From Staphylococcus schleiferi (GTDB lineage Bacteria; Bacillota; Bacilli; Staphylococcales; Staphylococcaceae): a stretch of 64,000 nt of DNA. The stretch spans positions 2,458,244 through 2,522,243 of the forward strand of contig NZ_LR962863.1 in the NCBI RefSeq assembly GCF_900458895.1. The letters are read 5' to 3'. The notes beneath the pieces were generated by a model. It was not told where the DNA came from. It saw only the letters and a program-made list of their open reading frames with translations, and did no database searches. Within the stretch, counting starts at the first letter, position 1. Every line of letters begins with the position of its first letter. This document shows positions 1 through 64,000 of the stretch, one piece after another. A program made the translations under genes and the position numbers.

Positions 1-219
1 AAATCTTGCTAATACTAATAAAATCATGATGCCTAACACACTCATAATTTCATACATTTCAATTTGTTTATGAGATAGCACACGGTTAAACACTTGGGCA
101 GCTAAGAAGATTGGTAAGGCGATAAAAATAGAATTAATAAATGACATTACAAATCCTAAAATCATTCTTGATCTATAAGGTGTCGCCCACTTTAAAATCT
201 TAAATGTAATCTGAAACAT
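1..219 (-). CDS. ABC transporter half (TM domain N-terminus), partial
   Basis: This is the first 73 residues of a membrane protein, running off the left edge of the window. It starts at ATG 217-219 behind a GGAGG site and has two hydrophobic segments after the opening MFQITFKILKWATPYRSR. It lies 34 bases downstream of a full-length ABC exporter-type gene on the same strand. The arrangement matches the paired half-transporters of yersiniabactin-like loci (YbtP/YbtQ, IrtA/IrtB). The ATPase domain is outside the window, so the assignment rests on context and the transmembrane N-terminus. Confidence 0.7.
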   Translation of the reverse strand, partial: MFQITFKILKWATPYRSRMILGFVMSFINSIFIALPIFLAAQVFNRVLSHKQIEMYEIMSVLGIMILLVLARF

Positions 220-253
220 GTTAATCCTCCTTTATATTTGAATGTATTACAAA

Positions 254-2008
254 TTAAGAAGAGACCCCCCAATCTTTCGCACCGATGTGCATATCCCACA
301 TGCATTTATAGTGACCATTCATATTCAATAATCTTGCATGGTCACCTTTTTCAAGAATTTGTTGATGACCTAACACAATAATTTGATCTGCTTGTTTAAT
401 GGTAGATAATCGATGGGCAATAACAATGAGCGTCTTATTTTGAGTTAAAGCATTTAATGCAGCTTGAATTTTTTGTTCATTATCTGGGTCGACATAAGCT
501 GTCGCTTCATCTAATACAATAATCGGTGCATCTTTCAAGATCATTCTCGCTATTGTGACACGTTGTTTTTCACCGCCCGATAATTTATCACCAACTGAAC
601 CTACATTCGTATCATAGCCCTCTGGCATTTTCGTAATAAATTCATGACATTGCGCTAATTTAGCCGCTTCTTCAACCGCTTCATCTGATGCTTCCGGATT
701 ACCTAATTTAATATTTTCTTTAAACGTAAGATTTAATAAGAAGTTATCTTGCCCGACAAAACCAACTAATTCGTTCAGTTTCTTAGGTTCAATATCTTTA
801 ATATTTACGCCACCGATATCAATTTCACCGGACGTTACATCCCAGAATCTTGATAGTAATTTCGCAATCGTAGACTTACCACTACCAGATGCACCAACAA
901 TTGCTGTAAAAGTCTTCTCTGGAATAACAAACGACAAATGATTAAATACTAAGTTATCTTTGTCATTTGAATAAGAGAACCCAACATCATTAAATGTGAT
1001 TTGATGATTTTTAGGGTCTTTAAATGATTTCGAGACTTCAAGTTCTTCTAAATTCAATACTTGGCGTACTTCTGTAATCGCATATTGGATTGATTTTAAT
1101 TGATTAACATAATTCGTAAAGTTCTTGATTGGTGCGACAACACCTAAAGACAGTACTAAGCAAATAAAAAATTCTGCATAGTTCAACTGGTCAATTGAAA
1201 TCAAATACATACCTAGTGGTAGCACACCTAGAAAAGTCGAAGGAAGAATACTTGCACCTAAGTTCATATAGCCCCATGTACTTTTAAACCAATTTAAAGT
1301 ATGTATCTTATACGCACTAACAGCATCTTTATATTTTTTATAAGAATTTTGAGATTGATTAAATGTTTTAATAACTTCTATACCTTCAATGTATTCAACA
1401 ATTGAGCTATTCATGTAATTATTCGATGCCATTTGTTCTTCGTATGTCTCATTAAATCCAGACATTAATTTTTTAAAAGCAAAAAATGCAATCGGCACCG
1501 TAATCAACATGGCACAAGCCATACGCCAATCGATAATAACGATATAAACAAATATAGAAATAGACAGTAATAAATTACCTACTACTTCTGGAATAATATG
1601 CGCTAACGGTAATTCAATCGTTTCTACTTTATCGACAAATATACTTTTAAGTTCACCAATTTTTTTAGATTCTACAACACCTAAAGGTAAACGCATTAAT
1701 TTATGTGCCAATTGCTTTCTAATATTAGATAAAATATCATAAGCCGTCACATGCGATAACATCGTCGAACTTCCGAAACAAATAACCTGTATCACATAAG
1801 CACCAACTGCGATACTTATATAATAAATAACTTGATTCATCTCTGTATTTCCATCAATCATTAATAGTATGATTTTATATACCGTCCAATAAGGCACTAA
1901 TCCTGAAAACACACTAATAATAGACAATACAATAGATAAAACAATCTTCCATTTAGCATCTTGTCCAAATACGAGTAATGATTTTATCCAATGTTCATCG
2001 GTGTTCAT
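254..2008 (-). CDS. ABC transporter, fused permease and ATPase (YbtP/YbtQ/IrtB-like)
   Basis: This 584-residue protein has an N-terminal six-helix ABC exporter-type membrane domain (about 20-310) and a C-terminal ATPase domain (about 345-570). The ATPase has Walker A GASGSGKST, signature LSGGEKQR, Walker B IIVLDEAT and the switch histidine in AHRLST. It probably forms a heterodimer with the next gene, and it is the fourth intact gene of a Fur-box-led operon. Exporter-fold pairs of this type import metal-siderophore complexes in the yersiniabactin and mycobactin systems. That role fits the iron-type promoter and the ECF genes beside it but is inference; a drug or peptide exporter is the alternative. 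Confidence 0.8.
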   Translation of the reverse strand: MNTDEHWIKSLLVFGQDAKWKIVLSIVLSIISVFSGLVPYWTVYKIILLMIDGNTEMNQVIYYISIAVGAYVIQVICFGSSTMLSHVTAYDILSNIRKQLAHKLMRLPLGVVESKKIGELKSIFVDKVETIELPLAHIIPEVVGNLLLSISIFVYIVIIDWRMACAMLITVPIAFFAFKKLMSGFNETYEEQMASNNYMNSSIVEYIEGIEVIKTFNQSQNSYKKYKDAVSAYKIHTLNWFKSTWGYMNLGASILPSTFLGVLPLGMYLISIDQLNYAEFFICLVLSLGVVAPIKNFTNYVNQLKSIQYAITEVRQVLNLEELEVSKSFKDPKNHQITFNDVGFSYSNDKDNLVFNHLSFVIPEKTFTAIVGASGSGKSTIAKLLSRFWDVTSGEIDIGGVNIKDIEPKKLNELVGFVGQDNFLLNLTFKENIKLGNPEASDEAVEEAAKLAQCHEFITKMPEGYDTNVGSVGDKLSGGEKQRVTIARMILKDAPIIVLDEATAYVDPDNEQKIQAALNALTQNKTLIVIAHRLSTIKQADQIIVLGHQQILEKGDHARLLNMNGHYKCMWDMHIGAKDWGVSS

Positions 2009-2037
2009 ACTTTACTGACTCCTCTCATTGATGCGAA

Positions 2038-3492
2038 TTATACATCGAAATAATGATTCAATTGATCGATGCCTTGATGATTCAATGCGAACTGATTAAT
2101 AAGACGACCATCTCCAAAATGTAAGACATATGTACAAATCTCTAATATCAATGATTTATCATGTGTAATGATAAAGATTTGCTTTCCTTTGTCATGGATG
2201 TCGTTAATTATTTTCGCGACTTTTTTCATATGATATAAATCCAGCCCTGAAGTAGGTTCATCAAATATAATGATTTCCTTAGCACTCAATATTGCCGTAG
2301 CAATGGCCATTCTTTGTTTTTCTCCACCAGAAAGTGACAATGGATGTTCATGCTTTTTATCTAACAAATTCATACTTGCTAACATGTCATCAACTTGTGT
2401 ATCTGTTACTTGCACATTTAAAAGCTGTAATTCTTGTTCTAAGCTTTCCGTAAATAATTGTGTGTTTACATCTTGGAAAACCATATAGCTCTGCTTTAAT
2501 AATTGTTTCTGTTTGAGTCGCTTCTCGTCATATGTCACATGTCCTTGAAAATCCTTCAGCAAACCACATAAACATTTAGCAAAGGTCGATTTACCACTTC
2601 CGTTATCGCCGATAATCGCGACTACTTCACCTTTTGGTATGGCTATTTCATTCACATCTAATTGTTTCTCTTTATTAAATTTGTCATAAGTATAAGTAAA
2701 ATTATGCATTTCCATGACACGATCACCAAACTGTGGCTCATGTTGTAATCGTTCCTCTTGCCCGTATCGAATACCCATGTTTTCAAGTTCATCACAATCT
2801 AGTGATTTAAATGAATCTATAGAAAAATGGGCATGTAACGAGCCATGTTCCATATAATAGACGCTATCTGTCTCATCCATAATATAATCCAAACGATGTT
2901 CTATCAGCACGACCGTTTTACCGCGTTCTTTTAAATAAGAAATCATTTCTTTTAATTTCTTAATGCTATACATATCTAAATTTGAAGATGGCTCATCTAA
3001 TACGACAACATCTGGATTAGTAATAAGCACTGTCGCACATGCAATGATTTGTTTTTCGCCACCTGATAACTCAAATATGTTACGATCTAATAAATGCTCA
3101 ATTTTGAACTGGTTCATAATTGTTTTTATCTTTTCAATGATGACCGTTTTATCAATACCTTGATTTTCTAAATTAAACGCAAGCTCACTTGTCGTATCAA
3201 CGTTATAAAATTGCGTCTTCGGATTTTGAAATACACTACCAACCATTTGTGATAATTGATACATCTCAATTTCCGATATATTGCATCCATCCAAGTATAC
3301 ATGCCCACTCATATAACCAGGTTGAACTTTAGGAATTAAGCCGTTTATCAATTTAGCAACGGTAGACTTCCCGCTACCTGATTTACCACAGAACACGACT
3401 AATTCACCTTGTTTAATTTGAAGCGAGACATTTTGAATAGCTGGTTCTTCTGAAGAAGCATAGTTGAAAGTTACATTATCAAATTTAATCAT
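2038..3492 (-). CDS. ECF-type transporter ATPase, duplicated (EcfA-like, two ATP-binding domains)
   Basis: This 484-residue cytoplasmic protein carries two complete ABC ATPase domains. The first (about 1-230) has GKSGSGKST, LSGGEKQ and VVVLDEPSSNLD. The second (about 255-480) has GDNGSGKST, LSGGEKQR and IIIFDEPTSGLD. Energy-coupling-factor systems use either two ATPases or one fused double ATPase like this. The gene overlaps the upstream T-component gene by 8 bases, so the two are translationally coupled. Its substrate is set by the S component two genes upstream and cannot be read from this protein. Confidence 0.85.
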   Translation of the reverse strand: MIKFDNVTFNYASSEEPAIQNVSLQIKQGELVVFCGKSGSGKSTVAKLINGLIPKVQPGYMSGHVYLDGCNISEIEMYQLSQMVGSVFQNPKTQFYNVDTTSELAFNLENQGIDKTVIIEKIKTIMNQFKIEHLLDRNIFELSGGEKQIIACATVLITNPDVVVLDEPSSNLDMYSIKKLKEMISYLKERGKTVVLIEHRLDYIMDETDSVYYMEHGSLHAHFSIDSFKSLDCDELENMGIRYGQEERLQHEPQFGDRVMEMHNFTYTYDKFNKEKQLDVNEIAIPKGEVVAIIGDNGSGKSTFAKCLCGLLKDFQGHVTYDEKRLKQKQLLKQSYMVFQDVNTQLFTESLEQELQLLNVQVTDTQVDDMLASMNLLDKKHEHPLSLSGGEKQRMAIATAILSAKEIIIFDEPTSGLDLYHMKKVAKIINDIHDKGKQIFIITHDKSLILEICTYVLHFGDGRLINQFALNHQGIDQLNHYFDV

Positions 3493-4216
3493 TAAACAAC
3501 TTCTCCTTAAAATAAATAATCCATAATATCACCATGATAATGATTAACAATATATCAAGTAGTTTAAACTTCACGACGAATACATTCGTCCGTTTAAATG
3601 GAGAATCAATTCCTCTTGTCATCGCTGTAAAAGAAAGATCATTTCCTATTTGAACAACGGATATAATAAGCGGAATCATTCTATACTCGATTATTTTAAA
3701 AAAATGATTCGAAAAGTTAATACCTCTCATTTTCATGGCATAATTAATATTCCGATATTCCTCAGCAATCGTCGGGAAAAATCTAAAAATCACGGATATT
3801 GGAATGATAATATTTCTAGGTAATTTCATTTTTTCCATAGTTGCTATAAATTCACTTACTTTTGTAGAGAATAAAGTGTAGTAACCAACGATAAAACCAG
3901 GAAACATATTCATAAATATTCCAACAAATGCAAGAAGAATAAATTTAATCATGCCTTCTGTATGAGGAATAACCCAATATTGAATGCCTATCAACACCAA
4001 AAAAGTAACCGCACATTTAATAAATAAACTGATCTTATGAATAGATAATAATAATGCGAGTGAAAACAACGTTAAACATACTCTTAAAATACTTTGCGAA
4101 CTACCACTTGATATTAAAATCGTACTTATCGTGATCGTTAAAGCGATCTTAGTTCTAGGGTCTAATTTTGCGACAATGTTCCTATGATCTTTCAATGAAC
4201 CAACAACCGTCTTCAA
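3485..4216 (-). CDS. ECF transporter transmembrane T component (EcfT/CbiQ-like)
   Basis: This 243-residue integral membrane protein opens with KLDPRTKIALT, the usual start of EcfT/CbiQ proteins. It has about five hydrophobic helices and a cytoplasmic loop containing AMKMRGI and MTRGIDSPFKRT, which resemble the coupling-helix Ala-Arg-Gly motifs that dock onto the ATPases. It overlaps the S-component gene by 4 bases and the ATPase gene by 8 bases. The three genes therefore form one complete ECF transporter module. Confidence 0.82.
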   Translation of the reverse strand: MKTVVGSLKDHRNIVAKLDPRTKIALTITISTILISSGSSQSILRVCLTLFSLALLLSIHKISLFIKCAVTFLVLIGIQYWVIPHTEGMIKFILLAFVGIFMNMFPGFIVGYYTLFSTKVSEFIATMEKMKLPRNIIIPISVIFRFFPTIAEEYRNINYAMKMRGINFSNHFFKIIEYRMIPLIISVVQIGNDLSFTAMTRGIDSPFKRTNVFVVKFKLLDILLIIIMVILWIIYFKEKLFND

Positions 4217-4791
4217 ACAAGTCCCGCCTTTTTAAAATGTTTACTAAACATTTTCTTACCTAACCATGCACCAACAAGACCACCAAGCATTGTCAAAATA
4301 AACATCACAGGTAATGTCCATAAAGGTGTAATAAATTCCAAAACATTTACGTAATCTTGACCATAAGACTTCCCGACCTCTTTAAAGTATTGATCTCTTG
4401 CAATAAACATTCTTACGACAAATCCCATCATCCAAAACGAGAAAATAGCATAGCCCCACGCAATTGATTTCCACTCTTTATATCCACCAGATTTCATAAT
4501 GAAGTCACCAATCAAACCGAAGATAATGCCAAACGGAATCATAATTAAGCCACTGCCCATCACTGTAAAAGCAACACCTAAAATCGTTCCAGTCAATGTC
4601 ACCATACCAAATTTATCTATCTTCATAACATATAAAATAAACGGAATACCGCATACAATCGGACAAATGAACCCTAGAAACGGTATTAAAAATGGTATGT
4701 AACCAATCATAAAAGTAACAAAGGACACTACTAAATAAATCGCTGTAAAAATACCTACTGTAATTAAGTCTTTAACTGATAATTTATTCAT
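4213..4791 (-). CDS. ECF transporter S component, MptD/Trep_Strep family
   Basis: This 192-residue protein has five or six hydrophobic helices and no soluble domain. It begins MNKLSVKDLITVGIFTAIY, typical of ECF substrate-binding subunits, and a Gly-rich loop reads MGSGLIMIPFGIIFGLIGD. It matches the Trep_Strep/MptD family, which is usually found next to ABC transporter genes. In S. equi, as I recall it, a related set (eqbH-L) accompanies the equibactin NRPS. A metal-chelate or related small molecule is thus the most likely substrate, by inference only. A Shine-Dalgarno site lies in the 26 bases after the thioesterase pseudogene. Confidence 0.75.
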   Translation of the reverse strand: MNKLSVKDLITVGIFTAIYLVVSFVTFMIGYIPFLIPFLGFICPIVCGIPFILYVMKIDKFGMVTLTGTILGVAFTVMGSGLIMIPFGIIFGLIGDFIMKSGGYKEWKSIAWGYAIFSFWMMGFVVRMFIARDQYFKEVGKSYGQDYVNVLEFITPLWTLPVMFILTMLGGLVGAWLGKKMFSKHFKKAGLV

Positions 4792-4817
4792 AATCTAACT
4801 CCCCGTCTGTTAAAATT

Positions 4818-5860
4818 TTATATTAATAATTTTGCAACATATGACGCATACTCTTTATCGTCAACACAATTATAATGATTACCAGGTATAGGTATTTCAG
4901 TGAAATCACCTATACAACAATTTTGCCAAAATTCATTACTATCTTGTGCTGGTAACAAATCAGAACCATCTTCTTGTGCTTTCAAATAAGTTACATCACC
5001 TATATATGTAGTAGGTGTCATATGTGCCCCTTCCCAACTTGCCATTTGTGTTTTATATGAAGAAATTAAGAAATCTGTGTTGACTGTATTATCACCATCC
5101 TTTTTAGAATCAATAACTTCAGTATATTTTTCAAATCGTTCATTAAAAGATTTGTATTTAAAAAATTGTTCTAACTCTATTTTTAATTCATCTTCTTCAC
5201 CGTACTGTTTGATAATGAAATTCAATAAATCGTATTCTGCATCAGTTTCAATATTAGAATACATGGCTCTAATACTATCGTTTAGTTTGTTTTAATCAAT
5301 GGTTGGTAATACATCTTTAATCGTAATAAAGTGAGTTTGGATAAATGCCATTTCTGAAACCATATAATCGATTTCTGATAGCGGTGATGGTGAAGTATCA
5401 ATTAAAGTAACATTGTCAACATCGACATCACTAAGCATGAGCATACTTGCTACTTCCATAGCGATTAAACCTCCCGAACAGTAACCCACTAAGTGAACAG
5501 ATTTATATCCTGATTCTTCGATAAGATCTGCATACTCTTCACTAATTTTCTTAACGAGTTGATGTTTCTCTATATGACAATATTTTTCTTGGTCTTGAAT
5601 TGTAATACCTGCAATAGCATCTCGATCGTTAGTTTTTAATTCATCAAGCATTTCTTCATAAATTTCACTAACTAATCTATATTAGTTATAGGTCGTTCTC
5701 CAAATCGACTTTATCTTCCTGGATAAAGAATACGCAACACATTAAAACCCTTAAAAGAAAGGGTCCAATTCTTATAAATATTGGACCCACCGCCTGCAAA
5801 TGGAAATAAAATAATAGATTTATCAAATTCATTATGGTTGTCGATCAAATATTTATTCAA
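4818..5860 (-). pseudogene. type II thioesterase (GrsT/YbtT-like) of an NRPS pathway, broken
   Basis: Stitching frames gives one alpha/beta-hydrolase thioesterase. Its N-terminus contains ILFPFAGGGSNIYKNW and VLRILYPGR. The nucleophile elbow is GYCSGG and the catalytic-His region is IPGNHYN. The reading frame is broken by a stop after YPGR (where the family has Glu), a frameshift near 5683-5690 before LVSEIYEEML, and another stop after VLPTID at 5292-5294; frame resumes as NKLNDSIRAMYSNIE. A TTG at 5858-5860 behind GAGGAG is a plausible start. Such enzymes edit stalled NRPS carrier proteins. This one is the first gene of the transporter operon, directly behind the Fur-box promoter. No NRPS module is visible in the window. 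Confidence 0.8.
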
Positions 5861-5914
5861 TAAAACATCCACTCCTCATGTCATTTGTTATTATTTTTAG
5901 AATCTTACATGATT

Positions 5915-5943
5915 ATGATACATTAACTGATAATCATTATCAA
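5915..5943 (-). promoter_or_regulatory. sigma-A promoter overlapped by a perfect Fur box
   Basis: On the minus strand TTGATA (5938-5943) and TATCAT (5915-5920) are 17 bases apart. The -35 region lies inside TGATAATCATTATCA (5928-5942), an exact 7-1-7 Fur inverted repeat. It faces the thioesterase pseudogene and the ECF/ABC genes. This implies repression by Fur when iron is plentiful. Confidence 0.85.
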
Positions 5944-6071
5944 TGGACATCTATGTAAAAAAATTCCAAACTATCAGAAATTAATAATTAAATATTTAAT
6001 TATCATATAATATAAATATACTAATAGATTATATAGATATATCGTTAACCATTATATATATATATCATCTA

Positions 6072-6165
6072 AAATTACATTGGTCACCAGAACAAATCGT
6101 TGAACGTTTATTTCAAAATTAAATTTGTTTTAAAACTATTTATAGATTTCCACTTTATTTGATAT
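6072..6165 (+). pseudogene. IS30-family transposase fragment
   Basis: A short frame reads KLHWSPEQIVERLFQN, then a stop, then KTIYRF. This is the WSPEQI...ISxxTIYR region of IS30 transposases. No ends or other transposase domains are recognisable around it, so it is debris. Confidence 0.55.
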
Positions 6166-6205
6166 ATGTGAATGATTTCACCTAATAAATAGAAAAACAT
6201 ACTAA

Positions 6206-6431
6206 GATTAGCTATGTTGCTATGTCAAAGGGAATAGCTGGTGATAAAGAATTACTTTGGAGGACAAAAAGAGGAATTAATGTTTTAAAAGAGAAGTTTG
6301 GCTTAAATGTGAAAATAATGCCAAACGCTTTATTAGGAAGTGAATTTATGTATCATCATCCAGAAAAGTGAGCGACTGATCTGCATGAAGCTTTACTTGA
6401 TGAAGAAATAAAAGGGATTATGAATTGGTAA
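6206..6431 (+). pseudogene. S66 (LD-carboxypeptidase/MccF-like) peptidase N-terminal fragment
   Basis: The frame reads GIAGDKELLWRTKRGI, then LNVKIMPNALLGS and MYHHPEK, a stop at 6370-6372, then ATDLHEALLDEEIKGIMN. This is the N-terminal third of S66 serine peptidases (MccF/LdcA relatives). The usual next segment (IxTIGGDDS with the catalytic Ser) is missing. The following 110 bases encode an unrelated-looking tail ending YRQRYGFMSRI. Broken by truncation and nonsense. Confidence 0.65.
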
Positions 6432-6754
6432 ATGACATACCAGCATATAGAAATTTACCAAAATAATAAATGGGAAGATTACATTGAATATCGGCAAAGA
6501 TATGGATTTATGTCAAGAATATTAAATTGTATTAATTGAATAAATTTCATAAAGGCTAAATATAATTTATAAGCCTCAGCATAGTGTATTAAATTTATAT
6601 AATTATGAATAAAACAATATATAGACTCATTAATAAGCTAAGTTGTTAAACATCTATACCAAAAATGTATAATAAAAACTAAAAAAGAAGGAAGCTTAAT
6701 TTTAGAAGAGATAAAATTCTTATATTCATTCCGCTAAACACATTGGAGAAGAAT

Positions 6755-6885
6755 ATTAATTCATTAGTCTATATATTGGGTCACGGGTACATTAAACCAC
6801 TATGGTTATTTATGCTCATATTACTGAAAAACAACGCGACCAAGTAGCTGTAAAGTTCCCAAATTATACCAATTTTCAAGCCTAA
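6755..6885 (+). pseudogene. tyrosine-recombinase (island integrase) C-terminal remnant
   Basis: The frame LGHGYIK switches by one base to TTMVIYAHITEKQRDQ and then KFPNYTNFQA before a stop at 6883-6885. LGHxxIxTTMxIYAH is the C-terminal catalytic-Tyr motif of phage and island integrases; the Tyr in IYAH is the nucleophile. It ends about 75 bases from the 3' end of guaA and points towards it. That is where integrases of guaA-inserted islands sit. Confidence 0.75.
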
Positions 6886-6902
6886 CACATTAAAAGTACA
6901 AA

Positions 6903-6945
6903 CAAAAAGGCTAGAAACCGTGTAACAACGGTGATTCTAGCCTTT
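6903..6945 (-). terminator. terminator of the xpt-pbuX-guaBA operon
   Basis: Inverted repeat AAAGGCTAGAA...TTCTAGCCTTTTT with an inner ACCGTTG/CACGGT pairing and a T-run on the minus strand, 17 bases past the guaA stop. Confidence 0.75.
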
Positions 6946-6958
6946 CATTCACACTATT

Positions 6959-6976
6959 TAATTATTCCCACTCAAT
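6959..6976. other. putative island attachment core (guaA 3' end)
   Basis: TAATTATTCCCACTCAAT overlaps the guaA stop codon. From memory it differs by one base from the core at which SaPIbov1-type islands insert in the 3' end of S. aureus guaA. I found no second copy to the left, so if the island is still bounded its far junction lies outside the window. Confidence 0.6.
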
Positions 6977-8503
6977 CGTACTTGGTGGTTTTGATGTGAT
7001 GTCGTAAACAACGCGGTTAACGTGATCGACTTCATTTACGATACGTGTTGAGATTTTTTGTAAGACTTCCCAATCGATGCGTGCAAAGTCACTTGTCATC
7101 CCATCAATAGATGTGACTGCGCGGATACCGACTGTATAATCATACGTGCGGTAGTCTCCCATGACACCGACCGAGCGAATATCTGGTAATACTGTAAAGT
7201 ATTGCCAGATTTCACGTTCTAGACCTTCTTGGCGAATCACTTCACGTAAAATCGCGTCTGATTCACGCACGATTTCTAATTTGTCTTCAGTAATTTCACC
7301 AAGTACACGGATACCTAATCCTGGGCCTGGGAATGGTTGTCTCCATACTAAATGTTCTGGAATACCTAACTCAATTCCTAGAGCACGCACTTCATCTTTA
7401 AATAATGTATTAATCGGTTCAATTAATTCGAATTCCATGTCTTCTGGTAAACCACCTACATTGTGGTGAGATTTAATTGTTTGTGCTGTTTTTGTACCAG
7501 ACTCAATAACATCCGTATAAAGTGTCCCTTGTGCTAAGAAATCGACACCTTCTAATTTTGACGCCTCATCATCAAAAACATAAACAAATTCATTACCAAT
7601 GATTTTACGTTTTTTCTCTGGATCAGAAACACCCGCGAGTTTCGACATGAATCGGTCTTTAGCATTCACACGAATGATGTTCATGTTAAAGCCTTCACCG
7701 AATTGTTCCATTACCATGTCTCCTTCACCTTTACGTAAAAGTCCATGGTCAACAAAGATACATGTTAGTTGATCACCAATCGCTTTGTGTAATAATACCG
7801 CAACAACAGATGAATCAACACCGCCACTCATCGCACATAAAACTTTGCGATCTCCTACTTTGTCACGGATTTTTTGGACTTCAATATCAATGAAGTTTTC
7901 CATTGTCCACTCACCTGTACATCCACATACACGGCGAATAAAGTTGCGTAGTAAGTCATTACCAAATTCTGTATGACGTACTTCTGGATGGAATTGTACA
8001 CCATAAATACGACGTTTTTTATCTTCAATCGCTGCATATTGTGTACTTGGACTGTCCGCAATCACTTCAAAACCTTCTGGGATTTCAATCACTTTATCAG
8101 AGTGACTCATCCAAACAGTTTGCTCCTCAGGTAAGCCAAAGAACAACTCGTCAGATTTTGCATTGATAATTGCTTTACCATATTCACGTTCATTGGCACG
8201 TTCAACTTTACCACCGAGTAATTTCGTTGTCAGTTGCATTCCATAACAAATACCTAAAACAGGTACACCTAAGTTATAGATTTCAGGATCAATCGTAAAA
8301 GCATCTTCAGCATAAACTGAGTTAGGACCCCCTGATAAAATAATACCTTTAGGGTTCATTTTTTTGATTTCTTCAATTGGCATTTCGTGATCATGTAATT
8401 CACTATAAACGCCCATTTCACGAATACGACGTGTGATTAATTGGTTGTATTGACTTCCAAAATCGAGGACAAGAATGAGCTCTTGTTCTTTTGCCATTTC
8501 CAT
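6962..8503 (-). CDS. guaA: GMP synthase (glutamine-hydrolysing)
   Basis: This cytosolic enzyme of 513 residues converts XMP to GMP with ATP and glutamine. The N-terminal class I amidotransferase domain (1-200) has nucleophile GICYGMQ and the His/Glu pair in GVQFHPEV. The ATP-pyrophosphatase domain carries the PP-loop SGGVDSS, and the C-terminal dimerisation domain ends [11 protein letters not shown], as in S. aureus. Start ATG 8503 lies behind AAAGGAGT. It is the last gene of the guanine-riboswitch transcript, 22 bases after guaB. Its 3' end is an island integration site, yet the protein's C-terminus is intact. Confidence 0.97.
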
Positions 8504-8525
8504 ACTATTTGTACTCCTTTACCAA

Positions 8526-10010
<1,485 letters not shown>

Positions 10011-10027
10011 TCAAATTATTACTTATA

Positions 10028-11299
10028 TTATTTCACATTTTCATCATTTTGTTGAGAGTTAATACCATTAAAAAATAAATTCAAGAGAATTGCTGATATT
10101 GTGCCTAAAACAATCCCATTTTGCGTAAACCATGCAAATTGGTCACCAAGTGCTTTAAACGCTTCAGGTACTGCTGTGATACCTGCACCTAGACCCACCG
10201 ATATTGCAATAATCAACAAATTATTCTGATTTTTAAAGTCAATATCATTGAGAATACGTACACCGTATGCCATGACCATACCGAACATTGCCAACATCGC
10301 ACCGCCCAGTACAGAGAGTGGAATAATATTAGCCAATGCGCCAAGTTTAGGGATACAGCCACAAATAACTAATAAAATAACCATGCCGTAAATGACATCA
10401 TTTTTCTTAACACCTGAAAGAGATACAAGACCCACGTTTTGAGAATAAGCAGTGTACGGAAATGCATTGAAGATAGCGCCTAAAGTAATCGCCATACCTT
10501 CTGCCATATAACCTTTTCTAAAGTCTTTACGTTCAAGTTTCTTACCAGTAATTTTACTTAAAGCATGGTAAACACCTGTCGATTCAATCAAGCTCACTAA
10601 TGCGACGATGAAAAAGACTAATGTTGCACCAAAGTCAAAAGAAAATCCTGTAAATCTGAACGGCTTAGGTAATTCAAACCAATGGGCTTGTCCTACTTGA
10701 GCTACATTAATTAATCCGAATACACTTGCCAAAATAGTACCTAAAATTAAGCCTAATAAAATGGCAATGGATTTTAAGAAACCACGCGCAAAACGTTGTA
10801 AAATCAAAATAATAATGAGCGTCGCAAAACCGAGTAAAATATGTTTTGGATCACCATAATCTTTTGCACCTTGACCCCCTGCAATATAATTCATTGCAAC
10901 AGGCATCAAAGTAATCCCAATAATTGTCACAACACTTCCAGTTACAACAGGTGGAAATAGTTTTACGAGTGAAGCAAAAAAGGGTGCAATTAAAATAACT
11001 AATAAACCAGACAGAAAGAGTGACCCATATAAAACGTCAATACCTTTCGTTTGTCCGATTAAGATCATAGGTGCAACCGCAGTAAAGGTACATCCTAAAA
11101 CAACAGGCAATCCGATACCGATACCTCGATAAACTTGTAAAAATGTCGCTACACCACACATAAAAATATCGACTGTGACAAGATACGCAATTTGTTCATT
11201 TGTAAAATGCAAGCTTGTCCCAACAATAATCGGAACAAGAATCGCCCCTGCATACATCGCTAATAAATGTTGTAAACTTAATAAAAATCGCTTCATCAT
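10028..11299 (-). CDS. pbuX: xanthine permease (NCS2 family)
   Basis: This 423-residue membrane protein of the NCS2/UraA-xanthine permease family has about 12-14 helices. It has the conserved AYSQNVGLVSLSG segment and the N-terminal QHLLAMYAG motif. It imports xanthine by proton symport to feed Xpt. It overlaps the 3' end of xpt by 4 bases, indicating translational coupling, and precedes guaB in the same riboswitch-controlled operon. Substrate specificity is taken from the operon partner. Confidence 0.93.
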   Translation of the reverse strand: MMKRFLLSLQHLLAMYAGAILVPIIVGTSLHFTNEQIAYLVTVDIFMCGVATFLQVYRGIGIGLPVVLGCTFTAVAPMILIGQTKGIDVLYGSLFLSGLLVILIAPFFASLVKLFPPVVTGSVVTIIGITLMPVAMNYIAGGQGAKDYGDPKHILLGFATLIIILILQRFARGFLKSIAILLGLILGTILASVFGLINVAQVGQAHWFELPKPFRFTGFSFDFGATLVFFIVALVSLIESTGVYHALSKITGKKLERKDFRKGYMAEGMAITLGAIFNAFPYTAYSQNVGLVSLSGVKKNDVIYGMVILLVICGCIPKLGALANIIPLSVLGGAMLAMFGMVMAYGVRILNDIDFKNQNNLLIIAISVGLGAGITAVPEAFKALGDQFAWFTQNGIVLGTISAILLNLFFNGINSQQNDENVK

Positions 11300-11877
11300 T
11301 CTGTATCTCCTACTAGAGTTACTTTATTCCCCTTTAATGAAGCAACTTGGCATAACGATGATACAGTTAAGCCTGCCTCTTCTAATCGTGAACGTCCTTG
11401 TTGAAAACTCTTTTCTACTAGAATTCCCACACCCACTGTTGTCGCTCCTGCTTGCTCAACCAAACGATGTAAGCCTAATGCAGCTTCTCCATTGGCTAAA
11501 AAGTCATCAATAATCAATACTCTATCTTCTGGAGATAAAAACTCTTCAGAGATAATCACTGTATTCGTTTTGTTTTTAGTGAATGAATGTACATCTGTTT
11601 GATAGTACCCTGCATTTAATGTGCTTGGTTTCGCTTTTTTGGCAAACAAACAAGGAACGGTAAAACGATGCGCTGCCATAATGGCCGGTGCAATCCCTGA
11701 TGCTTCAATCGTCAAAATTTTAGTCACACCTTGATCTGCGAACTGATCATGAAACGTTTGACCTATGTCATACATCAAGCCAGCATCGATTTGATGATTT
11801 AAGAATCCATCGACTTTGAGAATCTTTTCATCAATGACAACACCATCTTCAATGACCTTTTTTCTTAATGCGTCCAC
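11296..11877 (-). CDS. xpt: xanthine phosphoribosyltransferase
   Basis: This 193-residue type I phosphoribosyltransferase salvages xanthine to XMP using PRPP. The PRPP loop is VLIIDDFLANG, and the N-terminus MDALRKKVIEDGVV is typical of Xpt. The start codon is GTG 11877 with GAGGAGGA about ten bases upstream. It is the first gene after the guanine riboswitch terminator and heads xpt-pbuX-guaB-guaA, the standard staphylococcal order. Confidence 0.95.
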   Translation of the reverse strand: MDALRKKVIEDGVVIDEKILKVDGFLNHQIDAGLMYDIGQTFHDQFADQGVTKILTIEASGIAPAIMAAHRFTVPCLFAKKAKPSTLNAGYYQTDVHSFTKNKTNTVIISEEFLSPEDRVLIIDDFLANGEAALGLHRLVEQAGATTVGVGILVEKSFQQGRSRLEEAGLTVSSLCQVASLKGNKVTLVGDTE

Positions 11878-11905
11878 TCCTATTCCTCCTCGATAAAAAT
11901 GATAT

Positions 11906-11943
11906 CAAAAATACCCAAAACTAAAGAATGAGGTTTTAGGTAT
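11906..11943 (-). terminator. riboswitch terminator ahead of xpt
   Basis: On the minus strand ATACCTAAAAC and GTTTTGGGTAT pair around an 11-base loop, followed by TTTTTG. It lies between the guanine aptamer and the xpt start, so it is the likely OFF-state hairpin of the riboswitch. Confidence 0.8.
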
Positions 11944-12073
11944 ACGAGTAATAGTCATACAGTTGTAAAATGGCGCTATAACAGGTGTCTAACCCATGTA
12001 TTGTTTGACAATTCAAAAATATGCAAATAGCAGAATTGAAAGGATACATTAAGCACGCTACATCGATGTACCA

Positions 12074-12146
12074 TTACTCATAGTCATGTCGTTTAAGGCA
12101 ACATGGTAGAAACTTCTAAAGCCGTATTCTTCAGATTATATGAGCT
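12074..12146 (-). promoter_or_regulatory. guanine (purine) riboswitch aptamer
   Basis: The minus strand reads CTCATATAATC, later GTTTCTACC, and closes with GACTATGAG. These are the P1 strands and J2/3 core of the purine riboswitch. The base before TATGAG is C (GAC), which specifies guanine rather than adenine. It controls xpt-pbuX-guaBA through the downstream terminator. Confidence 0.93.
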
Positions 12147-12163
12147 TGATAAATTATCTACTG

Positions 12164-12192
12164 ATAATAGCAAATTTAACCCTCTTTCGCAA
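12164..12192 (-). promoter_or_regulatory. promoter of the xpt operon
   Basis: Minus-strand TTGCGA (12187-12192) and TATTAT (12164-12169) are separated by 17 bases, placing the start of transcription just before the purine aptamer. Confidence 0.65.
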
Positions 12193-12281
12193 TAGCATCA
12201 TCTTAAATCCATTGTATTCAGAAATTTATGGAAATTCGTTGCGTAAAGTAATGTTTAGGCGCATAATAGCATTATAAAACC

Positions 12282-12307
12282 GTTTATAGAACGGAGTATG
12301 AGGGTAG
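12282..12307 (+). promoter_or_regulatory. SigB-type general stress promoter
   Basis: GTTTAT (12282-12287), 14 bases, GGGTAG (12302-12307). This closely matches the SigB consensus GTTTAA-N14-GGGTAT and leads into a gene of a general stress family. Confidence 0.75.
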
Positions 12308-12343
12308 TGTAATTACAAAACACGATCGGGAGGCGTCACACAT

Positions 12344-12769
12344 ATGGCACTATATAAAGTAGAAAAATATAAAGTTGCACGTACAGAAGATGATGCAATT
12401 CAATACGTTGATTTACTATTAAAAGAAGGTCTAAAAGAAAACGAAATTGTGGTATTAAGCAGAGAAAAATTGAAAACAGATCGATTCAATGATTCACAAA
12501 TTCAACACAAATCGACTAATGGAACAGTCAGCGATAAATTTATGCGCTTTTTTATTGGTGAAGATGCGGAAGAGGCCGCTCTGTCTAAATATAATTTCTC
12601 TGAACATGAGCGAGAAGACCTTAAACAAGACATCGTAAACAATAAAATCATAGTGATTGCGCAAAGAGTTGATCACGAATGCAATGAGGTTCCAGAAAAC
12701 AATGCTGCATATCAAACACCAGACGATGACAAACATGCTCCTTCTGAACATAAAGGGGACATTGAATAA
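12344..12769 (+). CDS. general stress protein, YflT/GSP17M family
   Basis: This 141-residue soluble acidic protein begins with a YflT-like domain (about 1-100: VEKYKVARTEDDAIQ, LKENEIVVLSREK). Homologues are SigB-regulated stress proteins of unknown biochemical function. The C-terminal 40 residues are low-complexity and charged. ATG 12344 follows GGGAGG at 12328. The SigB-type promoter 37 bases upstream agrees with the family name. The gene is monocistronic and divergent from xpt. Confidence 0.82.
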   Translation: MALYKVEKYKVARTEDDAIQYVDLLLKEGLKENEIVVLSREKLKTDRFNDSQIQHKSTNGTVSDKFMRFFIGEDAEEAALSKYNFSEHEREDLKQDIVNNKIIVIAQRVDHECNEVPENNAAYQTPDDDKHAPSEHKGDIE

Positions 12770-12817
12770 ATCAAACACTGCGTTCTATTAATACTGAATG
12801 ACTTCATAATCATTTGA

Positions 12818-12892
12818 TGGGGACGGGAATATGAGATAGATGTGGAAATCTATAGAAACATGAGATTTCCATACACACTCTCTCCTGTTCCC
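12818..12892. repeat. long imperfect hairpin in the 12770-13076 gap
   Basis: GGGACGGGAA...GGAAATCT folds back on AGATTTCC...CTGTTCCC with an 11-base loop, and may act as a two-way terminator. The remaining gap holds no open frame; the last 50 bases carry the RBS AAGAGGTGA for the next gene. Confidence 0.5.
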
Positions 12893-13076
12893 TTATTGTT
12901 TATCTTTTGTTTTGACACCACAGTCAGTCATGATGAGTCCAGCTTAGTCATCTGTTTTATCTAATGATACAGTCACAACTGACTCCCTCACCTAGCTATT
13001 GTATTGATACATCATTGCAATGACCCTATATACTTGCAAGAATAAACGAGAGTTAACTTAAAAGAGGTGACGTAAC

Positions 13077-13751
13077 ATGAACTTTGTACATATTAAATCT
13101 ACGCATGATCGTTGGTATGAGCCAGCAATAGCATTCTATAAAAATAAATTAGACCATCTAGTAACAGAAGATGCGTCTGTTTTTGCGCGTTCACTCAAAA
13201 CAGATAAAACCCAACACGACTTTGTATTTATTGTTGGTATTGAGGACGACGCCATTGTAAGCTTGGCGACAGCCCACTATGAAGCGACGACAAATGTCGG
13301 CTTTATTGTTTATCTTCTTGCACAACATAGTCAAGATTGTGAGGCCTGCTTGAAAACGACTTTAGAACAGATTGAGTATGAGTTGAATCGTATATCTAAC
13401 CATCTTCACGGTCGAGATGTTAATTTCTTTATGTTTGAATCTACATTTGAATCTAACGATGTTGATGAAGAAACAGCAAAAAAAATTAACTTCCGTCGTC
13501 ACTTTTTAGTAGATAACGGTTACGAAAAGCAAACTGAAATTACATACTTACAACCTTCATTAGATCGTAACGGTAAGCCCATCCCTTTAGATTTATATGT
13601 GAAAGGCAATATTCCTTTAACTAAGGATATTTTTGGTACAAGTGTTAAATCCTGCTACATTTTAAAATATGTTTATGCGAATCAAATACCACGAAGTATC
13701 ATTTATCCATTACTTGTTAAAATGGGTTTACGCAAAGAACATCGCCCATAA
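13077..13751 (+). CDS. uncharacterised protein, possibly GNAT-like
   Basis: This 224-residue soluble protein has no signal peptide or membrane segment. A central stretch (FVFIVGIEDDAIVSLATAHYE...VGFIVYLL) has the beta-strand pattern of acetyltransferase folds, but I see no clear acetyl-CoA loop. Start ATG 13077 follows AAGAGGTGA. It is monocistronic and sits in the conserved stretch between xpt and tcyP. Function unknown; the GNAT suggestion is weak. Confidence 0.6.
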   Translation: MNFVHIKSTHDRWYEPAIAFYKNKLDHLVTEDASVFARSLKTDKTQHDFVFIVGIEDDAIVSLATAHYEATTNVGFIVYLLAQHSQDCEACLKTTLEQIEYELNRISNHLHGRDVNFFMFESTFESNDVDEETAKKINFRRHFLVDNGYEKQTEITYLQPSLDRNGKPIPLDLYVKGNIPLTKDIFGTSVKSCYILKYVYANQIPRSIIYPLLVKMGLRKEHRP

Positions 13752-13862
13752 GACCTTGAAATCAATGCTTAAAGCCGTTAAAATAATGAGAGAGGCAGAC
13801 TGACGGGTCACTGAACGCACACTTCCGTACGTCTAAAAAGAAGAGAAAGGATCTAATGATAT

Positions 13863-14462
13863 ATGCTGACAAAAGAATTTGCCCAAAGATCAGGCTTAAG
13901 TGAAAAGCAAGTACGTAAAATCGTACAGCATCTTGAAGAACGTGGTTACCATTTAAATAAAACCGAATACCGTGGTCGAGAAGCGACTGATTTTAAAGAA
14001 GAAGATATTGAATTATTCCAAGAGATAACAGAACGTGTTGCACGTACAAATAGTTATGATCTTGCTTTTGAAGAATTAGAACAAGAAAAAGACTTTCTAC
14101 AAGTTATCGTCAAAGAAGACAAACAGCACTTACCGAGCGATCAACAAGTGCCACAACTTATCAATGAATTACGCAATGAAATCAACAAAATGCGTGAAGA
14201 ACGTCAAATGTTAGGTCAGATGGTCAGCCAAGTTCATCAACAACAAGAAGAATTAAAAGCGTTACATACCCAATTAAACCAACAACTTGAATCGAATAGT
14301 AAGTCTCTGGAATCACTGACAGCCGCACAAAAAGAACAAAGTGAACAATGGAGTCAAACGCAACAAAGCATCGAGACTCAAACTAAAGAGCAACAAGCAC
14401 TTGCGCAATCGATTCAAAACAGTGAAAAGAAAGGCTTCTTCCAACGTTTATTCGGTGGTTAA
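13863..14462 (+). CDS. DUF536-type protein: N-terminal HTH plus coiled coil
   Basis: This 199-residue protein has an N-terminal helix-turn-helix (about 1-60: LTKEFAQRSGLSEKQVRKIV). A long Gln/Glu-rich coiled coil (about 85-185) follows, and the protein ends FFQRLFGG. This architecture is that of DUF536/MerR-like proteins also found beside plasmid replication genes. DNA binding is likely; target and role are unknown. A GAAAGGA site lies 12 bases before ATG 13863. Confidence 0.65.
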   Translation: MLTKEFAQRSGLSEKQVRKIVQHLEERGYHLNKTEYRGREATDFKEEDIELFQEITERVARTNSYDLAFEELEQEKDFLQVIVKEDKQHLPSDQQVPQLINELRNEINKMREERQMLGQMVSQVHQQQEELKALHTQLNQQLESNSKSLESLTAAQKEQSEQWSQTQQSIETQTKEQQALAQSIQNSEKKGFFQRLFGG

Positions 14463-14540
14463 AGCCATCCAACCTTTGCGTATCTTGCATATTTCAAATA
14501 TGAAAGTTACAATAATAAATGAAATCAAATAAAAATTTAT

Positions 14541-14630
14541 ATGCTAGGGGTGCTCGAGGCGAGCTGAGAAAGAATTTATCTTAACTCTTTGAACCTGAGG
14601 TGGTTAGAACCAACGAAGGAAAGCGTATGA
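14541..14630 (+). promoter_or_regulatory. TPP riboswitch (THI element)
   Basis: The conserved blocks occur in order: AGGGGTGC, GCTGAGA, CTTTGAACCTGA, GGTTAGAACC and AACGAAGGAA. It senses thiamine pyrophosphate and precedes thiO. Confidence 0.95.
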
Positions 14631-14658
14631 TGACAATGAACTTAGTTCAACTCTTTTT

Positions 14659-14682
14659 AATGATGATTCAATCATCATTTTT
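14659..14682 (+). terminator. hairpin after the TPP aptamer
   Basis: AATGATGA/TCATCATT with a TTCAA loop followed by TTTTTC. Either a first terminator or part of the alternative fold of the TPP switch. Confidence 0.45.
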
Positions 14683-14698
14683 CAATCATATACGTGTT

Positions 14699-14731
14699 CC
14701 TCCTGCATCCTTTCATGCAGGAGGCTTTTTT
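14699..14731 (+). promoter_or_regulatory. combined terminator and Shine-Dalgarno sequestering hairpin
   Basis: CCTCCTGCAT (14699-14708) pairs perfectly with ATGCAGGAGG (14715-14724), followed by CTTTTTTAT. The 3' arm holds the GGAGG ribosome site of thiO. The same stem could therefore both end transcription and block translation when TPP is bound. Confidence 0.75.
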
Positions 14732-15850
14732 ATGAAACAAACAATTATTATTGGTGCCGGCGTTATGGGTTTATCCATTGCAAGACAGCTGTCCTCTCAA
14801 AACCGGCATATTCGGATTATCGATCGTTATACCCCAAGAATGAATGCATCTTACGCTGCGGGAGGCATGCTTGGTGCACAGAACGAGTTTTTTGAAGCCA
14901 ATCCACTGTATCACCTCGCTATGGAAAGTCGTGCAATGATGCCTGAAGTTGCAGCTGACCTCGAACAAGAGACTGGAATTAATATTGAATATCAAAAATA
15001 CGGTTTAATTAAAGTGGCTTCTCAAAAACAAGATATCCAAGCAGTAGAAGCGCAATTCCAATTTTTACACAGCCAAGATCACACGATTAAACAACTCTCA
15101 AAATACGCTCTAAAACAACGTTTCCCCAAACTCGATTCTAATCAAAGTGCTGCTTTTAAAATCCAAGATGATGGTCAAATTAACGCAAACACCTATACGA
15201 AAGCATTAATTGCTTCCGTTATAAAGCGCGACTATATTGAACTCATGACACAGACCGAAGTCTTAAAAGTTGAACGTCATCACAATGGTTATACAGTCAT
15301 TACCTCTAAAGGCAACTTTTCAGCAGATGAACTGATTATTGCTGCGGGCGCTTGGTCGGGGACTTTACTCCAACAACTCCATATCCAATTACCTACTCAA
15401 CCAGTTAAAGGTGACGTTAAGCTGATTGCCTCTTGTTATAAAGGGTTGAAGGAAACCATTTTTAATATGAATGGTTGTTACATCGTACCCAAATTGCCTA
15501 ATCGTTTCTTAATTGGTGCGACATCAGACTTCGATAGCTGGAGTATTGAAAATGATGCGAACAACTTGTCATGGTTAGATCAAGAGAGCTTGTCTATGAT
15601 TCCGCAACTCAAAAATCATCATGTAATCAAAACATGGACGGGCATTCGACCTATCACACCTAACCAAGAGCCAATTATGGGAGAAGTTGAAGACCATCTT
15701 TATGTATCCACAGGGCATTATCGAAATGGTATTTTACTCTCACCTATAGCAGGTACGTTGATGGCAAAATTGATTGACGGCCATGCTAAAGCGAAAGAAC
15801 AGCTCACCCCCTTTTCACCCAAAATTGCTCAGATAAAAAATAAAGCTTGA
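14732..15850 (+). CDS. thiO: glycine oxidase-like FAD enzyme of thiamine synthesis
   Basis: This 372-residue DAO-family flavoprotein begins with the FAD-binding motif IIIGAGVMGLSIARQL. It ends with the usual TGHYRNGILLSP segment, including the catalytic-site Arg region TWTGIRP. ThiO oxidises glycine to dehydroglycine for the thiazole ring of thiamine. ATG 14732 is chosen because GGAGG ends 7 bases earlier; a longer in-frame start at 14600 lies inside the riboswitch and is not used. A TPP riboswitch supports the assignment. Unusually, no thiS, thiG or thiF follows; the next gene is tcyP. Confidence 0.87.
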   Translation: MKQTIIIGAGVMGLSIARQLSSQNRHIRIIDRYTPRMNASYAAGGMLGAQNEFFEANPLYHLAMESRAMMPEVAADLEQETGINIEYQKYGLIKVASQKQDIQAVEAQFQFLHSQDHTIKQLSKYALKQRFPKLDSNQSAAFKIQDDGQINANTYTKALIASVIKRDYIELMTQTEVLKVERHHNGYTVITSKGNFSADELIIAAGAWSGTLLQQLHIQLPTQPVKGDVKLIASCYKGLKETIFNMNGCYIVPKLPNRFLIGATSDFDSWSIENDANNLSWLDQESLSMIPQLKNHHVIKTWTGIRPITPNQEPIMGEVEDHLYVSTGHYRNGILLSPIAGTLMAKLIDGHAKAKEQLTPFSPKIAQIKNKA

Positions 15851-15880
15851 TTTTATACTTTTTTCCTATTATCCTATTGT

Positions 15881-15896
15881 ATAAGTCGGAATTAAG
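15881..15896 (+). promoter_or_regulatory. GGAATTAAG motif upstream of tcyP (CymR-box-like)
   Basis: AAGTCGGAATTAAG here and AAATCGGAATTAAG ahead of metN are nearly identical. Both genes import sulfur compounds. It resembles the 3' half (GGAATT) of the CymR box of Firmicutes cysteine control; assignment is by similarity and context. Confidence 0.45.
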
Positions 15897-15914
15897 AAGG
15901 AAGCGTATTTTGAT

Positions 15915-17303
15915 ATGTCTGTGTTTTTAACTATTGTTAATTTAATTATTTTTATTTTCGCTCTTATTGGACTTTGGTTCATGACGAAAAAACATGTTAA
16001 ATTCCCTAAACGTGTCTTTACTGCACTTGGTTTAGGGATCTTATTAGGCCTTCTACTCCACCTCATTTATGGTGTTGATAGCAAAGTCACATCAAAAACG
16101 ACAGAGTGGGTTGGCTTAGTGGGTGATGGTTACATTGCCCTCTTGCAAATGATTGTTATCCCATTAATCTTTGTTTCAATTGTTGCTGCTTTTACGAAAA
16201 TCGATATTGGTGAAAAGTTTGCTAAAATGGGCGGATTGATTTTTGCTTTCCTTATTGGAACAGTAGCAATCGCAGCAATTATCGGTATTATTTATGCAGT
16301 CGTCTTTAATTTAGATGCTTCTAGCATTGACCTCGGTCACGCTGAGAATGCACGTAGCTCTGAAATTGCAAGTCAGGCTAAAGAATTAACGGCAACGACA
16401 TTACCTGCTCAAATTTTAGAGTTAATCCCATCTAACCCATTTTTAGACTTTACGGGTCAACGTGCGACATCTACAATTGCTGTCGTAATCTTTGCCGCTT
16501 TTGTCGGCTTTGCCTTTTTACGCGTGACACGTAAACAACCTGAAAATGGTCACACACTTAAACGCGGTATCGACGCAGTCTATTCACTTGTAATGGCTAT
16601 CGTTACATTCGTCTTAAGACTTACACCGTACGGGATTCTAGCAATTATGATGAAAACCATTGCGACGAGTGACTTCGCTGCCATTTGGACGCTAGGAAAA
16701 TTTGTTATCGCATCTTATGCTGCACTCATCACGATGTATATCATTCATATGATTATCCTTGCTATCATAGGCGTCAACCCAATTCAATATATGAAGAAAA
16801 CAGCCGAAGTCATTTTATTCGCGTTTACTTCACGTTCAAGTGCCGGTACATTACCATTAAATGTTCAAGCACAAACGAACCGTTTAGGCGTGCCTCAAGC
16901 CATTGCAAACTTCTCTGGCTCATTTGGCCTTTCGATTGGACAAAACGGTTGTGCGGGTATCTACCCTGCCATGCTAGCCATTATGGTTGCACCTGTAGCT
17001 GGCGTAGAGGTTGATTTTAAATTCCTTGCAACTGTTGTTGTCGTCGTACTCAGCTCATTTGGTGTTGCTGGTGTCGGAGGCGGTGCAACATTTGCATCTA
17101 TCCTTGTACTTTCAGCGTTAAATTTACCAGTTGGACTCGCTGGTGTACTCATCTCTGTTGAACCTTTAATTGATATGGGACGTACAGCGCTAAATGTTAA
17201 TGATTCAATGTTAGCAGGTACTGGAACAGCTAAATTAACAAAACAATTAAATGAAGAAACATTTAATTCAAATCACTATGATGAATTAACACCGCAACAT
17301 TAA
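15915..17303 (+). CDS. tcyP: L-cystine symporter TcyP (DAACS family)
   Basis: This 462-residue membrane protein of the dicarboxylate/amino acid:cation symporter family has eight helices and two re-entrant loops. It carries the serine-rich motif FTSRSSAGTLP and the substrate region NGCAGIYPAM. It matches TcyP of Bacillus and staphylococci and imports cystine with sodium or protons. It sits next to nfrA and ahpCF as in S. aureus. The upstream GGAATTAAG element suggests cysteine-responsive control. The ribosome site GAAGGAAG is about 12 bases from ATG 15915, rather far. Confidence 0.9.
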   Translation: MSVFLTIVNLIIFIFALIGLWFMTKKHVKFPKRVFTALGLGILLGLLLHLIYGVDSKVTSKTTEWVGLVGDGYIALLQMIVIPLIFVSIVAAFTKIDIGEKFAKMGGLIFAFLIGTVAIAAIIGIIYAVVFNLDASSIDLGHAENARSSEIASQAKELTATTLPAQILELIPSNPFLDFTGQRATSTIAVVIFAAFVGFAFLRVTRKQPENGHTLKRGIDAVYSLVMAIVTFVLRLTPYGILAIMMKTIATSDFAAIWTLGKFVIASYAALITMYIIHMIILAIIGVNPIQYMKKTAEVILFAFTSRSSAGTLPLNVQAQTNRLGVPQAIANFSGSFGLSIGQNGCAGIYPAMLAIMVAPVAGVEVDFKFLATVVVVVLSSFGVAGVGGGATFASILVLSALNLPVGLAGVLISVEPLIDMGRTALNVNDSMLAGTGTAKLTKQLNEETFNSNHYDELTPQH

Positions 17304-17315
17304 TAACATCATAAC

Positions 17316-17362
17316 AAAACCCCTTTCAATCTTACGTGTGGAAAAGATTTGAAGGGGTTTTT
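17316..17362. terminator. two-way terminator between tcyP and nfrA
   Basis: AAAACCCCTTTCAATCTT and AAGATTTGAAGGGGTTTTT form a stem of about 17 pairs with runs of T on both strands, serving the convergent genes tcyP and nfrA. Confidence 0.85.
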
Positions 17363-17411
17363 GCTATTACAACTTTATGATTCAGATACTTTCAATTAAA
17401 AGTTTGCTGAT

Positions 17412-18167
17412 TTATTTCCTATTAAAACCTGCCATTTGTAACCATTCTTTCATTTCTGTACGTTGCTTACTGCTCATAAATCTCGCTACTTGTTGTGACC
17501 ATGTCTCATTGCGCTCACCGTTTGTACGCTGACTATAATATTGTGATACTTCTTGATCATATGCCTCTAGCTGTTTTGATAACTGTTCATCATTTTGGGA
17601 ATACGTATCAATATGAAAAACATGTTCACGTGGCAATCTTGGTTTAGGAGCACCATTTTCATCATCAGCTGGAACGCCTAATGCCATTCCAAACAATGGA
17701 AAAACATGTTCAGGTAGTTTTAATATTTCTCTCACACGTTGTACGTCATTACGTAATGAACCTAAATAAACAATGCCGTAACCCATATCCTCTGCAGTCA
17801 GTGCAATATTTTGTGCTGCCAACGCTGCATCTACTGTACCTACGAGTAATCCCTCAGAAGACTCAAAGCTATCTTCCATATCAGCTTCAAGTTTCTCACT
17901 AATTAACTGATGACGGTGATAGTCAATCACGAAAACAAGTAAATAACCATTTTCTACGACGTAAGGCTGCCCAGAAACTTCTTTTAAAGCTTCTTTCTTT
18001 TCAGCATCTTCTATACCAATAATTGATGTTGTCTGTAAATAGCTAGAAGTTGAAGCCATTTGCCCTGCTTCAATTAATTTTTCGATTGTGTCTCTACTAA
18101 TTTGATTTGATTTAAACTTTCTAACTGAGTGATGTCGTTTTGCCAAATCATACACATACTCTGACAT
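17412..18167 (-). CDS. nfrA: NADPH-dependent FMN oxidoreductase (nitroreductase family)
   Basis: This 251-residue flavoprotein of the NfsA/NfrA nitroreductase family has the FMN-binding N-terminus KRHHSVRKFKSNQIS and the AxMASTSSYLQTTS segment. It reduces nitro compounds, flavins and disulfides with NADPH and is linked to oxidative-stress defence in S. aureus. Start ATG 18167 follows GGAGTG. It lies between tcyP and ahpC in the same position as in S. aureus, consistent with a redox-stress cluster. Confidence 0.9.
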   Translation of the reverse strand: MSEYVYDLAKRHHSVRKFKSNQISRDTIEKLIEAGQMASTSSYLQTTSIIGIEDAEKKEALKEVSGQPYVVENGYLLVFVIDYHRHQLISEKLEADMEDSFESSEGLLVGTVDAALAAQNIALTAEDMGYGIVYLGSLRNDVQRVREILKLPEHVFPLFGMALGVPADDENGAPKPRLPREHVFHIDTYSQNDEQLSKQLEAYDQEVSQYYSQRTNGERNETWSQQVARFMSSKQRTEMKEWLQMAGFNRK

Positions 18168-18593
18168 TTATAAACACTCCTTATCCTTTTTCTATATCCT
18201 ATCAAAACACTCAAGAAAACGCATGTCCCTTGCATATCATGCATACCCTTAAATCGTAGAAAAATAACAACAGAAGACATGCTGTATATTAAATTGGTCG
18301 TTGTTGATTGAGAGGCTATGTATTTCTGTACTATATAGTTGTAATTGAGAATCAGCGCCCGTAAATGATATTAGTAAGCATCTTATTCATCGTTCATTTG
18401 AATTGTTTAACACTTTTTAGAATAAAATTAATAACGCCTTTATTATCCAATTTCAAGCCTTTTTCATCATTAAGGTGATACATTTATTAGAATTTAAAGC
18501 GCAATTTTTATCGTTTTAATCGCGCTAACACAGGTCGAAACGCTGATTCCACTGTCTTTCGCAGCGTATGTCCCTTTCAACAATGATATTTAT

Positions 18594-18622
18594 TTGACGG
18601 AAAGCATGTTCCATGTCATAAT
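18594..18622 (+). promoter_or_regulatory. ahpCF promoter (and the 18168-18730 gap)
   Basis: TTGACG (18594-18599), 17 bases, CATAAT (18617-18622). The rest of the 560-base gap between nfrA and ahpC is AT-rich with no convincing gene; it holds the divergent nfrA promoter region at its left end. Confidence 0.7.
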
Positions 18623-18633
18623 AGCTATTGAGA

Positions 18634-18648
18634 TTAGAATTATTATTA
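18634..18648 (+). promoter_or_regulatory. PerR box upstream of ahpC
   Basis: TTAGAATTATTATTA matches 14 of 15 positions of the PerR consensus TTANAATNATTNTAA and lies just after the -10 region, so peroxide-sensing repression of ahpCF is expected. Confidence 0.7.
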
Positions 18649-18730
18649 ATAAGGAATTATAATTAAGACGAGATGTCTTTAAATTCTAATCTAAAATAAT
18701 AATGATTCATATAATAGGAGGATTTCGATT

Positions 18731-19300
18731 ATGTCATTAATTGGTAAACAAATCGAGGAATTTTCAGCACAAGCTTACAACGCAAAAACAGATGAATTTG
18801 TTGAAGTTTCACACGAAGACTTAAAAGGTAGCTGGAGTGTTGTTGTATTCTATCCAGCTGATTTCTCTTTCGTATGTCCAACTGAATTACAAGATGTTCA
18901 AGAGCAATATGCGAAATTACAAGAACTTGGTACAAACGTATACTCTGTTTCTACAGATACACACTTCGTACACAAAGCTTGGCATGATCACTCAGATGCA
19001 ATTAGCACATTAGAATACACAATGATTGGTGACCCATCTCAACAAATCACACGTTTATTTGATGTATTAGATGAAGAAAAAGGTCTTGCACAACGTGGTA
19101 CTTTCATCGTTGACCCTGACGGTGTTGTACAAGCTGCAGAAATCAATGCAGACGGTATCGGCCGTGACGCAAGCACACTTGTTCACAAAATCAAAGCTGC
19201 ACAATATGTGCGTGAAAATCCAGGTGAAGTTTGCCCAGCAAAATGGGAAGAAGGCGGCGAAACTTTAACTCCAGGATTAGACTTAGTCGGTAAAATTTAA
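18731..19300 (+). CDS. ahpC: alkyl hydroperoxide reductase subunit C (peroxiredoxin)
   Basis: This 189-residue typical 2-Cys peroxiredoxin has its peroxidatic cysteine in FVCPTEL (about residue 49) and its resolving cysteine in GEVCPAKW (about 168). It reduces hydrogen peroxide, organic peroxides and peroxynitrite and is recycled by AhpF. ATG 18731 follows AGGAGG. The 14-base gap to ahpF, with its own GGAGG, indicates a two-gene operon. The PerR-type box upstream fits peroxide induction. Confidence 0.97.
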
Positions 19301-19314
19301 GGAGGCTATGCTGC

Positions 19315-20838
19315 ATGTTAAATCAAGAATTGAAGCAACAATTATCGCAACTTCTTGATTTGATGGAAGGTGACGTTGTACTTAAAGCAAGTACAGGTTC
19401 TGACGAAAATTCACAAAAAGTTGAAAACCTTGTGAATGAAGTTGCAGAAATGTCATCTCGAATTACAGTAGAAAAAGCTGATTTAAAGCGTACACCTAGC
19501 TTTAGTATCAATAGACCTGGAGAGGACACTGGCATTACATTTGCTGGTGTCCCTCTTGGTCATGAATTCAACTCTTTCGTTCTTGCACTTTTACAAGTCA
19601 GTGGACGTGCTCCGAAAGAAGAACAATCTGTAATTGATCAAATCAAATCTATTGAACAACCACTTCACTTTGAAACTTATATCAGCTTAACTTGTCATAA
19701 GTGTCCAGACGTTGTTCAAGCATTAAACTTAATGAGTGTATTGAACCCTAATATTACACACACGATGATTGATGGTGCTGTATTTAAAGAAGAAGCAGAA
19801 GACATCATGGCTGTACCTGCCATCTTCTTAAATGGTGAGCAATTCGGTAATGGCCGTATGACTGTAACAGATATTTTGAGTACACTCGGTCAAGGTCCGG
19901 ACGCATCTGCATTTGAAAACAAAGAAGTCTTTGATGTACTTGTTATTGGTGGCGGTCCTGCAAGTGCAAGTTCAGCAATCTATGCTGCACGTAAGGGGCT
20001 CACTACAGGTATTGTCGCTGATAGAATTGGTGGCCAAGTCAACGATACAGCAGATATCGAAAACTTAATCGGTGTTAAGAAAACAACGGGTCCATCATTA
20101 TCAACTAACTTGGAAGAGCATATTAAAGATTATAATATCGATGTTATGAAAGGTGTTCGTGCAGAACAACTTGAAAAAACAGATAAAACTGTATCAGTAA
20201 CACTTGATAACGGCGCTGTTCTAGAAACACGTTCATTAATTATCGGTACAGGTGCACGCTGGAGAAAAATTGGGGTACCAGGTGAAGAAAAATACACGAA
20301 CAAAGGCGTCGCATACTGCCCGCACTGTGACGGCCCTCTATTTGAAGGTAAAGATGTTGCAGTTATCGGTGGCGGAAACTCTGGTATTGAAGCTGCGATT
20401 GACTTAGCAGGAATTTGTCAAAATGTCACAGTATTAGAATTCTCTGACACATTAAAAGCAGATTCCGTCTTACAAGAACGTTTGAAATCATTACCAAACA
20501 CACAAGTTATTACTAATGCAGCTACAAAAGAAATTACAGGTGATGATCGTGTCAACGGTCTGACTTATACAGATATGCAATCAAAAGAAGACAAACACAT
20601 CGACTTAGATGGCGTTTTCGTTCAAATCGGTTTATCTCCTAATACAGAATGGTTAGGCGATTCTGTTCAACGTAACCGTATGGGCGAAATTGAAGTTGAT
20701 CGTCTTGGTAATACTAATGTACCAGGTGTCTTCGCAGCTGGAGATTGTACAGACCAACGTTACAAACAAATTATTATTTCAATGGGATCAGGCGCAACAG
20801 CTGCATTATCAGCATTTGACTATCTCATCAGAAACTAA
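19315..20838 (+). CDS. ahpF: alkyl hydroperoxide reductase subunit F
   Basis: This 507-residue flavoprotein transfers electrons from NAD(P)H to AhpC. The N-terminal double thioredoxin-fold domain (1-195) has the active CxxC in CHKCPD. The C-terminal thioredoxin-reductase domain has FAD motif VIGGGPASASSA, redox pair CPHCDG and nucleotide motif VIGGGNSGIEAA. The length and both disulfide centres are normal. It is cotranscribed with ahpC and followed by a strong terminator. Confidence 0.97.
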   Translation: MLNQELKQQLSQLLDLMEGDVVLKASTGSDENSQKVENLVNEVAEMSSRITVEKADLKRTPSFSINRPGEDTGITFAGVPLGHEFNSFVLALLQVSGRAPKEEQSVIDQIKSIEQPLHFETYISLTCHKCPDVVQALNLMSVLNPNITHTMIDGAVFKEEAEDIMAVPAIFLNGEQFGNGRMTVTDILSTLGQGPDASAFENKEVFDVLVIGGGPASASSAIYAARKGLTTGIVADRIGGQVNDTADIENLIGVKKTTGPSLSTNLEEHIKDYNIDVMKGVRAEQLEKTDKTVSVTLDNGAVLETRSLIIGTGARWRKIGVPGEEKYTNKGVAYCPHCDGPLFEGKDVAVIGGGNSGIEAAIDLAGICQNVTVLEFSDTLKADSVLQERLKSLPNTQVITNAATKEITGDDRVNGLTYTDMQSKEDKHIDLDGVFVQIGLSPNTEWLGDSVQRNRMGEIEVDRLGNTNVPGVFAAGDCTDQRYKQIIISMGSGATAALSAFDYLIRN

Positions 20839-20853
20839 AGTTTTAAAACATGC

Positions 20854-20889
20854 AAAAAGCTGATTGACGCAATGTCAATCAGCTTTTTT
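20854..20889 (+). terminator. ahpCF terminator
   Basis: AAAAGCTGATTGAC/GTCAATCAGCTTTT with a 5-base loop and T-run, 15 bases past the ahpF stop; it can also serve bioB on the other strand. Confidence 0.9.
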
Positions 20890-20924
20890 GATATCATATT
20901 CTGAATGGCATCACTTAATAAACG

Positions 20925-21914
20925 TTATACACGTTCCATCTCACTTTGTTTAGTGCCGTAATCAATCTCATATCCCATATCGCGAATCATATCATAATCC
21001 AGTTGGTTCGGTTGACCTCCAGTAATTAAATAATCACCAACGAAGATAGAGTTCGCAACCATTAGGGCTGTTGATTGCAATGAACGAAGATTAACTTCCC
21101 TACCTCCTGCAATACGAATCTCTTTTGTTGGATTGATCAAACGGAATAACGCAAGTATTCTTAAACAACGCATTGGCGTCAATTGATCCATATCTCCAAA
21201 CTTAGTCCCCTTAATTGGATGTAAAAAGTTGACCGGTATACTATCAGCATCAATATCTCTCAATGCAAAGGCCATGTCGACGATATCTTGGTTAGATTCT
21301 CCCATACCACAAATCACACCTGAGCAAGGTGAAATATGATTTTTTTTCATTATTTCAATCGTATCGACACGATCTTTATACGTGTGTGTTGTCACAACTT
21401 CATCATGATAATTTTCACTTGTATTCAAATTATGGTTATAACGATCCACGCCAGCAGCTTTTAAACGCCCCGCTTGCTCCTCATTCGTTAAACCTAAACA
21501 AGCACATATTTTTAATTGCGGATGCTCAGCCTTAATCTGTTCGACTGAGGATGTGATATGATCAATCTCTTTATCACTTGGACCTCTACCACTCATAACG
21601 ATACAATAGGTGCCAATTTCATTTTCAGCCGCAACTTTCGCACCTTCTGTAATTTGATTTTCCGGAATTAATGCATAACGTTGTTTTTCCTTCATTTCAC
21701 GCGATTGGCCACAATAACCACAATCTTCAGGACAAATGCCACTTTTAGCATTTAAAATCATATTTAATTTTACTTTGTGACCATAATAATGTTTACGTAA
21801 TTGATAAGCTTCATGTACAAGGTCCATGGTGTCGTAGGTTGGATTCGTAAATAAGTCGAATGCTTCCTCTGGTGTTAAAGCTGAACCTTTTAATATTTGC
21901 TCTGCAATTTTCAT
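20925..21914 (-). CDS. bioB: biotin synthase
   Basis: This radical-SAM enzyme of 329 residues inserts sulfur into dethiobiotin. The radical-SAM cluster motif is [11 protein letters not shown], and the conserved YNHNLNTSE and AGGREVNLR segments (the latter binding the 2Fe-2S cluster with Arg) are present. ATG 21914 (MKIAEQ) is preferred to ATG 21920 because AGGAGG lies at normal spacing. It is a solitary bio gene here, with a BirA-type operator about 40 bases upstream. Confidence 0.95.
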
Positions 21915-21950
21915 AACCATTCCTCCTCATATAAAAGCCAGTATACCATA

Positions 21951-21983
21951 ATTGTAAATTAATTTATATTTTAAGTTTACAAT
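21951..21983 (-). promoter_or_regulatory. BirA operator
   Basis: ATTGTAAAT (21951-21959) and GTTTACAAT (21975-21983) form a 9-base inverted repeat 15 bases apart. This is the half-site and spacing of the biotin repressor BirA, placed over the bioB promoter. Confidence 0.75.
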
Positions 21984-22171
21984 ATGTCTTTCTTTTCAAA
22001 ACAATGGCTTTAAATTTAGGCCGCTAGATGGTAATCAAATTTTGTCTTAATGCACAACATTTCTGTACATAAACATAAAAGTATAAATTAAGTTTCTTTT
22101 CTATACGACATGTTACAATACGAGTGTAAGTCATATACTCATCATCTTAAATATTTAATGGGGGAATGCAA

Positions 22172-22549
22172 ATGGAAACTTTAGATGATTTTTTAGAAAC
22201 CATCGACAAAGAGGCACACCGAGAGAAACTTAAAAAAGTGTTACAAACAATTTTAGAAAACTACCCTGAACTTACTATGGAGATAAAATGGAATCAACCC
22301 ATGTTATTGTATAAGGACAATGGTTCTTTCATCTTGGGCTTTAGTAAAGCTAAACCTCATTTTGCAATTTCACCTGAGAAATATACTTTAGATACTTTTG
22401 CAGATGACATTAAAGCTGCTGGCTATCAAATGACAAAAATGTTTATGAAAATCAAATGGACGGACGAAGTCAACTATGATTTGATTTATCGTATCATTGA
22501 TTTCAATATTAAAGACAAAAAAGATAGTACTTCTTTTTGGCGTCGCTAA
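22172..22549 (+). CDS. YdhG/DUF1801-type iron chaperone-like protein
   Basis: This 125-residue soluble protein of the DUF1801/YdhG (frataxin-like, Fra) family has the typical core MEIKWNQPMLLYKDNGSFILGFS and AISPEKYTLDTF. Family members in Bacillus have been described as iron chaperones. ATG 22172 has GGGGGA at 6 bases; an ATG two codons earlier is too close to it. It is monocistronic, and its downstream terminator has been invaded by the ISL3 element. Confidence 0.75.
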   Translation: METLDDFLETIDKEAHREKLKKVLQTILENYPELTMEIKWNQPMLLYKDNGSFILGFSKAKPHFAISPEKYTLDTFADDIKAAGYQMTKMFMKIKWTDEVNYDLIYRIIDFNIKDKKDSTSFWRR

Positions 22550-22565
22550 AATGCGTCTCACTTTA

Positions 22566-22573
22566 AAGACTTA
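22566..22573. repeat. 8-bp target duplication, left copy
   Basis: AAGACTTA directly precedes the left end GGTTCTTTGT of the insertion sequence; the identical octamer follows the right end at 24058-24065. Confidence 0.9.
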
Positions 22574-24057
22574 GGTTCTTTGTCAACGTCGGTTGGCGAG
22601 ACGATAACGCATTAAGCAACGTTATTTTGTTGTTTAATGCGTTTTTTATATTCACTTACAAATACCTTGGAAATGATTAAGATTCGATTCCTAAAATTCC
22701 AGAAATTTCTATAACCATAAGAAACCCGTTTAATCAGTTTTATTTTATTATTAATGCCCTCAATTGGCCCATTCGTTAAATGTGGATAACGCATCGTATT
22801 TGAGATATAGGGCAAATATTTGATGAATGTTTGAATGACGCGCTTGAGTCCTTGTGAAATATCTTTTGTTTTTGAATCCTGTAAGATGAAGCGTAATTGC
22901 TGGATATCGTTTACTTTCAGAGCACTTAAAAGACGATGCCCCGTTTCATATGTCTCTTTGAGCCTCTCATCAAGCTCCAATAAATACTGAACTAAACTGT
23001 ATTGACTCTGCCAAGACTTAAAAAGTCCGTATGACTGATATATCATTCGATCTAAATCTAAGGGCGCTTTTAATAGTAACTTCCAATAACGCTTTAATTT
23101 ATTATATTTAGGTCTATCTTTTGTCCTAAAACCATTCATAACTTGAACTCGGCATCGATTGATTTCACGATTGATAGCCTGCACGATATGAAAGCGATCC
23201 ATAATTATCTCCGCATGAGGAAATAAGTCTTGAATGAGTGCGATATAAGGTGGAAACATATCTATAGAGATGGTTTTCACTCTTTCACGTTGCTTTCTAG
23301 AGAACTTTAAAAAATAGGCTTCTAATTTATGTTTGCGACGATCAGGTAAAATATCGATGATATCATGGGTTACACTATCACAGTAAATAAAGCTCATCGC
23401 ACCTTCGACATCTTTCGTTGATTTGAATTCGTCAAAAGCTAAGTGCTCCGGTAAAACATGATGTGCCTGCGTCTTCACCGAATCACTTACCTCTTTTAAA
23501 TGGCGATGGACAGTTGAAGGTGATACACATAGACTTTCAGCGACATCCTTTTCAGAGATGACTTTAGATAGTTTCCGGGTCATCATGCGTTTGACCTCAT
23601 TTGAGATGGTACATCGGGGTTGAATATAGGGTGTTTGAGCTGTAAAGGTTTGTTGACAAGCTTTACAGTAAAAGCGCTGTTTCTTCAATTTTAAATAGGC
23701 AGGTCTTTCAAAAATTAATCCCATATAAACTTTCGTTTTACGAAAGCCATGTTTAATAATTAAATGGGCATCATTTTTAATTCCACAACACGCACAAGCA
23801 CTGGGATGATATGTCAATTGGCCTTCGTATAATAATGCCTTTACGTTTTTATGTACATCTAATCCTAGATTTTGAGTGATTTTTAAATTTTTGACTTTAA
23901 TTCCAAGCATTTCTGATATATCATTACACATAGGCACAATATCTCCTTAATCGTTGGTTTGGTCACTTACAATTATAGAGATATTTGTGCTTTTTTAATA
24001 TCAAAAATTAAAATAACGGTCAGTGAATATTTCACCAACCGTTAAAAATATACAACC
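22574..24057 (-). mobile_element. ISL3-family insertion sequence, complete, 1484 bp
   Basis: The ends are imperfect inverted repeats: left GGTTCTTTGT...CGGTTGGCGAGA, right (reversed) GGTTGTATAT...CGGTTGGTGAAA, 17 of 28 identical. It contains one transposase gene and is flanked by perfect 8-bp duplications AAGACTTA. Size, single gene and 8-bp duplication are those of the ISL3 family. It landed in the 5' arm of a terminator hairpin between the YdhG-like gene and metN. Confidence 0.9.
22612..23937 (-). CDS. ISL3-family transposase
   Basis: This 441-residue protein has a zinc-finger-like N-terminus (CACCGIKND, then RFYCKACQQTF), a helix-turn-helix (SEKDVAESLCVSPSTVHRHL) and the DDE catalytic domain. 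DDE landmarks are AFDEFKST, ISIDMFPPYIALI, MDRFHIVQAIN and the C-terminal NGPIEGINNKIKLIKR carrying the Glu. The frame is complete, so the element may still be active. Start is GTG 23937 or ATG 23931, both close to AAGGAG. Confidence 0.93.
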   Translation of the reverse strand: MPMCNDISEMLGIKVKNLKITQNLGLDVHKNVKALLYEGQLTYHPSACACCGIKNDAHLIIKHGFRKTKVYMGLIFERPAYLKLKKQRFYCKACQQTFTAQTPYIQPRCTISNEVKRMMTRKLSKVISEKDVAESLCVSPSTVHRHLKEVSDSVKTQAHHVLPEHLAFDEFKSTKDVEGAMSFIYCDSVTHDIIDILPDRRKHKLEAYFLKFSRKQRERVKTISIDMFPPYIALIQDLFPHAEIIMDRFHIVQAINREINRCRVQVMNGFRTKDRPKYNKLKRYWKLLLKAPLDLDRMIYQSYGLFKSWQSQYSLVQYLLELDERLKETYETGHRLLSALKVNDIQQLRFILQDSKTKDISQGLKRVIQTFIKYLPYISNTMRYPHLTNGPIEGINNKIKLIKRVSYGYRNFWNFRNRILIISKVFVSEYKKRIKQQNNVA

Positions 24058-24107
24058 AAGACTTAAATCAAACTTTGCGTAAGCGAGGTCAATTTAAGTC
24101 TTTTTTT
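24058..24107 (+). terminator. terminator adjoining the IS right end, with TSD copy
   Basis: AAGACTTAAAT (24058-24068, including the right copy of the target duplication) pairs with ATTTAAGTCTT before TTTTTTT. Before the insertion it would have ended the YdhG-like transcript. Confidence 0.75.
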
Positions 24108-24137
24108 ATAGTTTTTCAGAAAATACTAAATATTGTG

Positions 24138-24166
24138 TTGACTATTTTTTGCACATCACATAAAAT
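24138..24166 (+). promoter_or_regulatory. metNIQ promoter
   Basis: TTGACT (24138-24143), 17 bases, TAAAAT (24161-24166). The CGGAATTAAG element (24191-24200) lies 25 bases further on; no SAM or T-box leader is present. Confidence 0.75.
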
Positions 24167-24186
24167 ACAGACATTACTTATTATTT

Positions 24187-24200
24187 AAATCGGAATTAAG
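24187..24200 (+). promoter_or_regulatory. GGAATTAAG motif upstream of metN (CymR-box-like)
   Basis: AAATCGGAATTAAG nearly duplicates the element before tcyP, between the -10 region and the ribosome site, a place suited to repression. Confidence 0.45.
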
Positions 24201-24210
24201 GAAGGTTGCC

Positions 24211-25236
24211 ATGATCGAATTTAAAAATGTCAATAAAACATTTAAAAAGAAAAGTACGACTGTGCAAGCACTTAAAGATGTTAACTTTAAAATTAATAAA
24301 GGGGATATTTTTGGTGTTATTGGGTACAGTGGTGCCGGTAAGAGTACCCTCGTCCGTCTTGTTAATCAGTTAGAAAAACAAACGTCGGGAGATATTCTAG
24401 TTGACGGTCATCATTTAAATACATATTCAGCCGCCCAATTGCGCACGGTTAAAAAAGATATCGGAATGATATTCCAGCACTTCAATTTACTCAACTCAAA
24501 AACGGTTTTTAAAAATGTGGCGATGCCTTTAATTTTAAGTAAAGTGCCTATGGAAGAGATTAAAGTACGTGTGGAAGAGATGTTGCGATTTGTAGATTTA
24601 GCTGGTAAAGCGAATCAGTTTCCGACAGAACTTTCTGGTGGACAAAAGCAACGGGTTGCCATTGCCCGCGCTTTAATTACGCGTCCTAAAATTTTGCTTT
24701 GTGATGAAGCCACAAGTGCTTTAGACCCAGCCACAACTGACTCAATACTCGATTTATTGAAGAAAACGAACGAAACTTTTGGTGTAACGATTTTGGTCAT
24801 TACACACGAAATGAGTGTTATCCAAAAAATATGTCATCGTGTTGCAGTTATGGAAAACGGGCAAGTCATTGAACTCGACACCGTTAAAAGTGTTTTCAGT
24901 CAGCCACAGACATCTACAGCACAACGTTTTGTATCGACGGTCATCAATACGTTACCTTCCCCTTCTGTGATTAAAGATATTCAACTCCATGAAGATGACA
25001 CGGTATACAAACTGTTTATTGAACCTTCGCAAATTAAACATACGATTCTCAACGATCTCATTCAAGAAATCAATGTGAAAGTGAATGTCATTCATGCGAT
25101 TACAGCTAACATACAAGATGAAACTATAGGATATCTCTGGCTTCAAGTAACAGGAAATCCTGCTCAACAAAGCGATGTTCGTTCATACTTTGAAACACAT
25201 CACATTCAATACGAGGAGGGATTACCATCATGTTAG
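24211..25236 (+). CDS. metN: methionine ABC importer ATPase
   Basis: This 341-residue ATPase has Walker A GYSGAGKST, signature LSGGQKQR, Walker B ILLCDEAT and switch His THEMSV. A C-terminal NIL domain (about 265-340) is the methionine-sensing domain of MetN. It energises uptake of methionine or its derivatives through MetI and MetQ. Start ATG 24211 follows GGAAGG. The gene overlaps metI by 7 bases. The sulfur-type operator motif upstream supports the sulfur role; which methionine form is carried is not visible. Confidence 0.92.
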   Translation: MIEFKNVNKTFKKKSTTVQALKDVNFKINKGDIFGVIGYSGAGKSTLVRLVNQLEKQTSGDILVDGHHLNTYSAAQLRTVKKDIGMIFQHFNLLNSKTVFKNVAMPLILSKVPMEEIKVRVEEMLRFVDLAGKANQFPTELSGGQKQRVAIARALITRPKILLCDEATSALDPATTDSILDLLKKTNETFGVTILVITHEMSVIQKICHRVAVMENGQVIELDTVKSVFSQPQTSTAQRFVSTVINTLPSPSVIKDIQLHEDDTVYKLFIEPSQIKHTILNDLIQEINVKVNVIHAITANIQDETIGYLWLQVTGNPAQQSDVRSYFETHHIQYEEGLPSC

Positions 25237-25889
25237 GTTCATCAATCGAAACATCTCAGTTACTCGAAGCGCTGTATCAAACATTATATATGGTCACGTT
25301 TGCCCTTGTTCTCGGCGCCATTATTGGGATACCGCTAGGCATTCTACTCGTTGTGACGAGACAAAATGGAATATGGCCTAACGCCATCATTCATCATATT
25401 TTAAATCCAATTATTAATATATTGCGATCTATTCCGTTTATCATTTTGTTAATTGCGATTATTCCTTTTACAAAATTAATTGTTGGCACATCGATTGGGA
25501 CAACGGCTGCTATTGTTCCTTTAACTGTCTATGTCGCACCTTATATTGCAAGATTGGTTGAGAATTCACTGCTAGAGGTAGATGCGGGTATCATTGAAGC
25601 TGCACACGCGATGGGGGCTTCGCCAATGCAAATCATTCGATACTTTCTTTTACCTGAAGCACTGGGATCACTTATCTTATCTATTACTACGGCCATTATT
25701 GGTCTGATAGGGGCAACTGCTATGGCCGGCGCGGTCGGTGGTGGCGGTATCGGGGATATGGCCCTTGTCTATGGTTACCAACGCTTTGACACACTTGTCA
25801 TTGTGATTACAGTCGTGGTTTTAGTCATTATTGTTCAATTAATACAATCTGTCGGCAACGTACTTGCGAAAAAAGTACGTCGACATTAA
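25230..25889 (+). CDS. metI: methionine ABC importer permease
   Basis: This 219-residue permease has five helices and the EAA-type cytoplasmic loop LEVDAGIIEAAHAMGASPMQII that docks onto MetN. C-terminal AMAGAVGGGGIGDMALVYGYQRFD is characteristic of MetI-type subunits. It starts within the end of metN, where GAGGAGG precedes ATG 25230, and is followed by metQ after 16 bases. The symbol metI is also used for cystathionine gamma-synthase in staphylococci; the two are unrelated. Confidence 0.92.
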   Translation: MLGSSIETSQLLEALYQTLYMVTFALVLGAIIGIPLGILLVVTRQNGIWPNAIIHHILNPIINILRSIPFIILLIAIIPFTKLIVGTSIGTTAAIVPLTVYVAPYIARLVENSLLEVDAGIIEAAHAMGASPMQIIRYFLLPEALGSLILSITTAIIGLIGATAMAGAVGGGGIGDMALVYGYQRFDTLVIVITVVVLVIIVQLIQSVGNVLAKKVRRH

Positions 25890-25905
25890 TCGGAGGTTTT
25901 ATGAG

Positions 25906-26745
25906 ATGAAAAAATTACTGACACTCTTAGTTCTTGCTGTACTGGTACTTAGCGCCTGTGGGAAAAGTGATACAAAAAAAGTGACAATTGGGGTTGCTTC
26001 AAATGATACAAAAGCATGGGAAAAAGTAAAAGAATTGGCGAAAAAAGACAATATTGATTTGGAAATCAAACAATTTTCAGATTACAACGTTCCAAACACT
26101 GCGCTCAACGATGGGGATATTGATATGAACGCATTCCAACATTTTGCATTTCTGAATGAATTTAAAAAAGCGAATAAAGGGACTCATATTACACCAATTC
26201 GTACTTCTGTTTTAGCACCTCTTGGGGTCTATTCAAAAAAAGTGAAAGACATTAAAGACGTGAAAGACGGTGCCAAAGTCGTGATTCCGAATGACGTTTC
26301 TAACCAAGCACGCGCACTCAAACTTCTTGAAAAAGCAGGCTTACTTAAACTGAAAAAAGATTTTGGCTTATCTAGTTCAATCAAAGATATTCAATCTAAC
26401 CCTAAAAACTTAGATATTAAAGCCGTAGATGCGCAACAAACAGCACGTGCCCTTTCTGATGTCGATATTTCAGTCATTAATAATGGGGTTGCAACAAAAG
26501 CAGGATTAGATGCAAAGAAAGATCCGATTTACTTAGAAGATGCGAAATCAGATGCAGTTAAACCATATATCAATATCATTGCTGTTAACTCTAAAGATAA
26601 AGATAATAAAACGTATAAGAAAATTGCAGAACTTTATCATTCTAAAGAAGCAAAATCTGCTTTAAAAGAGGATACAAAAGATGGTGAAGTTGTTGTCGAC
26701 CTTAAAGAAAAAGAAATGAAAGAGATCGAAGACAGCTTAAAATAA
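25906..26745 (+). CDS. metQ: methionine-binding lipoprotein
   Basis: This 279-residue NlpA/MetQ-family substrate-binding protein begins with a lipoprotein signal (MKKLLTLLVLAVLVLSACGK); lipobox LSAC gives a lipid-anchored cysteine. The core NDGDIDMNAFQHFAFLNEF and IPNDVSNQARALKLLEKAGL match the family. The mature protein captures methionine outside the membrane for MetNI. ATG 25906 follows GGAGG; upstream in-frame codons to 25864 lie within metI. Confidence 0.93.
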   Translation: MKKLLTLLVLAVLVLSACGKSDTKKVTIGVASNDTKAWEKVKELAKKDNIDLEIKQFSDYNVPNTALNDGDIDMNAFQHFAFLNEFKKANKGTHITPIRTSVLAPLGVYSKKVKDIKDVKDGAKVVIPNDVSNQARALKLLEKAGLLKLKKDFGLSSSIKDIQSNPKNLDIKAVDAQQTARALSDVDISVINNGVATKAGLDAKKDPIYLEDAKSDAVKPYINIIAVNSKDKDNKTYKKIAELYHSKEAKSALKEDTKDGEVVVDLKEKEMKEIEDSLK

Positions 26746-26820
26746 AAAATGATGTTTGAAGTCTTTTAAATACTCATTTTTAGAAAGCGATTGAGTTAAG
26801 TTCACTTATGATAAACAATT

Positions 26821-26861
26821 AAAGACGAGTCTGGGAATACTATCCCAATCTCGTCTTTTTT
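26821..26861 (+). terminator. metNIQ terminator
   Basis: AAAGACGAG(T)CTGGGA pairs with TCCCAATCTCGTCTTTTT around a short loop with a strong T-run, 75 bases after metQ. Confidence 0.88.
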
Positions 26862-26874
26862 ATAGGATTTACTT

Positions 26875-27858
26875 TTATTCAAAGTAGCATTTTAACTTAT
26901 CTTTCGTTTCCTGACAAGCAAAGCTGTAATCAATTGCATCATAATTGATTTTTTGTATATCGGCCATATTAAGTAGACGATGTTTCAACAACAATTCATA
27001 TTCATCCATTAACGTTGTCTGTGTCACCGTTCGATTATCCGTATTAATCAAGAAGGCCACCTCTTATTCCATCAGCTTCGGCAAATCTAAAGTCGCTAAT
27101 GTATCTATGGCCTTTGTTTATAAATTGCTATTTGGACAAAACTCTAATAGGACATCGTGTTCTTTTACCCAAGACAGAGCCTGTTCATCTTGAAAAATCG
27201 CCACACCATGACCGATTCGACGTGCACCATATTGAATCACATCATACACATTTTTTACACAACCACACTCCCCGGCGTGTAAGGTAATATTTAAATTTTT
27301 ACTTTTCGCATATTGAATTAATGCTTCATGCGCTTCCGTTGGTGAACTTGCTTCATCTCCTGCTAAATCTACACCTACTATATACTTTGTAATCGATGCA
27401 TTCGCACCTAAATGATCAAAAATCGCTTGGTTGGTTGCCATTGAATGATGCTTCATCCCACATACGAGCAAACGTACATCCAAATCAAATTGAGCTTCAG
27501 CTTGCTGTGCACCTTCACAAACCATATCTAAAATTTCAATCGTTTTCAAACCGAAATCTTGGTGGAAAGCTGGTGCGAAGCGAATCTCAATATATTTCAC
27601 ACCATCTTCATTTGCTTGTCGTGCAACATCGATAACCGCTTCAATAAGACTCTCTTGTGTTTGCATGACCTTCAATATCTCATCAAATGACTGTAAATAT
27701 TCTGCTAAACTTTGGCAATCTTGCTCAACGGTAACTTTTTCAATATCTATCCCTACTTGTTGACTTTCACTCTGTGATTTTAAATATTCTATACTAACAG
27801 AACCATCTAAATGGCAATGTAATTCTAATTTGGGTATCTGCTTCAAAACAGCTTTCAT
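26875..27858 (-). pseudogene. add: adenosine deaminase, two in-frame stops
   Basis: The 328-codon frame is a full-length adenosine deaminase: LELHCHLDGS (zinc His pair) near the start, LHAGECG (catalytic Glu), and RIGHGV. Then CPNSNL is followed by TAA (27118-27120) and TKAIDTLATLDLPKLME by a second TAA (27064-27066), before FLINTDNRTV and the normal C-terminus. No frameshift is needed; both lesions look like single-base changes to stop. The enzyme would convert adenosine to inosine. The truncated product lacks the Asp of the NTD zinc/catalytic motif, so it is expected to be inactive. Confidence 0.85.
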
Positions 27859-28225
27859 ACATACCTCACTTCGACATCTTTTTAATATTTTATTTTACGC
27901 ACATTCTCTTTATTGTCAATACACATATATTTTGTACATGACAAAACGTCATATCTGACAATCTCATTCAAATTTTCATAAATTGAAATTCAGAATTCTT
28001 TAAAACATACCGTCTTTTCATAGCAAATTCTATTAATATATCTATTTGAATTTCGTATCTCCGAAGAACTTACTGTTTTAATAAGTATAACAAAATCAAA
28101 TAAATTATTAATAAATAAATTACCCACGAATAATTATAAGTTAATATTTTTTAACAAGATTTAAAAATGAGTTCAACCTTTTTTACTTTTGATAACGCTA
28201 TAATATGTGCAAAGGAGTGATAAAA
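27859..28225. other. gap between add and hlb
   Basis: This AT-rich stretch of 367 bases has no open frame of note. It should hold the hlb promoter; the last part carries AAAGGAGTG (28211-28219), the hlb ribosome site. Confidence 0.5.
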
Positions 28226-29215
28226 ATGAAGAAATTACCATTAGCAAAGAAATTCACATCAGTCATTTTAGCCAATTTATTTCTATTAGTCCTCTCTATT
28301 CAATCGACAGCACATGCAGCAAAACCAGTTGACAATAATGAATTAAAATTAGTCACACACAACGTATATATGCTTCCTAAATCTTTGTATCCTAACTGGG
28401 GGCAAAGTATTCGTGCGGATCTCATCTCTCAATCTTTTTACATAAAAGGAAATGACGTTGTTATCTTAAACGAAGCATTTGATAATAGCGCATCAAACCA
28501 ACTATTAAATAATCTTAAAAATGAATACCCACATCAAACAGGTGTTTTAGGCCGCTCTAGATCGGGCTGGGATAGTACAGAAGGCAGTTACTCTAGCACT
28601 GTACTTGAAGACGGTGGTGTAGCAGTCGTAAGTAAATATCCAATTAAAGAAAGAATACAGCACGTTTTCCGTCGCGGTTGTGGTTTTGATAATGACAGCA
28701 ATAAAGGATTTGTATATACAAAAATTGAAAAAGATGGCAAAAATTTCCACGTTATCGGAACACATACACAAGCAGAAGATAGTCGATGTGGCGCAGGATA
28801 CGACAGAGAAATCCGCGCGGAACAAATGCGAGAAATCAGTACGTTTGTTAAAAATAAAAATATACCCAAAGATGAAGTCGTTTATATTGGTGGAGACCTC
28901 AATGTAAACAAAAATTCAACTTCTGGAGAATTTCAAGATATGCTTAAAAACTTAAATGTCAATGACGTGACTTATAAAGGACACACAAGTACATGGGATC
29001 CAGAAACAAATTACATCGCTCAATATAACTTCCCAAATGCCAAACCTGAATATTTAGATTATATCTTTGTAGATAAAGATCATAGACAACCAGGCCAACT
29101 TATTAATGAAGCAATCGATGCAAAAGCGCCAAGCTGGCATGTTTACGCTTTTCCTTATACTTACTACTATAATGACTTTTCAGATCATTATCCTGTGAGT
29201 GCTTACAGCCGTTAA
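28226..29215 (+). CDS. hlb: beta-toxin, neutral sphingomyelinase C
   Basis: This secreted 329-residue sphingomyelinase splits sphingomyelin of host membranes into ceramide and phosphocholine. A signal peptide ends at about STAHA. The DNase I-like fold is marked by THNVYMLP, VVILNEAFD (metal-binding Glu), GTHTQAED, YIGGDLNV and the catalytic His in FSDHYPVSAYS. Two cysteines (RGCGFDN, SRCGAGY) can form the family disulfide. ATG 28226 is chosen for the AAAGGAGTG site; upstream in-frame codons to 28205 lack one. No prophage interrupts it, although hlb is a common phage target in S. aureus. Confidence 0.95.
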   Translation: MKKLPLAKKFTSVILANLFLLVLSIQSTAHAAKPVDNNELKLVTHNVYMLPKSLYPNWGQSIRADLISQSFYIKGNDVVILNEAFDNSASNQLLNNLKNEYPHQTGVLGRSRSGWDSTEGSYSSTVLEDGGVAVVSKYPIKERIQHVFRRGCGFDNDSNKGFVYTKIEKDGKNFHVIGTHTQAEDSRCGAGYDREIRAEQMREISTFVKNKNIPKDEVVYIGGDLNVNKNSTSGEFQDMLKNLNVNDVTYKGHTSTWDPETNYIAQYNFPNAKPEYLDYIFVDKDHRQPGQLINEAIDAKAPSWHVYAFPYTYYYNDFSDHYPVSAYSR

Positions 29216-29274
29216 ATATTAAAATACATTTTTATTCAAAACAATTAAATATCTTTGATACTGAAAACTCCCAA

Positions 29275-29319
29275 AAAACATCCTCATTCTTTGTAATATC
29301 GCTAAATGAGGATGTTTTT
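29275..29319 (+). terminator. hlb terminator
   Basis: AAAACATCCTCATT/AATGAGGATGTTTTT, 14-pair stem with T-run, 60 bases after hlb. Confidence 0.85.
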
Positions 29320-29416
29320 ACATTTTATTAGTATAAAATTAATAATTTACAAGCACCGTGTTATTAAGGCTCTATACGAAATGAACTGAATCCGCTATTT
29401 AGCATAGCGTCAAAAT

Positions 29417-29457
29417 AAAAAACCCCGTACCTTTTAATAAGGCTTACGGGGTTTTTG
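29417..29457 (-). terminator. rpsF-ssb-rpsR terminator
   Basis: AAAACCCCGTA...TACGGGGTTTT with an inner CCTT/AAGG pairing and T-runs on both strands, 9 bases past the rpsR stop. Confidence 0.85.
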
Positions 29458-29465
29458 TGATTGGC

Positions 29466-29708
29466 TTACGCTTCGTCTTTAACGAATGGTAGTAATGCCA
29501 TATGACGTGCACGTTTGATCGCTGTAGTCAACATACGTTGATATTTAGCTGAAGTACCTGTAACACGACGTGGTAAAATTTTACCGCGTTCTGAGATAAA
29601 ACGTTTTAATAACTCAGTATCTTTATAGTCGATATGTGTAATACCGTTTGCTGTGAAATAACAAACTTTTTTACGACGACGACCGCCTCTTCTTGGTCCA
29701 CCTGCCAT
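29466..29708 (-). CDS. rpsR: 30S ribosomal protein bS18
   Basis: This 80-residue basic protein begins [18 protein letters not shown] and contains the S18 core [21 protein letters not shown]. It binds S6 on the platform of the small subunit. It is the last gene of rpsF-ssb-rpsR, 49 bases after ssb, with its own GGAGG, and is followed by a strong terminator. Length and sequence are normal for staphylococci. Confidence 0.97.
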
Positions 29709-29757
29709 GATTTGTGCCTCCCTTACTATAAAATGATTCTATACGTTCGCTAATTCA

Positions 29758-30258
29758 TTAAAATGGTAAATCATCATCGCTAATATCGATAGGACCATTC
29801 GCATTCGCAAATGGATTATCGTTATGTGCGGGTTGATTGTTATTTTGATATGACGAATTTTGACCTTGTTGTTGCCCACCGAAGCTCTGACCATAGCTTT
29901 GGAAATCATTGCCTTGATTAGAGTGACGTTGGTTTTGTGATTTTGGCTCAAGGAATTGAACACTGTCACATACCACTTCAGTGACGAACACACGTCGGCC
30001 TTCTTGGTTCTCATAACTGCGTGATTGTAAGCGACCATCAACGCCAGCTAAACTTCCTTTGAACAAAAAGTTGTTCACGTTTTCTGCTTGTTTACGAAAA
30101 ACTACACAGTTAATGAAGTCCGCTTCACGTTCCCCTTGCGCATTCGTAAACGTACGATTAATCGCTAGAGTAAAAGTCGCTACACTTACGCCTGAGGGTG
30201 TCGTTCTGTATTCTGGATCTTTAGTTAATCGACCTACTAATACGACTCTGTTAAGCAT
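29758..30258 (-). CDS. ssb: single-stranded DNA-binding protein
   Basis: This 166-residue SSB has an N-terminal OB fold (1-105: [37 protein letters not shown]). A Gln/Asn-rich flexible linker follows, then the acidic tip [11 protein letters not shown] that recruits replication and repair proteins. ATG 30258 is preferred to ATG 30264 because of spacing from GGGGGC and agreement with staphylococcal SSBs. It lies between rpsF and rpsR. Confidence 0.96.
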
Positions 30259-30282
30259 TTTCACGCCCCCATTATTATTCTA

Positions 30283-30579
30283 TTACTTATCTTCGTCTTC
30301 ACGGACAACGATGTAACGAATGATATCGTCATTGATTTTAGCTAAACGTTGGAATTCGTCAGTTGCTACGTTGTTGTCAGACTTAATACGTACGATGTTG
30401 TAATAACCATCTTTAAAGTCTTCAATTTCGTAAGCTAAACGACGTTTACCCCAGTCCTTCGTTTCTAATACTTCAGAACCTTCAGAAGCTAAAATTCCGT
30501 TAAAACGTTCAACTACTGCTTTACGCGCATCTTCCTCGATGTTCGGACGCACGATGTACATAATTTCATATGTTCTCAT
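30283..30579 (-). CDS. rpsF: 30S ribosomal protein bS6
   Basis: This 98-residue protein begins [20 protein letters not shown] and contains the S6 motif [18 protein letters not shown]. It pairs with S18 on the small-subunit platform. It heads the rpsF-ssb-rpsR operon. The leader contains GGCCGTATAGACC and AAGGAGG, a possible S6:S18-binding autoregulatory hairpin, though I could not verify the fold. Confidence 0.96.
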
Positions 30580-30923
30580 TTTATATTTGCACCTCCTTGT
30601 GGTCTATACGGCCTATCAATGAAATGATAAGCAAGGAATAATTTTCATTACTCACATTCAAAGATTGTACCACATCACATTACTTATTACAACATTAATC
30701 AGAAGATGTTCTATATTTCTCTTTATAGAGCATAAATGCTTTCCAAGTCATAAAAATCAAAAGATAAGATTTCGCATTACTTTTTTCACTCATTAGTAAA
30801 ACCAAAATATATTAATTTGTTTTTATGAACAATTAAGAAATAGTTAATTTAACTCAATATAAAAGCGTGCTATATTTTAAATGCTTACAACAAATAAAAA
30901 ACTGAATATGAAAGGGATTAATT
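30580..30923. other. divergent regulatory gap between rpsF and sbi
   Basis: This AT-rich stretch of 344 bases holds the rpsF leader on the left and the sbi promoter and ribosome site (GAAAGGGA) on the right. No open frame. Confidence 0.5.
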
Positions 30924-32192
30924 ATGAAAAACAAATACATAGCTAAATTATTAATGGGTGTTGCTACAGTATCTATCGCAACAATCGTATCAAACGGACA
31001 AGCTGACGCGAGCGAGCAAGTCCAAGAAAGTGCAAAATCTGGATTAGCACCTGCTGCTACTCAAACTTTTGAATCAGCAAAAGTTTCTCCAGAACAAAAA
31101 GCATTTTACCAAGTATTACATATGGAAGGTATCACTGAAGAACAACGTAATCAATATTTAAAACAATTGCACGAAGATAAAGAAAGTGCACAAAATGTTT
31201 ACTCTGAATCAATTAAAGACAGCCTACGTCCTGAGCGCCGTGTAGGTCAACAAAACGCTTTTTATGAAATTTTAAATAATGAAGACATCACTGACGAACA
31301 ACGTGATCGTTACATTTCACAAATTAAAGAAAATCCAGATGCAAGCCAAAAAGTATTTGATGAATCAGTAAACCAAACTGAAACAAAACCAGCTGAGCCA
31401 CAAATTGAACCTAAAGATTGGGAAAAACAATGGCAAGAACAACCTCAACAAGAAGAACAAAAACCTGAAGTTCCGAAAGTAGAAGAGAAAAAAGAACAAG
31501 ATAAACCTGAAGCCAAAACGCCTGAAGTTAAAGAGCAAGATAAACCTAAAGCACCTAAAGTAGAAGAACAAAAAGAGCAAGAAGCACCTGAAGCCAAAAC
31601 GCCTGAAGTGAAAAAAGAAGAGCAAAAACCTGAAGCACAACAACCTCAAGTGCAAAAACCTGAAGTTCAACATCAAGGTCAATCTCAAAACCAAGCAACA
31701 CCATCTCAACCTTCAGCTCCTGCTGTTCCAAAAGTTGAAGCACCTTCTAAACCTTCAACTTGGACAGATTACTGGAACTCATTTAAACGTCCGTTTGAAA
31801 ATGGTTACACTTACATCAAAGATAGCTTTAATAACGCTAAAAAATACGTAACTGATTCATATAAAAGCATTACAGAAAAATACAATAATGCAAAATACTA
31901 CTCAAAATTATACTTTAAATATAAAGATGCAATGGATATTGCTGTTTTAGCTTTATTGAATGATAAAGGTGCTAATGCATATATCACACCAATTAAAATA
32001 GATAAAAACAATGGTACTTTATATAATGCATATGCAAAAACAAGTAACTTTGTAACAAGTGGTATCAACACAGGAAAAGTATTATATACTTTATACCAAA
32101 AACCTCAAGCAGTTAAAGCAGCAATTACTACAGTTGAAACTGCACAAAAAGTTAAAAATGCTTTCAGTAGTATTTTATCAATCTTCAAATAA
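30924..32192 (+). CDS. sbi: Sbi-like immunoglobulin-binding protein without domains III-IV
   Basis: This 422-residue secreted protein closely follows S. aureus Sbi at both ends. A signal peptide (MKNKYIAKLLMGVATVSIAT...) ends at about QADA. Two three-helix Ig-binding repeats follow: EQKAFYQVLHMEGITEEQRN (about 56-100) and QQNAFYEILNNEDITDEQRD (about 108-150). Next comes a Pro/Lys/Glu-rich stretch with repeats of PEAKTPEVK (about 155-285), then the C-terminal Y domain (NAKYYSKLYFKYKDAMDIAV, SGINTGKVLYTLYQKP). The complement-binding helical domains III and IV of S. aureus Sbi have no counterpart; the text passes from repeat 2 straight into the proline-rich part. There is no LPXTG, so it is secreted or lipoteichoic-acid-associated. 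Confidence 0.85.
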   Translation: MKNKYIAKLLMGVATVSIATIVSNGQADASEQVQESAKSGLAPAATQTFESAKVSPEQKAFYQVLHMEGITEEQRNQYLKQLHEDKESAQNVYSESIKDSLRPERRVGQQNAFYEILNNEDITDEQRDRYISQIKENPDASQKVFDESVNQTETKPAEPQIEPKDWEKQWQEQPQQEEQKPEVPKVEEKKEQDKPEAKTPEVKEQDKPKAPKVEEQKEQEAPEAKTPEVKKEEQKPEAQQPQVQKPEVQHQGQSQNQATPSQPSAPAVPKVEAPSKPSTWTDYWNSFKRPFENGYTYIKDSFNNAKKYVTDSYKSITEKYNNAKYYSKLYFKYKDAMDIAVLALLNDKGANAYITPIKIDKNNGTLYNAYAKTSNFVTSGINTGKVLYTLYQKPQAVKAAITTVETAQKVKNAFSSILSIFK

Positions 32193-32199
32193 TCAATAC

Positions 32200-32231
32200 A
32201 AAAAGACTCGCACCCCCTAGCGAGTCTTTTT
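32200..32231 (+). terminator. sbi terminator
   Basis: AAAAAGACTCGC/GCGAGTCTTTTT around an 8-base loop, 8 bases after the stop. Confidence 0.88.
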
Positions 32232-32302
32232 ATTTAATATCAATTCATGTAGCATATTATTAAGCTCTAAATGACTTTAATTAAAGGTGGTGGCATTTTG
32301 TC

Positions 32303-32581
32303 ATGAGAAAAACAATGTATAGCTTTCATATATTAAGTAACACCCTTCTCGTATTATTCTTATTCATCCCTATTCCATTTTTAAATTATGAGGGTGGCGA
32401 TATTCTTTCTATTTATTTTCAAGTTTCATTAATACTATTCGTTCTTTCAGTCACTTTATATTTTTTAAACCAGAAAAATAGAAAAACGTGGATGATTAGT
32501 ACGATTCTATCAATCTTAAGTATTCTTATCGTTTTCCCAGTCGTATTTTTTTATTTATTTTTCGGAATACCGCCCGCTTAA
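32303..32581 (+). CDS. small membrane protein, unknown
   Basis: This 92-residue protein has three hydrophobic segments (about 8-25, 36-53, 65-88) and a Lys/Asn/Arg loop NQKNRKTWM. ATG 32303 follows AAAGGTGGTGG at about 12 bases. I do not recognise a family. It lies alone between sbi and a broken protease gene. Confidence 0.5.
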   Translation: MRKTMYSFHILSNTLLVLFLFIPIPFLNYEGGDILSIYFQVSLILFVLSVTLYFLNQKNRKTWMISTILSILSILIVFPVVFFYLFFGIPPA

Positions 32582-32683
32582 TCATAAACTTCTTTAGTCA
32601 CAAAATTTGTTATCATTAATTTAAAAGGCAATCTTAAAATAATAAATGATGCATCTGATTGCACGATGTTTCAACCTAAAAAA

Positions 32684-32726
32684 TAAACTGCGAAGTAGAG
32701 CCGGTGCACTCTACTTACACAGTTTA
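32684..32726. repeat. ACTGC...AAGT hairpin repeat, copy 1
   Basis: AACTGCGAAGTAGAG folds on CTCTACTTACACAGTT. A related hairpin lies at 57660-57697. It sits in the 32582-32952 gap, which otherwise has only a 63-codon frame running through this hairpin that I do not consider a gene. Confidence 0.5.
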
Positions 32727-32952
32727 AATTGGACGATGAATATCCTTTTTTCAGTTTATGTTTTGATCGATAACGACATTCTCTTTATATCGTCGTTATT
32801 ATTTTATATTTATATACTTTTATGGGTTAAGGGGTAAATGTTTTTTATACGAGATGGAAGGTTCTCTTATTTTATAAGTATCTCTTACGATTGAGTCTAA
32901 TTCGTAAATTCTAGGGTAAGTATTTAAAGCGATGAATCTTCTTTATATTTGC

Positions 32953-33652
32953 TTACTTTTGTATATTATCTTGGATGAATTTTTTTATTTGAGGTGTAAA
33001 GTAAACACCAAATGATTTTCTGTGAGGTGAATCTTGAATCTCTCTAGCATAAGAAACACCTATTGCTTCACCTTTTCCATTAACAATTGGTGAACCAGAA
33101 TTACCTGGCTCTGTAAAAGCGTCAAGTACAATCTCATTTCCTTTTACAGATACAACTTTACCAAATGATTCCAATAAATTATAGGCATGTTTATCCGGTT
33201 TTGGATAACCTATCATTGACATTGTCATGGTCAGCTAGCTTCAATACGCCTGCTTTTTCATTAAACTTCCAATTTTCTTCTGCTTTTTCTTTAACATGAA
33301 CAATCGCTAAATCTTCTTGACCAGGATACGGAATAACTTCTAATACGTTATAATTTCCAGCGTTGCTATTAAATCCTGTAGGGTGTAAGGCAGCTTTCGT
33401 TCCCACACCTTTACCAGGACCATTTACTACATGCTTATTTGTCACAATCGCATTCTTACCTACTACAAATCCTGTTCCATGTTTAAGTGCAACAACTGCA
33501 TTGTAAGGGCTTTTCGAGGCATCATGTATTTCCACAACATTTTTCTCTGCCTTTGCGAATGACTGATAAGCTTCTGTAAATGTACTACCTAGACCTAAAG
33601 AAATTATCATCGTAAATGTTGCTCAACCTTTGATCAAGATATTCTTATTCAA
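32953..33652 (-). pseudogene. Spl-type/V8-family serine protease, broken
   Basis: The gene would begin at TTG 33652 (AAAGGAGG upstream) with the signal NKNILIK typical of Spl proteases. It meets a TGA at 33623-33625, then continues IISLGLGSTFTEAY. The catalytic triad is complete: TNKHVV (His), PGQEDLAIVHV (Asp) and TEPGNSGSPI (Ser), and the C-terminus VYFTPQIKKFIQDNI is normal. A small deletion near 33200-33220 shifts the frame between NVNDRLS and MIGYPKPDKHAY. Spl enzymes are secreted proteases with narrow specificity. Two lesions mean no functional product. Confidence 0.82.
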
Positions 33653-34020
33653 TTTAAGCCTCCTTTAAATTTAATGTTGTTTTGTATCTAGATACATCTT
33701 TATTATATGTTTTTATTATAGGTTTATTAATTAACTACCAATTAACTATATATTAAATTTTTATTAAATAATATATAAAAAAGATGTGAATAGATTTTTT
33801 TAAAAAGGATAATATTAAAATAAAAAAACATGTAATGTTCTGTTTTAAAGTAAGGCATATTAAATCGCAATGTGTTAAGACTTATGAAAGCTTTCTAGGT
33901 ACAAATAGCATCTTATCACTTATAAAAAATGACACAACGCTTCAAATTCCGTAAGGCTTGAAAGGTTGTGTCATTGATTTTTATTTTATATACGTTCAAT
34001 CTACTGCTTCGTAATGAAAT
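33653..34020. other. gap with two-way terminator at 33931-33973
   Basis: GACACAAC(GC)TTCAA and TTGAAAGGTTGTGTC form a stem serving ychF on the minus strand. The remainder is AT-rich with the promoter region of the protease pseudogene. Confidence 0.6.
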
Positions 34021-35118
34021 TTATACGTTAAATCTGAAGTGCACGACATCGCCGTCCTGCATAATATAGTCCTTACCTTCTAAACGCATTTTACCAGCTT
34101 CTTTAGCACCTTGTTCACCGTTGTTGGCAACATAGTCCTCATAACTTGTTACTTCGGCACGAATAAAGCCACGCTCAAAGTCAGTGTGAATAATACCCGC
34201 ACATTGTGGTGCAGTCATGCCTTCTTTAAATGTCCATGCACGCACTTCTTGTACGCCAGCTGTAAAATAAGTCGCAAGTCCTAATAAATCATATGTTTTA
34301 CGAATTAAACGATTTAAACCAGGTTCTTCGATACCTAATTCTTCCAAGAACATCGCTTTATCTTCATCATCTAAAGTCGCAATTTCTTCTTCGATTTTAG
34401 CACTGATGACAATGACTTCTGAATCTTCACTCGCTGCATACTCACGAATGGCTTTTACTTTATCATTTTCAGCGTCATTGACCTCATCTTCACCTACGTT
34501 AGCAATATATAACATCGATTTAGACGTTAAAAGTTGTGCTTGGTTGACGTATTTTTGATCTTCTTCATTGAAATCAATACTACGCACGGGTTTACCGTTT
34601 TCAAGCGTTTCTTTAATTTGAGTTAAAATACGGACTTCATTCACGGCTGTTTTATCTTTTTGTTTCGCCATTTTTTCTAAACGTGGCAATCTTTTTTCTA
34701 CAGATTCTAAGTCAGCTAATACTAATTCCATATTGATAACTTCAATGTCTTCAATAGGATTCACACGTCCTGCTACGTGTGTCACGTTTTCATCATCAAA
34801 AGCGCGGACAACTTGGCAAATCGCATCGACTTCTCGAATATGAGATAAAAATTTATTACCTAAACCTTCCCCTTTTGACGCGCCTTTTACAATCCCGGCA
34901 ATATCTGTAAATTCGAAAGTCGTCGGTACTGTTTTCTTAGGATTAACTATTTTTTCTAATTCACTTAATCGTGTATCCGGTACTTCTACGATACCCACGT
35001 TAGGATCAATCGTAGCGAAAGGATAGTTTGCAGCAAGTGCACCTGCTTTAGTTATTGCATTAAAAAGTGTTGACTTCCCGACGTTAGGCAAGCCCACAAT
35101 ACCAGCTGTTAAGGCCAT
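34021..35118 (-). CDS. ychF: ribosome-binding ATPase YchF (OLA1)
   Basis: This 365-residue P-loop ATPase of the Obg/OLA1 group has G1 GLPNVGKST, G3 DIAGIVKGASKGEGLGN and a G4 position changed to NVGE (an ATP-preferring variant, in LYIANVGEDE). A coiled coil and the C-terminal TGS domain ending MQDGDVVHFRFNV complete it. It binds ribosomes and acts in stress and translation control. Its start overlaps the DUF951 stop by one base, so they form an operon with mscS. Confidence 0.95.
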   Translation of the reverse strand: MALTAGIVGLPNVGKSTLFNAITKAGALAANYPFATIDPNVGIVEVPDTRLSELEKIVNPKKTVPTTFEFTDIAGIVKGASKGEGLGNKFLSHIREVDAICQVVRAFDDENVTHVAGRVNPIEDIEVINMELVLADLESVEKRLPRLEKMAKQKDKTAVNEVRILTQIKETLENGKPVRSIDFNEEDQKYVNQAQLLTSKSMLYIANVGEDEVNDAENDKVKAIREYAASEDSEVIVISAKIEEEIATLDDEDKAMFLEELGIEEPGLNRLIRKTYDLLGLATYFTAGVQEVRAWTFKEGMTAPQCAGIIHTDFERGFIRAEVTSYEDYVANNGEQGAKEAGKMRLEGKDYIMQDGDVVHFRFNV

Positions 35119-35330
35119 TATTCATTCTCCTTCTCATTTGAACTCGCTTTGACGAGTATTTTTTTTAGTTTTTTATTAAAAGTTTGACGGGGGAGCATAA
35201 TGCTTCGATGACATTGCTCACATTTGATACGAATATCTGCGCCCATACGAATAATCTTAAACCGATTTGCACCACAAGCATGTTGCTTCTTCATCTCTAC
35301 TATATCATTTAATTCGTAATTTGATGACAC
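35118..35330 (-). CDS. DUF951 small protein
   Basis: This 70-residue basic protein has a zinc-ribbon-like pair: KKQHACGANRF and IKCEQCHRSIMLPR. DUF951 proteins are conserved next to ychF and mscS throughout Firmicutes, with unknown function; nucleic-acid binding is plausible from charge. Overlap with ychF implies coupled translation. Confidence 0.85.
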   Translation of the reverse strand: MSSNYELNDIVEMKKQHACGANRFKIIRMGADIRIKCEQCHRSIMLPRQTFNKKLKKILVKASSNEKENE

Positions 35331-35342
35331 ACATTTTCACCT

Positions 35343-36236
35343 CTATGATTCCGCGTTTTGTTGATCTTTATAGAGTTGGACAAGGGTCGGCATTGGTGCT
35401 TCAATCCCTTCAGCTTGTAAAAATTCTTTGAGTTCTCGTCGAAGAATACGTGAACCTGAAAAACTTTCACCTGGAAGCGTCTCTCCAGCGACACGAATTC
35501 TTACTTCATAGCTATTAAAAGTATCCACCCCTAAGACTTCTGGTGGCTCAATAAAGATGTCATACTTTTTCGGAATAGATTTTAAGAATATGTTCATTTT
35601 CTTTTCAACATCATCAATTTTTTCATTAATCGATACTGGAATATCAATCACTGAGACTCCATTTGTGACTGAAAAGTTGGTAACTTCACTCATCGTACCA
35701 TTTGGAATAATTGATAGCTCTCCTGTATATGACAGTATCCGTGTAGAACGTAAGCCAATCGCTTTCACTGTCCCCTCTGCAATAGGAGAACTATTATTTT
35801 TAATGCTGACATAATCACCCACATCGAATTGATTTTCAAAAATAATAAAGAAGCCTGTAATCACATCTTTAACAAGTGTTTGTGCACCGAAACCAATAGC
35901 GAGACCGACAACACCCGCTCCGGCTAAAATACTTTCAACGCTAATACCAAATTTACTGAGTACCGTCGTTAAAGTAATAAACCAAACCAGATAACCGACA
36001 ACATTTTGAACTAAAGTAATCAATGTTTTTGATCTTTTAGCACGATTTGATTTCGTCATCGCTCGGTTATTGACTTTAAAGAATTGTTCAATGACTTTAT
36101 TTAAAATACGCACGACAACAAAAGCAACAATGACATAAATGGCAATAATAATTAATTTTGTAAGTAAATTCGAGTATGTTTCAGGCTCTAATAACGGCTG
36201 AACCATACTTTCTATAACTGCTTTAAATTGATTCAT
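35343..36236 (-). CDS. mscS: small-conductance mechanosensitive channel, MscS family
   Basis: This 297-residue protein has three N-terminal membrane helices; TM3 carries AGAGVVGLAIGFGAQTLVKD, the pore-lining Gly/Ala pattern of MscS. A cytoplasmic beta/mixed domain follows (NQFDVGDYVSIKN, ATG-independent RVAGETLPG). It releases solutes on osmotic downshock. It sits 12 bases upstream of DUF951 and downstream of parB, the standard staphylococcal order. Confidence 0.92.
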   Translation of the reverse strand: MNQFKAVIESMVQPLLEPETYSNLLTKLIIIAIYVIVAFVVVRILNKVIEQFFKVNNRAMTKSNRAKRSKTLITLVQNVVGYLVWFITLTTVLSKFGISVESILAGAGVVGLAIGFGAQTLVKDVITGFFIIFENQFDVGDYVSIKNNSSPIAEGTVKAIGLRSTRILSYTGELSIIPNGTMSEVTNFSVTNGVSVIDIPVSINEKIDDVEKKMNIFLKSIPKKYDIFIEPPEVLGVDTFNSYEVRIRVAGETLPGESFSGSRILRRELKEFLQAEGIEAPMPTLVQLYKDQQNAES

Positions 36237-36303
36237 AACGACTCCCTTTCTCCATAATCACTTTCCCCTATTGGCGACACAATTGATTTCAAAGGCGCGG
36301 TTT

Positions 36304-37134
36304 TTACATTTTCTTCAATTGTTGAATCAATCTCCGATAATCACTTTCTGAATGAAATGTAAATGTAATCTCACCAACATTTTTCTTCATGGCAATCTCA
36401 ACTGAAGTCCCATATTGTTCCTGCAATTGCTGCTCGTGTTGACGTATCATGGCAGGTTTTTTAATGGCTCTCTGTTGCGGTTCTTCACGCTTTTTACTTG
36501 TTCCTAACAATTCGGCGACCACTTGTTCCAAATAGCGTACACTCCAAGACTCCCGGACGGATAAATTTGCATATTTTTCCATCTTTTTAACATCTTTAAG
36601 TGCTAATAGTGTCCGACCATGTCCAGATGAAATTGTACCTTCACGTATCAAAGTTCTAATCTTAACAGGTAATTTAAGTAGCCTCAACATATTCGCGATA
36701 TATGGTCGTGATTTTCCTAGTCTTTGCGCCACTTCCTGTTGTGTTAAATGCAATTCTGCCATTAATTGCTGATAACTCTCAGCCTCTTCTAATGGATTTA
36801 AATCTTCACGTTGTAAATTTTCAATAATTGCGAGCTCACGCATTTCTGCATCTGAAAACTTTTTAATAACGACAGGTATTTCCGTTAAACCCGCTTCAAG
36901 ACTTGCACGATATCGTCTCTCCCCGGCCACAATGTAATAACCTTGAACCGCATGGGTTACAATAATTGGTTGTAGAATACCGTGCTGTGTAATGGATTGC
37001 GCAAGTTCAGTGAGCTTTTCAGCATCAAAAGTCTTACGGGGTTGATAAGGGTTCGGTCTCAAATCATGTATCGCTATCATTTCGACATGTTGCGAAGTAC
37101 GCTGTGATGTTTCATTTTGATGGGTCACGTGCAT
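36304..37134 (-). CDS. parB: chromosome partitioning protein ParB (Spo0J)
   Basis: This 276-residue ParB has the N-terminal CTPase/ParB box RPNPYQPRKTF and GERRYRAS, ENLQREDLNPLEEA, a central helix-turn-helix (LTQQEVAQRLGKSRPYIANML) and a C-terminal dimer domain. It binds parS sites and loads SMC near the origin. ATG 37134 is preferred over TTG 37149 for spacing from GGGAG. I did not see a consensus parS in the window. A second ParB-family gene (noc) lies at 57.7 kb. Confidence 0.92.
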   Translation of the reverse strand: MHVTHQNETSQRTSQHVEMIAIHDLRPNPYQPRKTFDAEKLTELAQSITQHGILQPIIVTHAVQGYYIVAGERRYRASLEAGLTEIPVVIKKFSDAEMRELAIIENLQREDLNPLEEAESYQQLMAELHLTQQEVAQRLGKSRPYIANMLRLLKLPVKIRTLIREGTISSGHGRTLLALKDVKKMEKYANLSVRESWSVRYLEQVVAELLGTSKKREEPQQRAIKKPAMIRQHEQQLQEQYGTSVEIAMKKNVGEITFTFHSESDYRRLIQQLKKM

Positions 37135-37257
37135 CACCTGCTCCCACAAATTTTTTTACCATTCTATTTTACTGGTTGCATAGTTGAGACACAAGCCTTT
37201 ACGTTATTTTCAGGAGTTGCCAAAATTTTATCTAATCATAATTTTCTGAAAAATATG

Positions 37258-37286
37258 TTGACATCCTTTTTTGATTGATGTAAAGT
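37258..37286 (+). promoter_or_regulatory. metICFE promoter
   Basis: TTGACA (37258-37263), 17 bases, TAAAGT (37281-37286), about 30 bases before the T-box leader. Confidence 0.75.
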
Positions 37287-37316
37287 GTTTTTTACAAAGA
37301 AACAGTACAATATTCG

Positions 37317-37673
37317 AGACACTGTAAAAAGGAAAGTAAAATTTACACTGCAATCACAGAGAGCCTTGTTTCGCTGAGAAAAGGCATTGAAAGCAAATTT
37401 GAAAATGGCCTTGGAGTGTTGATGCCAATATGAGGTATCACCGGGTTCGCCCGTTATAGCGATACAGTATTAACATTTTGTTATTATGCGTACTGGAAAA
37501 TATTAACTATACTCTTCCTTCACTGTATAGATCTAAATCGCGCATAATGCAATTTAGCGTACTGTGAGAGGTTACTTTAGCGATAAATTAACAAATTAAG
37601 GTGGTACCACGAACTTAGCTTTCGTCCTTTTTATTCGATTAAAAATTCGGATATTAGGATGAAAGCTTTTTTA
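37317..37673 (+). promoter_or_regulatory. T-box leader of the methionine operon
   Basis: The antiterminator T-box AAGGTGGTACCACG is at 37598-37611. The terminator pairs AGCTTTCGTCCT (37618-37629) with AGGATGAAAGCT (37656-37667) before TTTTTT. A hairpin with loop AATATGA (37427-37433) exposes an ATG, a candidate Met specifier, but I could not resolve stem I with certainty. In S. aureus the equivalent leader responds to Met-tRNA. Confidence 0.9.
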
Positions 37674-37697
37674 TTTTGTTTGAGGAGGTTATCAACG

Positions 37698-38819
37698 ATG
37701 AAAGAGACCACATTGGCACAAATTGCACTTACTACAGATCACACCGGCGCGATTGCTAACCCGATTTACCTTTCGACTGCTTATCAACACGCTGGTCTAG
37801 GTCACTCAACAGGCTATGATTACACACGCACGAAAAACCCAACACGACAAGCTTTTGAAGACGCCTTTGCCAAAATTGAAGGTGGCATTGCCTCATTTGC
37901 GACTTCAAGTGGGATGGCAAGTATTCAACTCGTCTGTAATCTTTTTAAACCTCACGACGAAATACTCGTGTCATTTGATTTGTATGGAGGCACATTTCGC
38001 TTATTTGAATTTTACGAAACACAATATGACATTCGCTTTAAATATGTAAATTTTGAAAATGTTGAAGAAGTTAAAGCAGCAATCACACCGCATACGAAAG
38101 CATTGTTTATCGAACCTATTTCCAATCCATTGATGATTGAGATTGACTTGTCACCTTATTACCAGTTGGCACAACAACATCGTTTATTGACGATTATCGA
38201 CAATACTTTTCTTACCCCTTATTTGTCCACACCACTAGCGGATGGGGCTGACATCGTCTTACATTCTGCGACGAAGTATATCGGAGGTCATAACGATGTA
38301 CTCGCAGGTGTCGTTACTGTTAAAGACCCTGTTCTAGCTGAACAATTTACGCAACTACATAATATGATTGGCGCTACCCTAGCACCTATTGATAGTTATT
38401 TGTTGCAACGTGGACTGAAGACATTACATTTACGTGTGGAACGTGCACAGCAAAATGCGCAACGTCTCGCAGAGCGATGTCAACAGCTGGAAGGGATTGC
38501 CGAAGTATTGTACAGCGGTCGAACAGGGATGTTAAGTTTACGCCTTGCGCCTAATTATCAAGTGGCTGCGTTGTTACAACATATCCAAGTTTGCCGTTTT
38601 GCAGAAAGTTTAGGTGGAACTGAAACATTTATCACTTTTCCTTATACACAAACCCATGTCGATATGCCAGATGATGAAAAAGATAAACGCGGCATTGATC
38701 AACATTTAATACGTTTATCCATTGGTATTGAAGCTTACGAAGATATTGAGAATGATTTAATCCAAGCACTTGAGAAATCTAAGGAGGGTGTTCTTTATGA
38801 AGCGCACGAAACAAACTGA
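37698..38819 (+). CDS. metI: cystathionine gamma-synthase
   Basis: This 373-residue PLP enzyme of the Cys/Met metabolism family has the PLP lysine in HSATKYIGGHNDV and the cofactor motif YDYTRTKNPTRQ. It joins acylhomoserine and cysteine to cystathionine. ATG 37698 follows GAGGAGG; an in-frame ATG at 37659 lies inside the T-box terminator and is not the start. It overlaps metC by 23 bases, heading metICFE. Confidence 0.93.
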   Translation: MKETTLAQIALTTDHTGAIANPIYLSTAYQHAGLGHSTGYDYTRTKNPTRQAFEDAFAKIEGGIASFATSSGMASIQLVCNLFKPHDEILVSFDLYGGTFRLFEFYETQYDIRFKYVNFENVEEVKAAITPHTKALFIEPISNPLMIEIDLSPYYQLAQQHRLLTIIDNTFLTPYLSTPLADGADIVLHSATKYIGGHNDVLAGVVTVKDPVLAEQFTQLHNMIGATLAPIDSYLLQRGLKTLHLRVERAQQNAQRLAERCQQLEGIAEVLYSGRTGMLSLRLAPNYQVAALLQHIQVCRFAESLGGTETFITFPYTQTHVDMPDDEKDKRGIDQHLIRLSIGIEAYEDIENDLIQALEKSKEGVLYEAHETN

Positions 38820-39972
38820 ATTGATCCATGATATGAACAGAGGCCACAAATATAAAAGCGCCAATATCCCACTTTATTACTCTTCTACTTATCATCAACA
38901 AGAGTTAGGTGGCCCTTACGAATATGATTACGCCAGAAGTGGCAATCCTAATCGTGAGCTGCTTGAAACAAAATTAGCTCAGTTAGAAAATGGTCAGTTT
39001 GGATATGCTTTTAACTCTGGTATCGCAGCGATTACAGCTGTTTTCCTAACATTGCAAGCAGGTGATCATGTGATTTTACCTGATGACGTGTATGGTGGAA
39101 CATTTCGATTAACCGAAAGCATCTTGTCTCGTTTTAATATTTCATTTACTACGGTCAATGCCGAAGATATTAATGAAATTCGTAAAGCGATTCGTCCTTC
39201 AACACGATTGATTTATGTTGAAACGCCTTCTAACCCTTTATTTAAAATTACTGATATTAGACAAGTGGCGCAACTTGCTAAAGAATATGGCATTACAGTT
39301 GCTGTAGACAATACATTTATGACGCCTCTCGGACAGAATCCTTTAGATCTCGGTGCTGACATTGTCATTCATAGCGCTACGAAGTTTTTAGGTGGACATA
39401 GTGATGTTATCGCTGGTGCCGTCATCACCAATGATAAAACAATTGCCGACGCACTTTATTTAATTCAAAACGGCACAGGTAGTGGTTTATCTGTATACGA
39501 CAGTTGGACGCTGACCCAGCATATTAAAACGTTGGATGTTCGTTTTCAACAATCCGTTAAAAATGCTAAAGAAGTCTGTCGCTTTTTAGAACAACATCCA
39601 GCCATTGCGTACGTTTATTACCCAGGAAATAGCACCGTTCATCTGCAACAAGCCCATAATGGCGGTGCCGTTCTTGGCTTTCGCTTAAAAGATGAAGCCT
39701 ATGCACAACAATTTGCTGACAAACTCACGATTCCACTTGTGTCATTAAGTTTAGGTGGCGTTGAAACGATTCTTTCTCACCCGAACACCATGTCACATGC
39801 GAGCATTCCAGAGGATATTCGTGAAGCACGAGGCATTACATTCGGTTTATTCCGATTAAGTGTCGGTATAGAAAATGTAGAAGAATTAATCGCGGATTTA
39901 GATTACGCATTAAAGGAGGGATATGATGAGTCGGTTGTTAAAAGCGCTACAAAACAACGTTCTAGTGGCTGA
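38797..39972 (+). CDS. metC: cystathionine beta-lyase
   Basis: This 391-residue PLP enzyme is a paralogue of the preceding protein (YDYARSGNPNRE, PLP lysine HSATKFLGGHSDV). It cleaves cystathionine to homocysteine, pyruvate and ammonia. ATG 38797 follows AAGGAGGG inside the end of metI. It overlaps metF by 50 bases. Gene order distinguishes lyase from synthase more surely than the sequence does. Confidence 0.92.
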   Translation: MKRTKQTELIHDMNRGHKYKSANIPLYYSSTYHQQELGGPYEYDYARSGNPNRELLETKLAQLENGQFGYAFNSGIAAITAVFLTLQAGDHVILPDDVYGGTFRLTESILSRFNISFTTVNAEDINEIRKAIRPSTRLIYVETPSNPLFKITDIRQVAQLAKEYGITVAVDNTFMTPLGQNPLDLGADIVIHSATKFLGGHSDVIAGAVITNDKTIADALYLIQNGTGSGLSVYDSWTLTQHIKTLDVRFQQSVKNAKEVCRFLEQHPAIAYVYYPGNSTVHLQQAHNGGAVLGFRLKDEAYAQQFADKLTIPLVSLSLGGVETILSHPNTMSHASIPEDIREARGITFGLFRLSVGIENVEELIADLDYALKEGYDESVVKSATKQRSSG

Positions 39973-41767
39973 TGGAGCAATGGGAACGATTCTATACTCC
40001 GAAGGCTTAGATACCTGTCCAGAAGCATATAATCTGACGCACCCTGAAAAGGTCGAGCATATTCATCGCTCTTACATCGAAGCTGGTGCAGATGTCATTC
40101 AAACGAATACGTATGGTGCCAATTTCGAAAAGTTGCAACCTTTTGGACTTGAACATAAGGTAAAGGCCATTCATCAAGCAGCAGTAGCCATTGCGAAACG
40201 GGCTGCCCGTCCAGAAACTTTTATTTTAGGTACTGTAGGTGGTTTTAGAGGTGTAAAGCAAGGTGAATTATCCTTGTCAGCCATTCAATACCATACGGAA
40301 ATTCAAGTCGATACACTTATCGAATCGGGTGTAGATGGGCTGTTGTTTGAAACCTATTATGATTTAACTGAATTAATTAGAGTCATTACTCAAACCCGTC
40401 AAAATTATGATATTCCAATCATTGCCCAACTCACAGCTTCCAATACGAATTACTTAAGAGATGGTACTGAAATTAATGACGCGTTACAGCAAATCGTTGC
40501 TGCCGGCGCAGATGTTGTCGGATTGAACTGCCATCATGGGCCACACCATATGAAACACTCGTTTAGTCATATTGCACTACCGGACAAAGCGTATCTCTCC
40601 TGTTACCCGAATGCGAGTTTACTCGATTTGGATCAGCATACGTTTCAATATAGTGATAACGCCCAATATTTTGGTGACACGGCGCAACAACTGATCCAAG
40701 AAGGTGTCCGCCTAATTGGAGGCTGTTGTGGTACGACACCAGAACATATACGGCACATCAAATCTGCCGTAAAAGGACTTAAACCGATACAAAATAAAAA
40801 GGTTATCCCTATTGATAAAAAAAGAGAGACATTAGCCCAAAATCAGCATCAACTTAATTTAGCTGATCGGGTTCGTCAAAAACCAACAATCATTGTTGAG
40901 CTCGATACGCCTAAACATTTAGATACAACGAAATTTTTCAACAATGTCAAAGCTTTAGATGAAGCGAATATTGATGCGGTCACTTTAGCAGACAACTCCC
41001 TTGCGACAGTGCGTATTTCAAATATTGCGGCTGCAAGTTTGATTAAGCAACGATTTGGTATTGAACCCCTCGTTCATATTACATGTCGTGATCGTAATCT
41101 CATTGGTTTACAATCTCATCTACTCGGATTGTCGCTTTTAGGCATTCATGAGATTCTTGCAATTACGGGTGACCCTTCTAAAATTGGACATTTGCCTGGT
41201 GCGACCAATGTTTACGATGTGAACTCAAAAGGTTTGACCGAACTCGCACTCAAATTTAATAAAGGCATCAATACGGATGGTGATGCGCTGAAAACAACAA
41301 CACAATTCAACATCGCTGGTGGTTTCGACCCACACGTAAGAAACATTAATGCCGCTGTACGCAAAATGGAAACGAAAATCGAAAGCGGAATGAGTTACTT
41401 TATTACGCAACCTGTATTTTCAAAAGAAAAAATTATTGAAATTTATGAAGCAACAAAGCACCTCAATGTCCCTATTTTTATAGGTGTCATGCCGATTACA
41501 AGTTACAATAATGCTTTATTTCTACATAATGAGGTGCCAGGTATCAAAATGTCAGAAGAGATACTCGAGCAATTTAAAGCAGTAGCAGGTGACAAAGAAG
41601 CAACCTACCAATTCAGTATTTCACTTTGCAAGTCACTCATTGACACCGTTCACACATATTTTAATGGTCTCTATTTAATCACACCTTTTGAACGTGTGGA
41701 CTATTCACTAGAACTTGCAGCTTATTCAAAATCAATTACACAAACCCATCAGGAGGCGATATTATGA
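39923..41767 (+). CDS. metF: bifunctional homocysteine S-methyltransferase / methylenetetrahydrofolate reductase
   Basis: This 614-residue fusion has an N-terminal homocysteine S-methyltransferase domain (1-290; zinc ligands include GLNCHHG and IGGCCGTTP). The C-terminal MTHFR flavoprotein domain (about 320-605; [21 protein letters not shown]) makes methyl-folate for MetE. It starts with two ATGs (39923 and 39926) behind AAGGAGGG and overlaps metE by 4 bases. The fused form is the norm in staphylococci and Bacillus (YitJ). Confidence 0.93.
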
Positions 41768-44016
41768 CAATTAAAACAACAAACTTAGGATTCCCAAGAC
41801 TTGGACGTAAACGTGAATGGAAAAAGGCGATTGAAAGCTACTGGAATAAAAAAATTACTAAAGAAGAATTAGATAGCCAATTACAAAATTTACATCGTGA
41901 AAACTTATTACTACAAAAGCATTATGGTCTAGATAGTGTGCCTGTCGGTGACTTTTCACTTTATGATCATATCTTAGATACATCATTACTCTTTAATATC
42001 ATTCCTGAACGTTTTCAAAGCCGTGAAGTGAATGACGATCTCCTTTTTGACATTGCTCGTGGAAACAAAGAGAATGTCGCAAGTGCTTTAATTAAATGGT
42101 TTAACACGAACTATCACTATATCGTACCCGAATGGGACAATGTCACTCCTAATGTAGGTAAAAATACATTACTTGAACGCTTTAATTACGCAAAATCACT
42201 ACACATTAATGCACATCCTGTTATTGTCGGACCGATTACTTTCGTCGCACTTTCGAAAGGTGGCAATCAATCGTTCGAAGATAAAGTTCGTACTTTATTA
42301 CCTCTTTATATCGAAGTTTTTGAATCACTCGTTCAGGCTGGCGCTGAATTGATTCAAGTGGATGAACCTATATTAGTCACTGATAAAAGCACTGAACTTG
42401 AAGCGATTACTCAAGAAGCCTATCAAGCATTTGCAGATGCTGAAGTGGCACAAAAGCTCATTATCCAAACTTATTTCGAACGTGCCAATGTTAAGTTTTT
42501 AAGCGATTTACCTGTAAAAGGGATTGGTCTTGATTTCGTACATGATCACGGGCATAACCTTCAACAAATTGAAAATGGCGATCTTGATTCCTCAAAAACA
42601 TTATTTGCAGGTGTCATTGATGGACGAAATGTATGGGCGGCAGATGTGGAAGCTAAGAAAGCACTCATCGAAAAATTATCTCAATATTCCGTCGACTTAT
42701 ACATTAACCCATCTTCTTCCCTATTACTCGTTCCTGTATCACTAGATGACGAGACATTAGATGAAACAGTACGCGATGGATTAAGCTTTGCGACTGAAAA
42801 ATTAGAAGAATTAGCAGCTTTAAAAAATGCAATTAACAATAACCAAACAGAACAATTTGATAAATTACATGCCCAATATACACGTTTCCAAAGCCAAGAC
42901 TTCAAAAACCTTGACTATGATTTTGAAAGCGTCCGTTCTCAACGTGCTTCTGCTTTTTCTGAGCGAAAAGTATTACAACAACGTCGCTTAAACTTACCTG
43001 ATTTACCAACAACAACAATCGGATCATTTCCACAATCACCTGAAGTTCGAAAACAGCGTGCAGACTGGAAAAATAAACGTATTACAGATGAAGCTTACGA
43101 TACATTTTTAAAGAATGAGATTAAACGTTGGATTGAAATTCAAGAAGAAATTGGTTTAGACGTTTTTGTACATGGTGAATTTGAACGAAATGACATGGTT
43201 GAATTCTTTGGTGAAAAATTACAAGGCTTCCTTGTTACACGTTTCGGATGGGTTCAATCTTATGGCTCTCGTGCCGTTAAACCACCTATCATTTACGGTG
43301 ATGTAAAATGGACTGCACCATTAACTGTTAAAGAAACGGTTTATGCGCAAAGTTTAACAGACAAACCTGTAAAAGGCATGCTTACGGGTCCAGTAACCAT
43401 CTTAAACTGGTCATTTGAACGTGTAGATATCCCGCGTGCAACGGTTCAAGATCAAATTGCACTCGCAATTAATGAAGAAGTTTTAGCTTTAGAAAAAGCC
43501 GGTATTCAGGTCATTCAAGTGGATGAACCTGCATTGCGCGAAGGCTTACCTTTACGTCAAGAATTCCATGCTGCTTATTTAGAGAAAGCGGTCCATAGTT
43601 TCAAACTCGCGACATCTTCCGTTGCAGATGAGACACAAATTCATACGCATATGTGTTATTCGCAATTCGGACAGATTATCCATGCGATTCATGATTTAGA
43701 TGCAGATGTGATTTCAATTGAAACATCAAGAAGTCACGGTGATTTGATTAAAGACTTTGAAGATATTAACTATGATTTAGGTATTGGTTTAGGTGTATAC
43801 GACATTCATAGCCCTCGTATCCCTACTGAAGAAGAAATTACAACAGCGATTCACCGCGCATTAAAAGAAATCGATCGTTCATTATTCTGGGTAAATCCAG
43901 ACTGCGGTCTCAAAACACGTAAAGAAGATGAAGTAAAAGCAGCATTAAGCGTACTCGTTAATAGCGCTAAAAAATTACGTCAAGATCATATTGAATCCCC
44001 ACAAACGTCAGCATAA
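41764..44016 (+). CDS. metE: cobalamin-independent methionine synthase
   Basis: This 750-residue double-barrel enzyme transfers methyl from methyl-tetrahydropteroyltriglutamate to homocysteine. The catalytic half has the zinc ligands in HTHMCYSQF and NPDCGLKTR, with [12 protein letters not shown] nearby. The N-terminal half contains [16 protein letters not shown]. Full length. It is coupled to metF through ATGA overlap and is followed after 26 bases by a cyclase-family gene. Confidence 0.95.
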
Positions 44017-44042
44017 GGAGTTAATAAAGGAGGTCTGGTAGC

Positions 44043-44789
44043 ATGGCATATCCACTTTGGGAACAACTCAACGCACTCAAAGAAGCAAAATGGGTCGATT
44101 TAACACATACTTTCAATGCAAAGTCCCCACATTTTAGCGCATTTGAGGGTGCACAAGTTGAAACACCCTTTACAGTAGAACAAGATGGCTTTTTCGTTCA
44201 ACAATGGTCATTTGTCACACAATATGGCACACACATCGACGCACCTATTCATTTTGTTGAAGATCAGCGTTATTTACATGAATTAAAATTACAAGAATTG
44301 GTTTTACCACTCATTGTACTCGATTTCTCAGAAGCTGTCGCAAAAGATGCAGATTTCCGTTTAACACGGGCACACATTGCGTCATGGGAAGAAACACACG
44401 GCAAGATTGAACCGAATACATTTGTCGCTTTTCGAAGTGATTGGTCCAAACGTTGGCCGGATCACACCTCTTTTGAAAATAAAGATGCAAATGGACAGCA
44501 ACATTTACCGGGTTGGTCATTAGATGCGCTAACCTTCCTAATAGAAGAACGTCAAGTCGCTGCCATTGGTCATGAAACATTTGATACCGATGCATCCATT
44601 GATATCGCAAAAAATGGAGATATTGTCGGTGAAAGATATGTCCTTGGGCAAGACCGTTACCAAATCGAATTGTTGGCTCACTTAGATCAAGTTCCTAGTC
44701 GTGGTGCTGTTATTTATAATATTTGTCCTAAGCCAGATAAGGCCCCTGGCTTTCCTGTGAGAAGTTTTGCTATCGTTCCGAATGAATAA
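44043..44789 (+). CDS. cyclase/kynurenine formamidase-family metal hydrolase
   Basis: This 248-residue protein of the cyclase family has the metal-binding signature YGTHIDAPIHF and a second His/Asp region IGHETFDTDAS. Relatives hydrolyse N-formylkynurenine or act on isatin and other small cyclic amides; the substrate here is unknown. AAAGGAGG lies 8 bases before ATG 44043, and no terminator separates it from metE, so it should respond to the methionine T-box as the fifth gene. Substrate assignment would be speculative. Confidence 0.8.
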   Translation: MAYPLWEQLNALKEAKWVDLTHTFNAKSPHFSAFEGAQVETPFTVEQDGFFVQQWSFVTQYGTHIDAPIHFVEDQRYLHELKLQELVLPLIVLDFSEAVAKDADFRLTRAHIASWEETHGKIEPNTFVAFRSDWSKRWPDHTSFENKDANGQQHLPGWSLDALTFLIEERQVAAIGHETFDTDASIDIAKNGDIVGERYVLGQDRYQIELLAHLDQVPSRGAVIYNICPKPDKAPGFPVRSFAIVPNE

Positions 44790-44850
44790 AGCGACCTTAC
44801 GTTATCATCTCTATTAAAAAGAAGCTGATATGTGTATCAGTAATTGAAAA

Positions 44851-44892
44851 ACTTCGAGGTTTTCGTAAAAAACGAAAAATCTCGGATTTTTT
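44851..44892 (+). terminator. met operon terminator
   Basis: CGAGGTTTTCGT/ACGAAAAATCTCG followed by GATTTTTT, about 65 bases after the cyclase-family gene. Confidence 0.75.
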
Positions 44893-44935
44893 CCTTTTAT
44901 CATCAGTTTAGCCGCACTAGATGCGACTAATTTCC

Positions 44936-44995
44936 TTAGGCACCTCGTTAATTTAGTTTTTGTTGTGATGAATTAAATTATACGAAAGTGCCTTA
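44936..44995. repeat. imperfect 60-bp inverted repeat
   Basis: TAGGCACCTCGTTAATTTA pairs imperfectly with TAAATTATACGAAAGTGCCTTA around a TTTTTGTTG loop. It could be a hairpin or a miniature remnant of a mobile element. Confidence 0.45.
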
Positions 44996-45032
44996 TCTTT
45001 TTAAGTATAATGGTGAATGATTACATATATAA

Positions 45033-45127
45033 GCGTAGTATTTATAGCGAGACTCCTGAGGGAACAGGACGAGCCGAAGACTACAGGCTGAGGCTGTCCC
45101 CTCGGAAAGCGAGCCTATATAATACGA
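45033..45127. repeat. structured, GC-rich intergenic element
   Basis: Outer arms CGTAGTATTTATAG and CTATATAATACG enclose a block rich in GAG/CTC motifs (GCGAGACTCCTGAGGGAA, GCTGTCCCCTCGGAAAGCGAG). This resembles the dispersed, foldable repeats seen between genes of Bacillaceae. It is much GC-richer than its surroundings. Confidence 0.5.
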
Positions 45128-45130
45128 AGC

Positions 45131-45397
45131 ATGATAATAAAAAGGAAGCTCGAAGACGATTTTTATCAAAATCATCTTCGAGCTATTTATTTTGGTATTT
45201 ATGTCCCAAGCTCCGATAAAGGTAATTTTTCAGATGGAAAGCCTGAATATGTATATGTAGGTTTTGCAAATTATCTTTTAGAAGGTAACCGTTTAACAAA
45301 AGATGATAAGACAACAAAAATTGAAAATACGAGTGGTGAAGATCGTTTAGAAGCATTTAAAAAGACACTCGATAGTGAGCATTATGTATCACTATAA
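45131..45397 (+). pseudogene. C-terminal gene fragment, unrecognised
   Basis: An open frame ends YVYVGFANYLLEGNR and KTTKIENTSGEDR before a stop at 45395. Its first 20 codons run through a perfect-looking hairpin (AGCTCGAAGACGATTTT / AAATCATCTTCGAGCT, 45147-45182). This suggests that a 3' gene fragment has been joined to a terminator. I do not recognise the parent family. Confidence 0.4.
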
Positions 45398-45403
45398 AAA
45401 CTA

Positions 45404-45446
45404 AAATATGGTCCAGAAATGATATCGTTTCTGGACCATGTTTTAA
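45404..45446. terminator. two-way terminator before ureD
   Basis: ATGGTCCAGAAA/TTTCTGGACCAT with flanking A/T runs on both sides, overlapping the ureD stop region. Confidence 0.85.
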
Positions 45447-46276
45447 TATTTTCTTAAAAATTGCGCATCTTCTTCATGATAAGTTGTCATGACAAATTGG
45501 TGCACAGCATTGATCACTTCTTGTATCGCCCCTGTTGAATGCGCTAAAATACGAAATGTTAGGCCACTTGTAGGCAATAAAGTGACGCCAACACGACAAT
45601 CTTCAAGCATAAAAGGTTGCACGACTTCTTGAACCGCTTCAACCACTTTTTGATTTACACCCGGACTCATATAAAAGCAGGCCTCCATGTGTGTAAATCC
45701 CTCCATATAACCAATATCCGTCACTTTATTTTTTTGTGTGTCTAATTTCAAATGGTCATAAACGACTAACTGATCATCTACATAGATCTCATTTAATAAT
45801 TGTAAATAATGGTAATTAAATGGTTTTCCCTCTTGATCGTAGCCCGGTGTCAAAATATCAGTATAAAACATTGATGCAGTGGAACTCAGATGAAATCGAT
45901 TATGTTGATAAAATCTTGCATGCGTATACCCAATAATCGGATCACTGATATATTCCATAAATGCTTCATCTTCTAAGTGAAACGTTTGATATTGTTCCAC
46001 CTTATCTTCTAAAGTCTTGAACACAATCGTAGCACCTTGTGTTGTAAGCACGGCATGTGCACGAGGCTCAAAGTGTATCGCAGTACGATACCGATCTCCG
46101 TCTACAAAACCGCCCCCTAAGTTAATTAAAAACATTGTCGGGTGTGGGCTTCCATTTAAATACGTCGGACGTAATACTTTCAAACCACCCTGATAATACG
46201 TCTTCCCATTAACAGTACGGGTCCCATCATGTTTAAAGGTAAGATCGAGTTCACCCGTCCATTTTGAAATGGCCAT
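45443..46276 (-). CDS. ureD: urease accessory protein UreD
   Basis: This 277-residue protein of the UreD/UreH family has the N-terminal WTGELDLTFKHDG and the core LNLGGGFVDGDRY and TTQGATIVFKT. UreD scaffolds the UreF-UreG complex on apo-urease and channels nickel. The frame is complete. It abuts ureG (one shared base). The structural genes ureABC are not in this cluster. Confidence 0.95.
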   Translation of the reverse strand: MAISKWTGELDLTFKHDGTRTVNGKTYYQGGLKVLRPTYLNGSPHPTMFLINLGGGFVDGDRYRTAIHFEPRAHAVLTTQGATIVFKTLEDKVEQYQTFHLEDEAFMEYISDPIIGYTHARFYQHNRFHLSSTASMFYTDILTPGYDQEGKPFNYHYLQLLNEIYVDDQLVVYDHLKLDTQKNKVTDIGYMEGFTHMEACFYMSPGVNQKVVEAVQEVVQPFMLEDCRVGVTLLPTSGLTFRILAHSTGAIQEVINAVHQFVMTTYHEEDAQFLRKY

Positions 46277-46887
46277 TACTCTAGCCCTTCAAAGAAGATA
46301 TCTTTTTTAATCCAATCCATCACTTGGTCTAAACCTTCATCCGTTTTTAAATTCGTAAATGCGAATGGACGATTTTTACGGAATTTTTGAGTATCTTCAG
46401 CCATACGTTCTAAAGAAGCTCCTACATAGGGTGCTAAATCGGTTTTATTAATGACAAAGTAGTCTGATTTAATCATACCTTGTCCACCCTTACGTGGGAT
46501 TTTTTCACCTTGTGCCACATCAATAATATAAATTGAAAAATCAACCAGTTCCGGACTAAAAGTCGCTGCTAAATTGTCGCCACCTGATTCAATAAATATA
46601 AGTTCAATATCAGAATGTCTTTCCATCAATTCATCGATTGCTGCGAAATTCATAGAAGCATCTTCTCGAATAGCTGTATGCGGACAACCCCCAGTTTCTA
46701 CACCAATAATACGGTCTTCAGGAAGTACACCTGTATTGACTAGGATTTTTTGGTCCTCTTTTGTATAAATATCATTTGTAATAACGCCAATGCTTTTCTC
46801 TGATGCGAGACGTTTAACAATTTTTTCAATAAGTTGGGTTTTACCGGCCCCTACAGGACCCCCTACACCAATTTTTATCGGTTTCAT
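46276..46887 (-). CDS. ureG: urease accessory GTPase UreG
   Basis: This 203-residue SIMIBI GTPase has P-loop [12 protein letters not shown], the nickel-binding [16 protein letters not shown], switch [17 protein letters not shown] and the G4 motif NKTDLAPYV. It drives nickel delivery to urease by GTP hydrolysis. All key residues are intact. Spacing to ureF is 11 bases. Confidence 0.97.
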
Positions 46888-46898
46888 TTCTATTCCTC

Positions 46899-47588
46899 CT
46901 ATGAAATAAATATACGTACATCCACATGTTCATGCTCAAGCTGATTCATTTCAATACCCGGTGCTGTAATACCAAAATCTTTTTCATCTAGTCGCATTAC
47001 AGCTTCCCGTGTCTGTGCAATAAAAGGAATCATTTGCGCTATAATTTTCTGCCCTTCTGTTTGTCCAAGTGGAATGGCACGAACAGCATTTTGCGTTAAA
47101 CTGGAAACATTTTGATAGTAATAATAATCAATAACCTCCTCAATCGGTATCTTTAAATGATGACCCAATAATGTGAAAACAACAGCTGGATGTGTATGAA
47201 GCGCATATTCATTCGCACGTTCATAGTACCAATCCAACCATTCATCATCGTAAAGTGTATGCGCAAGCTGAATCATGCGTTTCCCCATTTGTTTCGTTCC
47301 ATTTCTCGTTTCTCGGGGAATATTTTGCACAAACAACAGTTGATCGAACCGTTCAATGACCTCTGGGGCATTCGATTCAATCGCTTCATAAACCAAACGC
47401 ATCGCCAAGCCATCTGTATACGTGAGTTGTTCTGTTAAAAATACTTCCAACCATTTCCGAAAAGTCACGCCATCATAAATAGCCCGACGTTGAATATAAG
47501 TCTCTAGCCCAAAAGAATGACTAAACGCGCCTGTTGGAAATTGTGAATCACAAAATTGGAACAACTTCAATTTTGCTAAGTTAGTCAT
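46899..47588 (-). CDS. ureF: urease accessory protein UreF
   Basis: This 229-residue all-helical protein has the UreF signature [17 protein letters not shown] and the C-terminal segment [13 protein letters not shown]. It bridges UreD and UreG during metallocentre assembly. The start overlaps the ureE stop by 8 bases. Complete frame. Confidence 0.96.
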
Positions 47589-48036
47589 GTGAATGTCCTA
47601 TATGTTTAAAGGCCTGATTGACTTTACGGTCTTCTCGTTGATACGGAATACCTTGTTCTTTCAATAAATCTTCTACGAGGTAATCATATTGCACAAGCAT
47701 CTCATTCTCATCCGTAAACTGAGCCGGTAAATGGCGATTTCCTAATTGATGCGCAATTTCTCCCATTTCTTTAATCGTACGTGGACGGATTGCTATAATA
47801 TCTTCTGAATTGACATCGATAATAATCATATTTTGATCATCACGATATAAAATATCACCATACTGAAGATCAATGGGCTGACTTAAACGAATGCCAATTT
47901 CAGTGCCGTGATCTGAAGTTACCCTTTGAATTCGTTTCACAAGGTCTGAGTTTTCTAAATAAACCTTCTCAATATGTATATTTTTTTCATCTTGAGAAAG
48001 TTGTGCAATGTTCCCTTGAATTTCTTCTACTATCAT
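47581..48036 (-). CDS. ureE: urease nickel chaperone UreE
   Basis: This 151-residue UreE ([11 protein letters not shown]) has the peptide-binding N-terminal domain and a C-terminal nickel-binding domain with [12 protein letters not shown]. It ends HIGHSHD, a short His tail. ATG 48036 is preferred over ATG 48045, which sits on AGGAG. It is the first gene of the surviving ure cluster; ureC, which should precede it, is missing. Confidence 0.95.
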
Positions 48037-48568
48037 CAATTTCATCTCCTAACATTATCTTCACATTCATTGTTTTCGTACAAAAACAAAACTTTAATTA
48101 AGAATTAATAATAAAACACTAATAATTGCGCGCAATAGCTATTAAAACTCATGATTATGCTCGCCAAAAATGAGTAAGATTGCACAAGGTGTGAGACATC
48201 CCCCACCCAGTCTCGTTGTCTTTTATTTATTCTTTTATCCGCGCTTTCATGATGTAAAATATGAAAAAAATTCACTCTCATAAGTCTACATCCCTTTTAA
48301 TCATAGAAACTCTTCATTCTTCTCCCATCCTTACTTTACCATATTTCAAATGTCTGACGTTACTCATCCATCATGAAATCATCACTTTAAACTAAAGTTA
48401 TTATAGGATAACAATATACACACGCGTAGCTAAACAATTATTGCTAGATTTCACATTAAAAAATACGATTCAAACTTTCCTCCTTGCTATTACTTTTTAT
48501 TAATGGTATATTTTTTATACTTAGAAAAAGAAAATAACTACAACGAAAATTAGGGGAGGTCATTTGTA
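48037..48568. other. gap where ureABC would be expected
   Basis: This AT-rich stretch of 530 bases shows no frame resembling UreA, UreB or UreC on either strand. It contains a small hairpin (GAGACATCC...GTCTCG, about 48193-48219) and the promoter/RBS (GGGGAGG) of the YceI gene at the right. Confidence 0.6.
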
Positions 48569-49083
48569 ATGACAAAATTTAATCTTGATACTGTACACAG
48601 TACTTTTGGTTTTTCAATTAAACATTTAATGGTTTCTAAAATTAGAGGTACTTTTAAAGACTATGATATTCAATTAACTGGCGATGTAGGAGATGCGTCT
48701 TCATTATCAGCAGTAGCAACAATTAAAGTAGACTCTGTTGATACAGGTAATGCGGATCGTGACCAACACTAAAACCAAAAGATTTCTTTGATAGCGAAAC
48801 ATATCCAGAAATCAAATTTGAATCTACTCAAATCACTGAAAACCAAATTACAGGTCAACTTACAATTGCAGGTCAAACACATGAAGAAACGTTTGATTTT
48901 ACACACAACGGTGTGAGCGCAAATCCAATGACTGGTGGCCAAGTTACTGGTTTTGTTGTAAAAGGTACAATCAACCGTGAAAAAGACGGCATTAGCTTTA
49001 ACCAAACACTAGAAACTGGTGGGGTTATGTTAGGTAAAGATATCCAATTTGAACTAGATAGTGAATTTGCTATCGAAGCTTAA
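48569..49083 (+). pseudogene. YceI-family protein, single-base frameshift
   Basis: The frame begins TKFNLDTVHSTFGFSIKHLM, a YceI lipid-binding beta-barrel, and stops after GNADRDQH at 48770. Reading one base shifted resumes with FFDSETYPEIKFESTQI and the normal C-terminus (GGVMLGKDIQFELDSEF). Only one base (probably T before AAAA) is missing near 48768-48776, so this may be a recent mutation or an assembly error. YceI proteins bind isoprenoid-type lipids. Confidence 0.8.
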
Positions 49084-49090
49084 TGCATCT

Positions 49091-49173
49091 CAACAAATCA
49101 TCGCGCGCTCACATACTGAAATGTCATATAGACGTTTTTAAGGGCAGTATGTCACGCCGATGATTTGTTTTTT
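49091..49173 (+). terminator. terminator after the YceI gene
   Basis: AACAAATCATCG...CGATGATTTGTTTTTT, with an inner CATACTG/CAGTATG pairing. The rest of the 335-base gap to mhqR is AT-rich without a frame. Confidence 0.75.
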
Positions 49174-49383
49174 ATCGATTAGTTTCATCAATGGTTTCGA
49201 TTAAAAAGTTTTATAATGTGAAAACCGGCAATATATATAGCGTACTCTCCTTTTAAAAGGAATCACTCTTTATAACTTGTAAAGATATAAACCGCATCAA
49301 ATCAACATTGAGTCGTTGTATGTTGGATGTGGGTATAAAAATTAAACTTAATTCTTTACTTTGCCAAATTTACAAGTTATAAT

Positions 49384-49401
49384 TATCTCGAATTCGAAAT
49401 A
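49384..49401 (+). promoter_or_regulatory. MhqR operator, site 1
   Basis: TATCTCGAATTCGAAATA, a near-palindrome just upstream of the mhqR ribosome site. The flanking TATAATTATCTCGAATTCGA recurs, inverted and with one change, before mhqE. Confidence 0.75.
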
Positions 49402-49418
49402 AAAGGAGGGGTTGTCAA

Positions 49419-49850
49419 TTGCAACGAACGGATATTGCACTCAAAACACTGATTGGACTCAAACGTACAAATGACATGATGGATAAAATTATACGCAATG
49501 ATGTGAAATCTTATGGATTAAATATTACCGAATTTGCTGTACTTGAGCTTTTATATAACAAGGGTGAACACAGCATTCAACGGATCCAAGAACGCATTTT
49601 AATTGCAAGTAGTAGTACTACTTATGTTGTGCAAAAACTAGAGGAAAAAGGACTATTGCAACGAAGACAATGTGAAAAAGACAGACGTGTAAGCTATGCA
49701 GCCTTAACGGATAAAGGGCAAGCGCTTATGGCTCAGATTTTCCCACAACATGCAAAAGCAATTGAAGCAGCCTTTTCAGAATTGACAACGGAAGAATTAA
49801 ATACTTTACAGCAAACTTTAAAAACATTAAGTACACAAACCGACAGCTAA
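49419..49850 (+). CDS. mhqR: MarR-type repressor MhqR
   Basis: This 143-residue winged-helix regulator has ITEFAVLELLYNKGEHSIQRI and the recognition region ASSSTTYVVQKLEEKGLLQRRQCEKDRR. One cysteine (RRQCEKD) precedes the wing. MhqR represses quinone-detoxification genes and releases DNA when quinones react. Start is TTG 49419 after AAAGGAGGG. Two matching palindromes, one before this gene and one before mhqE, suggest autoregulation and control of the downstream genes. Confidence 0.88.
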   Translation: MQRTDIALKTLIGLKRTNDMMDKIIRNDVKSYGLNITEFAVLELLYNKGEHSIQRIQERILIASSSTTYVVQKLEEKGLLQRRQCEKDRRVSYAALTDKGQALMAQIFPQHAKAIEAAFSELTTEELNTLQQTLKTLSTQTDS

Positions 49851-49882
49851 GGGTTCTCGTGTACTTTTCTTTCACACAAATT

Positions 49883-49900
49883 TAGTTCGAATTAGAGATA
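49883..49900 (+). promoter_or_regulatory. MhqR operator, site 2
   Basis: TAGTTCGAATTAGAGATA is the inverted counterpart of site 1 and lies 29 bases before mhqE, implying a second, internal promoter for mhqE onward. Confidence 0.7.
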
Positions 49901-49928
49901 ATTATAAATCAAACAAGGAGTTTTTCTT

Positions 49929-50885
49929 ATGACACAATATCTACTTAAAGGGATTCACCATGTAACTGCAATGACAAATGATGTAGAACGCAATTATCAC
50001 TTTTTTACAGACGTACTCGGTATGAGACTTGTTAAAAAAACAGTTAACCAAGATGACATTTACACTTACCACACATTCTTTGCAGATGATGAAGGTCACG
50101 CAGGAACAGATATGACTTTCTTTGATTTTCCAAACAATCCAAAAGGTGCACCAGGCACAAACGCTATCAGTCGTACTGCTTTCCGTGTACCAAATGATGC
50201 AGCACTTGAATACTATCAACAACGCTTCGATGAGTTCGGAGTAAAACACGACGACATCGACACACTATTTGATAAAAAAATCTTACGTTTTGAAGAAGAA
50301 GACGGTCAAAAATATCAATTGATTTCTGATGAAAACAATACAGGTGTTGAACCAGGTGTTCCTTGGAAAAATGGCCCTGTCCCACAAGATAAAGCAATCT
50401 ACGGTTTAGGCCCAATTGAAATTACAGTAAGCTACTACGATGAATTCAAACAAACATTGATGGAACTCTATGATATGAAACCTATGATTGAAGAAGAAAA
50501 CGTCACACTGTTAGAAGTAGGTAAAGGCGGTAATGGCGGTCAAGTTATCCTACGTAAAGATGAAGGTGTTCAAAGTCGACCCGGTTACGGTCAAGTTCAC
50601 CACGTTTCTTTCCGTGTTGAAGACGATGATGCACTCAATTCTTGGTTTGAAAAATATAACCAATTAGGTGTAAGTAGCTCTGGTATCGTTGACCGTTTCT
50701 ATTTTAAAGCACTTTACACACGTATCGGTCATGTTTTAATTGAACTTTCAACAGACGGACCAGGATTCGCTGGAGATGAACCTTATGAAACACTTGGTGA
50801 ATCACTTTCACTTCCACCATTCTTAGAAAATCAAAGAGATTATATTGAATCAGAAATTCGTGAATTTGATACAACACGCTCATAA
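49929..50885 (+). CDS. mhqE: ring-cleaving dioxygenase (glyoxalase superfamily)
   Basis: This 318-residue two-domain vicinal-oxygen-chelate enzyme has metal ligands in GIHHVTAMT, QVHHVSFRV and VLIELSTDGPGF. Family members cleave hydroquinones or catechols and protect from quinones. It follows mhqR and its operator and is the first enzyme gene. ATG 49929 follows AAGGAG. The natural substrate is inferred from the MhqRED system of S. aureus. Confidence 0.88.
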   Translation: MTQYLLKGIHHVTAMTNDVERNYHFFTDVLGMRLVKKTVNQDDIYTYHTFFADDEGHAGTDMTFFDFPNNPKGAPGTNAISRTAFRVPNDAALEYYQQRFDEFGVKHDDIDTLFDKKILRFEEEDGQKYQLISDENNTGVEPGVPWKNGPVPQDKAIYGLGPIEITVSYYDEFKQTLMELYDMKPMIEEENVTLLEVGKGGNGGQVILRKDEGVQSRPGYGQVHHVSFRVEDDDALNSWFEKYNQLGVSSSGIVDRFYFKALYTRIGHVLIELSTDGPGFAGDEPYETLGESLSLPPFLENQRDYIESEIREFDTTRS

Positions 50886-50916
50886 AACTAACTGCATGTA
50901 GACTGGAGGGTCAATA

Positions 50917-51531
50917 ATGTACACGTTTCGCGCTTCTGAACTATCCAAAAAGCAAATGTATAAATTTTTAATAGGCTCTGTCGTACCACGCCCTATCGCA
51001 TTGGTCACAAGTCAGTCTGAGGAAGGGCTTGTTAATGTTGCGCCTTTTAGTTTCTTTAATATTGTATCTTCGGAACCTGCGATCCTCTCAATTTCTGTAT
51101 CACGCAAAGAAGGAGTCATGAAAGATACAGCGAGAAACATTATAAATTCACAAGAAGCAGTCGTTCATGTGGTAACTGAAAATAATGTTTCAGATGCGAA
51201 TCAAACCGCTGCGCCATTACCCGCTAATGAAAGCGAGTTAGATATCACACAATTTACAACGACTCATTCTGAATACGTTTCAGTTCCGAGTTTAAATGAA
51301 AGTGCCATACGTTTTGAAGTAAAACTTTATCAGCATATTGAAATTCAGTCAGAAACTGAAACCGCAAATGACTTATTACTGTTAGAAATTCAAAAAGTAT
51401 CAATAGATGAACAACTATTCGACGTTGATAAGGGCTATGTTGACGTTGAGAACCTTAAACCTGTAAGTCGACTTGCTGGCGATGATTATGCACGACTAGG
51501 AGAGACTTTTACAATTAAAAGACCCCGATAA
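50917..51531 (+). CDS. flavin reductase-like, FMN-binding split-barrel protein
   Basis: This 204-residue protein has the flavin-reductase pattern GSVVPRPIALVTSQ, NVAPFSFFNIVSSEPAILSI and KDTARNII. Such proteins bind FMN and reduce flavin or quinone-like substrates with NAD(P)H. It lies between mhqE and mhqD with spacings of 31 and 20 bases, so it is cotranscribed and probably part of quinone detoxification. I am unsure whether the S. aureus mhqRED locus contains a copy. Confidence 0.8.
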   Translation: MYTFRASELSKKQMYKFLIGSVVPRPIALVTSQSEEGLVNVAPFSFFNIVSSEPAILSISVSRKEGVMKDTARNIINSQEAVVHVVTENNVSDANQTAAPLPANESELDITQFTTTHSEYVSVPSLNESAIRFEVKLYQHIEIQSETETANDLLLLEIQKVSIDEQLFDVDKGYVDVENLKPVSRLAGDDYARLGETFTIKRPR

Positions 51532-51551
51532 TGATAAAGAGGTGAATGGAT

Positions 51552-52139
51552 ATGGAACATATTTTTAAACAAGGTGATTTATCAAAACCAACTTTTGTCC
51601 TACTGCATGGGACAGGTGGCGATGAACATGATTTACTCCCAATTGCCGAATTACTTGATCCAACATACAATGCTTTGGGCGTACGTGGTAACATTTCAGA
51701 AAATGGGATGAACCGTTTCTTCAAACGTCACGGTGAAGGTCAATATGACGTAGAAGACTTAAAATTTAGAACGACAGAATTACACGAGTTCTTACAAGAT
51801 GCTGCTCAGCGTTATCAATTTGATCTCAATGAAGTGATTCTCGTTGGTTTTTCTAACGGTTCTAACATTGCGATTAGTTTAATGTTGAATGAAGCGATGC
51901 CATATAAAAAAGGCCTATTATTTGCACCACTTTATCCTTTAGAAGTACCAAAAGATATCGATTTAAGTGGTAAGTCAGTCTACCTTTCAATGGGTAAAAA
52001 TGACCCTATCGTCCCTATCTCAGAAAGTGAACACGTTCGCTCAATCTTTAAAGATCGTGGTGCAGAGGTAACTGAATTTTGGGTGAACAGTCATGAATTA
52101 ACACGCGAAACAGTTGAAGCAGCAAAAGCAACACTCTAA
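51552..52139 (+). CDS. mhqD: carboxylesterase/phospholipase-like hydrolase MhqD
   Basis: This 195-residue alpha/beta hydrolase has oxyanion region VLLHGTGGDEHDLLP, nucleophile elbow LVGFSNGSN (Ser), Asp in KNDPIVP and His in NSHELTRE. Staphylococcal MhqD is linked to quinone resistance. ATG 51552 is preferred to ATG 51546 because GAGGTGA is too close to the latter. Last gene of the operon before a strong terminator. Confidence 0.85.
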   Translation: MEHIFKQGDLSKPTFVLLHGTGGDEHDLLPIAELLDPTYNALGVRGNISENGMNRFFKRHGEGQYDVEDLKFRTTELHEFLQDAAQRYQFDLNEVILVGFSNGSNIAISLMLNEAMPYKKGLLFAPLYPLEVPKDIDLSGKSVYLSMGKNDPIVPISESEHVRSIFKDRGAEVTEFWVNSHELTRETVEAAKATL

Positions 52140-52201
52140 AGAAAGTAAAGTAAACTATATATCTATAACGGGGCTGGGACATAGGGTTTCAGCTTTCAAG
52201 T

Positions 52202-52245
52202 AAAACACCACAAAAACCTTTTTAAATGATTTTTGTGGTGTTTTT
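52202..52245 (+). terminator. mhq operon terminator
   Basis: AAAACACCACAAAAA/TTTTTGTGGTGTTTTT, 15-pair stem with T-run. It is preceded by the common staphylococcal intergenic motif GGGGCTGGGACATA. Confidence 0.88.
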
Positions 52246-52289
52246 CATTTGAATTCTAGTTAAAATTAACACTTACCGTGCTAATTTTC

Positions 52290-52675
52290 GGTTCTGTTGC
52301 AAAGTTAGAAAAAAATACCTAATGTATGTCCATCTGCATCAATTGCGCGATACAGATGATACCACTGTCCTTTAATTTTGATATATGTCTCATCAATACG
52401 CCACTTATAATACGCTTTTTTATGTTTTCTCTTCCAAATTTGATATAAAATAGGTGCATATTCTTGAACCTAACGATATACGGTTGAATGATGAATGTTC
52501 ACACCTCGTTCTCTTAATATTTCAGATATATCACGATAACTCAAAGAGTATCTTAGGTAGTAGTCAACGGCTACAGTAATAACATCCTTATCGAATTGTT
52601 TATACCTGAAATAGTTCATACAGAAGAGCCCTTTTTATTTAAATTATACTATAAACTTAACTTTGCAACAGAACC
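52290..52675 (-). mobile_element. IS431/IS257 (IS6 family) remnant 1, internally deleted
   Basis: Both ends carry the IS431 repeat (GGTTCTGTTGCAAAGTT left, AACTTTGCAACAGAACC right), but only 386 of about 790 bases remain. The minus strand encodes the transposase N-terminal half (MNYFRYKQFDKDVITVAVDY, WRIDETYIKIKGQWYHLYRA) with a stop in place of Trp after HHSTVYR. About 400 bases of the 3' part are gone. Confidence 0.9.
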
Positions 52676-52679
52676 TAAA

Positions 52680-53028
52680 AAAGCATCGCGCTTTTGTTTT
52701 TTTCAATTACTTCTTCAATCACACGCTGTGCTTGATAACTATTCTTCATGGCACGCCTCCAATTACAAACCGGACATAATTTTGATTTACAAAACCATGT
52801 TTTATATAATTTCAAATACCCGTCTTCTGTCGGTTTAAATTCTAAGACATTACCCCATTGTTTAACGTTGTGCGCTTTTTTAATTTTTAAGATTTCAAGT
52901 ATATCTGCGTAACTTACATTATCTATTTTCTTTTCTCTCCTTGGGCGTTCTTACCCATTTTTACTAATATCTTTTAAGGTTTCATTATTTTGATTTTCAA
53001 AAACATATTTTGTATGATTAGTATGCAT
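52680..53028 (-). pseudogene. pUB110-type rolling-circle Rep, N-terminal fragment A
   Basis: The frame from ATG 53026-53028 reads MHTNHTKYVFENQNNETLKD, a stop after SKNG, then ERPRREKKIDNVSYADILEIL and LYKTWFCKSKLCPVCNWRRA (zinc-type Cys pair of Rep_1). It ends abruptly at IS431 remnant 1, so the catalytic HUH and Tyr regions are missing. Rep_1 proteins nick the double-strand origin of small staphylococcal plasmids. Confidence 0.85.
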
Positions 53029-53131
53029 AACAAAACACCAACATTCTTACAGTTTGGTGATATAAAAGCATAAAAAAACTCCAGTATTTGATTTAGTCTA
53101 GTCAACTTATATCTTACTACTGGGGTTTTTT

Positions 53132-53266
53132 ATGTCAAAAATTTCTTTCACGCTTAAATCAGCCCGCAAACCCTTTGTTATCAAGGGTATAGCGACGAAA
53201 AGTAAAATCGAGTTATTTCAATATAGTATCAAGACAAGAAGAAACTCGTTTTCAACTCGTTTCTAA
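53132..53266 (+). CDS. 44-codon frame of unknown nature, copy A
   Basis: MSKISFTLKSARKPFVIKG... begins immediately after a hairpin (AACTCCAGTA / TACTGGGGTT) and stops at 53264. A nearly identical start recurs at 55687. Basic and short; probably the broken N-terminus of a mobile-element gene. Family not recognised. Confidence 0.35.
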   Translation: MSKISFTLKSARKPFVIKGIATKSKIELFQYSIKTRRNSFSTRF

Positions 53267-53271
53267 AAACC

Positions 53272-53964
53272 TTAAAACGTCTTGACCTTTCTTAATTTAT
53301 AACTTTTTGAAGAAATATTTGGCAATGCATACGGCGCTATAATATGTGAACCTGGATCATATATTGATTTTTTACTAGCCCCATATTTATAAGCTTGATA
53401 AACAATTTTAGAACAATAAGTTGGATTTTTAGAAGATAGTTTTGTATTGATTCCATAATTATATTTTTTTCCAACATAATTCTTCTTAGCCCAAGCAGCT
53501 GCTTTCGGTCCAGCCTTAGAATTTTTAGAACGATAAATTTTCAACCATTGTCCTTTACCAGAATATCTTTTTTTAAACCAAGAAAAACTATGTACAGCTG
53601 GATGATGTCCCGCACTATGTATATGCAAAACTTGATTACTACTTATAGCAATAGCTGCATGTCCAGTCAATCCTTTAGAACTTGTTGCATTAGAAATTAA
53701 TACATCTCCCGCTTTTAAACGAAAGCCTGATGAATAAGAAACTATCTCTGAATCATTCTCTAAAGATTGTTTACCTGATTCGCTTTCTTGTAAAAATTGA
53801 TTCCATTGATCTTCACTAACAGTATTATCTAAAATACCATCTTGTTGTAAACTTTGATAATTATCACCTTCAATCTCATTGGCATATGTAGACTCAGAAA
53901 AATACAATAAAACAAAAGAAGTTGTAAATATTAAAGTTAAAAAAAGAATAATTACTTTTTTCAT
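53272..53964 (-). CDS. secreted YiiX/YebB-type (permuted NlpC/P60) hydrolase
   Basis: This 230-residue protein has a signal peptide (MKKVIILFLTLIFTTSFVLL...STYA). The C-terminal domain has the permuted papain-like order: GDVLISN, then the catalytic His in SKGLTGHAAIAIS, and the Cys in PTYCSKIVYQAYKYG. Relatives cut amide bonds in peptidoglycan or lipids. A linker (about 30-80) is acidic. ATG 53964 follows AAGGAG. It is divergent from a small membrane-protein gene inside the plasmid-derived region, and is flanked by the two direct-repeat blocks. Confidence 0.75.
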   Translation of the reverse strand: MKKVIILFLTLIFTTSFVLLYFSESTYANEIEGDNYQSLQQDGILDNTVSEDQWNQFLQESESGKQSLENDSEIVSYSSGFRLKAGDVLISNATSSKGLTGHAAIAISSNQVLHIHSAGHHPAVHSFSWFKKRYSGKGQWLKIYRSKNSKAGPKAAAWAKKNYVGKKYNYGINTKLSSKNPTYCSKIVYQAYKYGASKKSIYDPGSHIIAPYALPNISSKSYKLRKVKTF

Positions 53965-54042
53965 AGCAAACTCCTTTCTTTTATATTAATATTACGTTAA
54001 TAGTCATAAAAATAAAATGATAAAATATTAATGAAAGGCGTT

Positions 54043-54411
54043 ATGAAAATGAAATTTAAACTCTTGTATTTATTAACCCCATTCATACCAATAGAATTTA
54101 TAGCAATCTATATTGACTATGCATATAATTCCCTACTCGGATATATTCCTTACTTGGTTGTTTCTGCAATTATCAGCTTGTACATATTCAAAAAAAAATT
54201 TAAAAAAAGTGTGTCTATACTGGTAAATAGAGTAATTGGAATTATTATTTCTTTTGGAAGTGTCCACACCTTTATGAACGTTTATCATTCCTCAGATTAT
54301 TTCACTCCTTTTTCAACCAGCGGATTCTCAATATTTTTAGGACTTATAAGTTTTATAACAATCGCCATTATTTATCTCGTCATATACGGAATTTCTTCAA
54401 AAAACAATTAG
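54043..54411 (+). CDS. small four-helix membrane protein
   Basis: This 122-residue hydrophobic protein has four predicted helices (about 5-22, 30-48, 62-80, 94-118) and basic loops KKKFKKS. ATG 54043 follows GAAAGG at short spacing. It is transcribed divergently from the secreted YiiX-type hydrolase, 78 bases away. An immunity-like or transport role can be imagined but nothing in the sequence proves it. Confidence 0.5.
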   Translation: MKMKFKLLYLLTPFIPIEFIAIYIDYAYNSLLGYIPYLVVSAIISLYIFKKKFKKSVSILVNRVIGIIISFGSVHTFMNVYHSSDYFTPFSTSGFSIFLGLISFITIAIIYLVIYGISSKNN

Positions 54412-54462
54412 TCCCTATATATAAATACTTTATTTCAATTGCTTTATTGACGTTGAGCCTCT

Positions 54463-54551
54463 GAACCCTTAACAAACCCAAAACTTGTCGAATGGTCGGC
54501 TTAATAGCTCACGCTATGCCGACATTCGTCTACAAGTTTAGTTAAGGGTTC
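54463..54551 (-). other. ssoA-type single-strand origin of a rolling-circle plasmid
   Basis: A long bulged hairpin: GAACCCTTAAC/GTTAAGGGTTC, AAACTTGT/ACAAGTTT, CGAAT/ATTCG, GTCGGC/GCCGAC. The apical loop contains, on the minus strand, TAGCGT (54511-54516), the CS-6 sequence of ssoA origins. It is the lagging-strand start of small staphylococcal plasmids and fits the rep fragments nearby. Confidence 0.75.
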
Positions 54552-54956
54552 TTCTAATTGATCAATAAATTTTCTCGGCATAAATACGCGCTTAAATTAT
54601 GTAAGTAACTATACCTTGAATAAAAACCTAATCATGCACTGAATAAGTAATTATTATCCTTTACTTTCATTCACACCATATTCAATACCTTAATTCCAAA
54701 CATCTGAAATAATACGGATTTTTAAACACACTAAAATTCGTGACTATCTTAGTTAAACTCTGTTTAATTAAGATTTTTTATTTCTCATTGTCCAAGGGCG
54801 CACTTGCATACCCAAAATGGTATCGTGCTAAAACCAAAATTTGCGTGTGATAATCCAATAACCTTATTTTGCATTTTAAGGGGGTATATAGAGCAAACTT
54901 TAAAAATATATAGTATTTATATCTGTATAAGCATATTTATTTCTTAAAACGCAAAT

Positions 54957-55184
54957 GTGAGCCAAATAAGAGATGTTTTTATGACGATAAACTTTGTATT
55001 CACTTTTTCTATACTTGATAAAACATCAAAAGAAATTTCTGAGTTATGTAATATCCCTAATGACCAACGAATTCAAGAAGTTATTAAACTTATGAAAGAC
55101 CATAATATCCCAGATACTGACTATGAATTTCTTAAACTTTATGATTTTTATTTTGCAGATAATCCAGACATAAAAAAACGCTAG
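54957..55184 (+). CDS. small acidic protein, unknown
   Basis: This 75-residue soluble protein (ISELCNIPNDQRIQEVIKLM, TDYEFLKLYDFYFADNPD) has no recognised family. An internal ATG at 54981 is an alternative start. It lies just before IS431 remnant 2. The preceding 54552-54956 stretch is AT-rich without a frame. Confidence 0.4.
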   Translation: MSQIRDVFMTINFVFTFSILDKTSKEISELCNIPNDQRIQEVIKLMKDHNIPDTDYEFLKLYDFYFADNPDIKKR

Positions 55185-55193
55185 CTTTTAAGC

Positions 55194-55441
55194 GGTTTTG
55201 TTGTAAAATTAGAAAAAAATATCTAATTTCCTTTTTTATCATGTCAGCATTTGCTTAACTTGCTAACATATAACTAATTTTGTGGCATGCGAAAATCCGT
55301 AAATCTGAAGAGACCTACAGTTCTTTTTATATAGTCCATAAATACATTCAATACCCTTGATTGTTTATATCTGAAATAGTTCATACAGAAGAGCCCTTTT
55401 TATTTAAATTATACTATAAACTTAACCTTGCAACAGAACCT
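55194..55441 (-). mobile_element. IS431/IS257 remnant 2, both ends, 248 bp
   Basis: The left end is decayed (GGTTTTGTTGTAAAATTAG), followed by the recognisable IS431 3' segment (GTGGCATGCGAAAATCCGTA and TACATTCAATACC). It jumps directly to the 5' end (CTGAAATAGTTCATACAGAA ... CTTGCAACAGAACC). About 540 internal bases are missing, at a different breakpoint from remnant 1. Confidence 0.88.
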
Positions 55442-55445
55442 AAAA

Positions 55446-55582
55446 ACCATTGCGCTTTTGTTTTTTTTAATTACTTCTTCAATCACACGCTGTGCTTGAT
55501 AACTATTCTTCATGGCACGCCTCCAATTACAAACCGGACATAATTTTGATTTTCAAAATTATATTTTGTATGATTAGTATGC
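55446..55582 (-). pseudogene. pUB110-type Rep fragment B
   Basis: The same rep segment as fragment A (CPVCNWRRAMKNSYQAQRVI) has lost about 215 bases between two TTTTGATTT-CAAAA repeats, so the N-terminal TNHTK part is joined directly to the Cys region. It abuts IS431 remnant 2 exactly as fragment A abuts remnant 1. Confidence 0.8.
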
Positions 55583-55686
55583 ACAGAAAAACACCAACAT
55601 TCTTACAGTTTGGTTATATAAAAGCATAAAAAACTCCAGTATTTGATTTAGTCTAGTCAACTTATATCTTACTACTGGGGGTTTTT

Positions 55687-55899
55687 ATGTCAAAAATTTC
55701 TTTCACGCTTAAATCAGCCCGCAAACCCTTTGTTATCAAGGGTATAGCGACGAAAAGTAAAATCGAGTTATTTCTATATAGTATTAAAATCGAGTTATTT
55801 CTATATAGTATCAAGACAAGAAGAAACTCGTTTTCAACTCGTTTTAAATACAAACAAATACACGTGCTTATGACATACATAAACACGTGCAAACACTAG
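55687..55899 (+). CDS. 70-codon frame of unknown nature, copy B
   Basis: Starts MSKISFTLKSARKPF like copy A but carries an in-frame 27-base tandem duplication (residues KIELFLYSI twice) and a different tail. Probably not functional. Confidence 0.3.
   Translation: MSKISFTLKSARKPFVIKGIATKSKIELFLYSIKIELFLYSIKTRRNSFSTRFKYKQIHVLMTYINTCKH
55759..55812 (+). repeat. 27-bp tandem duplication
   Basis: The unit AAAATCGAGTTATTTCTATA... occurs twice in a row (55759-55785, 55786-55812), once in copy A. Confidence 0.85.
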
Positions 55900-56079
55900 C
55901 TATCTATTTTTTATAAACAGTATTATATAAACGCAAGTCATTAAAAGAAAAGGAATAGTCAATAAAAAGACTTTTAAATGACTTATATTAGAAACCCACA
56001 AAAACAAAGATAGCATAAATATATAACTCAAAATCACAATAAAAAATATTGGCCAGTTGAAGATCTTTCTATCATACAT
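55900..56079 (-). CDS. 59-residue two-helix membrane protein, candidate immunity protein
   Basis: The minus-strand frame from ATG 56077-56079 reads MYDRKIFNWPIFFIVILSY..., with two hydrophobic helices (about 9-29 and 35-55) and the basic end FIKNR. AAAAGGTGGGA gives a good ribosome site. It starts 14 bases after the glycine-rich precursor gene, so the two form an operon. Size, charge and position resemble immunity proteins of class II bacteriocins; that role is inference. Confidence 0.6.
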   Translation of the reverse strand: MYDRKIFNWPIFFIVILSYIFMLSLFLWVSNISHLKVFLLTIPFLLMTCVYIILFIKNR

Positions 56080-56093
56080 AGTTATCCCACCTT

Positions 56094-56651
56094 TTAACAG
56101 CCAGCTACATATCCGCCAGAAGCACCGCCAATACCGCCACCGATGGCTCCTACAACACCACCACTAACAGTTCCAACAATAGGAAGTGTAACAGTACCAA
56201 CAGCAGCTCCTCCTAAGCCACCAGTTGTCGCACCACCAATAGCTCCTCCCACAGTTCCGATTACACATTTAGCAGCTCCTCTTTCTTGCTGCTGCTTAAC
56301 AACTTGAACGCCCAACTTACCATCCTCTTCAAAATAAACTAAAGTCGCGTTTTCACCATTTTTGTCTTTTGCTGTTACAGGTAATTGCTCAGTTTTTCCA
56401 GAACGAGTATCTTTTATCGTAGCTATACCATTTTCATCAACATTGTATGTAATCCCTTTATTCAAATCAATTCTAGCCACGTTATCATTAATTTTCGAAA
56501 TTGTTCCAGCACATTTTTTAGAAACCATAGATGAATTTGCTTCAGAAGCTTCAGAATCATTATCAATGCCAATAGGGCTAAATACAATACCAGAAGCAAT
56601 GACAAATGCAAGAGAAGCTTTTATAATTTTTGAAGTATTAATATTATACAT
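56094..56651 (-). CDS. secreted glycine-zipper protein, bacteriocin-like precursor
   Basis: This 185-residue protein has a signal peptide (KIIKASLAFVIASGIVFSP...). A soluble middle region (about 45-120: KINDNVARIDLNKGITYNV, VYFEEDGKLGVQVV) follows. The hydrophobic C-terminal 58 residues start at a Cys after ERGAAK and end in Cys: CVIGTVGGAIGGATTGG...GIGGASGGYVAGC. GxxxG repeats of this density form membrane-inserting helix pairs, as in pore-forming bacteriocins. Terminal cysteines could close a disulfide. The family is not known to me; a stress or surface protein is the alternative. The cotranscribed small membrane gene supports a toxin/immunity reading. Confidence 0.65.
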   Translation of the reverse strand: MYNINTSKIIKASLAFVIASGIVFSPIGIDNDSEASEANSSMVSKKCAGTISKINDNVARIDLNKGITYNVDENGIATIKDTRSGKTEQLPVTAKDKNGENATLVYFEEDGKLGVQVVKQQQERGAAKCVIGTVGGAIGGATTGGLGGAAVGTVTLPIVGTVSGGVVGAIGGGIGGASGGYVAGC

Positions 56652-56725
56652 TGTAAAAATTCTTTATTTCAGAATTTAAACAATCCCTTAATAAACATCC
56701 CAATATATAACATATCATATTTTTG

Positions 56726-56761
56726 CTTTATTCCAATTGCTTTATTGACAACGAGCCTCTG
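56726..56761. repeat. second copy of the sso flank
   Basis: CTTTATTCCAATTGCTTTAT... through GAGCCTCTG repeats the sequence at 54428-54463 that leads into the ssoA hairpin, but the hairpin itself is absent here. Plasmid-derived debris. Confidence 0.7.
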
Positions 56762-56796
56762 TGCTACAAGAAATTAATAAAGGTAATAATAATTAA

Positions 56797-56915
56797 GTAG
56801 TAGCCAACGCTTATAGTAATAATATCCTTATTGAATTGTTTATATCTGAAATAGTTCATACAGAAGAGCCCTTTTCATTTAAATTATACTATAAACTTAA
56901 CTTTGCAACAGAACC
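56797..56915 (-). mobile_element. IS431/IS257 remnant 3 (one end)
   Basis: From AGTAGTAGCCAACGCTTATA to the terminal ACTTTGCAACAGAACC: the transposase start region and one inverted repeat only. The other end is missing. Confidence 0.85.
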
Positions 56916-57232
56916 TAAAAATTCAATTTAATTATTGTCACTTTTTATGGACTATTTTTAAAAGTGTAAAAGTCATTGTAATAAAGAACTAATACTTTAT
57001 TTCAAATCACTTAAAGAAAAGCAACATAACCTTTTCATTAATGCTTAATAAATTGTGAACTTCACTGACTCTGTAATAATCAAAAACTAAGAGGTTACTA
57101 TATTTTGTTATTTTAGAATGCTCTTTCGCCGTAAAACTTTGAGAGAACAAGACATCAAGATCTTCTTCTCTCAAAGTTTAGTTTTGATACGTGATTCTTA
57201 ATTATTATGTAAAAAACACCCTTCCCTTTTTC
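56916..57232. other. gap after the last IS remnant
   Basis: AT-rich, no gene seen. A GAGAGAACAAGACATC...CTTCTCTCAAAG hairpin-like repeat lies at about 57137-57178. Confidence 0.4.
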
Positions 57233-57553
57233 TTACTGACTTCTCTCTATTTTTCGTAATACACTTTTTGGAATTTGTGTTTTATCTATAGCTTTTACAT
57301 CCACAATGACGCCTTTTTGATCAGTCAATGTAACCTTAACCCAATTGCCTTCTTGGAGTTTATCTCGTTTTTTATTCAGCTTCATTTGATATTGATTGTC
57401 ATGTGAATAAAGGTTGGTAGTTTGATTGTTTTGAACGAACTTTCCATAATAAACTTCTGTTCTGTTAAGCATGTCAAAGCTCGTCATCAAATAAATTGAA
57501 ATACCTACTAATAAAAAAGCAAATATGCCTATGATGCGTTTCTTGTTTTTCAT
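57233..57553 (-). CDS. small membrane-anchored extracellular protein, unknown
   Basis: This 106-residue protein has one N-terminal helix (IIGIFAFLLVGISIYLM) and an outside domain of about 80 residues (EVYYGKFVQNNQ, KVTLTDQKGVIVDVKAID). The fold could resemble the YxeA/DUF1093 type (a small OB-like domain), but I am not certain. It ends with basic residues RKIERSQ. It marks the return to conserved chromosome next to noc. Confidence 0.5.
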   Translation of the reverse strand: MKNKKRIIGIFAFLLVGISIYLMTSFDMLNRTEVYYGKFVQNNQTTNLYSHDNQYQMKLNKKRDKLQEGNWVKVTLTDQKGVIVDVKAIDKTQIPKSVLRKIERSQ

Positions 57554-57656
57554 ATCATTTCTCCTTTAATTACTTTGAGGATATGTATAAATATATAAAG
57601 TATTAAAAGAAAAATCATAGCGCTATAGACCGAAATTTTTATACAACCTTAAGCGT

Positions 57657-57698
57657 AAAAAAACTGCATAAGTGACGATTTATCACTTACACAGTCTA
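57657..57698. repeat. ACTGC...AAGT hairpin repeat, copy 2
   Basis: AACTGCATAAGTGACGA folds on ATCACTTACACAGT; related to the hairpin at 32684-32726. May serve as terminator for noc. Confidence 0.55.
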
Positions 57699-57746
57699 TA
57701 AAGGTTTTGCTATTTAAAATAAAATGGTTTCATACATTAAAAATGG

Positions 57747-58595
57747 TTATTTTCGATAAAGACGAATTTGAATTTCAACGTAATCATCATGTTCTTTTTC
57801 ACGTTGTTCGTATTTGATACCATTCGCACTGACTTCCAACAAGCTATCCGCAATAATATCACGTGCGGCTGAAACATCTTGGATAAATTCAGGAGGGGTC
57901 GCAACGACTTTCTCTCCTTCAATATCTTTTTCAACAGGCATTTTCAACCGATCTTCTGTTTGTTTGACGTTTAATTGCTCTGTTAAAATGATATGCAACA
58001 TTTCTTCTTGTCGTTCAGGTGTTTGTCCTACTAGCGCTCGCGCATGACGCTCAGTAATTCGATGTTCCCGTACTGCTTCTAACACGACAGGCGTTAATTT
58101 CAATAGGCGCAATTTATTCGCAATGAAACTTTGACTTTTTCCGACACTTTTAGCGAGTTCAGCTTGAGTAATACCTTCAAACGCCAACAGTTTTTTATAA
58201 GCCTCTGCTTCTTCAATCGCTGATAAATTTTCACGTTGAATATTTTCTATCAATGCTACGACAGCTGTTTCTTCATCATCTAAATGACGGATTAAAACCT
58301 CTGCCTCAGTCTTTTGATTCATTTGTAACGCACGAAAACGACGTTCACCTGCAATGATTTCGTACATATTTTCTTCAATCGGTCTTACTACAATAGGTTG
58401 TAACAAACCATGAGCGCTTATAGATTCAGCTAATTCTTCAATCCGTGCAGTATCAAACTTTTGGCGTGGTTGATAACGGTTCGGAACAATTCGCTCAATT
58501 TTAATCGATTCGACACCTTGATTTTCCGCTTCACTGGCATCTAGTAAGTCGTCTTTATTTTTTAATCCAAACAACTTAGAAAAGGGTTTCTTCAT
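57747..58595 (-). CDS. noc: nucleoid occlusion protein Noc (ParB family)
   Basis: This 282-residue ParB-like protein begins with MKKPFSKLFGLKNKDD, an amphipathic Noc-type N-terminus. The CTPase/ParB box is RIVPNRYQPRQKF and GERRFRALQ, and the helix-turn-helix is ITQAELAKSVGKSQSFIANKL. It binds dispersed DNA sites and blocks FtsZ ring assembly over the nucleoid. Position next to rsmG/mnmG near oriC is typical and separates it from parB at 36.3 kb. Confidence 0.93.
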   Translation of the reverse strand: MKKPFSKLFGLKNKDDLLDASEAENQGVESIKIERIVPNRYQPRQKFDTARIEELAESISAHGLLQPIVVRPIEENMYEIIAGERRFRALQMNQKTEAEVLIRHLDDEETAVVALIENIQRENLSAIEEAEAYKKLLAFEGITQAELAKSVGKSQSFIANKLRLLKLTPVVLEAVREHRITERHARALVGQTPERQEEMLHIILTEQLNVKQTEDRLKMPVEKDIEGEKVVATPPEFIQDVSAARDIIADSLLEVSANGIKYEQREKEHDDYVEIQIRLYRK

Positions 58596-58634
58596 TTTTA
58601 TTCGCTCCCCTTAATATTCCAAAATACATTTTTG

Positions 58635-59354
58635 TTATTCTACAAGTGGTGTTTTATTGGGTGTTCCGGGTTTTCTTGGGTATTTCTTAGGTGTTTGACT
58701 CCGCTTTTCAATTGTAATAATTTGACGCTCACCTGCATCTTCTGGAAGCGTAAATGTATCGATTTGGCGAATTTTGCCACCTAAGACACCTATAGCAAAG
58801 CGTGCTTCATCAAGTTCTTCTTGTCCTTTTGATGATTTTAAAGCTAAAAAGAGACCTTGCTTTTTCACGAGTGGTATACACAATTCACTTAATACCGACA
58901 TTCTCGCAACAGCACGTGCTGTTACGATGTCAAAAGACGCCCGGTAGTCTTCCTGCTTCCCAAACGTTTCAGCGCGATCATGTACAAATCGGACACCTTC
59001 AAGCTCTAACGCATCTGCCAATTGATTTAAAAATTGAATCCGCTTATTTAACGAGTCAACAATTGTAACGTGAATTTCTGGAAACATAATTTTTAAAGGA
59101 ATACTTGGAAATCCTGCACCCGCACCCACATCACACAAACTTAACGGTTGGTTAAAATCATGGTAAAAACTAGGTGTTACAGAATCATAAAAATGCTTAA
59201 GATACACTTCATGTTCCTCTGTAATACTCGTTAAGTTAATTTTCTCATTCCATTCTACAAGCATTTCATAATATTTTTCAAATTGTTGCTTCTGTTTATC
59301 AGATACTGTCAATCCGTGTGCACCTAATTGTGTTGCTAACCATTCTACACTCAT
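58635..59354 (-). CDS. rsmG: 16S rRNA (guanine527-N7)-methyltransferase
   Basis: This 239-residue SAM-dependent methyltransferase has SAM motif [14 protein letters not shown] and [14 protein letters not shown]. It methylates G527 of 16S rRNA; loss gives low-level streptomycin resistance. It follows mnmG without a gap and precedes noc. The C-terminal tail ([14 protein letters not shown]) is basic, as usual. Confidence 0.95.
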
Positions 59355-61229
59355 TTATTTCACCCTTTGAATTTTACCTTGTTCTAAGTAGACTAACAAT
59401 ATTGAAATATCTGCTGGGTTAACACCTGAAATACGTGAGGCTTGCGCGATGTTAAGTGGTTTAACCTGAGCCAATTTTTCACGTGCTTCAGTCGCTAAGC
59501 TATCGATTTTACTGTAATCGAGATCTTCTGGAATTTTCTTTTGTTCCATTCTTTTCACTTTATCTACTTGTTGTAATGATTTATTGATATAACCTTCATA
59601 TTTTGTTTGAATTTCGACTTGTTCTTCAACATCTGATGGTAATTGATGTGTCTCTTCTAAAATTTCAATTATTGTTGCATAAGTCATTTCAGGTCGACGT
59701 AACAATTCATTGACTAGAATTCCATCTTTAAGGCGTGAGCCCCCTTCTCGCTCAATGATTTGTTGTACGCGTTCACTTGGCTTAATGCGGATTTGAGACA
59801 ATCGTGTCATTTCATCACTAATTTGCTGACGCTTTTCATTGAAACGTGCATAACGCTCTTCTGAGATTAAACCAATTTGATGGCCAATATCTGTAAGACG
59901 TAAATCTGCATTATCATGACGTAGTAATAAACGATACTCTGCACGAGAAGTGAGTAATCGATACGGCTCATTTGTACCTTTTGTCACTAAGTCGTCAATT
60001 AAAACACCGATATAAGCATCTGAACGTTGTAAAATGGTTTCTTCTTGACCTAATACGCGGGCTGCTGCATTAATACCTGCCATTAAACCTTGACCAGCCG
60101 CTTCTTCATAACCTGACGTCCCATTAATCTGACCTGCTGTGTAGAGGTTTTTAATCATTTTAGTTTCCAAAGTTGGCCAAAGTTGTGTCGGTACTAATGC
60201 ATCATATTCAATCGCATAACCTGCGCGCATCATATCTGCCTTTTCTAAACCAGGAATAGTCGCAAGCATTTGACGTTGGACGGCTTCAGGCATACTTGTT
60301 GATAAACCTTGAACGTATACTTCATTTGTATGACGGCCTTCAGGTTCAAGGAACAATTGATGTCTCGGTTTATCATTAAAACGAACAAATTTATCTTCAA
60401 TTGATGGACAATAACGTGGACCTGTACCTTTAATCATTCCGGAATACATTGCAGATAAATGAAGATTGTCATCGATGACTTTGTGCGTTTCACCATTTGT
60501 ATAAGTAAGCCAACAAGGAAGTTGGTCTAAAATATATTCCGTTGTTTCATAACTGAAAGCACGACCGACGTCATCACCTGGTTGAATTTCAGTTTTACTA
60601 TAATCTATCGTTTTCGCATTCACACGTGGTGGTGTACCCGTTTTAAAACGAACAACATCAAAGCCAAGTTCTCTTAAGTGATCTGCAAGCGTAATCGAAG
60701 GTAATTGATGGTTTGGACCACTAGAATATTTCAAATTACCAAGAATAATCTCACCACGTAAGAAAGTACCTGTTGTTAAAATAACGGCTTTAGCACGGTA
60801 TTCAGTACCAATATTAGTACGCACACCTTTAACAACGCCCTCTTCGATGATAAGTTCATCCACCATGCCTTGCATCACTTCTAGATTGTCTTCATCTTCA
60901 AGTACACGTTTCATTTCTTGTTGATACATGACTTTATCGGCTTGCGCGCGTAACGCACGTACTGCAGGCCCTTTTCCTGTATTAAGCATACGCATTTGAA
61001 TATGCGTTTTATCAATTGTTTTCGCCATTTGGCCACCTAAAGCGTCAATTTCACGTACAACAATTCCTTTTGCCGGTCCACCCACTGACGGATTACATGG
61101 CATAAAGGCAATATTGTCTAAATTAATTGTCAACATGAGTGTATGCGCACCACGTCTCGCAGATGCAAGACCGGCTTCAATACCAGAATGTCCAGCCCCT
61201 ACGACAATAACATCAAATGATTTCACCAT
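59355..61229 (-). CDS. mnmG: tRNA uridine 5-carboxymethylaminomethyl modification enzyme MnmG (GidA)
   Basis: This 624-residue FAD protein works with MnmE to make cmnm5U34 in tRNA. The FAD motif is [13 protein letters not shown]; the family signatures [17 protein letters not shown] and [17 protein letters not shown] are present, with catalytic cysteines in MPCNPSVGG and GPRYCPS. ATG 61229 (MVKSFD) follows TGGAGGT; five in-frame codons upstream are not used. It lies 18 bases after mnmE. Confidence 0.96.
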
Positions 61230-61247
61230 TTTATTAACCTCCATTTA

Positions 61248-62630
61248 TTATTTTCCGAGACAGAATTGACTAAATAATTGATCAATCAATTCTTCACTTG
61301 CAGATTCACCAATGATTTCACCTAAAAGTTCCCATGTCCGTGTTAAATCGATTTGAATCATATCCATAGGAATCCCCATTTCAGCTGCATCTATCGCATC
61401 TTGAATCGTCTTCTTCGCCTGTTTGAGTAATGAAATATGGCGTGAGTTTGAAACATAAGTCATATCTTGACTTTGAACCTCTCCACCAAAAAACAGATCG
61501 CGTATTTGAATTTCAAGCTCATCAATCCCTTGTTGTTCGAGCATTGACGTTTCAATAACAGGCATTGAACCCACCATCGCTTTCACTTCGTCACGGTCTA
61601 ATCGTGGCGTCAAGTCTGTCTTATTAATAATCACAATTGCATCGCTCGTTTTTACAACTTCATAGAGCTTTCGATCTTCTTCTGTTAAAGGCTCATTATT
61701 ATTTAATACAAATAAAATAAGATCTGCTTCACTCAATGCTTTACGAGAACGCTCTACCCCTATTCGTTCAACGATATCTTCTGTTTCGCGAATACCTGCT
61801 GTATCTACAAGTCTGAGCGGTACGCCTCTTACATTGACGTATTCTTCCAATACGTCGCGCGTTGTTCCAGCAACTTCTGTCACAATCGCTTTATTATCTT
61901 GAATCAAGTTATTTAACATGGATGATTTACCCACATTAGGCTTACCTACAATGACAGTTGATAAACCTTCACGCATAATTTTACCTTGAACACCTGTATC
62001 TAATAATTTTTGAATCTCATTTTTGATTTCTTGCGCGCGTTCTAACAGTAACTCTGAAGTAGCTTCTTCTACGTCATCATATTCTGGATAATCAATGTTA
62101 ACCTCTACTTGAGCTAGAACTTCCAAAATGGATTGACGTTGTTTTTTAATCAAATCACTTAATCGCCCTTCAATTTGGTTCATTGCGACTTTCGAAGCAC
62201 GGTCAGTTTTAGAACGTATAAAATCCATTACTGCTTCAGCTTGTGATAAGTCAATTCTTCCATTTAAGAAGGCACGCTTTGTATATTCACCAGGCTCTGC
62301 CATTCTCGCACCATAAGTCATTGTTAATTCTAACACACGATTAATTGTCAAAATGCCACCATGACAGTTAATCTCTACAATGTCTTCACGTGTAAATGTA
62401 CGTGGTGCTCGTAATACCGAAACCATCACTTCTTCAACTACTTCTTGCGTTTCAGGATCAATGATATGCCCATAGTTAATTGTATGCGTAGGTACATCTT
62501 TTAATTGTTTTCTTCCTTTATAAAGCTTATCTGCAATTTCAACCGCATCTAAACCAGATAAACGTACAATTCCTATCGCGCCCTCGCCCATTGGTGTTGA
62601 TATACTTGTAATCGTGTCTAATTGTTCCAC
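61248..62630 (-). CDS. mnmE: tRNA modification GTPase MnmE (TrmE)
   Basis: This 460-residue protein has an N-terminal folate-binding domain ([22 protein letters not shown]), helical domain and inserted GTPase domain ([23 protein letters not shown]). It ends with the FCLGK tail that carries the catalytic Cys. GTG 62630 is chosen as start: AAAGGAGGT lies 9 bases upstream, whereas ATG 62654 would lie upstream of that site. Partner of MnmG in wobble-uridine modification. Confidence 0.95.
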
Positions 62631-62848
62631 AATTGACGTACCTCCTTTTGTCAAAATATACCATTATAATATTGTAAAATGTTTCATTCAAAATTGCGAA
62701 TCTCATGTTCTCAATTCTTTATTGTATCCTACGTGTAAAACCTATTGCGCATCCTTTACACAAATAGAAAAGCATGATGCCTCAACTTATGACGTCAAGA
62801 CTTAGCCTACTAGAAAAGCCTTTATACCAAGGGTTATCACATTATAAG

Positions 62849-62890
62849 TTAGACTTCGGTTTGTCTGAAGTCATACAAACCGAAGTCTAA
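62849..62890. terminator. hairpin between rnpA and mnmE
   Basis: TTAGACTTCGGTTTGT and ACAAACCGAAGTCTAA, a perfect 16-pair stem, 3 bases beyond the rnpA stop. Confidence 0.8.
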
Positions 62891-62893
62891 AAA

Positions 62894-63242
62894 TTACTTT
62901 ATTCGCTTGTTAAAGACCTTTGCAATTTTGAGTACATGCTCTAAACTTTTCTGAATTTCTTGTGTAGACATCTCTTTGGCAGGAAATCGTGCAATCACAA
63001 TCATATCGACTGGTAACAAATCTGTTTTATGCACTTTGAAGCATTCTCGAATACTTCTTTTAATACGGTTGCGTGTCACAGCATTACCCAATTTTTTTAG
63101 ATACGCTAATACCGAGCCTAAAGTGTGTGGCTTGTTGTTGTTCATACATATAAACAACAAACTGGCGATTCGCTACAGATTTACCTTTACGATAGATGGA
63201 CTGAAAATCAGCATTTTTTTTAATACGGTATGCTTTTTCCAT
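62894..63242 (-). pseudogene. rnpA: ribonuclease P protein component, frameshifted as read
   Basis: From ATG 63240-63242 the frame reads [20 protein letters not shown] and [10 protein letters not shown] as in S. aureus RnpA. It then meets a stop because a run of seven A (63092-63098) replaces the expected six. One frame over, [20 protein letters not shown] (the RNA-binding RNR motif) and the C-terminus HVLKIAKVFNKRIK follow. Joined, the protein is normal at about 116 residues. RnpA is essential for tRNA 5' maturation, so an assembly error, or slippage at the A7 run, is more likely than true loss. Confidence 0.85.
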
Positions 63243-63294
63243 TAAATATCACTCGTCTTTCTTCTGAATACCTAAGGCAAACAGGCTTGTTCGC

Positions 63295-63328
63295 AAAAAA
63301 AAAGATCACTGAATGAGTCAGTGATCTT
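63295..63328 (-). terminator. rpmH terminator/attenuator before rnpA
   Basis: AAGATCACTGA/TCAGTGATCTT with TTTTTTTTT on the minus strand, overlapping the rpmH stop. It would lower rnpA expression relative to rpmH. Confidence 0.82.
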
Positions 63329-63464
63329 ATGCTGATAAAACTTTACGACCTTTACGACGACGACGTGCCAATACTTTACGGCCGTTTTTAGTGCTCATGC
63401 GTTTTCTGAAACCATGAACTTTACTATGTTTACGTTTATTTGGTTGATAAGTACGTTTTACCAT
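63327..63464 (-). CDS. rpmH: 50S ribosomal protein bL34
   Basis: This 45-residue, very basic protein reads [20 protein letters not shown] and ends KGRKVLSA, the canonical L34. ATG 63462-63464 follows GGAGGTG. It lies between rnpA and the origin with its promoter pointing away from dnaA, the arrangement shared by most Firmicutes. Confidence 0.96.
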
Positions 63465-63519
63465 GCAAAACACCTCCATCTCAATCATTCAATTATCTAA
63501 TATTCATCATTATAGATAA

Positions 63520-64000
63520 GTTAATTTCATTTTTATGTGTTCAAATTGATGTTCTTAAATAAAATGAAATGTCTACATTTCAAGCAACTACTAAAATATA
63601 ACAAAATCACAACAGTAAATCAAGTGTGTTTTTTCATAATTAGATACAACAGACCTAAAAAAGTTGTCCACTTATACACAGGGCAAAATAAATAAACTGT
63701 GGATAACAATTTATTATTCACAAGTTACACAAAAAGATAACAACATATTCACAGCAGTTTGACAGTAATGGTTGTGAAAAAGTATAATTATGTGGATAAG
63801 TGGTTTAAACCCTTATAGTACATAGGTTTTATATTATGTATATAGCTTAAAAGAGTTGTGAATAATGTAACGTTTTATGTTGTTCATCCACAGTTTGTGA
63901 TTAACTTGTGGATAATTATTAACACCCTGTGATTATCTTTATTAAATTATGGGGATATTGTGTATAACAAAATTTTTACTTAGGAAGATGGAGTTAAAAA
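63520..64000. other. replication origin region upstream of dnaA
   Basis: Three exact DnaA boxes TGTGGATAA lie at 63699-63707, 63791-63799 and 63907-63915. Near matches include TGTGAATAA (63857-63865) and TCATCCACA (63884-63892, reverse). The region is very AT-rich and follows rpmH. The window ends with GGAAGATGGAG, probably the dnaA ribosome site, so dnaA should start immediately after it. Confidence 0.88.

Follow-up and report, generated by a model that had tools for sequence, protein, structure and literature searches.

A predicted bacteriocin-immunity gene pair of staphylococci, with a glycine-zipper core behind a Sec-type signal and a pro-domain

PAMP/PamA of Propionibacterium jensenii is made as a long secreted precursor, and a protease activates its C-terminal peptide. 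EntV of Enterococcus faecalis is described, in the passages cited, as a 170-residue prepropeptide with a signal peptide and a disulfide, from which the extracellular protease GelE frees a C-terminal peptide of 68 residues (PMC6606811). SdpC and YitM of Bacillus subtilis, in the part of the account that we cite, have a signal peptide, share their N-terminal three quarters, differ in a C-terminal hydrophobic toxin, and have a dedicated immunity protein (PMC6818787). Finally, the cited sections on CdzC/CdzD-CdzI of Caulobacter outline a glycine-zipper two-protein toxin that uses type I secretion and has a small membrane immunity protein (PMC5380434).

Here we consider a gene pair from Staphylococcus schleiferi: a precursor with a Sec-type signal peptide and a glycine-zipper C-terminus, and a small membrane ORF, the partner, that follows it. 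A preliminary description of this DNA knew of no family with so long a leader and proposed that it might be a new class, but EntV and SdpC/YitM have the same layout, so it is not one. The same description read the pair as a secreted glycine-zipper bacteriocin precursor and its small membrane immunity protein, and this reading is supported by the pairing of the two genes and by a very similar core behind double-glycine leaders. It is very probable that the staphylococcal precursor gene makes an antibacterial toxin. Judging from sequence, we also think it likely that the pair is a bacteriocin-immunity cassette, in which a Sec-exported pro-peptide would give up its core to a protease and the partner would block the peptide; the activity itself is predicted.

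The locus and its precursor

The window, by which we mean the whole stretch that was analysed (64,000 nucleotides), is the terminal 64 kb of a single-contig genome of 2,522,243 bases. In window coordinates, its relevant features are:

56652..56719, minus strand: conserved 5' leader, with a TATGATA element and a block that runs up to the start codon
56094..56651, minus strand: precursor ORF, read from 56651 to 56094, 185 codons with an ATG start; predicted Sec-type signal peptide, beta pro-domain, and C-terminal glycine-zipper core
56544..56651, minus strand: predicted signal peptide, residues 1 to about 36, its end placed by eye; hydrophobic stretch at 9-27; low-confidence N-terminus in the model
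56292..56513, minus strand: pro-domain, residues 47-120, the sole confidently predicted part and all beta; blocks within 51-120 have mean pLDDT of 67-86
56097..56279, minus strand: predicted released peptide, residues 125-185 (after Arg124), which contains the Cys129-Cys185 glycine zipper; putative cleavage point
56080..56093, minus strand: gap of 14 bases between precursor and partner, which holds the partner's own ribosome-binding site
55900..56079, minus strand: partner ORF, read from 56079 to 55900, 59 codons, two hydrophobic helices; predicted immunity protein
55318..55446, no strand assigned: insertion-sequence end remnant on one flank of the pair (repeat D1, 72%)
56793..56921, no strand assigned: insertion-sequence end remnant on the other flank (repeat D1, 93%)
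52553-52681: third repeat with an insertion-sequence end
52470-52619: transposase-like fragment

Both ORFs lie where the preliminary description had put them, and the precursor does have what looks like the signal peptide that it reported, as well as the 58-residue, cysteine-bounded tail dense in GxxxG. Residues 1 to about 36 comprise a charged start, the hydrophobic stretch, and an end rich in Ser, Glu, and Ala. In the AF2 model of the precursor (33 aligned sequences, mean pLDDT 51.6, pTM 0.45), residues 1-46, which include the signal peptide, and residues 121-185 are of low confidence, with a folded beta domain in between. Comparing the fold of this pro-domain gave no clear match, and neither Pfam nor NCBIfam has a model for the precursor family. 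The window precursor has no double-glycine leader (by eye, its N-terminus is Sec-type), and it has no match to PF10439 (Bacteriocin_IIc) at E values up to 10.

The tail consists of Lys128 and the 57 residues from Cys129 to Cys185. It has 14 GxxxG motifs, versus a mean of 7.5 in composition-preserving shuffles, and because only 4 of 10,000 such shuffles reach 14, the spacing goes beyond what glycine content alone would give. The GxxxG-rich hydrophobic core that marks PF10439-type peptides is thus also found in the window precursor. Both core cysteines are invariant, in 25 of 25 sequences in alignment A1 and 33 of 33 in alignment A3. In A1, the wider alignment (25 rows), conservation lies almost wholly in the core, and the N-terminal parts vary: eight rows (P0028 and P0030-P0036, with P0033 having another start) have N-termini unlike the staphylococcal ones, and most of these look lipoprotein-like by eye. 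The window precursor also has an extra cysteine, Cys46, where the staphylococcal rows of A1 carry other residues. Just ahead of the core cysteine, many Sec-type relatives have R-G-x-x-K-C or N-W-x-K-C (L012, L013, and L048 are among the exceptions), and the closest double-glycine relatives have GG-G-W-(I/V)-K-C. Given these motifs, the precursor is likely cut a few residues before the cysteine.

The insertion-sequence remnants on both sides of the pair presumably belong to the IS6 family, and on an S. aureus plasmid (L039), the precursor has a gene annotated as an IS6-like IS257 transposase 132 bases upstream. For these two reasons, the pair resembles a cassette that may have moved. Both genes appear to be under purifying selection: relative to a copy from S. 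simulans (L005), the partner has 5 synonymous and 2 non-synonymous changes (at 33.7 and 143.3 sites), and the precursor has 15 and 8 (at 135.8 and 419.2 sites). The genome also contains a second, diverged precursor copy with a 56-aa membrane ORF (L037, at C1:1575820-1576341), which belongs to the family because the whole proteins match with E = 1.1e-11.

We note a few other features of this end of the genome. Near the insertion-sequence remnants lie two copies, 98% identical, of a segment of roughly 200 bases that includes a short ORF (MSKISFTLKSARKPF...); they are at window positions 53073-53262 and 55628-55844. A secreted permuted-papain protein at 53272-53964 (minus strand) is above the cut-off for Peptidase_C92, and it scores 153 bits against LnsA from NCBIfam, which is below the cut-off of 225. 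A 126-aa membrane protein at 54031-54411 (plus strand) adjoins it, and a 121-aa membrane protein near another family member (L027) is similar to this one by eye.

Distribution and pairing with the partner

Within the genus, 22 of 84 genomes have a relative of the precursor, and a profile finds one in 15 of the 398 genomes sampled from the class (its own genome is counted both times); a few of the weakest matches in the class (L057 and L058) are glycine-rich stretches of other ORFs. Among plasmids, 22 records match the 851-base region of the pair, and 17 (9 from S. aureus and 8 from S. simulans) cover 80% or more of it at a single place. Four phage records have a relative, although two of these are one phage; the carriers are SPbeta-like, and the one phage that we opened (L040) has a 59-aa membrane ORF after the precursor. 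There are also relatives in Flavobacterium (L008), Anaerococcus (L009), Rhodococcus, and Corynebacterium. The precursors are annotated as hypothetical proteins, and the plasmid gene table, which is incomplete by its own description, has no feature under the partner in any of the 21 listed records. A full-text search of the open-licence literature gave no paper that we recognised as describing the family.

Some of these loci have unusual neighbors. The S. simulans contig L005 encodes two further pairs of a secreted precursor and a small membrane ORF (216 and 82 aa at 4433-5303, and 187 and 86 aa at 7060-7899). It also encodes two peptides (47 and 48 aa) whose starts resemble double-glycine leaders, and it has an ORF that resembles an ABC transporter (labels by eye); the contig is perhaps a bacteriocin island. 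At L007:5248-5871 (minus strand), a CPYC lipoprotein that looks DsbA-like by eye lies just upstream of, and divergent from, a frameshifted precursor.

The partner was reported as a 59-codon gene with two helices and its own ribosome site, 14 bases after the precursor, and this is what we find: AAGGTGG ends 7 bases ahead of the ATG, and the hydrophobic stretches are residues 11-29 and 32-50. The preliminary description also said that its reading should be given up if the small downstream gene were not conserved. The gene is conserved: a small membrane ORF follows the precursor in 36 of 41 related loci, which are not independent of each other, versus 9 of 122 control ORFs, some of which are not real genes and some of which may belong to other toxin pairs. 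We counted an ORF of 45-95 aa with a strong hydrophobic segment that starts from -25 to +150 bases from the precursor's end (or, for L021, L025, and L038, the end of the match). The controls are mechanical ORFs of at least 150 aa from 13 sources. Within the 41 loci, L005 and L041 have one partner sequence; L006, L013, and L018 have another; and L040, L065, and L066 are near copies. We placed other copies or near copies outside the 41 (L001, L007, L011, L014, L032, L035, L045-L047, L049-L051, L054, and L059-L062), along with pACK2 (L044), L057 and L058 (which have no bacteriocin-like ORF), L063 (whose contig ends at the stop), L064, and L067.

Five loci fail this rule. The partner of L019 is shortened; L030 and L031 have the N-terminal part only, without core or partner; and L055 and L056 are more distant double-glycine peptides. 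In L029, the core is absent, yet the partner is kept. Among the 36 loci with a partner, there are 33 distinct partners (by their last 50 residues), and these sort into several families.

The partner varies with the core to a degree that the rest of the precursor does not account for. Across 23 Sec-type pairs (near copies included), the distances between cores and between partners are correlated (r = 0.87), and given the N-terminal part, the partial correlation is 0.56; 0 of 2,000 permutations reach either value. For the N-terminal part and the partner, r = 0.84, with a partial correlation of 0.44.

Of the 84 genomes of the genus, 10 have the window's partner, and G060, G061, and G011 give weak matches (E of 0.0002 to 0.0008). 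Three S. cohnii plasmids and genome G015 have a partner-like frame without a detected precursor. In the two S. cohnii plasmids that we opened, this orphan frame comes directly after an aminoacyltransferase gene and a hypothetical gene, and in the one that we scanned, the aminoacyltransferase is FemAB by Pfam. Orphan immunity, meaning an immunity gene without its toxin, is reported for cibC in the passages cited (PMC13059744). Taken together, the pairing, the co-variation, and the orphan frames are the behavior expected of immunity genes. As an aside, the S. cohnii plasmid L090 has a FemAB-family gene, a lipoprotein-like gene, and the orphan partner-like frame in a row (865-3175), which is perhaps a protection set against envelope-active bacteriocins.

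We also considered whether the partner outlives a broken precursor, as a proof of immunity, and we give this little weight. Of ten loci whose precursor is broken or truncated, nine (L018, L020, L021, L024, L025, L026, L029, L038, and pACK2/L044, but not L019) have an open partner ORF of at least 52 codons. However, the partners of L025 and L026 begin at alternative starts and are perhaps truncated, and a partner has just one third of the precursor's length.

The shared leader and other export signals

The leader block is conserved from about a dozen bases past the TATGATA element to the start codon, and because of that element, it is presumably transcribed. The leader is also found upstream of the paralogue in the same genome and of an unrelated pair of a secreted precursor and a membrane ORF. 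A 20-base piece of it, with up to two mismatches, occurs at 11 places in 9 of the 84 genomes, while the reversed pattern (as a control) occurs at none. Nine of these places front a secreted precursor with a small membrane ORF: three belong to the precursor family, and six are of an unrelated type, with a secreted protein of 180-181 aa and then a membrane ORF of 55-57 aa. These six are L003/L075 (in the same genome as the window, from about C1:1043893), L068, L069, L070, L072, and L073. Two of the unrelated precursors were scanned and have no convincing Pfam family; the type is probably another pro-bacteriocin/immunity pair. As for the other two places, L074 has no ORF, and L078 (G063:C4) has a 61-aa membrane ORF alone behind a copy with two mismatches, which is possibly another orphan immunity gene, or chance.

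Not every family member has the leader: of 19 with upstream DNA inspected, 8 have the block (it is partial in L027) and 11 lack it. In some copies, the upstream likeness partly resembles an insertion-sequence end, but in L063, L068, and L073, the block is present and this resemblance is not. We infer that the leader is a common expression signal for a set of pro-bacteriocins. The ribosome site of the window's precursor looks weaker than those of its relatives, so this copy may be poorly expressed.

A very similar core is found behind other export signals. With double-glycine leaders, P0070 and P0071 pass the cut-off for PF10439, as does L053 (43.2 bits versus 27.1), and P0059, whose core follows a lipoprotein-like start, narrowly misses it (26.0 versus 27.1). 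L053, P0070, and P0071 all have a (K/G)C...C glycine-zipper core and a GTVT(L/F)P..GTVSG block. In a second genus, that of G361, which is probably Streptococcus given the leaders, 16 of 147 genomes match the family profile. We inspected 14 of the loci. Four of them (L053, L095, L096, and L097) have a double-glycine leader, K-C, a zipper with an (A/G)TVTLP..GTVSG-type block, and a final ATFC, and each is followed by a membrane ORF of 58-59 aa. G-C and a final FC are found in two more (L099 and L104). The remaining eight do not have this cysteine frame or are more distant, but several still have a small membrane ORF. We take the PF10439-type relatives with double-glycine leaders to resemble the Blp, Cib, and Cab peptides of streptococci. 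In the Anaerococcus relative, the core comes almost straight after a signal peptide, and the locus has a 67-aa membrane ORF; the Flavobacterium relative is a lipoprotein-like precursor of 239 aa, with a 60-aa membrane ORF.

Are these cores homologous? Against a profile of 14 staphylococcal cores, L053, P0070, and P0071 score 25-32 bits, far above shuffles, and L056 and L055 score 17.9 and 9.1 bits. But the two controls, one protein named SlyB and one that is Rhs-like (label by eye), score 26.6 and 28.6 bits, also far above shuffles, and some diverged family members barely exceed the shuffle maxima (4.5 versus 3.4 for the paralogue L037, and 9.2 versus 9.0 for L043). So we rejected the profile score as a sufficient proof that the Sec-type and double-glycine cores are homologous. 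Instead, core homology rests on the cysteine frame, the GTVTLP..GTVSG block, and the neighboring ORF, and of these, the block is found in the Rhs-like protein as well. The Rhs-like protein P0069 carries the GGAVGTVTLPIVGTVSGG block, as does P0070. In P0070, the double-glycine leader, the core, and a two-helix segment lie in one ORF, which is either a real fusion or a stop that was read through in gene calling.

If our main reading is right, then this suggests that a bacteriocin core can change its export route. A bolder version, which we hold to be slightly less likely than not, is that one core, some 57 residues long, has passed from one export format to another, at least four in all, and has taken its own small membrane immunity gene along. 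The formats would be double-glycine/ABC leaders, a short Sec signal, a Sec signal with a beta pro-domain, and the lipoprotein-like precursors of Bacteroidota. In staphylococci, the core would be part of a larger regulon, whose Sec-exported pro-bacteriocin/immunity pairs are unrelated but have one conserved mRNA leader and hence are switched on together.

Proposed mechanism and comparison with known systems

We propose that the precursor and the partner would be co-transcribed and that the precursor would be exported by Sec and lose its signal peptide. The beta pro-domain (residues 47-120) would keep it inactive. The two core cysteines would form a disulfide, and candidates for this step are two DsbA-like (Thioredoxin_4) places in the genome. 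An extracellular protease, for which the genome's one M4 metalloprotease is a candidate, would cut the linker before the core, most likely after Arg124, and free a peptide of about 61 residues. This peptide may insert as a glycine-zipper hairpin or oligomer and permeabilise the membrane of competing Gram-positive cells, and the 59-residue, two-helix partner would sit in the producer's membrane and block it. The core would be a bacteriocin module that is found elsewhere behind double-glycine leaders and is mounted here on a Sec signal and a pro-domain.

Alternatively, the pair could be the same toxin and immunity protein, but with a pro-protein that stays on the surface of the producer and kills by contact. 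The GxxxG peptides of Cdz (CdzC/D; PMC5380434) and Cab (CabAB; PMC13059744) are reported to kill this way in the passages cited, and the Flavobacterium precursor and several other relatives look lipoprotein-like by eye. On the other hand, no wall anchor or lipobox is visible by eye in the window precursor, and the Anaerococcus relative, with almost nothing between its signal peptide and its core, suits a free peptide. We consider contact killing unlikely. It is much less likely still that the precursor is not a toxin and instead acts in the envelope or in stress, anchored in the membrane by its glycine zipper and accompanied by a small accessory membrane protein. SlyB-type lipoproteins do have glycine zippers, and one of them scores on the core profile, but we would not expect such a protein to have a patchy distribution (22 of 84 genomes in the genus), to be carried by plasmids and phages, or to have a very similar core behind bacteriocin leaders; and precursors that are broken in several loci are unlike a housekeeping gene. 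A secreted factor against host cells, with a partner that protects the producer or aids export, would suit plasmids of staphylococci from people and animals, but it is hardly credible given the relatives in Flavobacterium, Anaerococcus, Rhodococcus, and Corynebacterium and the small membrane partners of the double-glycine bacteriocin-type copies.

If the pair is indeed a bacteriocin-immunity cassette, it matters for two reasons. First, bacteriocin finders rely on known leaders, transporters, and family models, and the precursor family has none of the last in Pfam or NCBIfam; the family would add a set of membrane-active peptides, some of them on S. aureus plasmids and staphylococcal phages. 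Second, the shared leader would be a sequence handle for finding further, unrelated pro-bacteriocins.

How does the pair compare with the known systems? It is like EntV, as described in the passages cited, in having a signal peptide, a pro-part, a disulfide, and a C-terminal peptide freed by a protease, although on the window's side these are predicted from the layout. The likeness seen is one of layout; none of the nine PDB sequences that the family profile matches (E up to 10) is named EntV. PAMP/PamA is similar in layout. With SdpC/YitM, as far as the cited account goes, the pair has in common a signal peptide, a shared N-terminal part, a C-terminal hydrophobic toxin, and an immunity protein. 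SdpA (PF17418) has no match in the genome, whereas the control in B. subtilis was positive, so processing of the Sdp type is unlikely. The Cdz system, in the sections cited, also combines a glycine-zipper toxin with a small membrane immunity protein, but it has two toxin proteins and type I secretion, in contrast to the Sec-type signal on a single precursor. Near the window's pair, we saw no transporter by eye among the ORFs at 50-62 kb, and none reached a curated cut-off among the four neighbors searched with Pfam, three of which were also searched with NCBIfam. The double-glycine class II bacteriocins of PF10439 have a GxxxG-rich, cysteine-framed core like the window's, with a small membrane ORF beside L053 and L095-L097, but where the window precursor has a Sec-type signal followed by a pro-domain of some 75 residues, they have a double-glycine leader. 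So the layout is known already, from EntV and SdpC/YitM as their cited accounts describe them, and the kind of core is probably known as well, being PF10439-like. What appears to be new is a family that Pfam and NCBIfam do not model: a PF10439-like core on a Sec signal and a beta pro-domain, with its predicted immunity gene, across staphylococci, their plasmids, and their phages.
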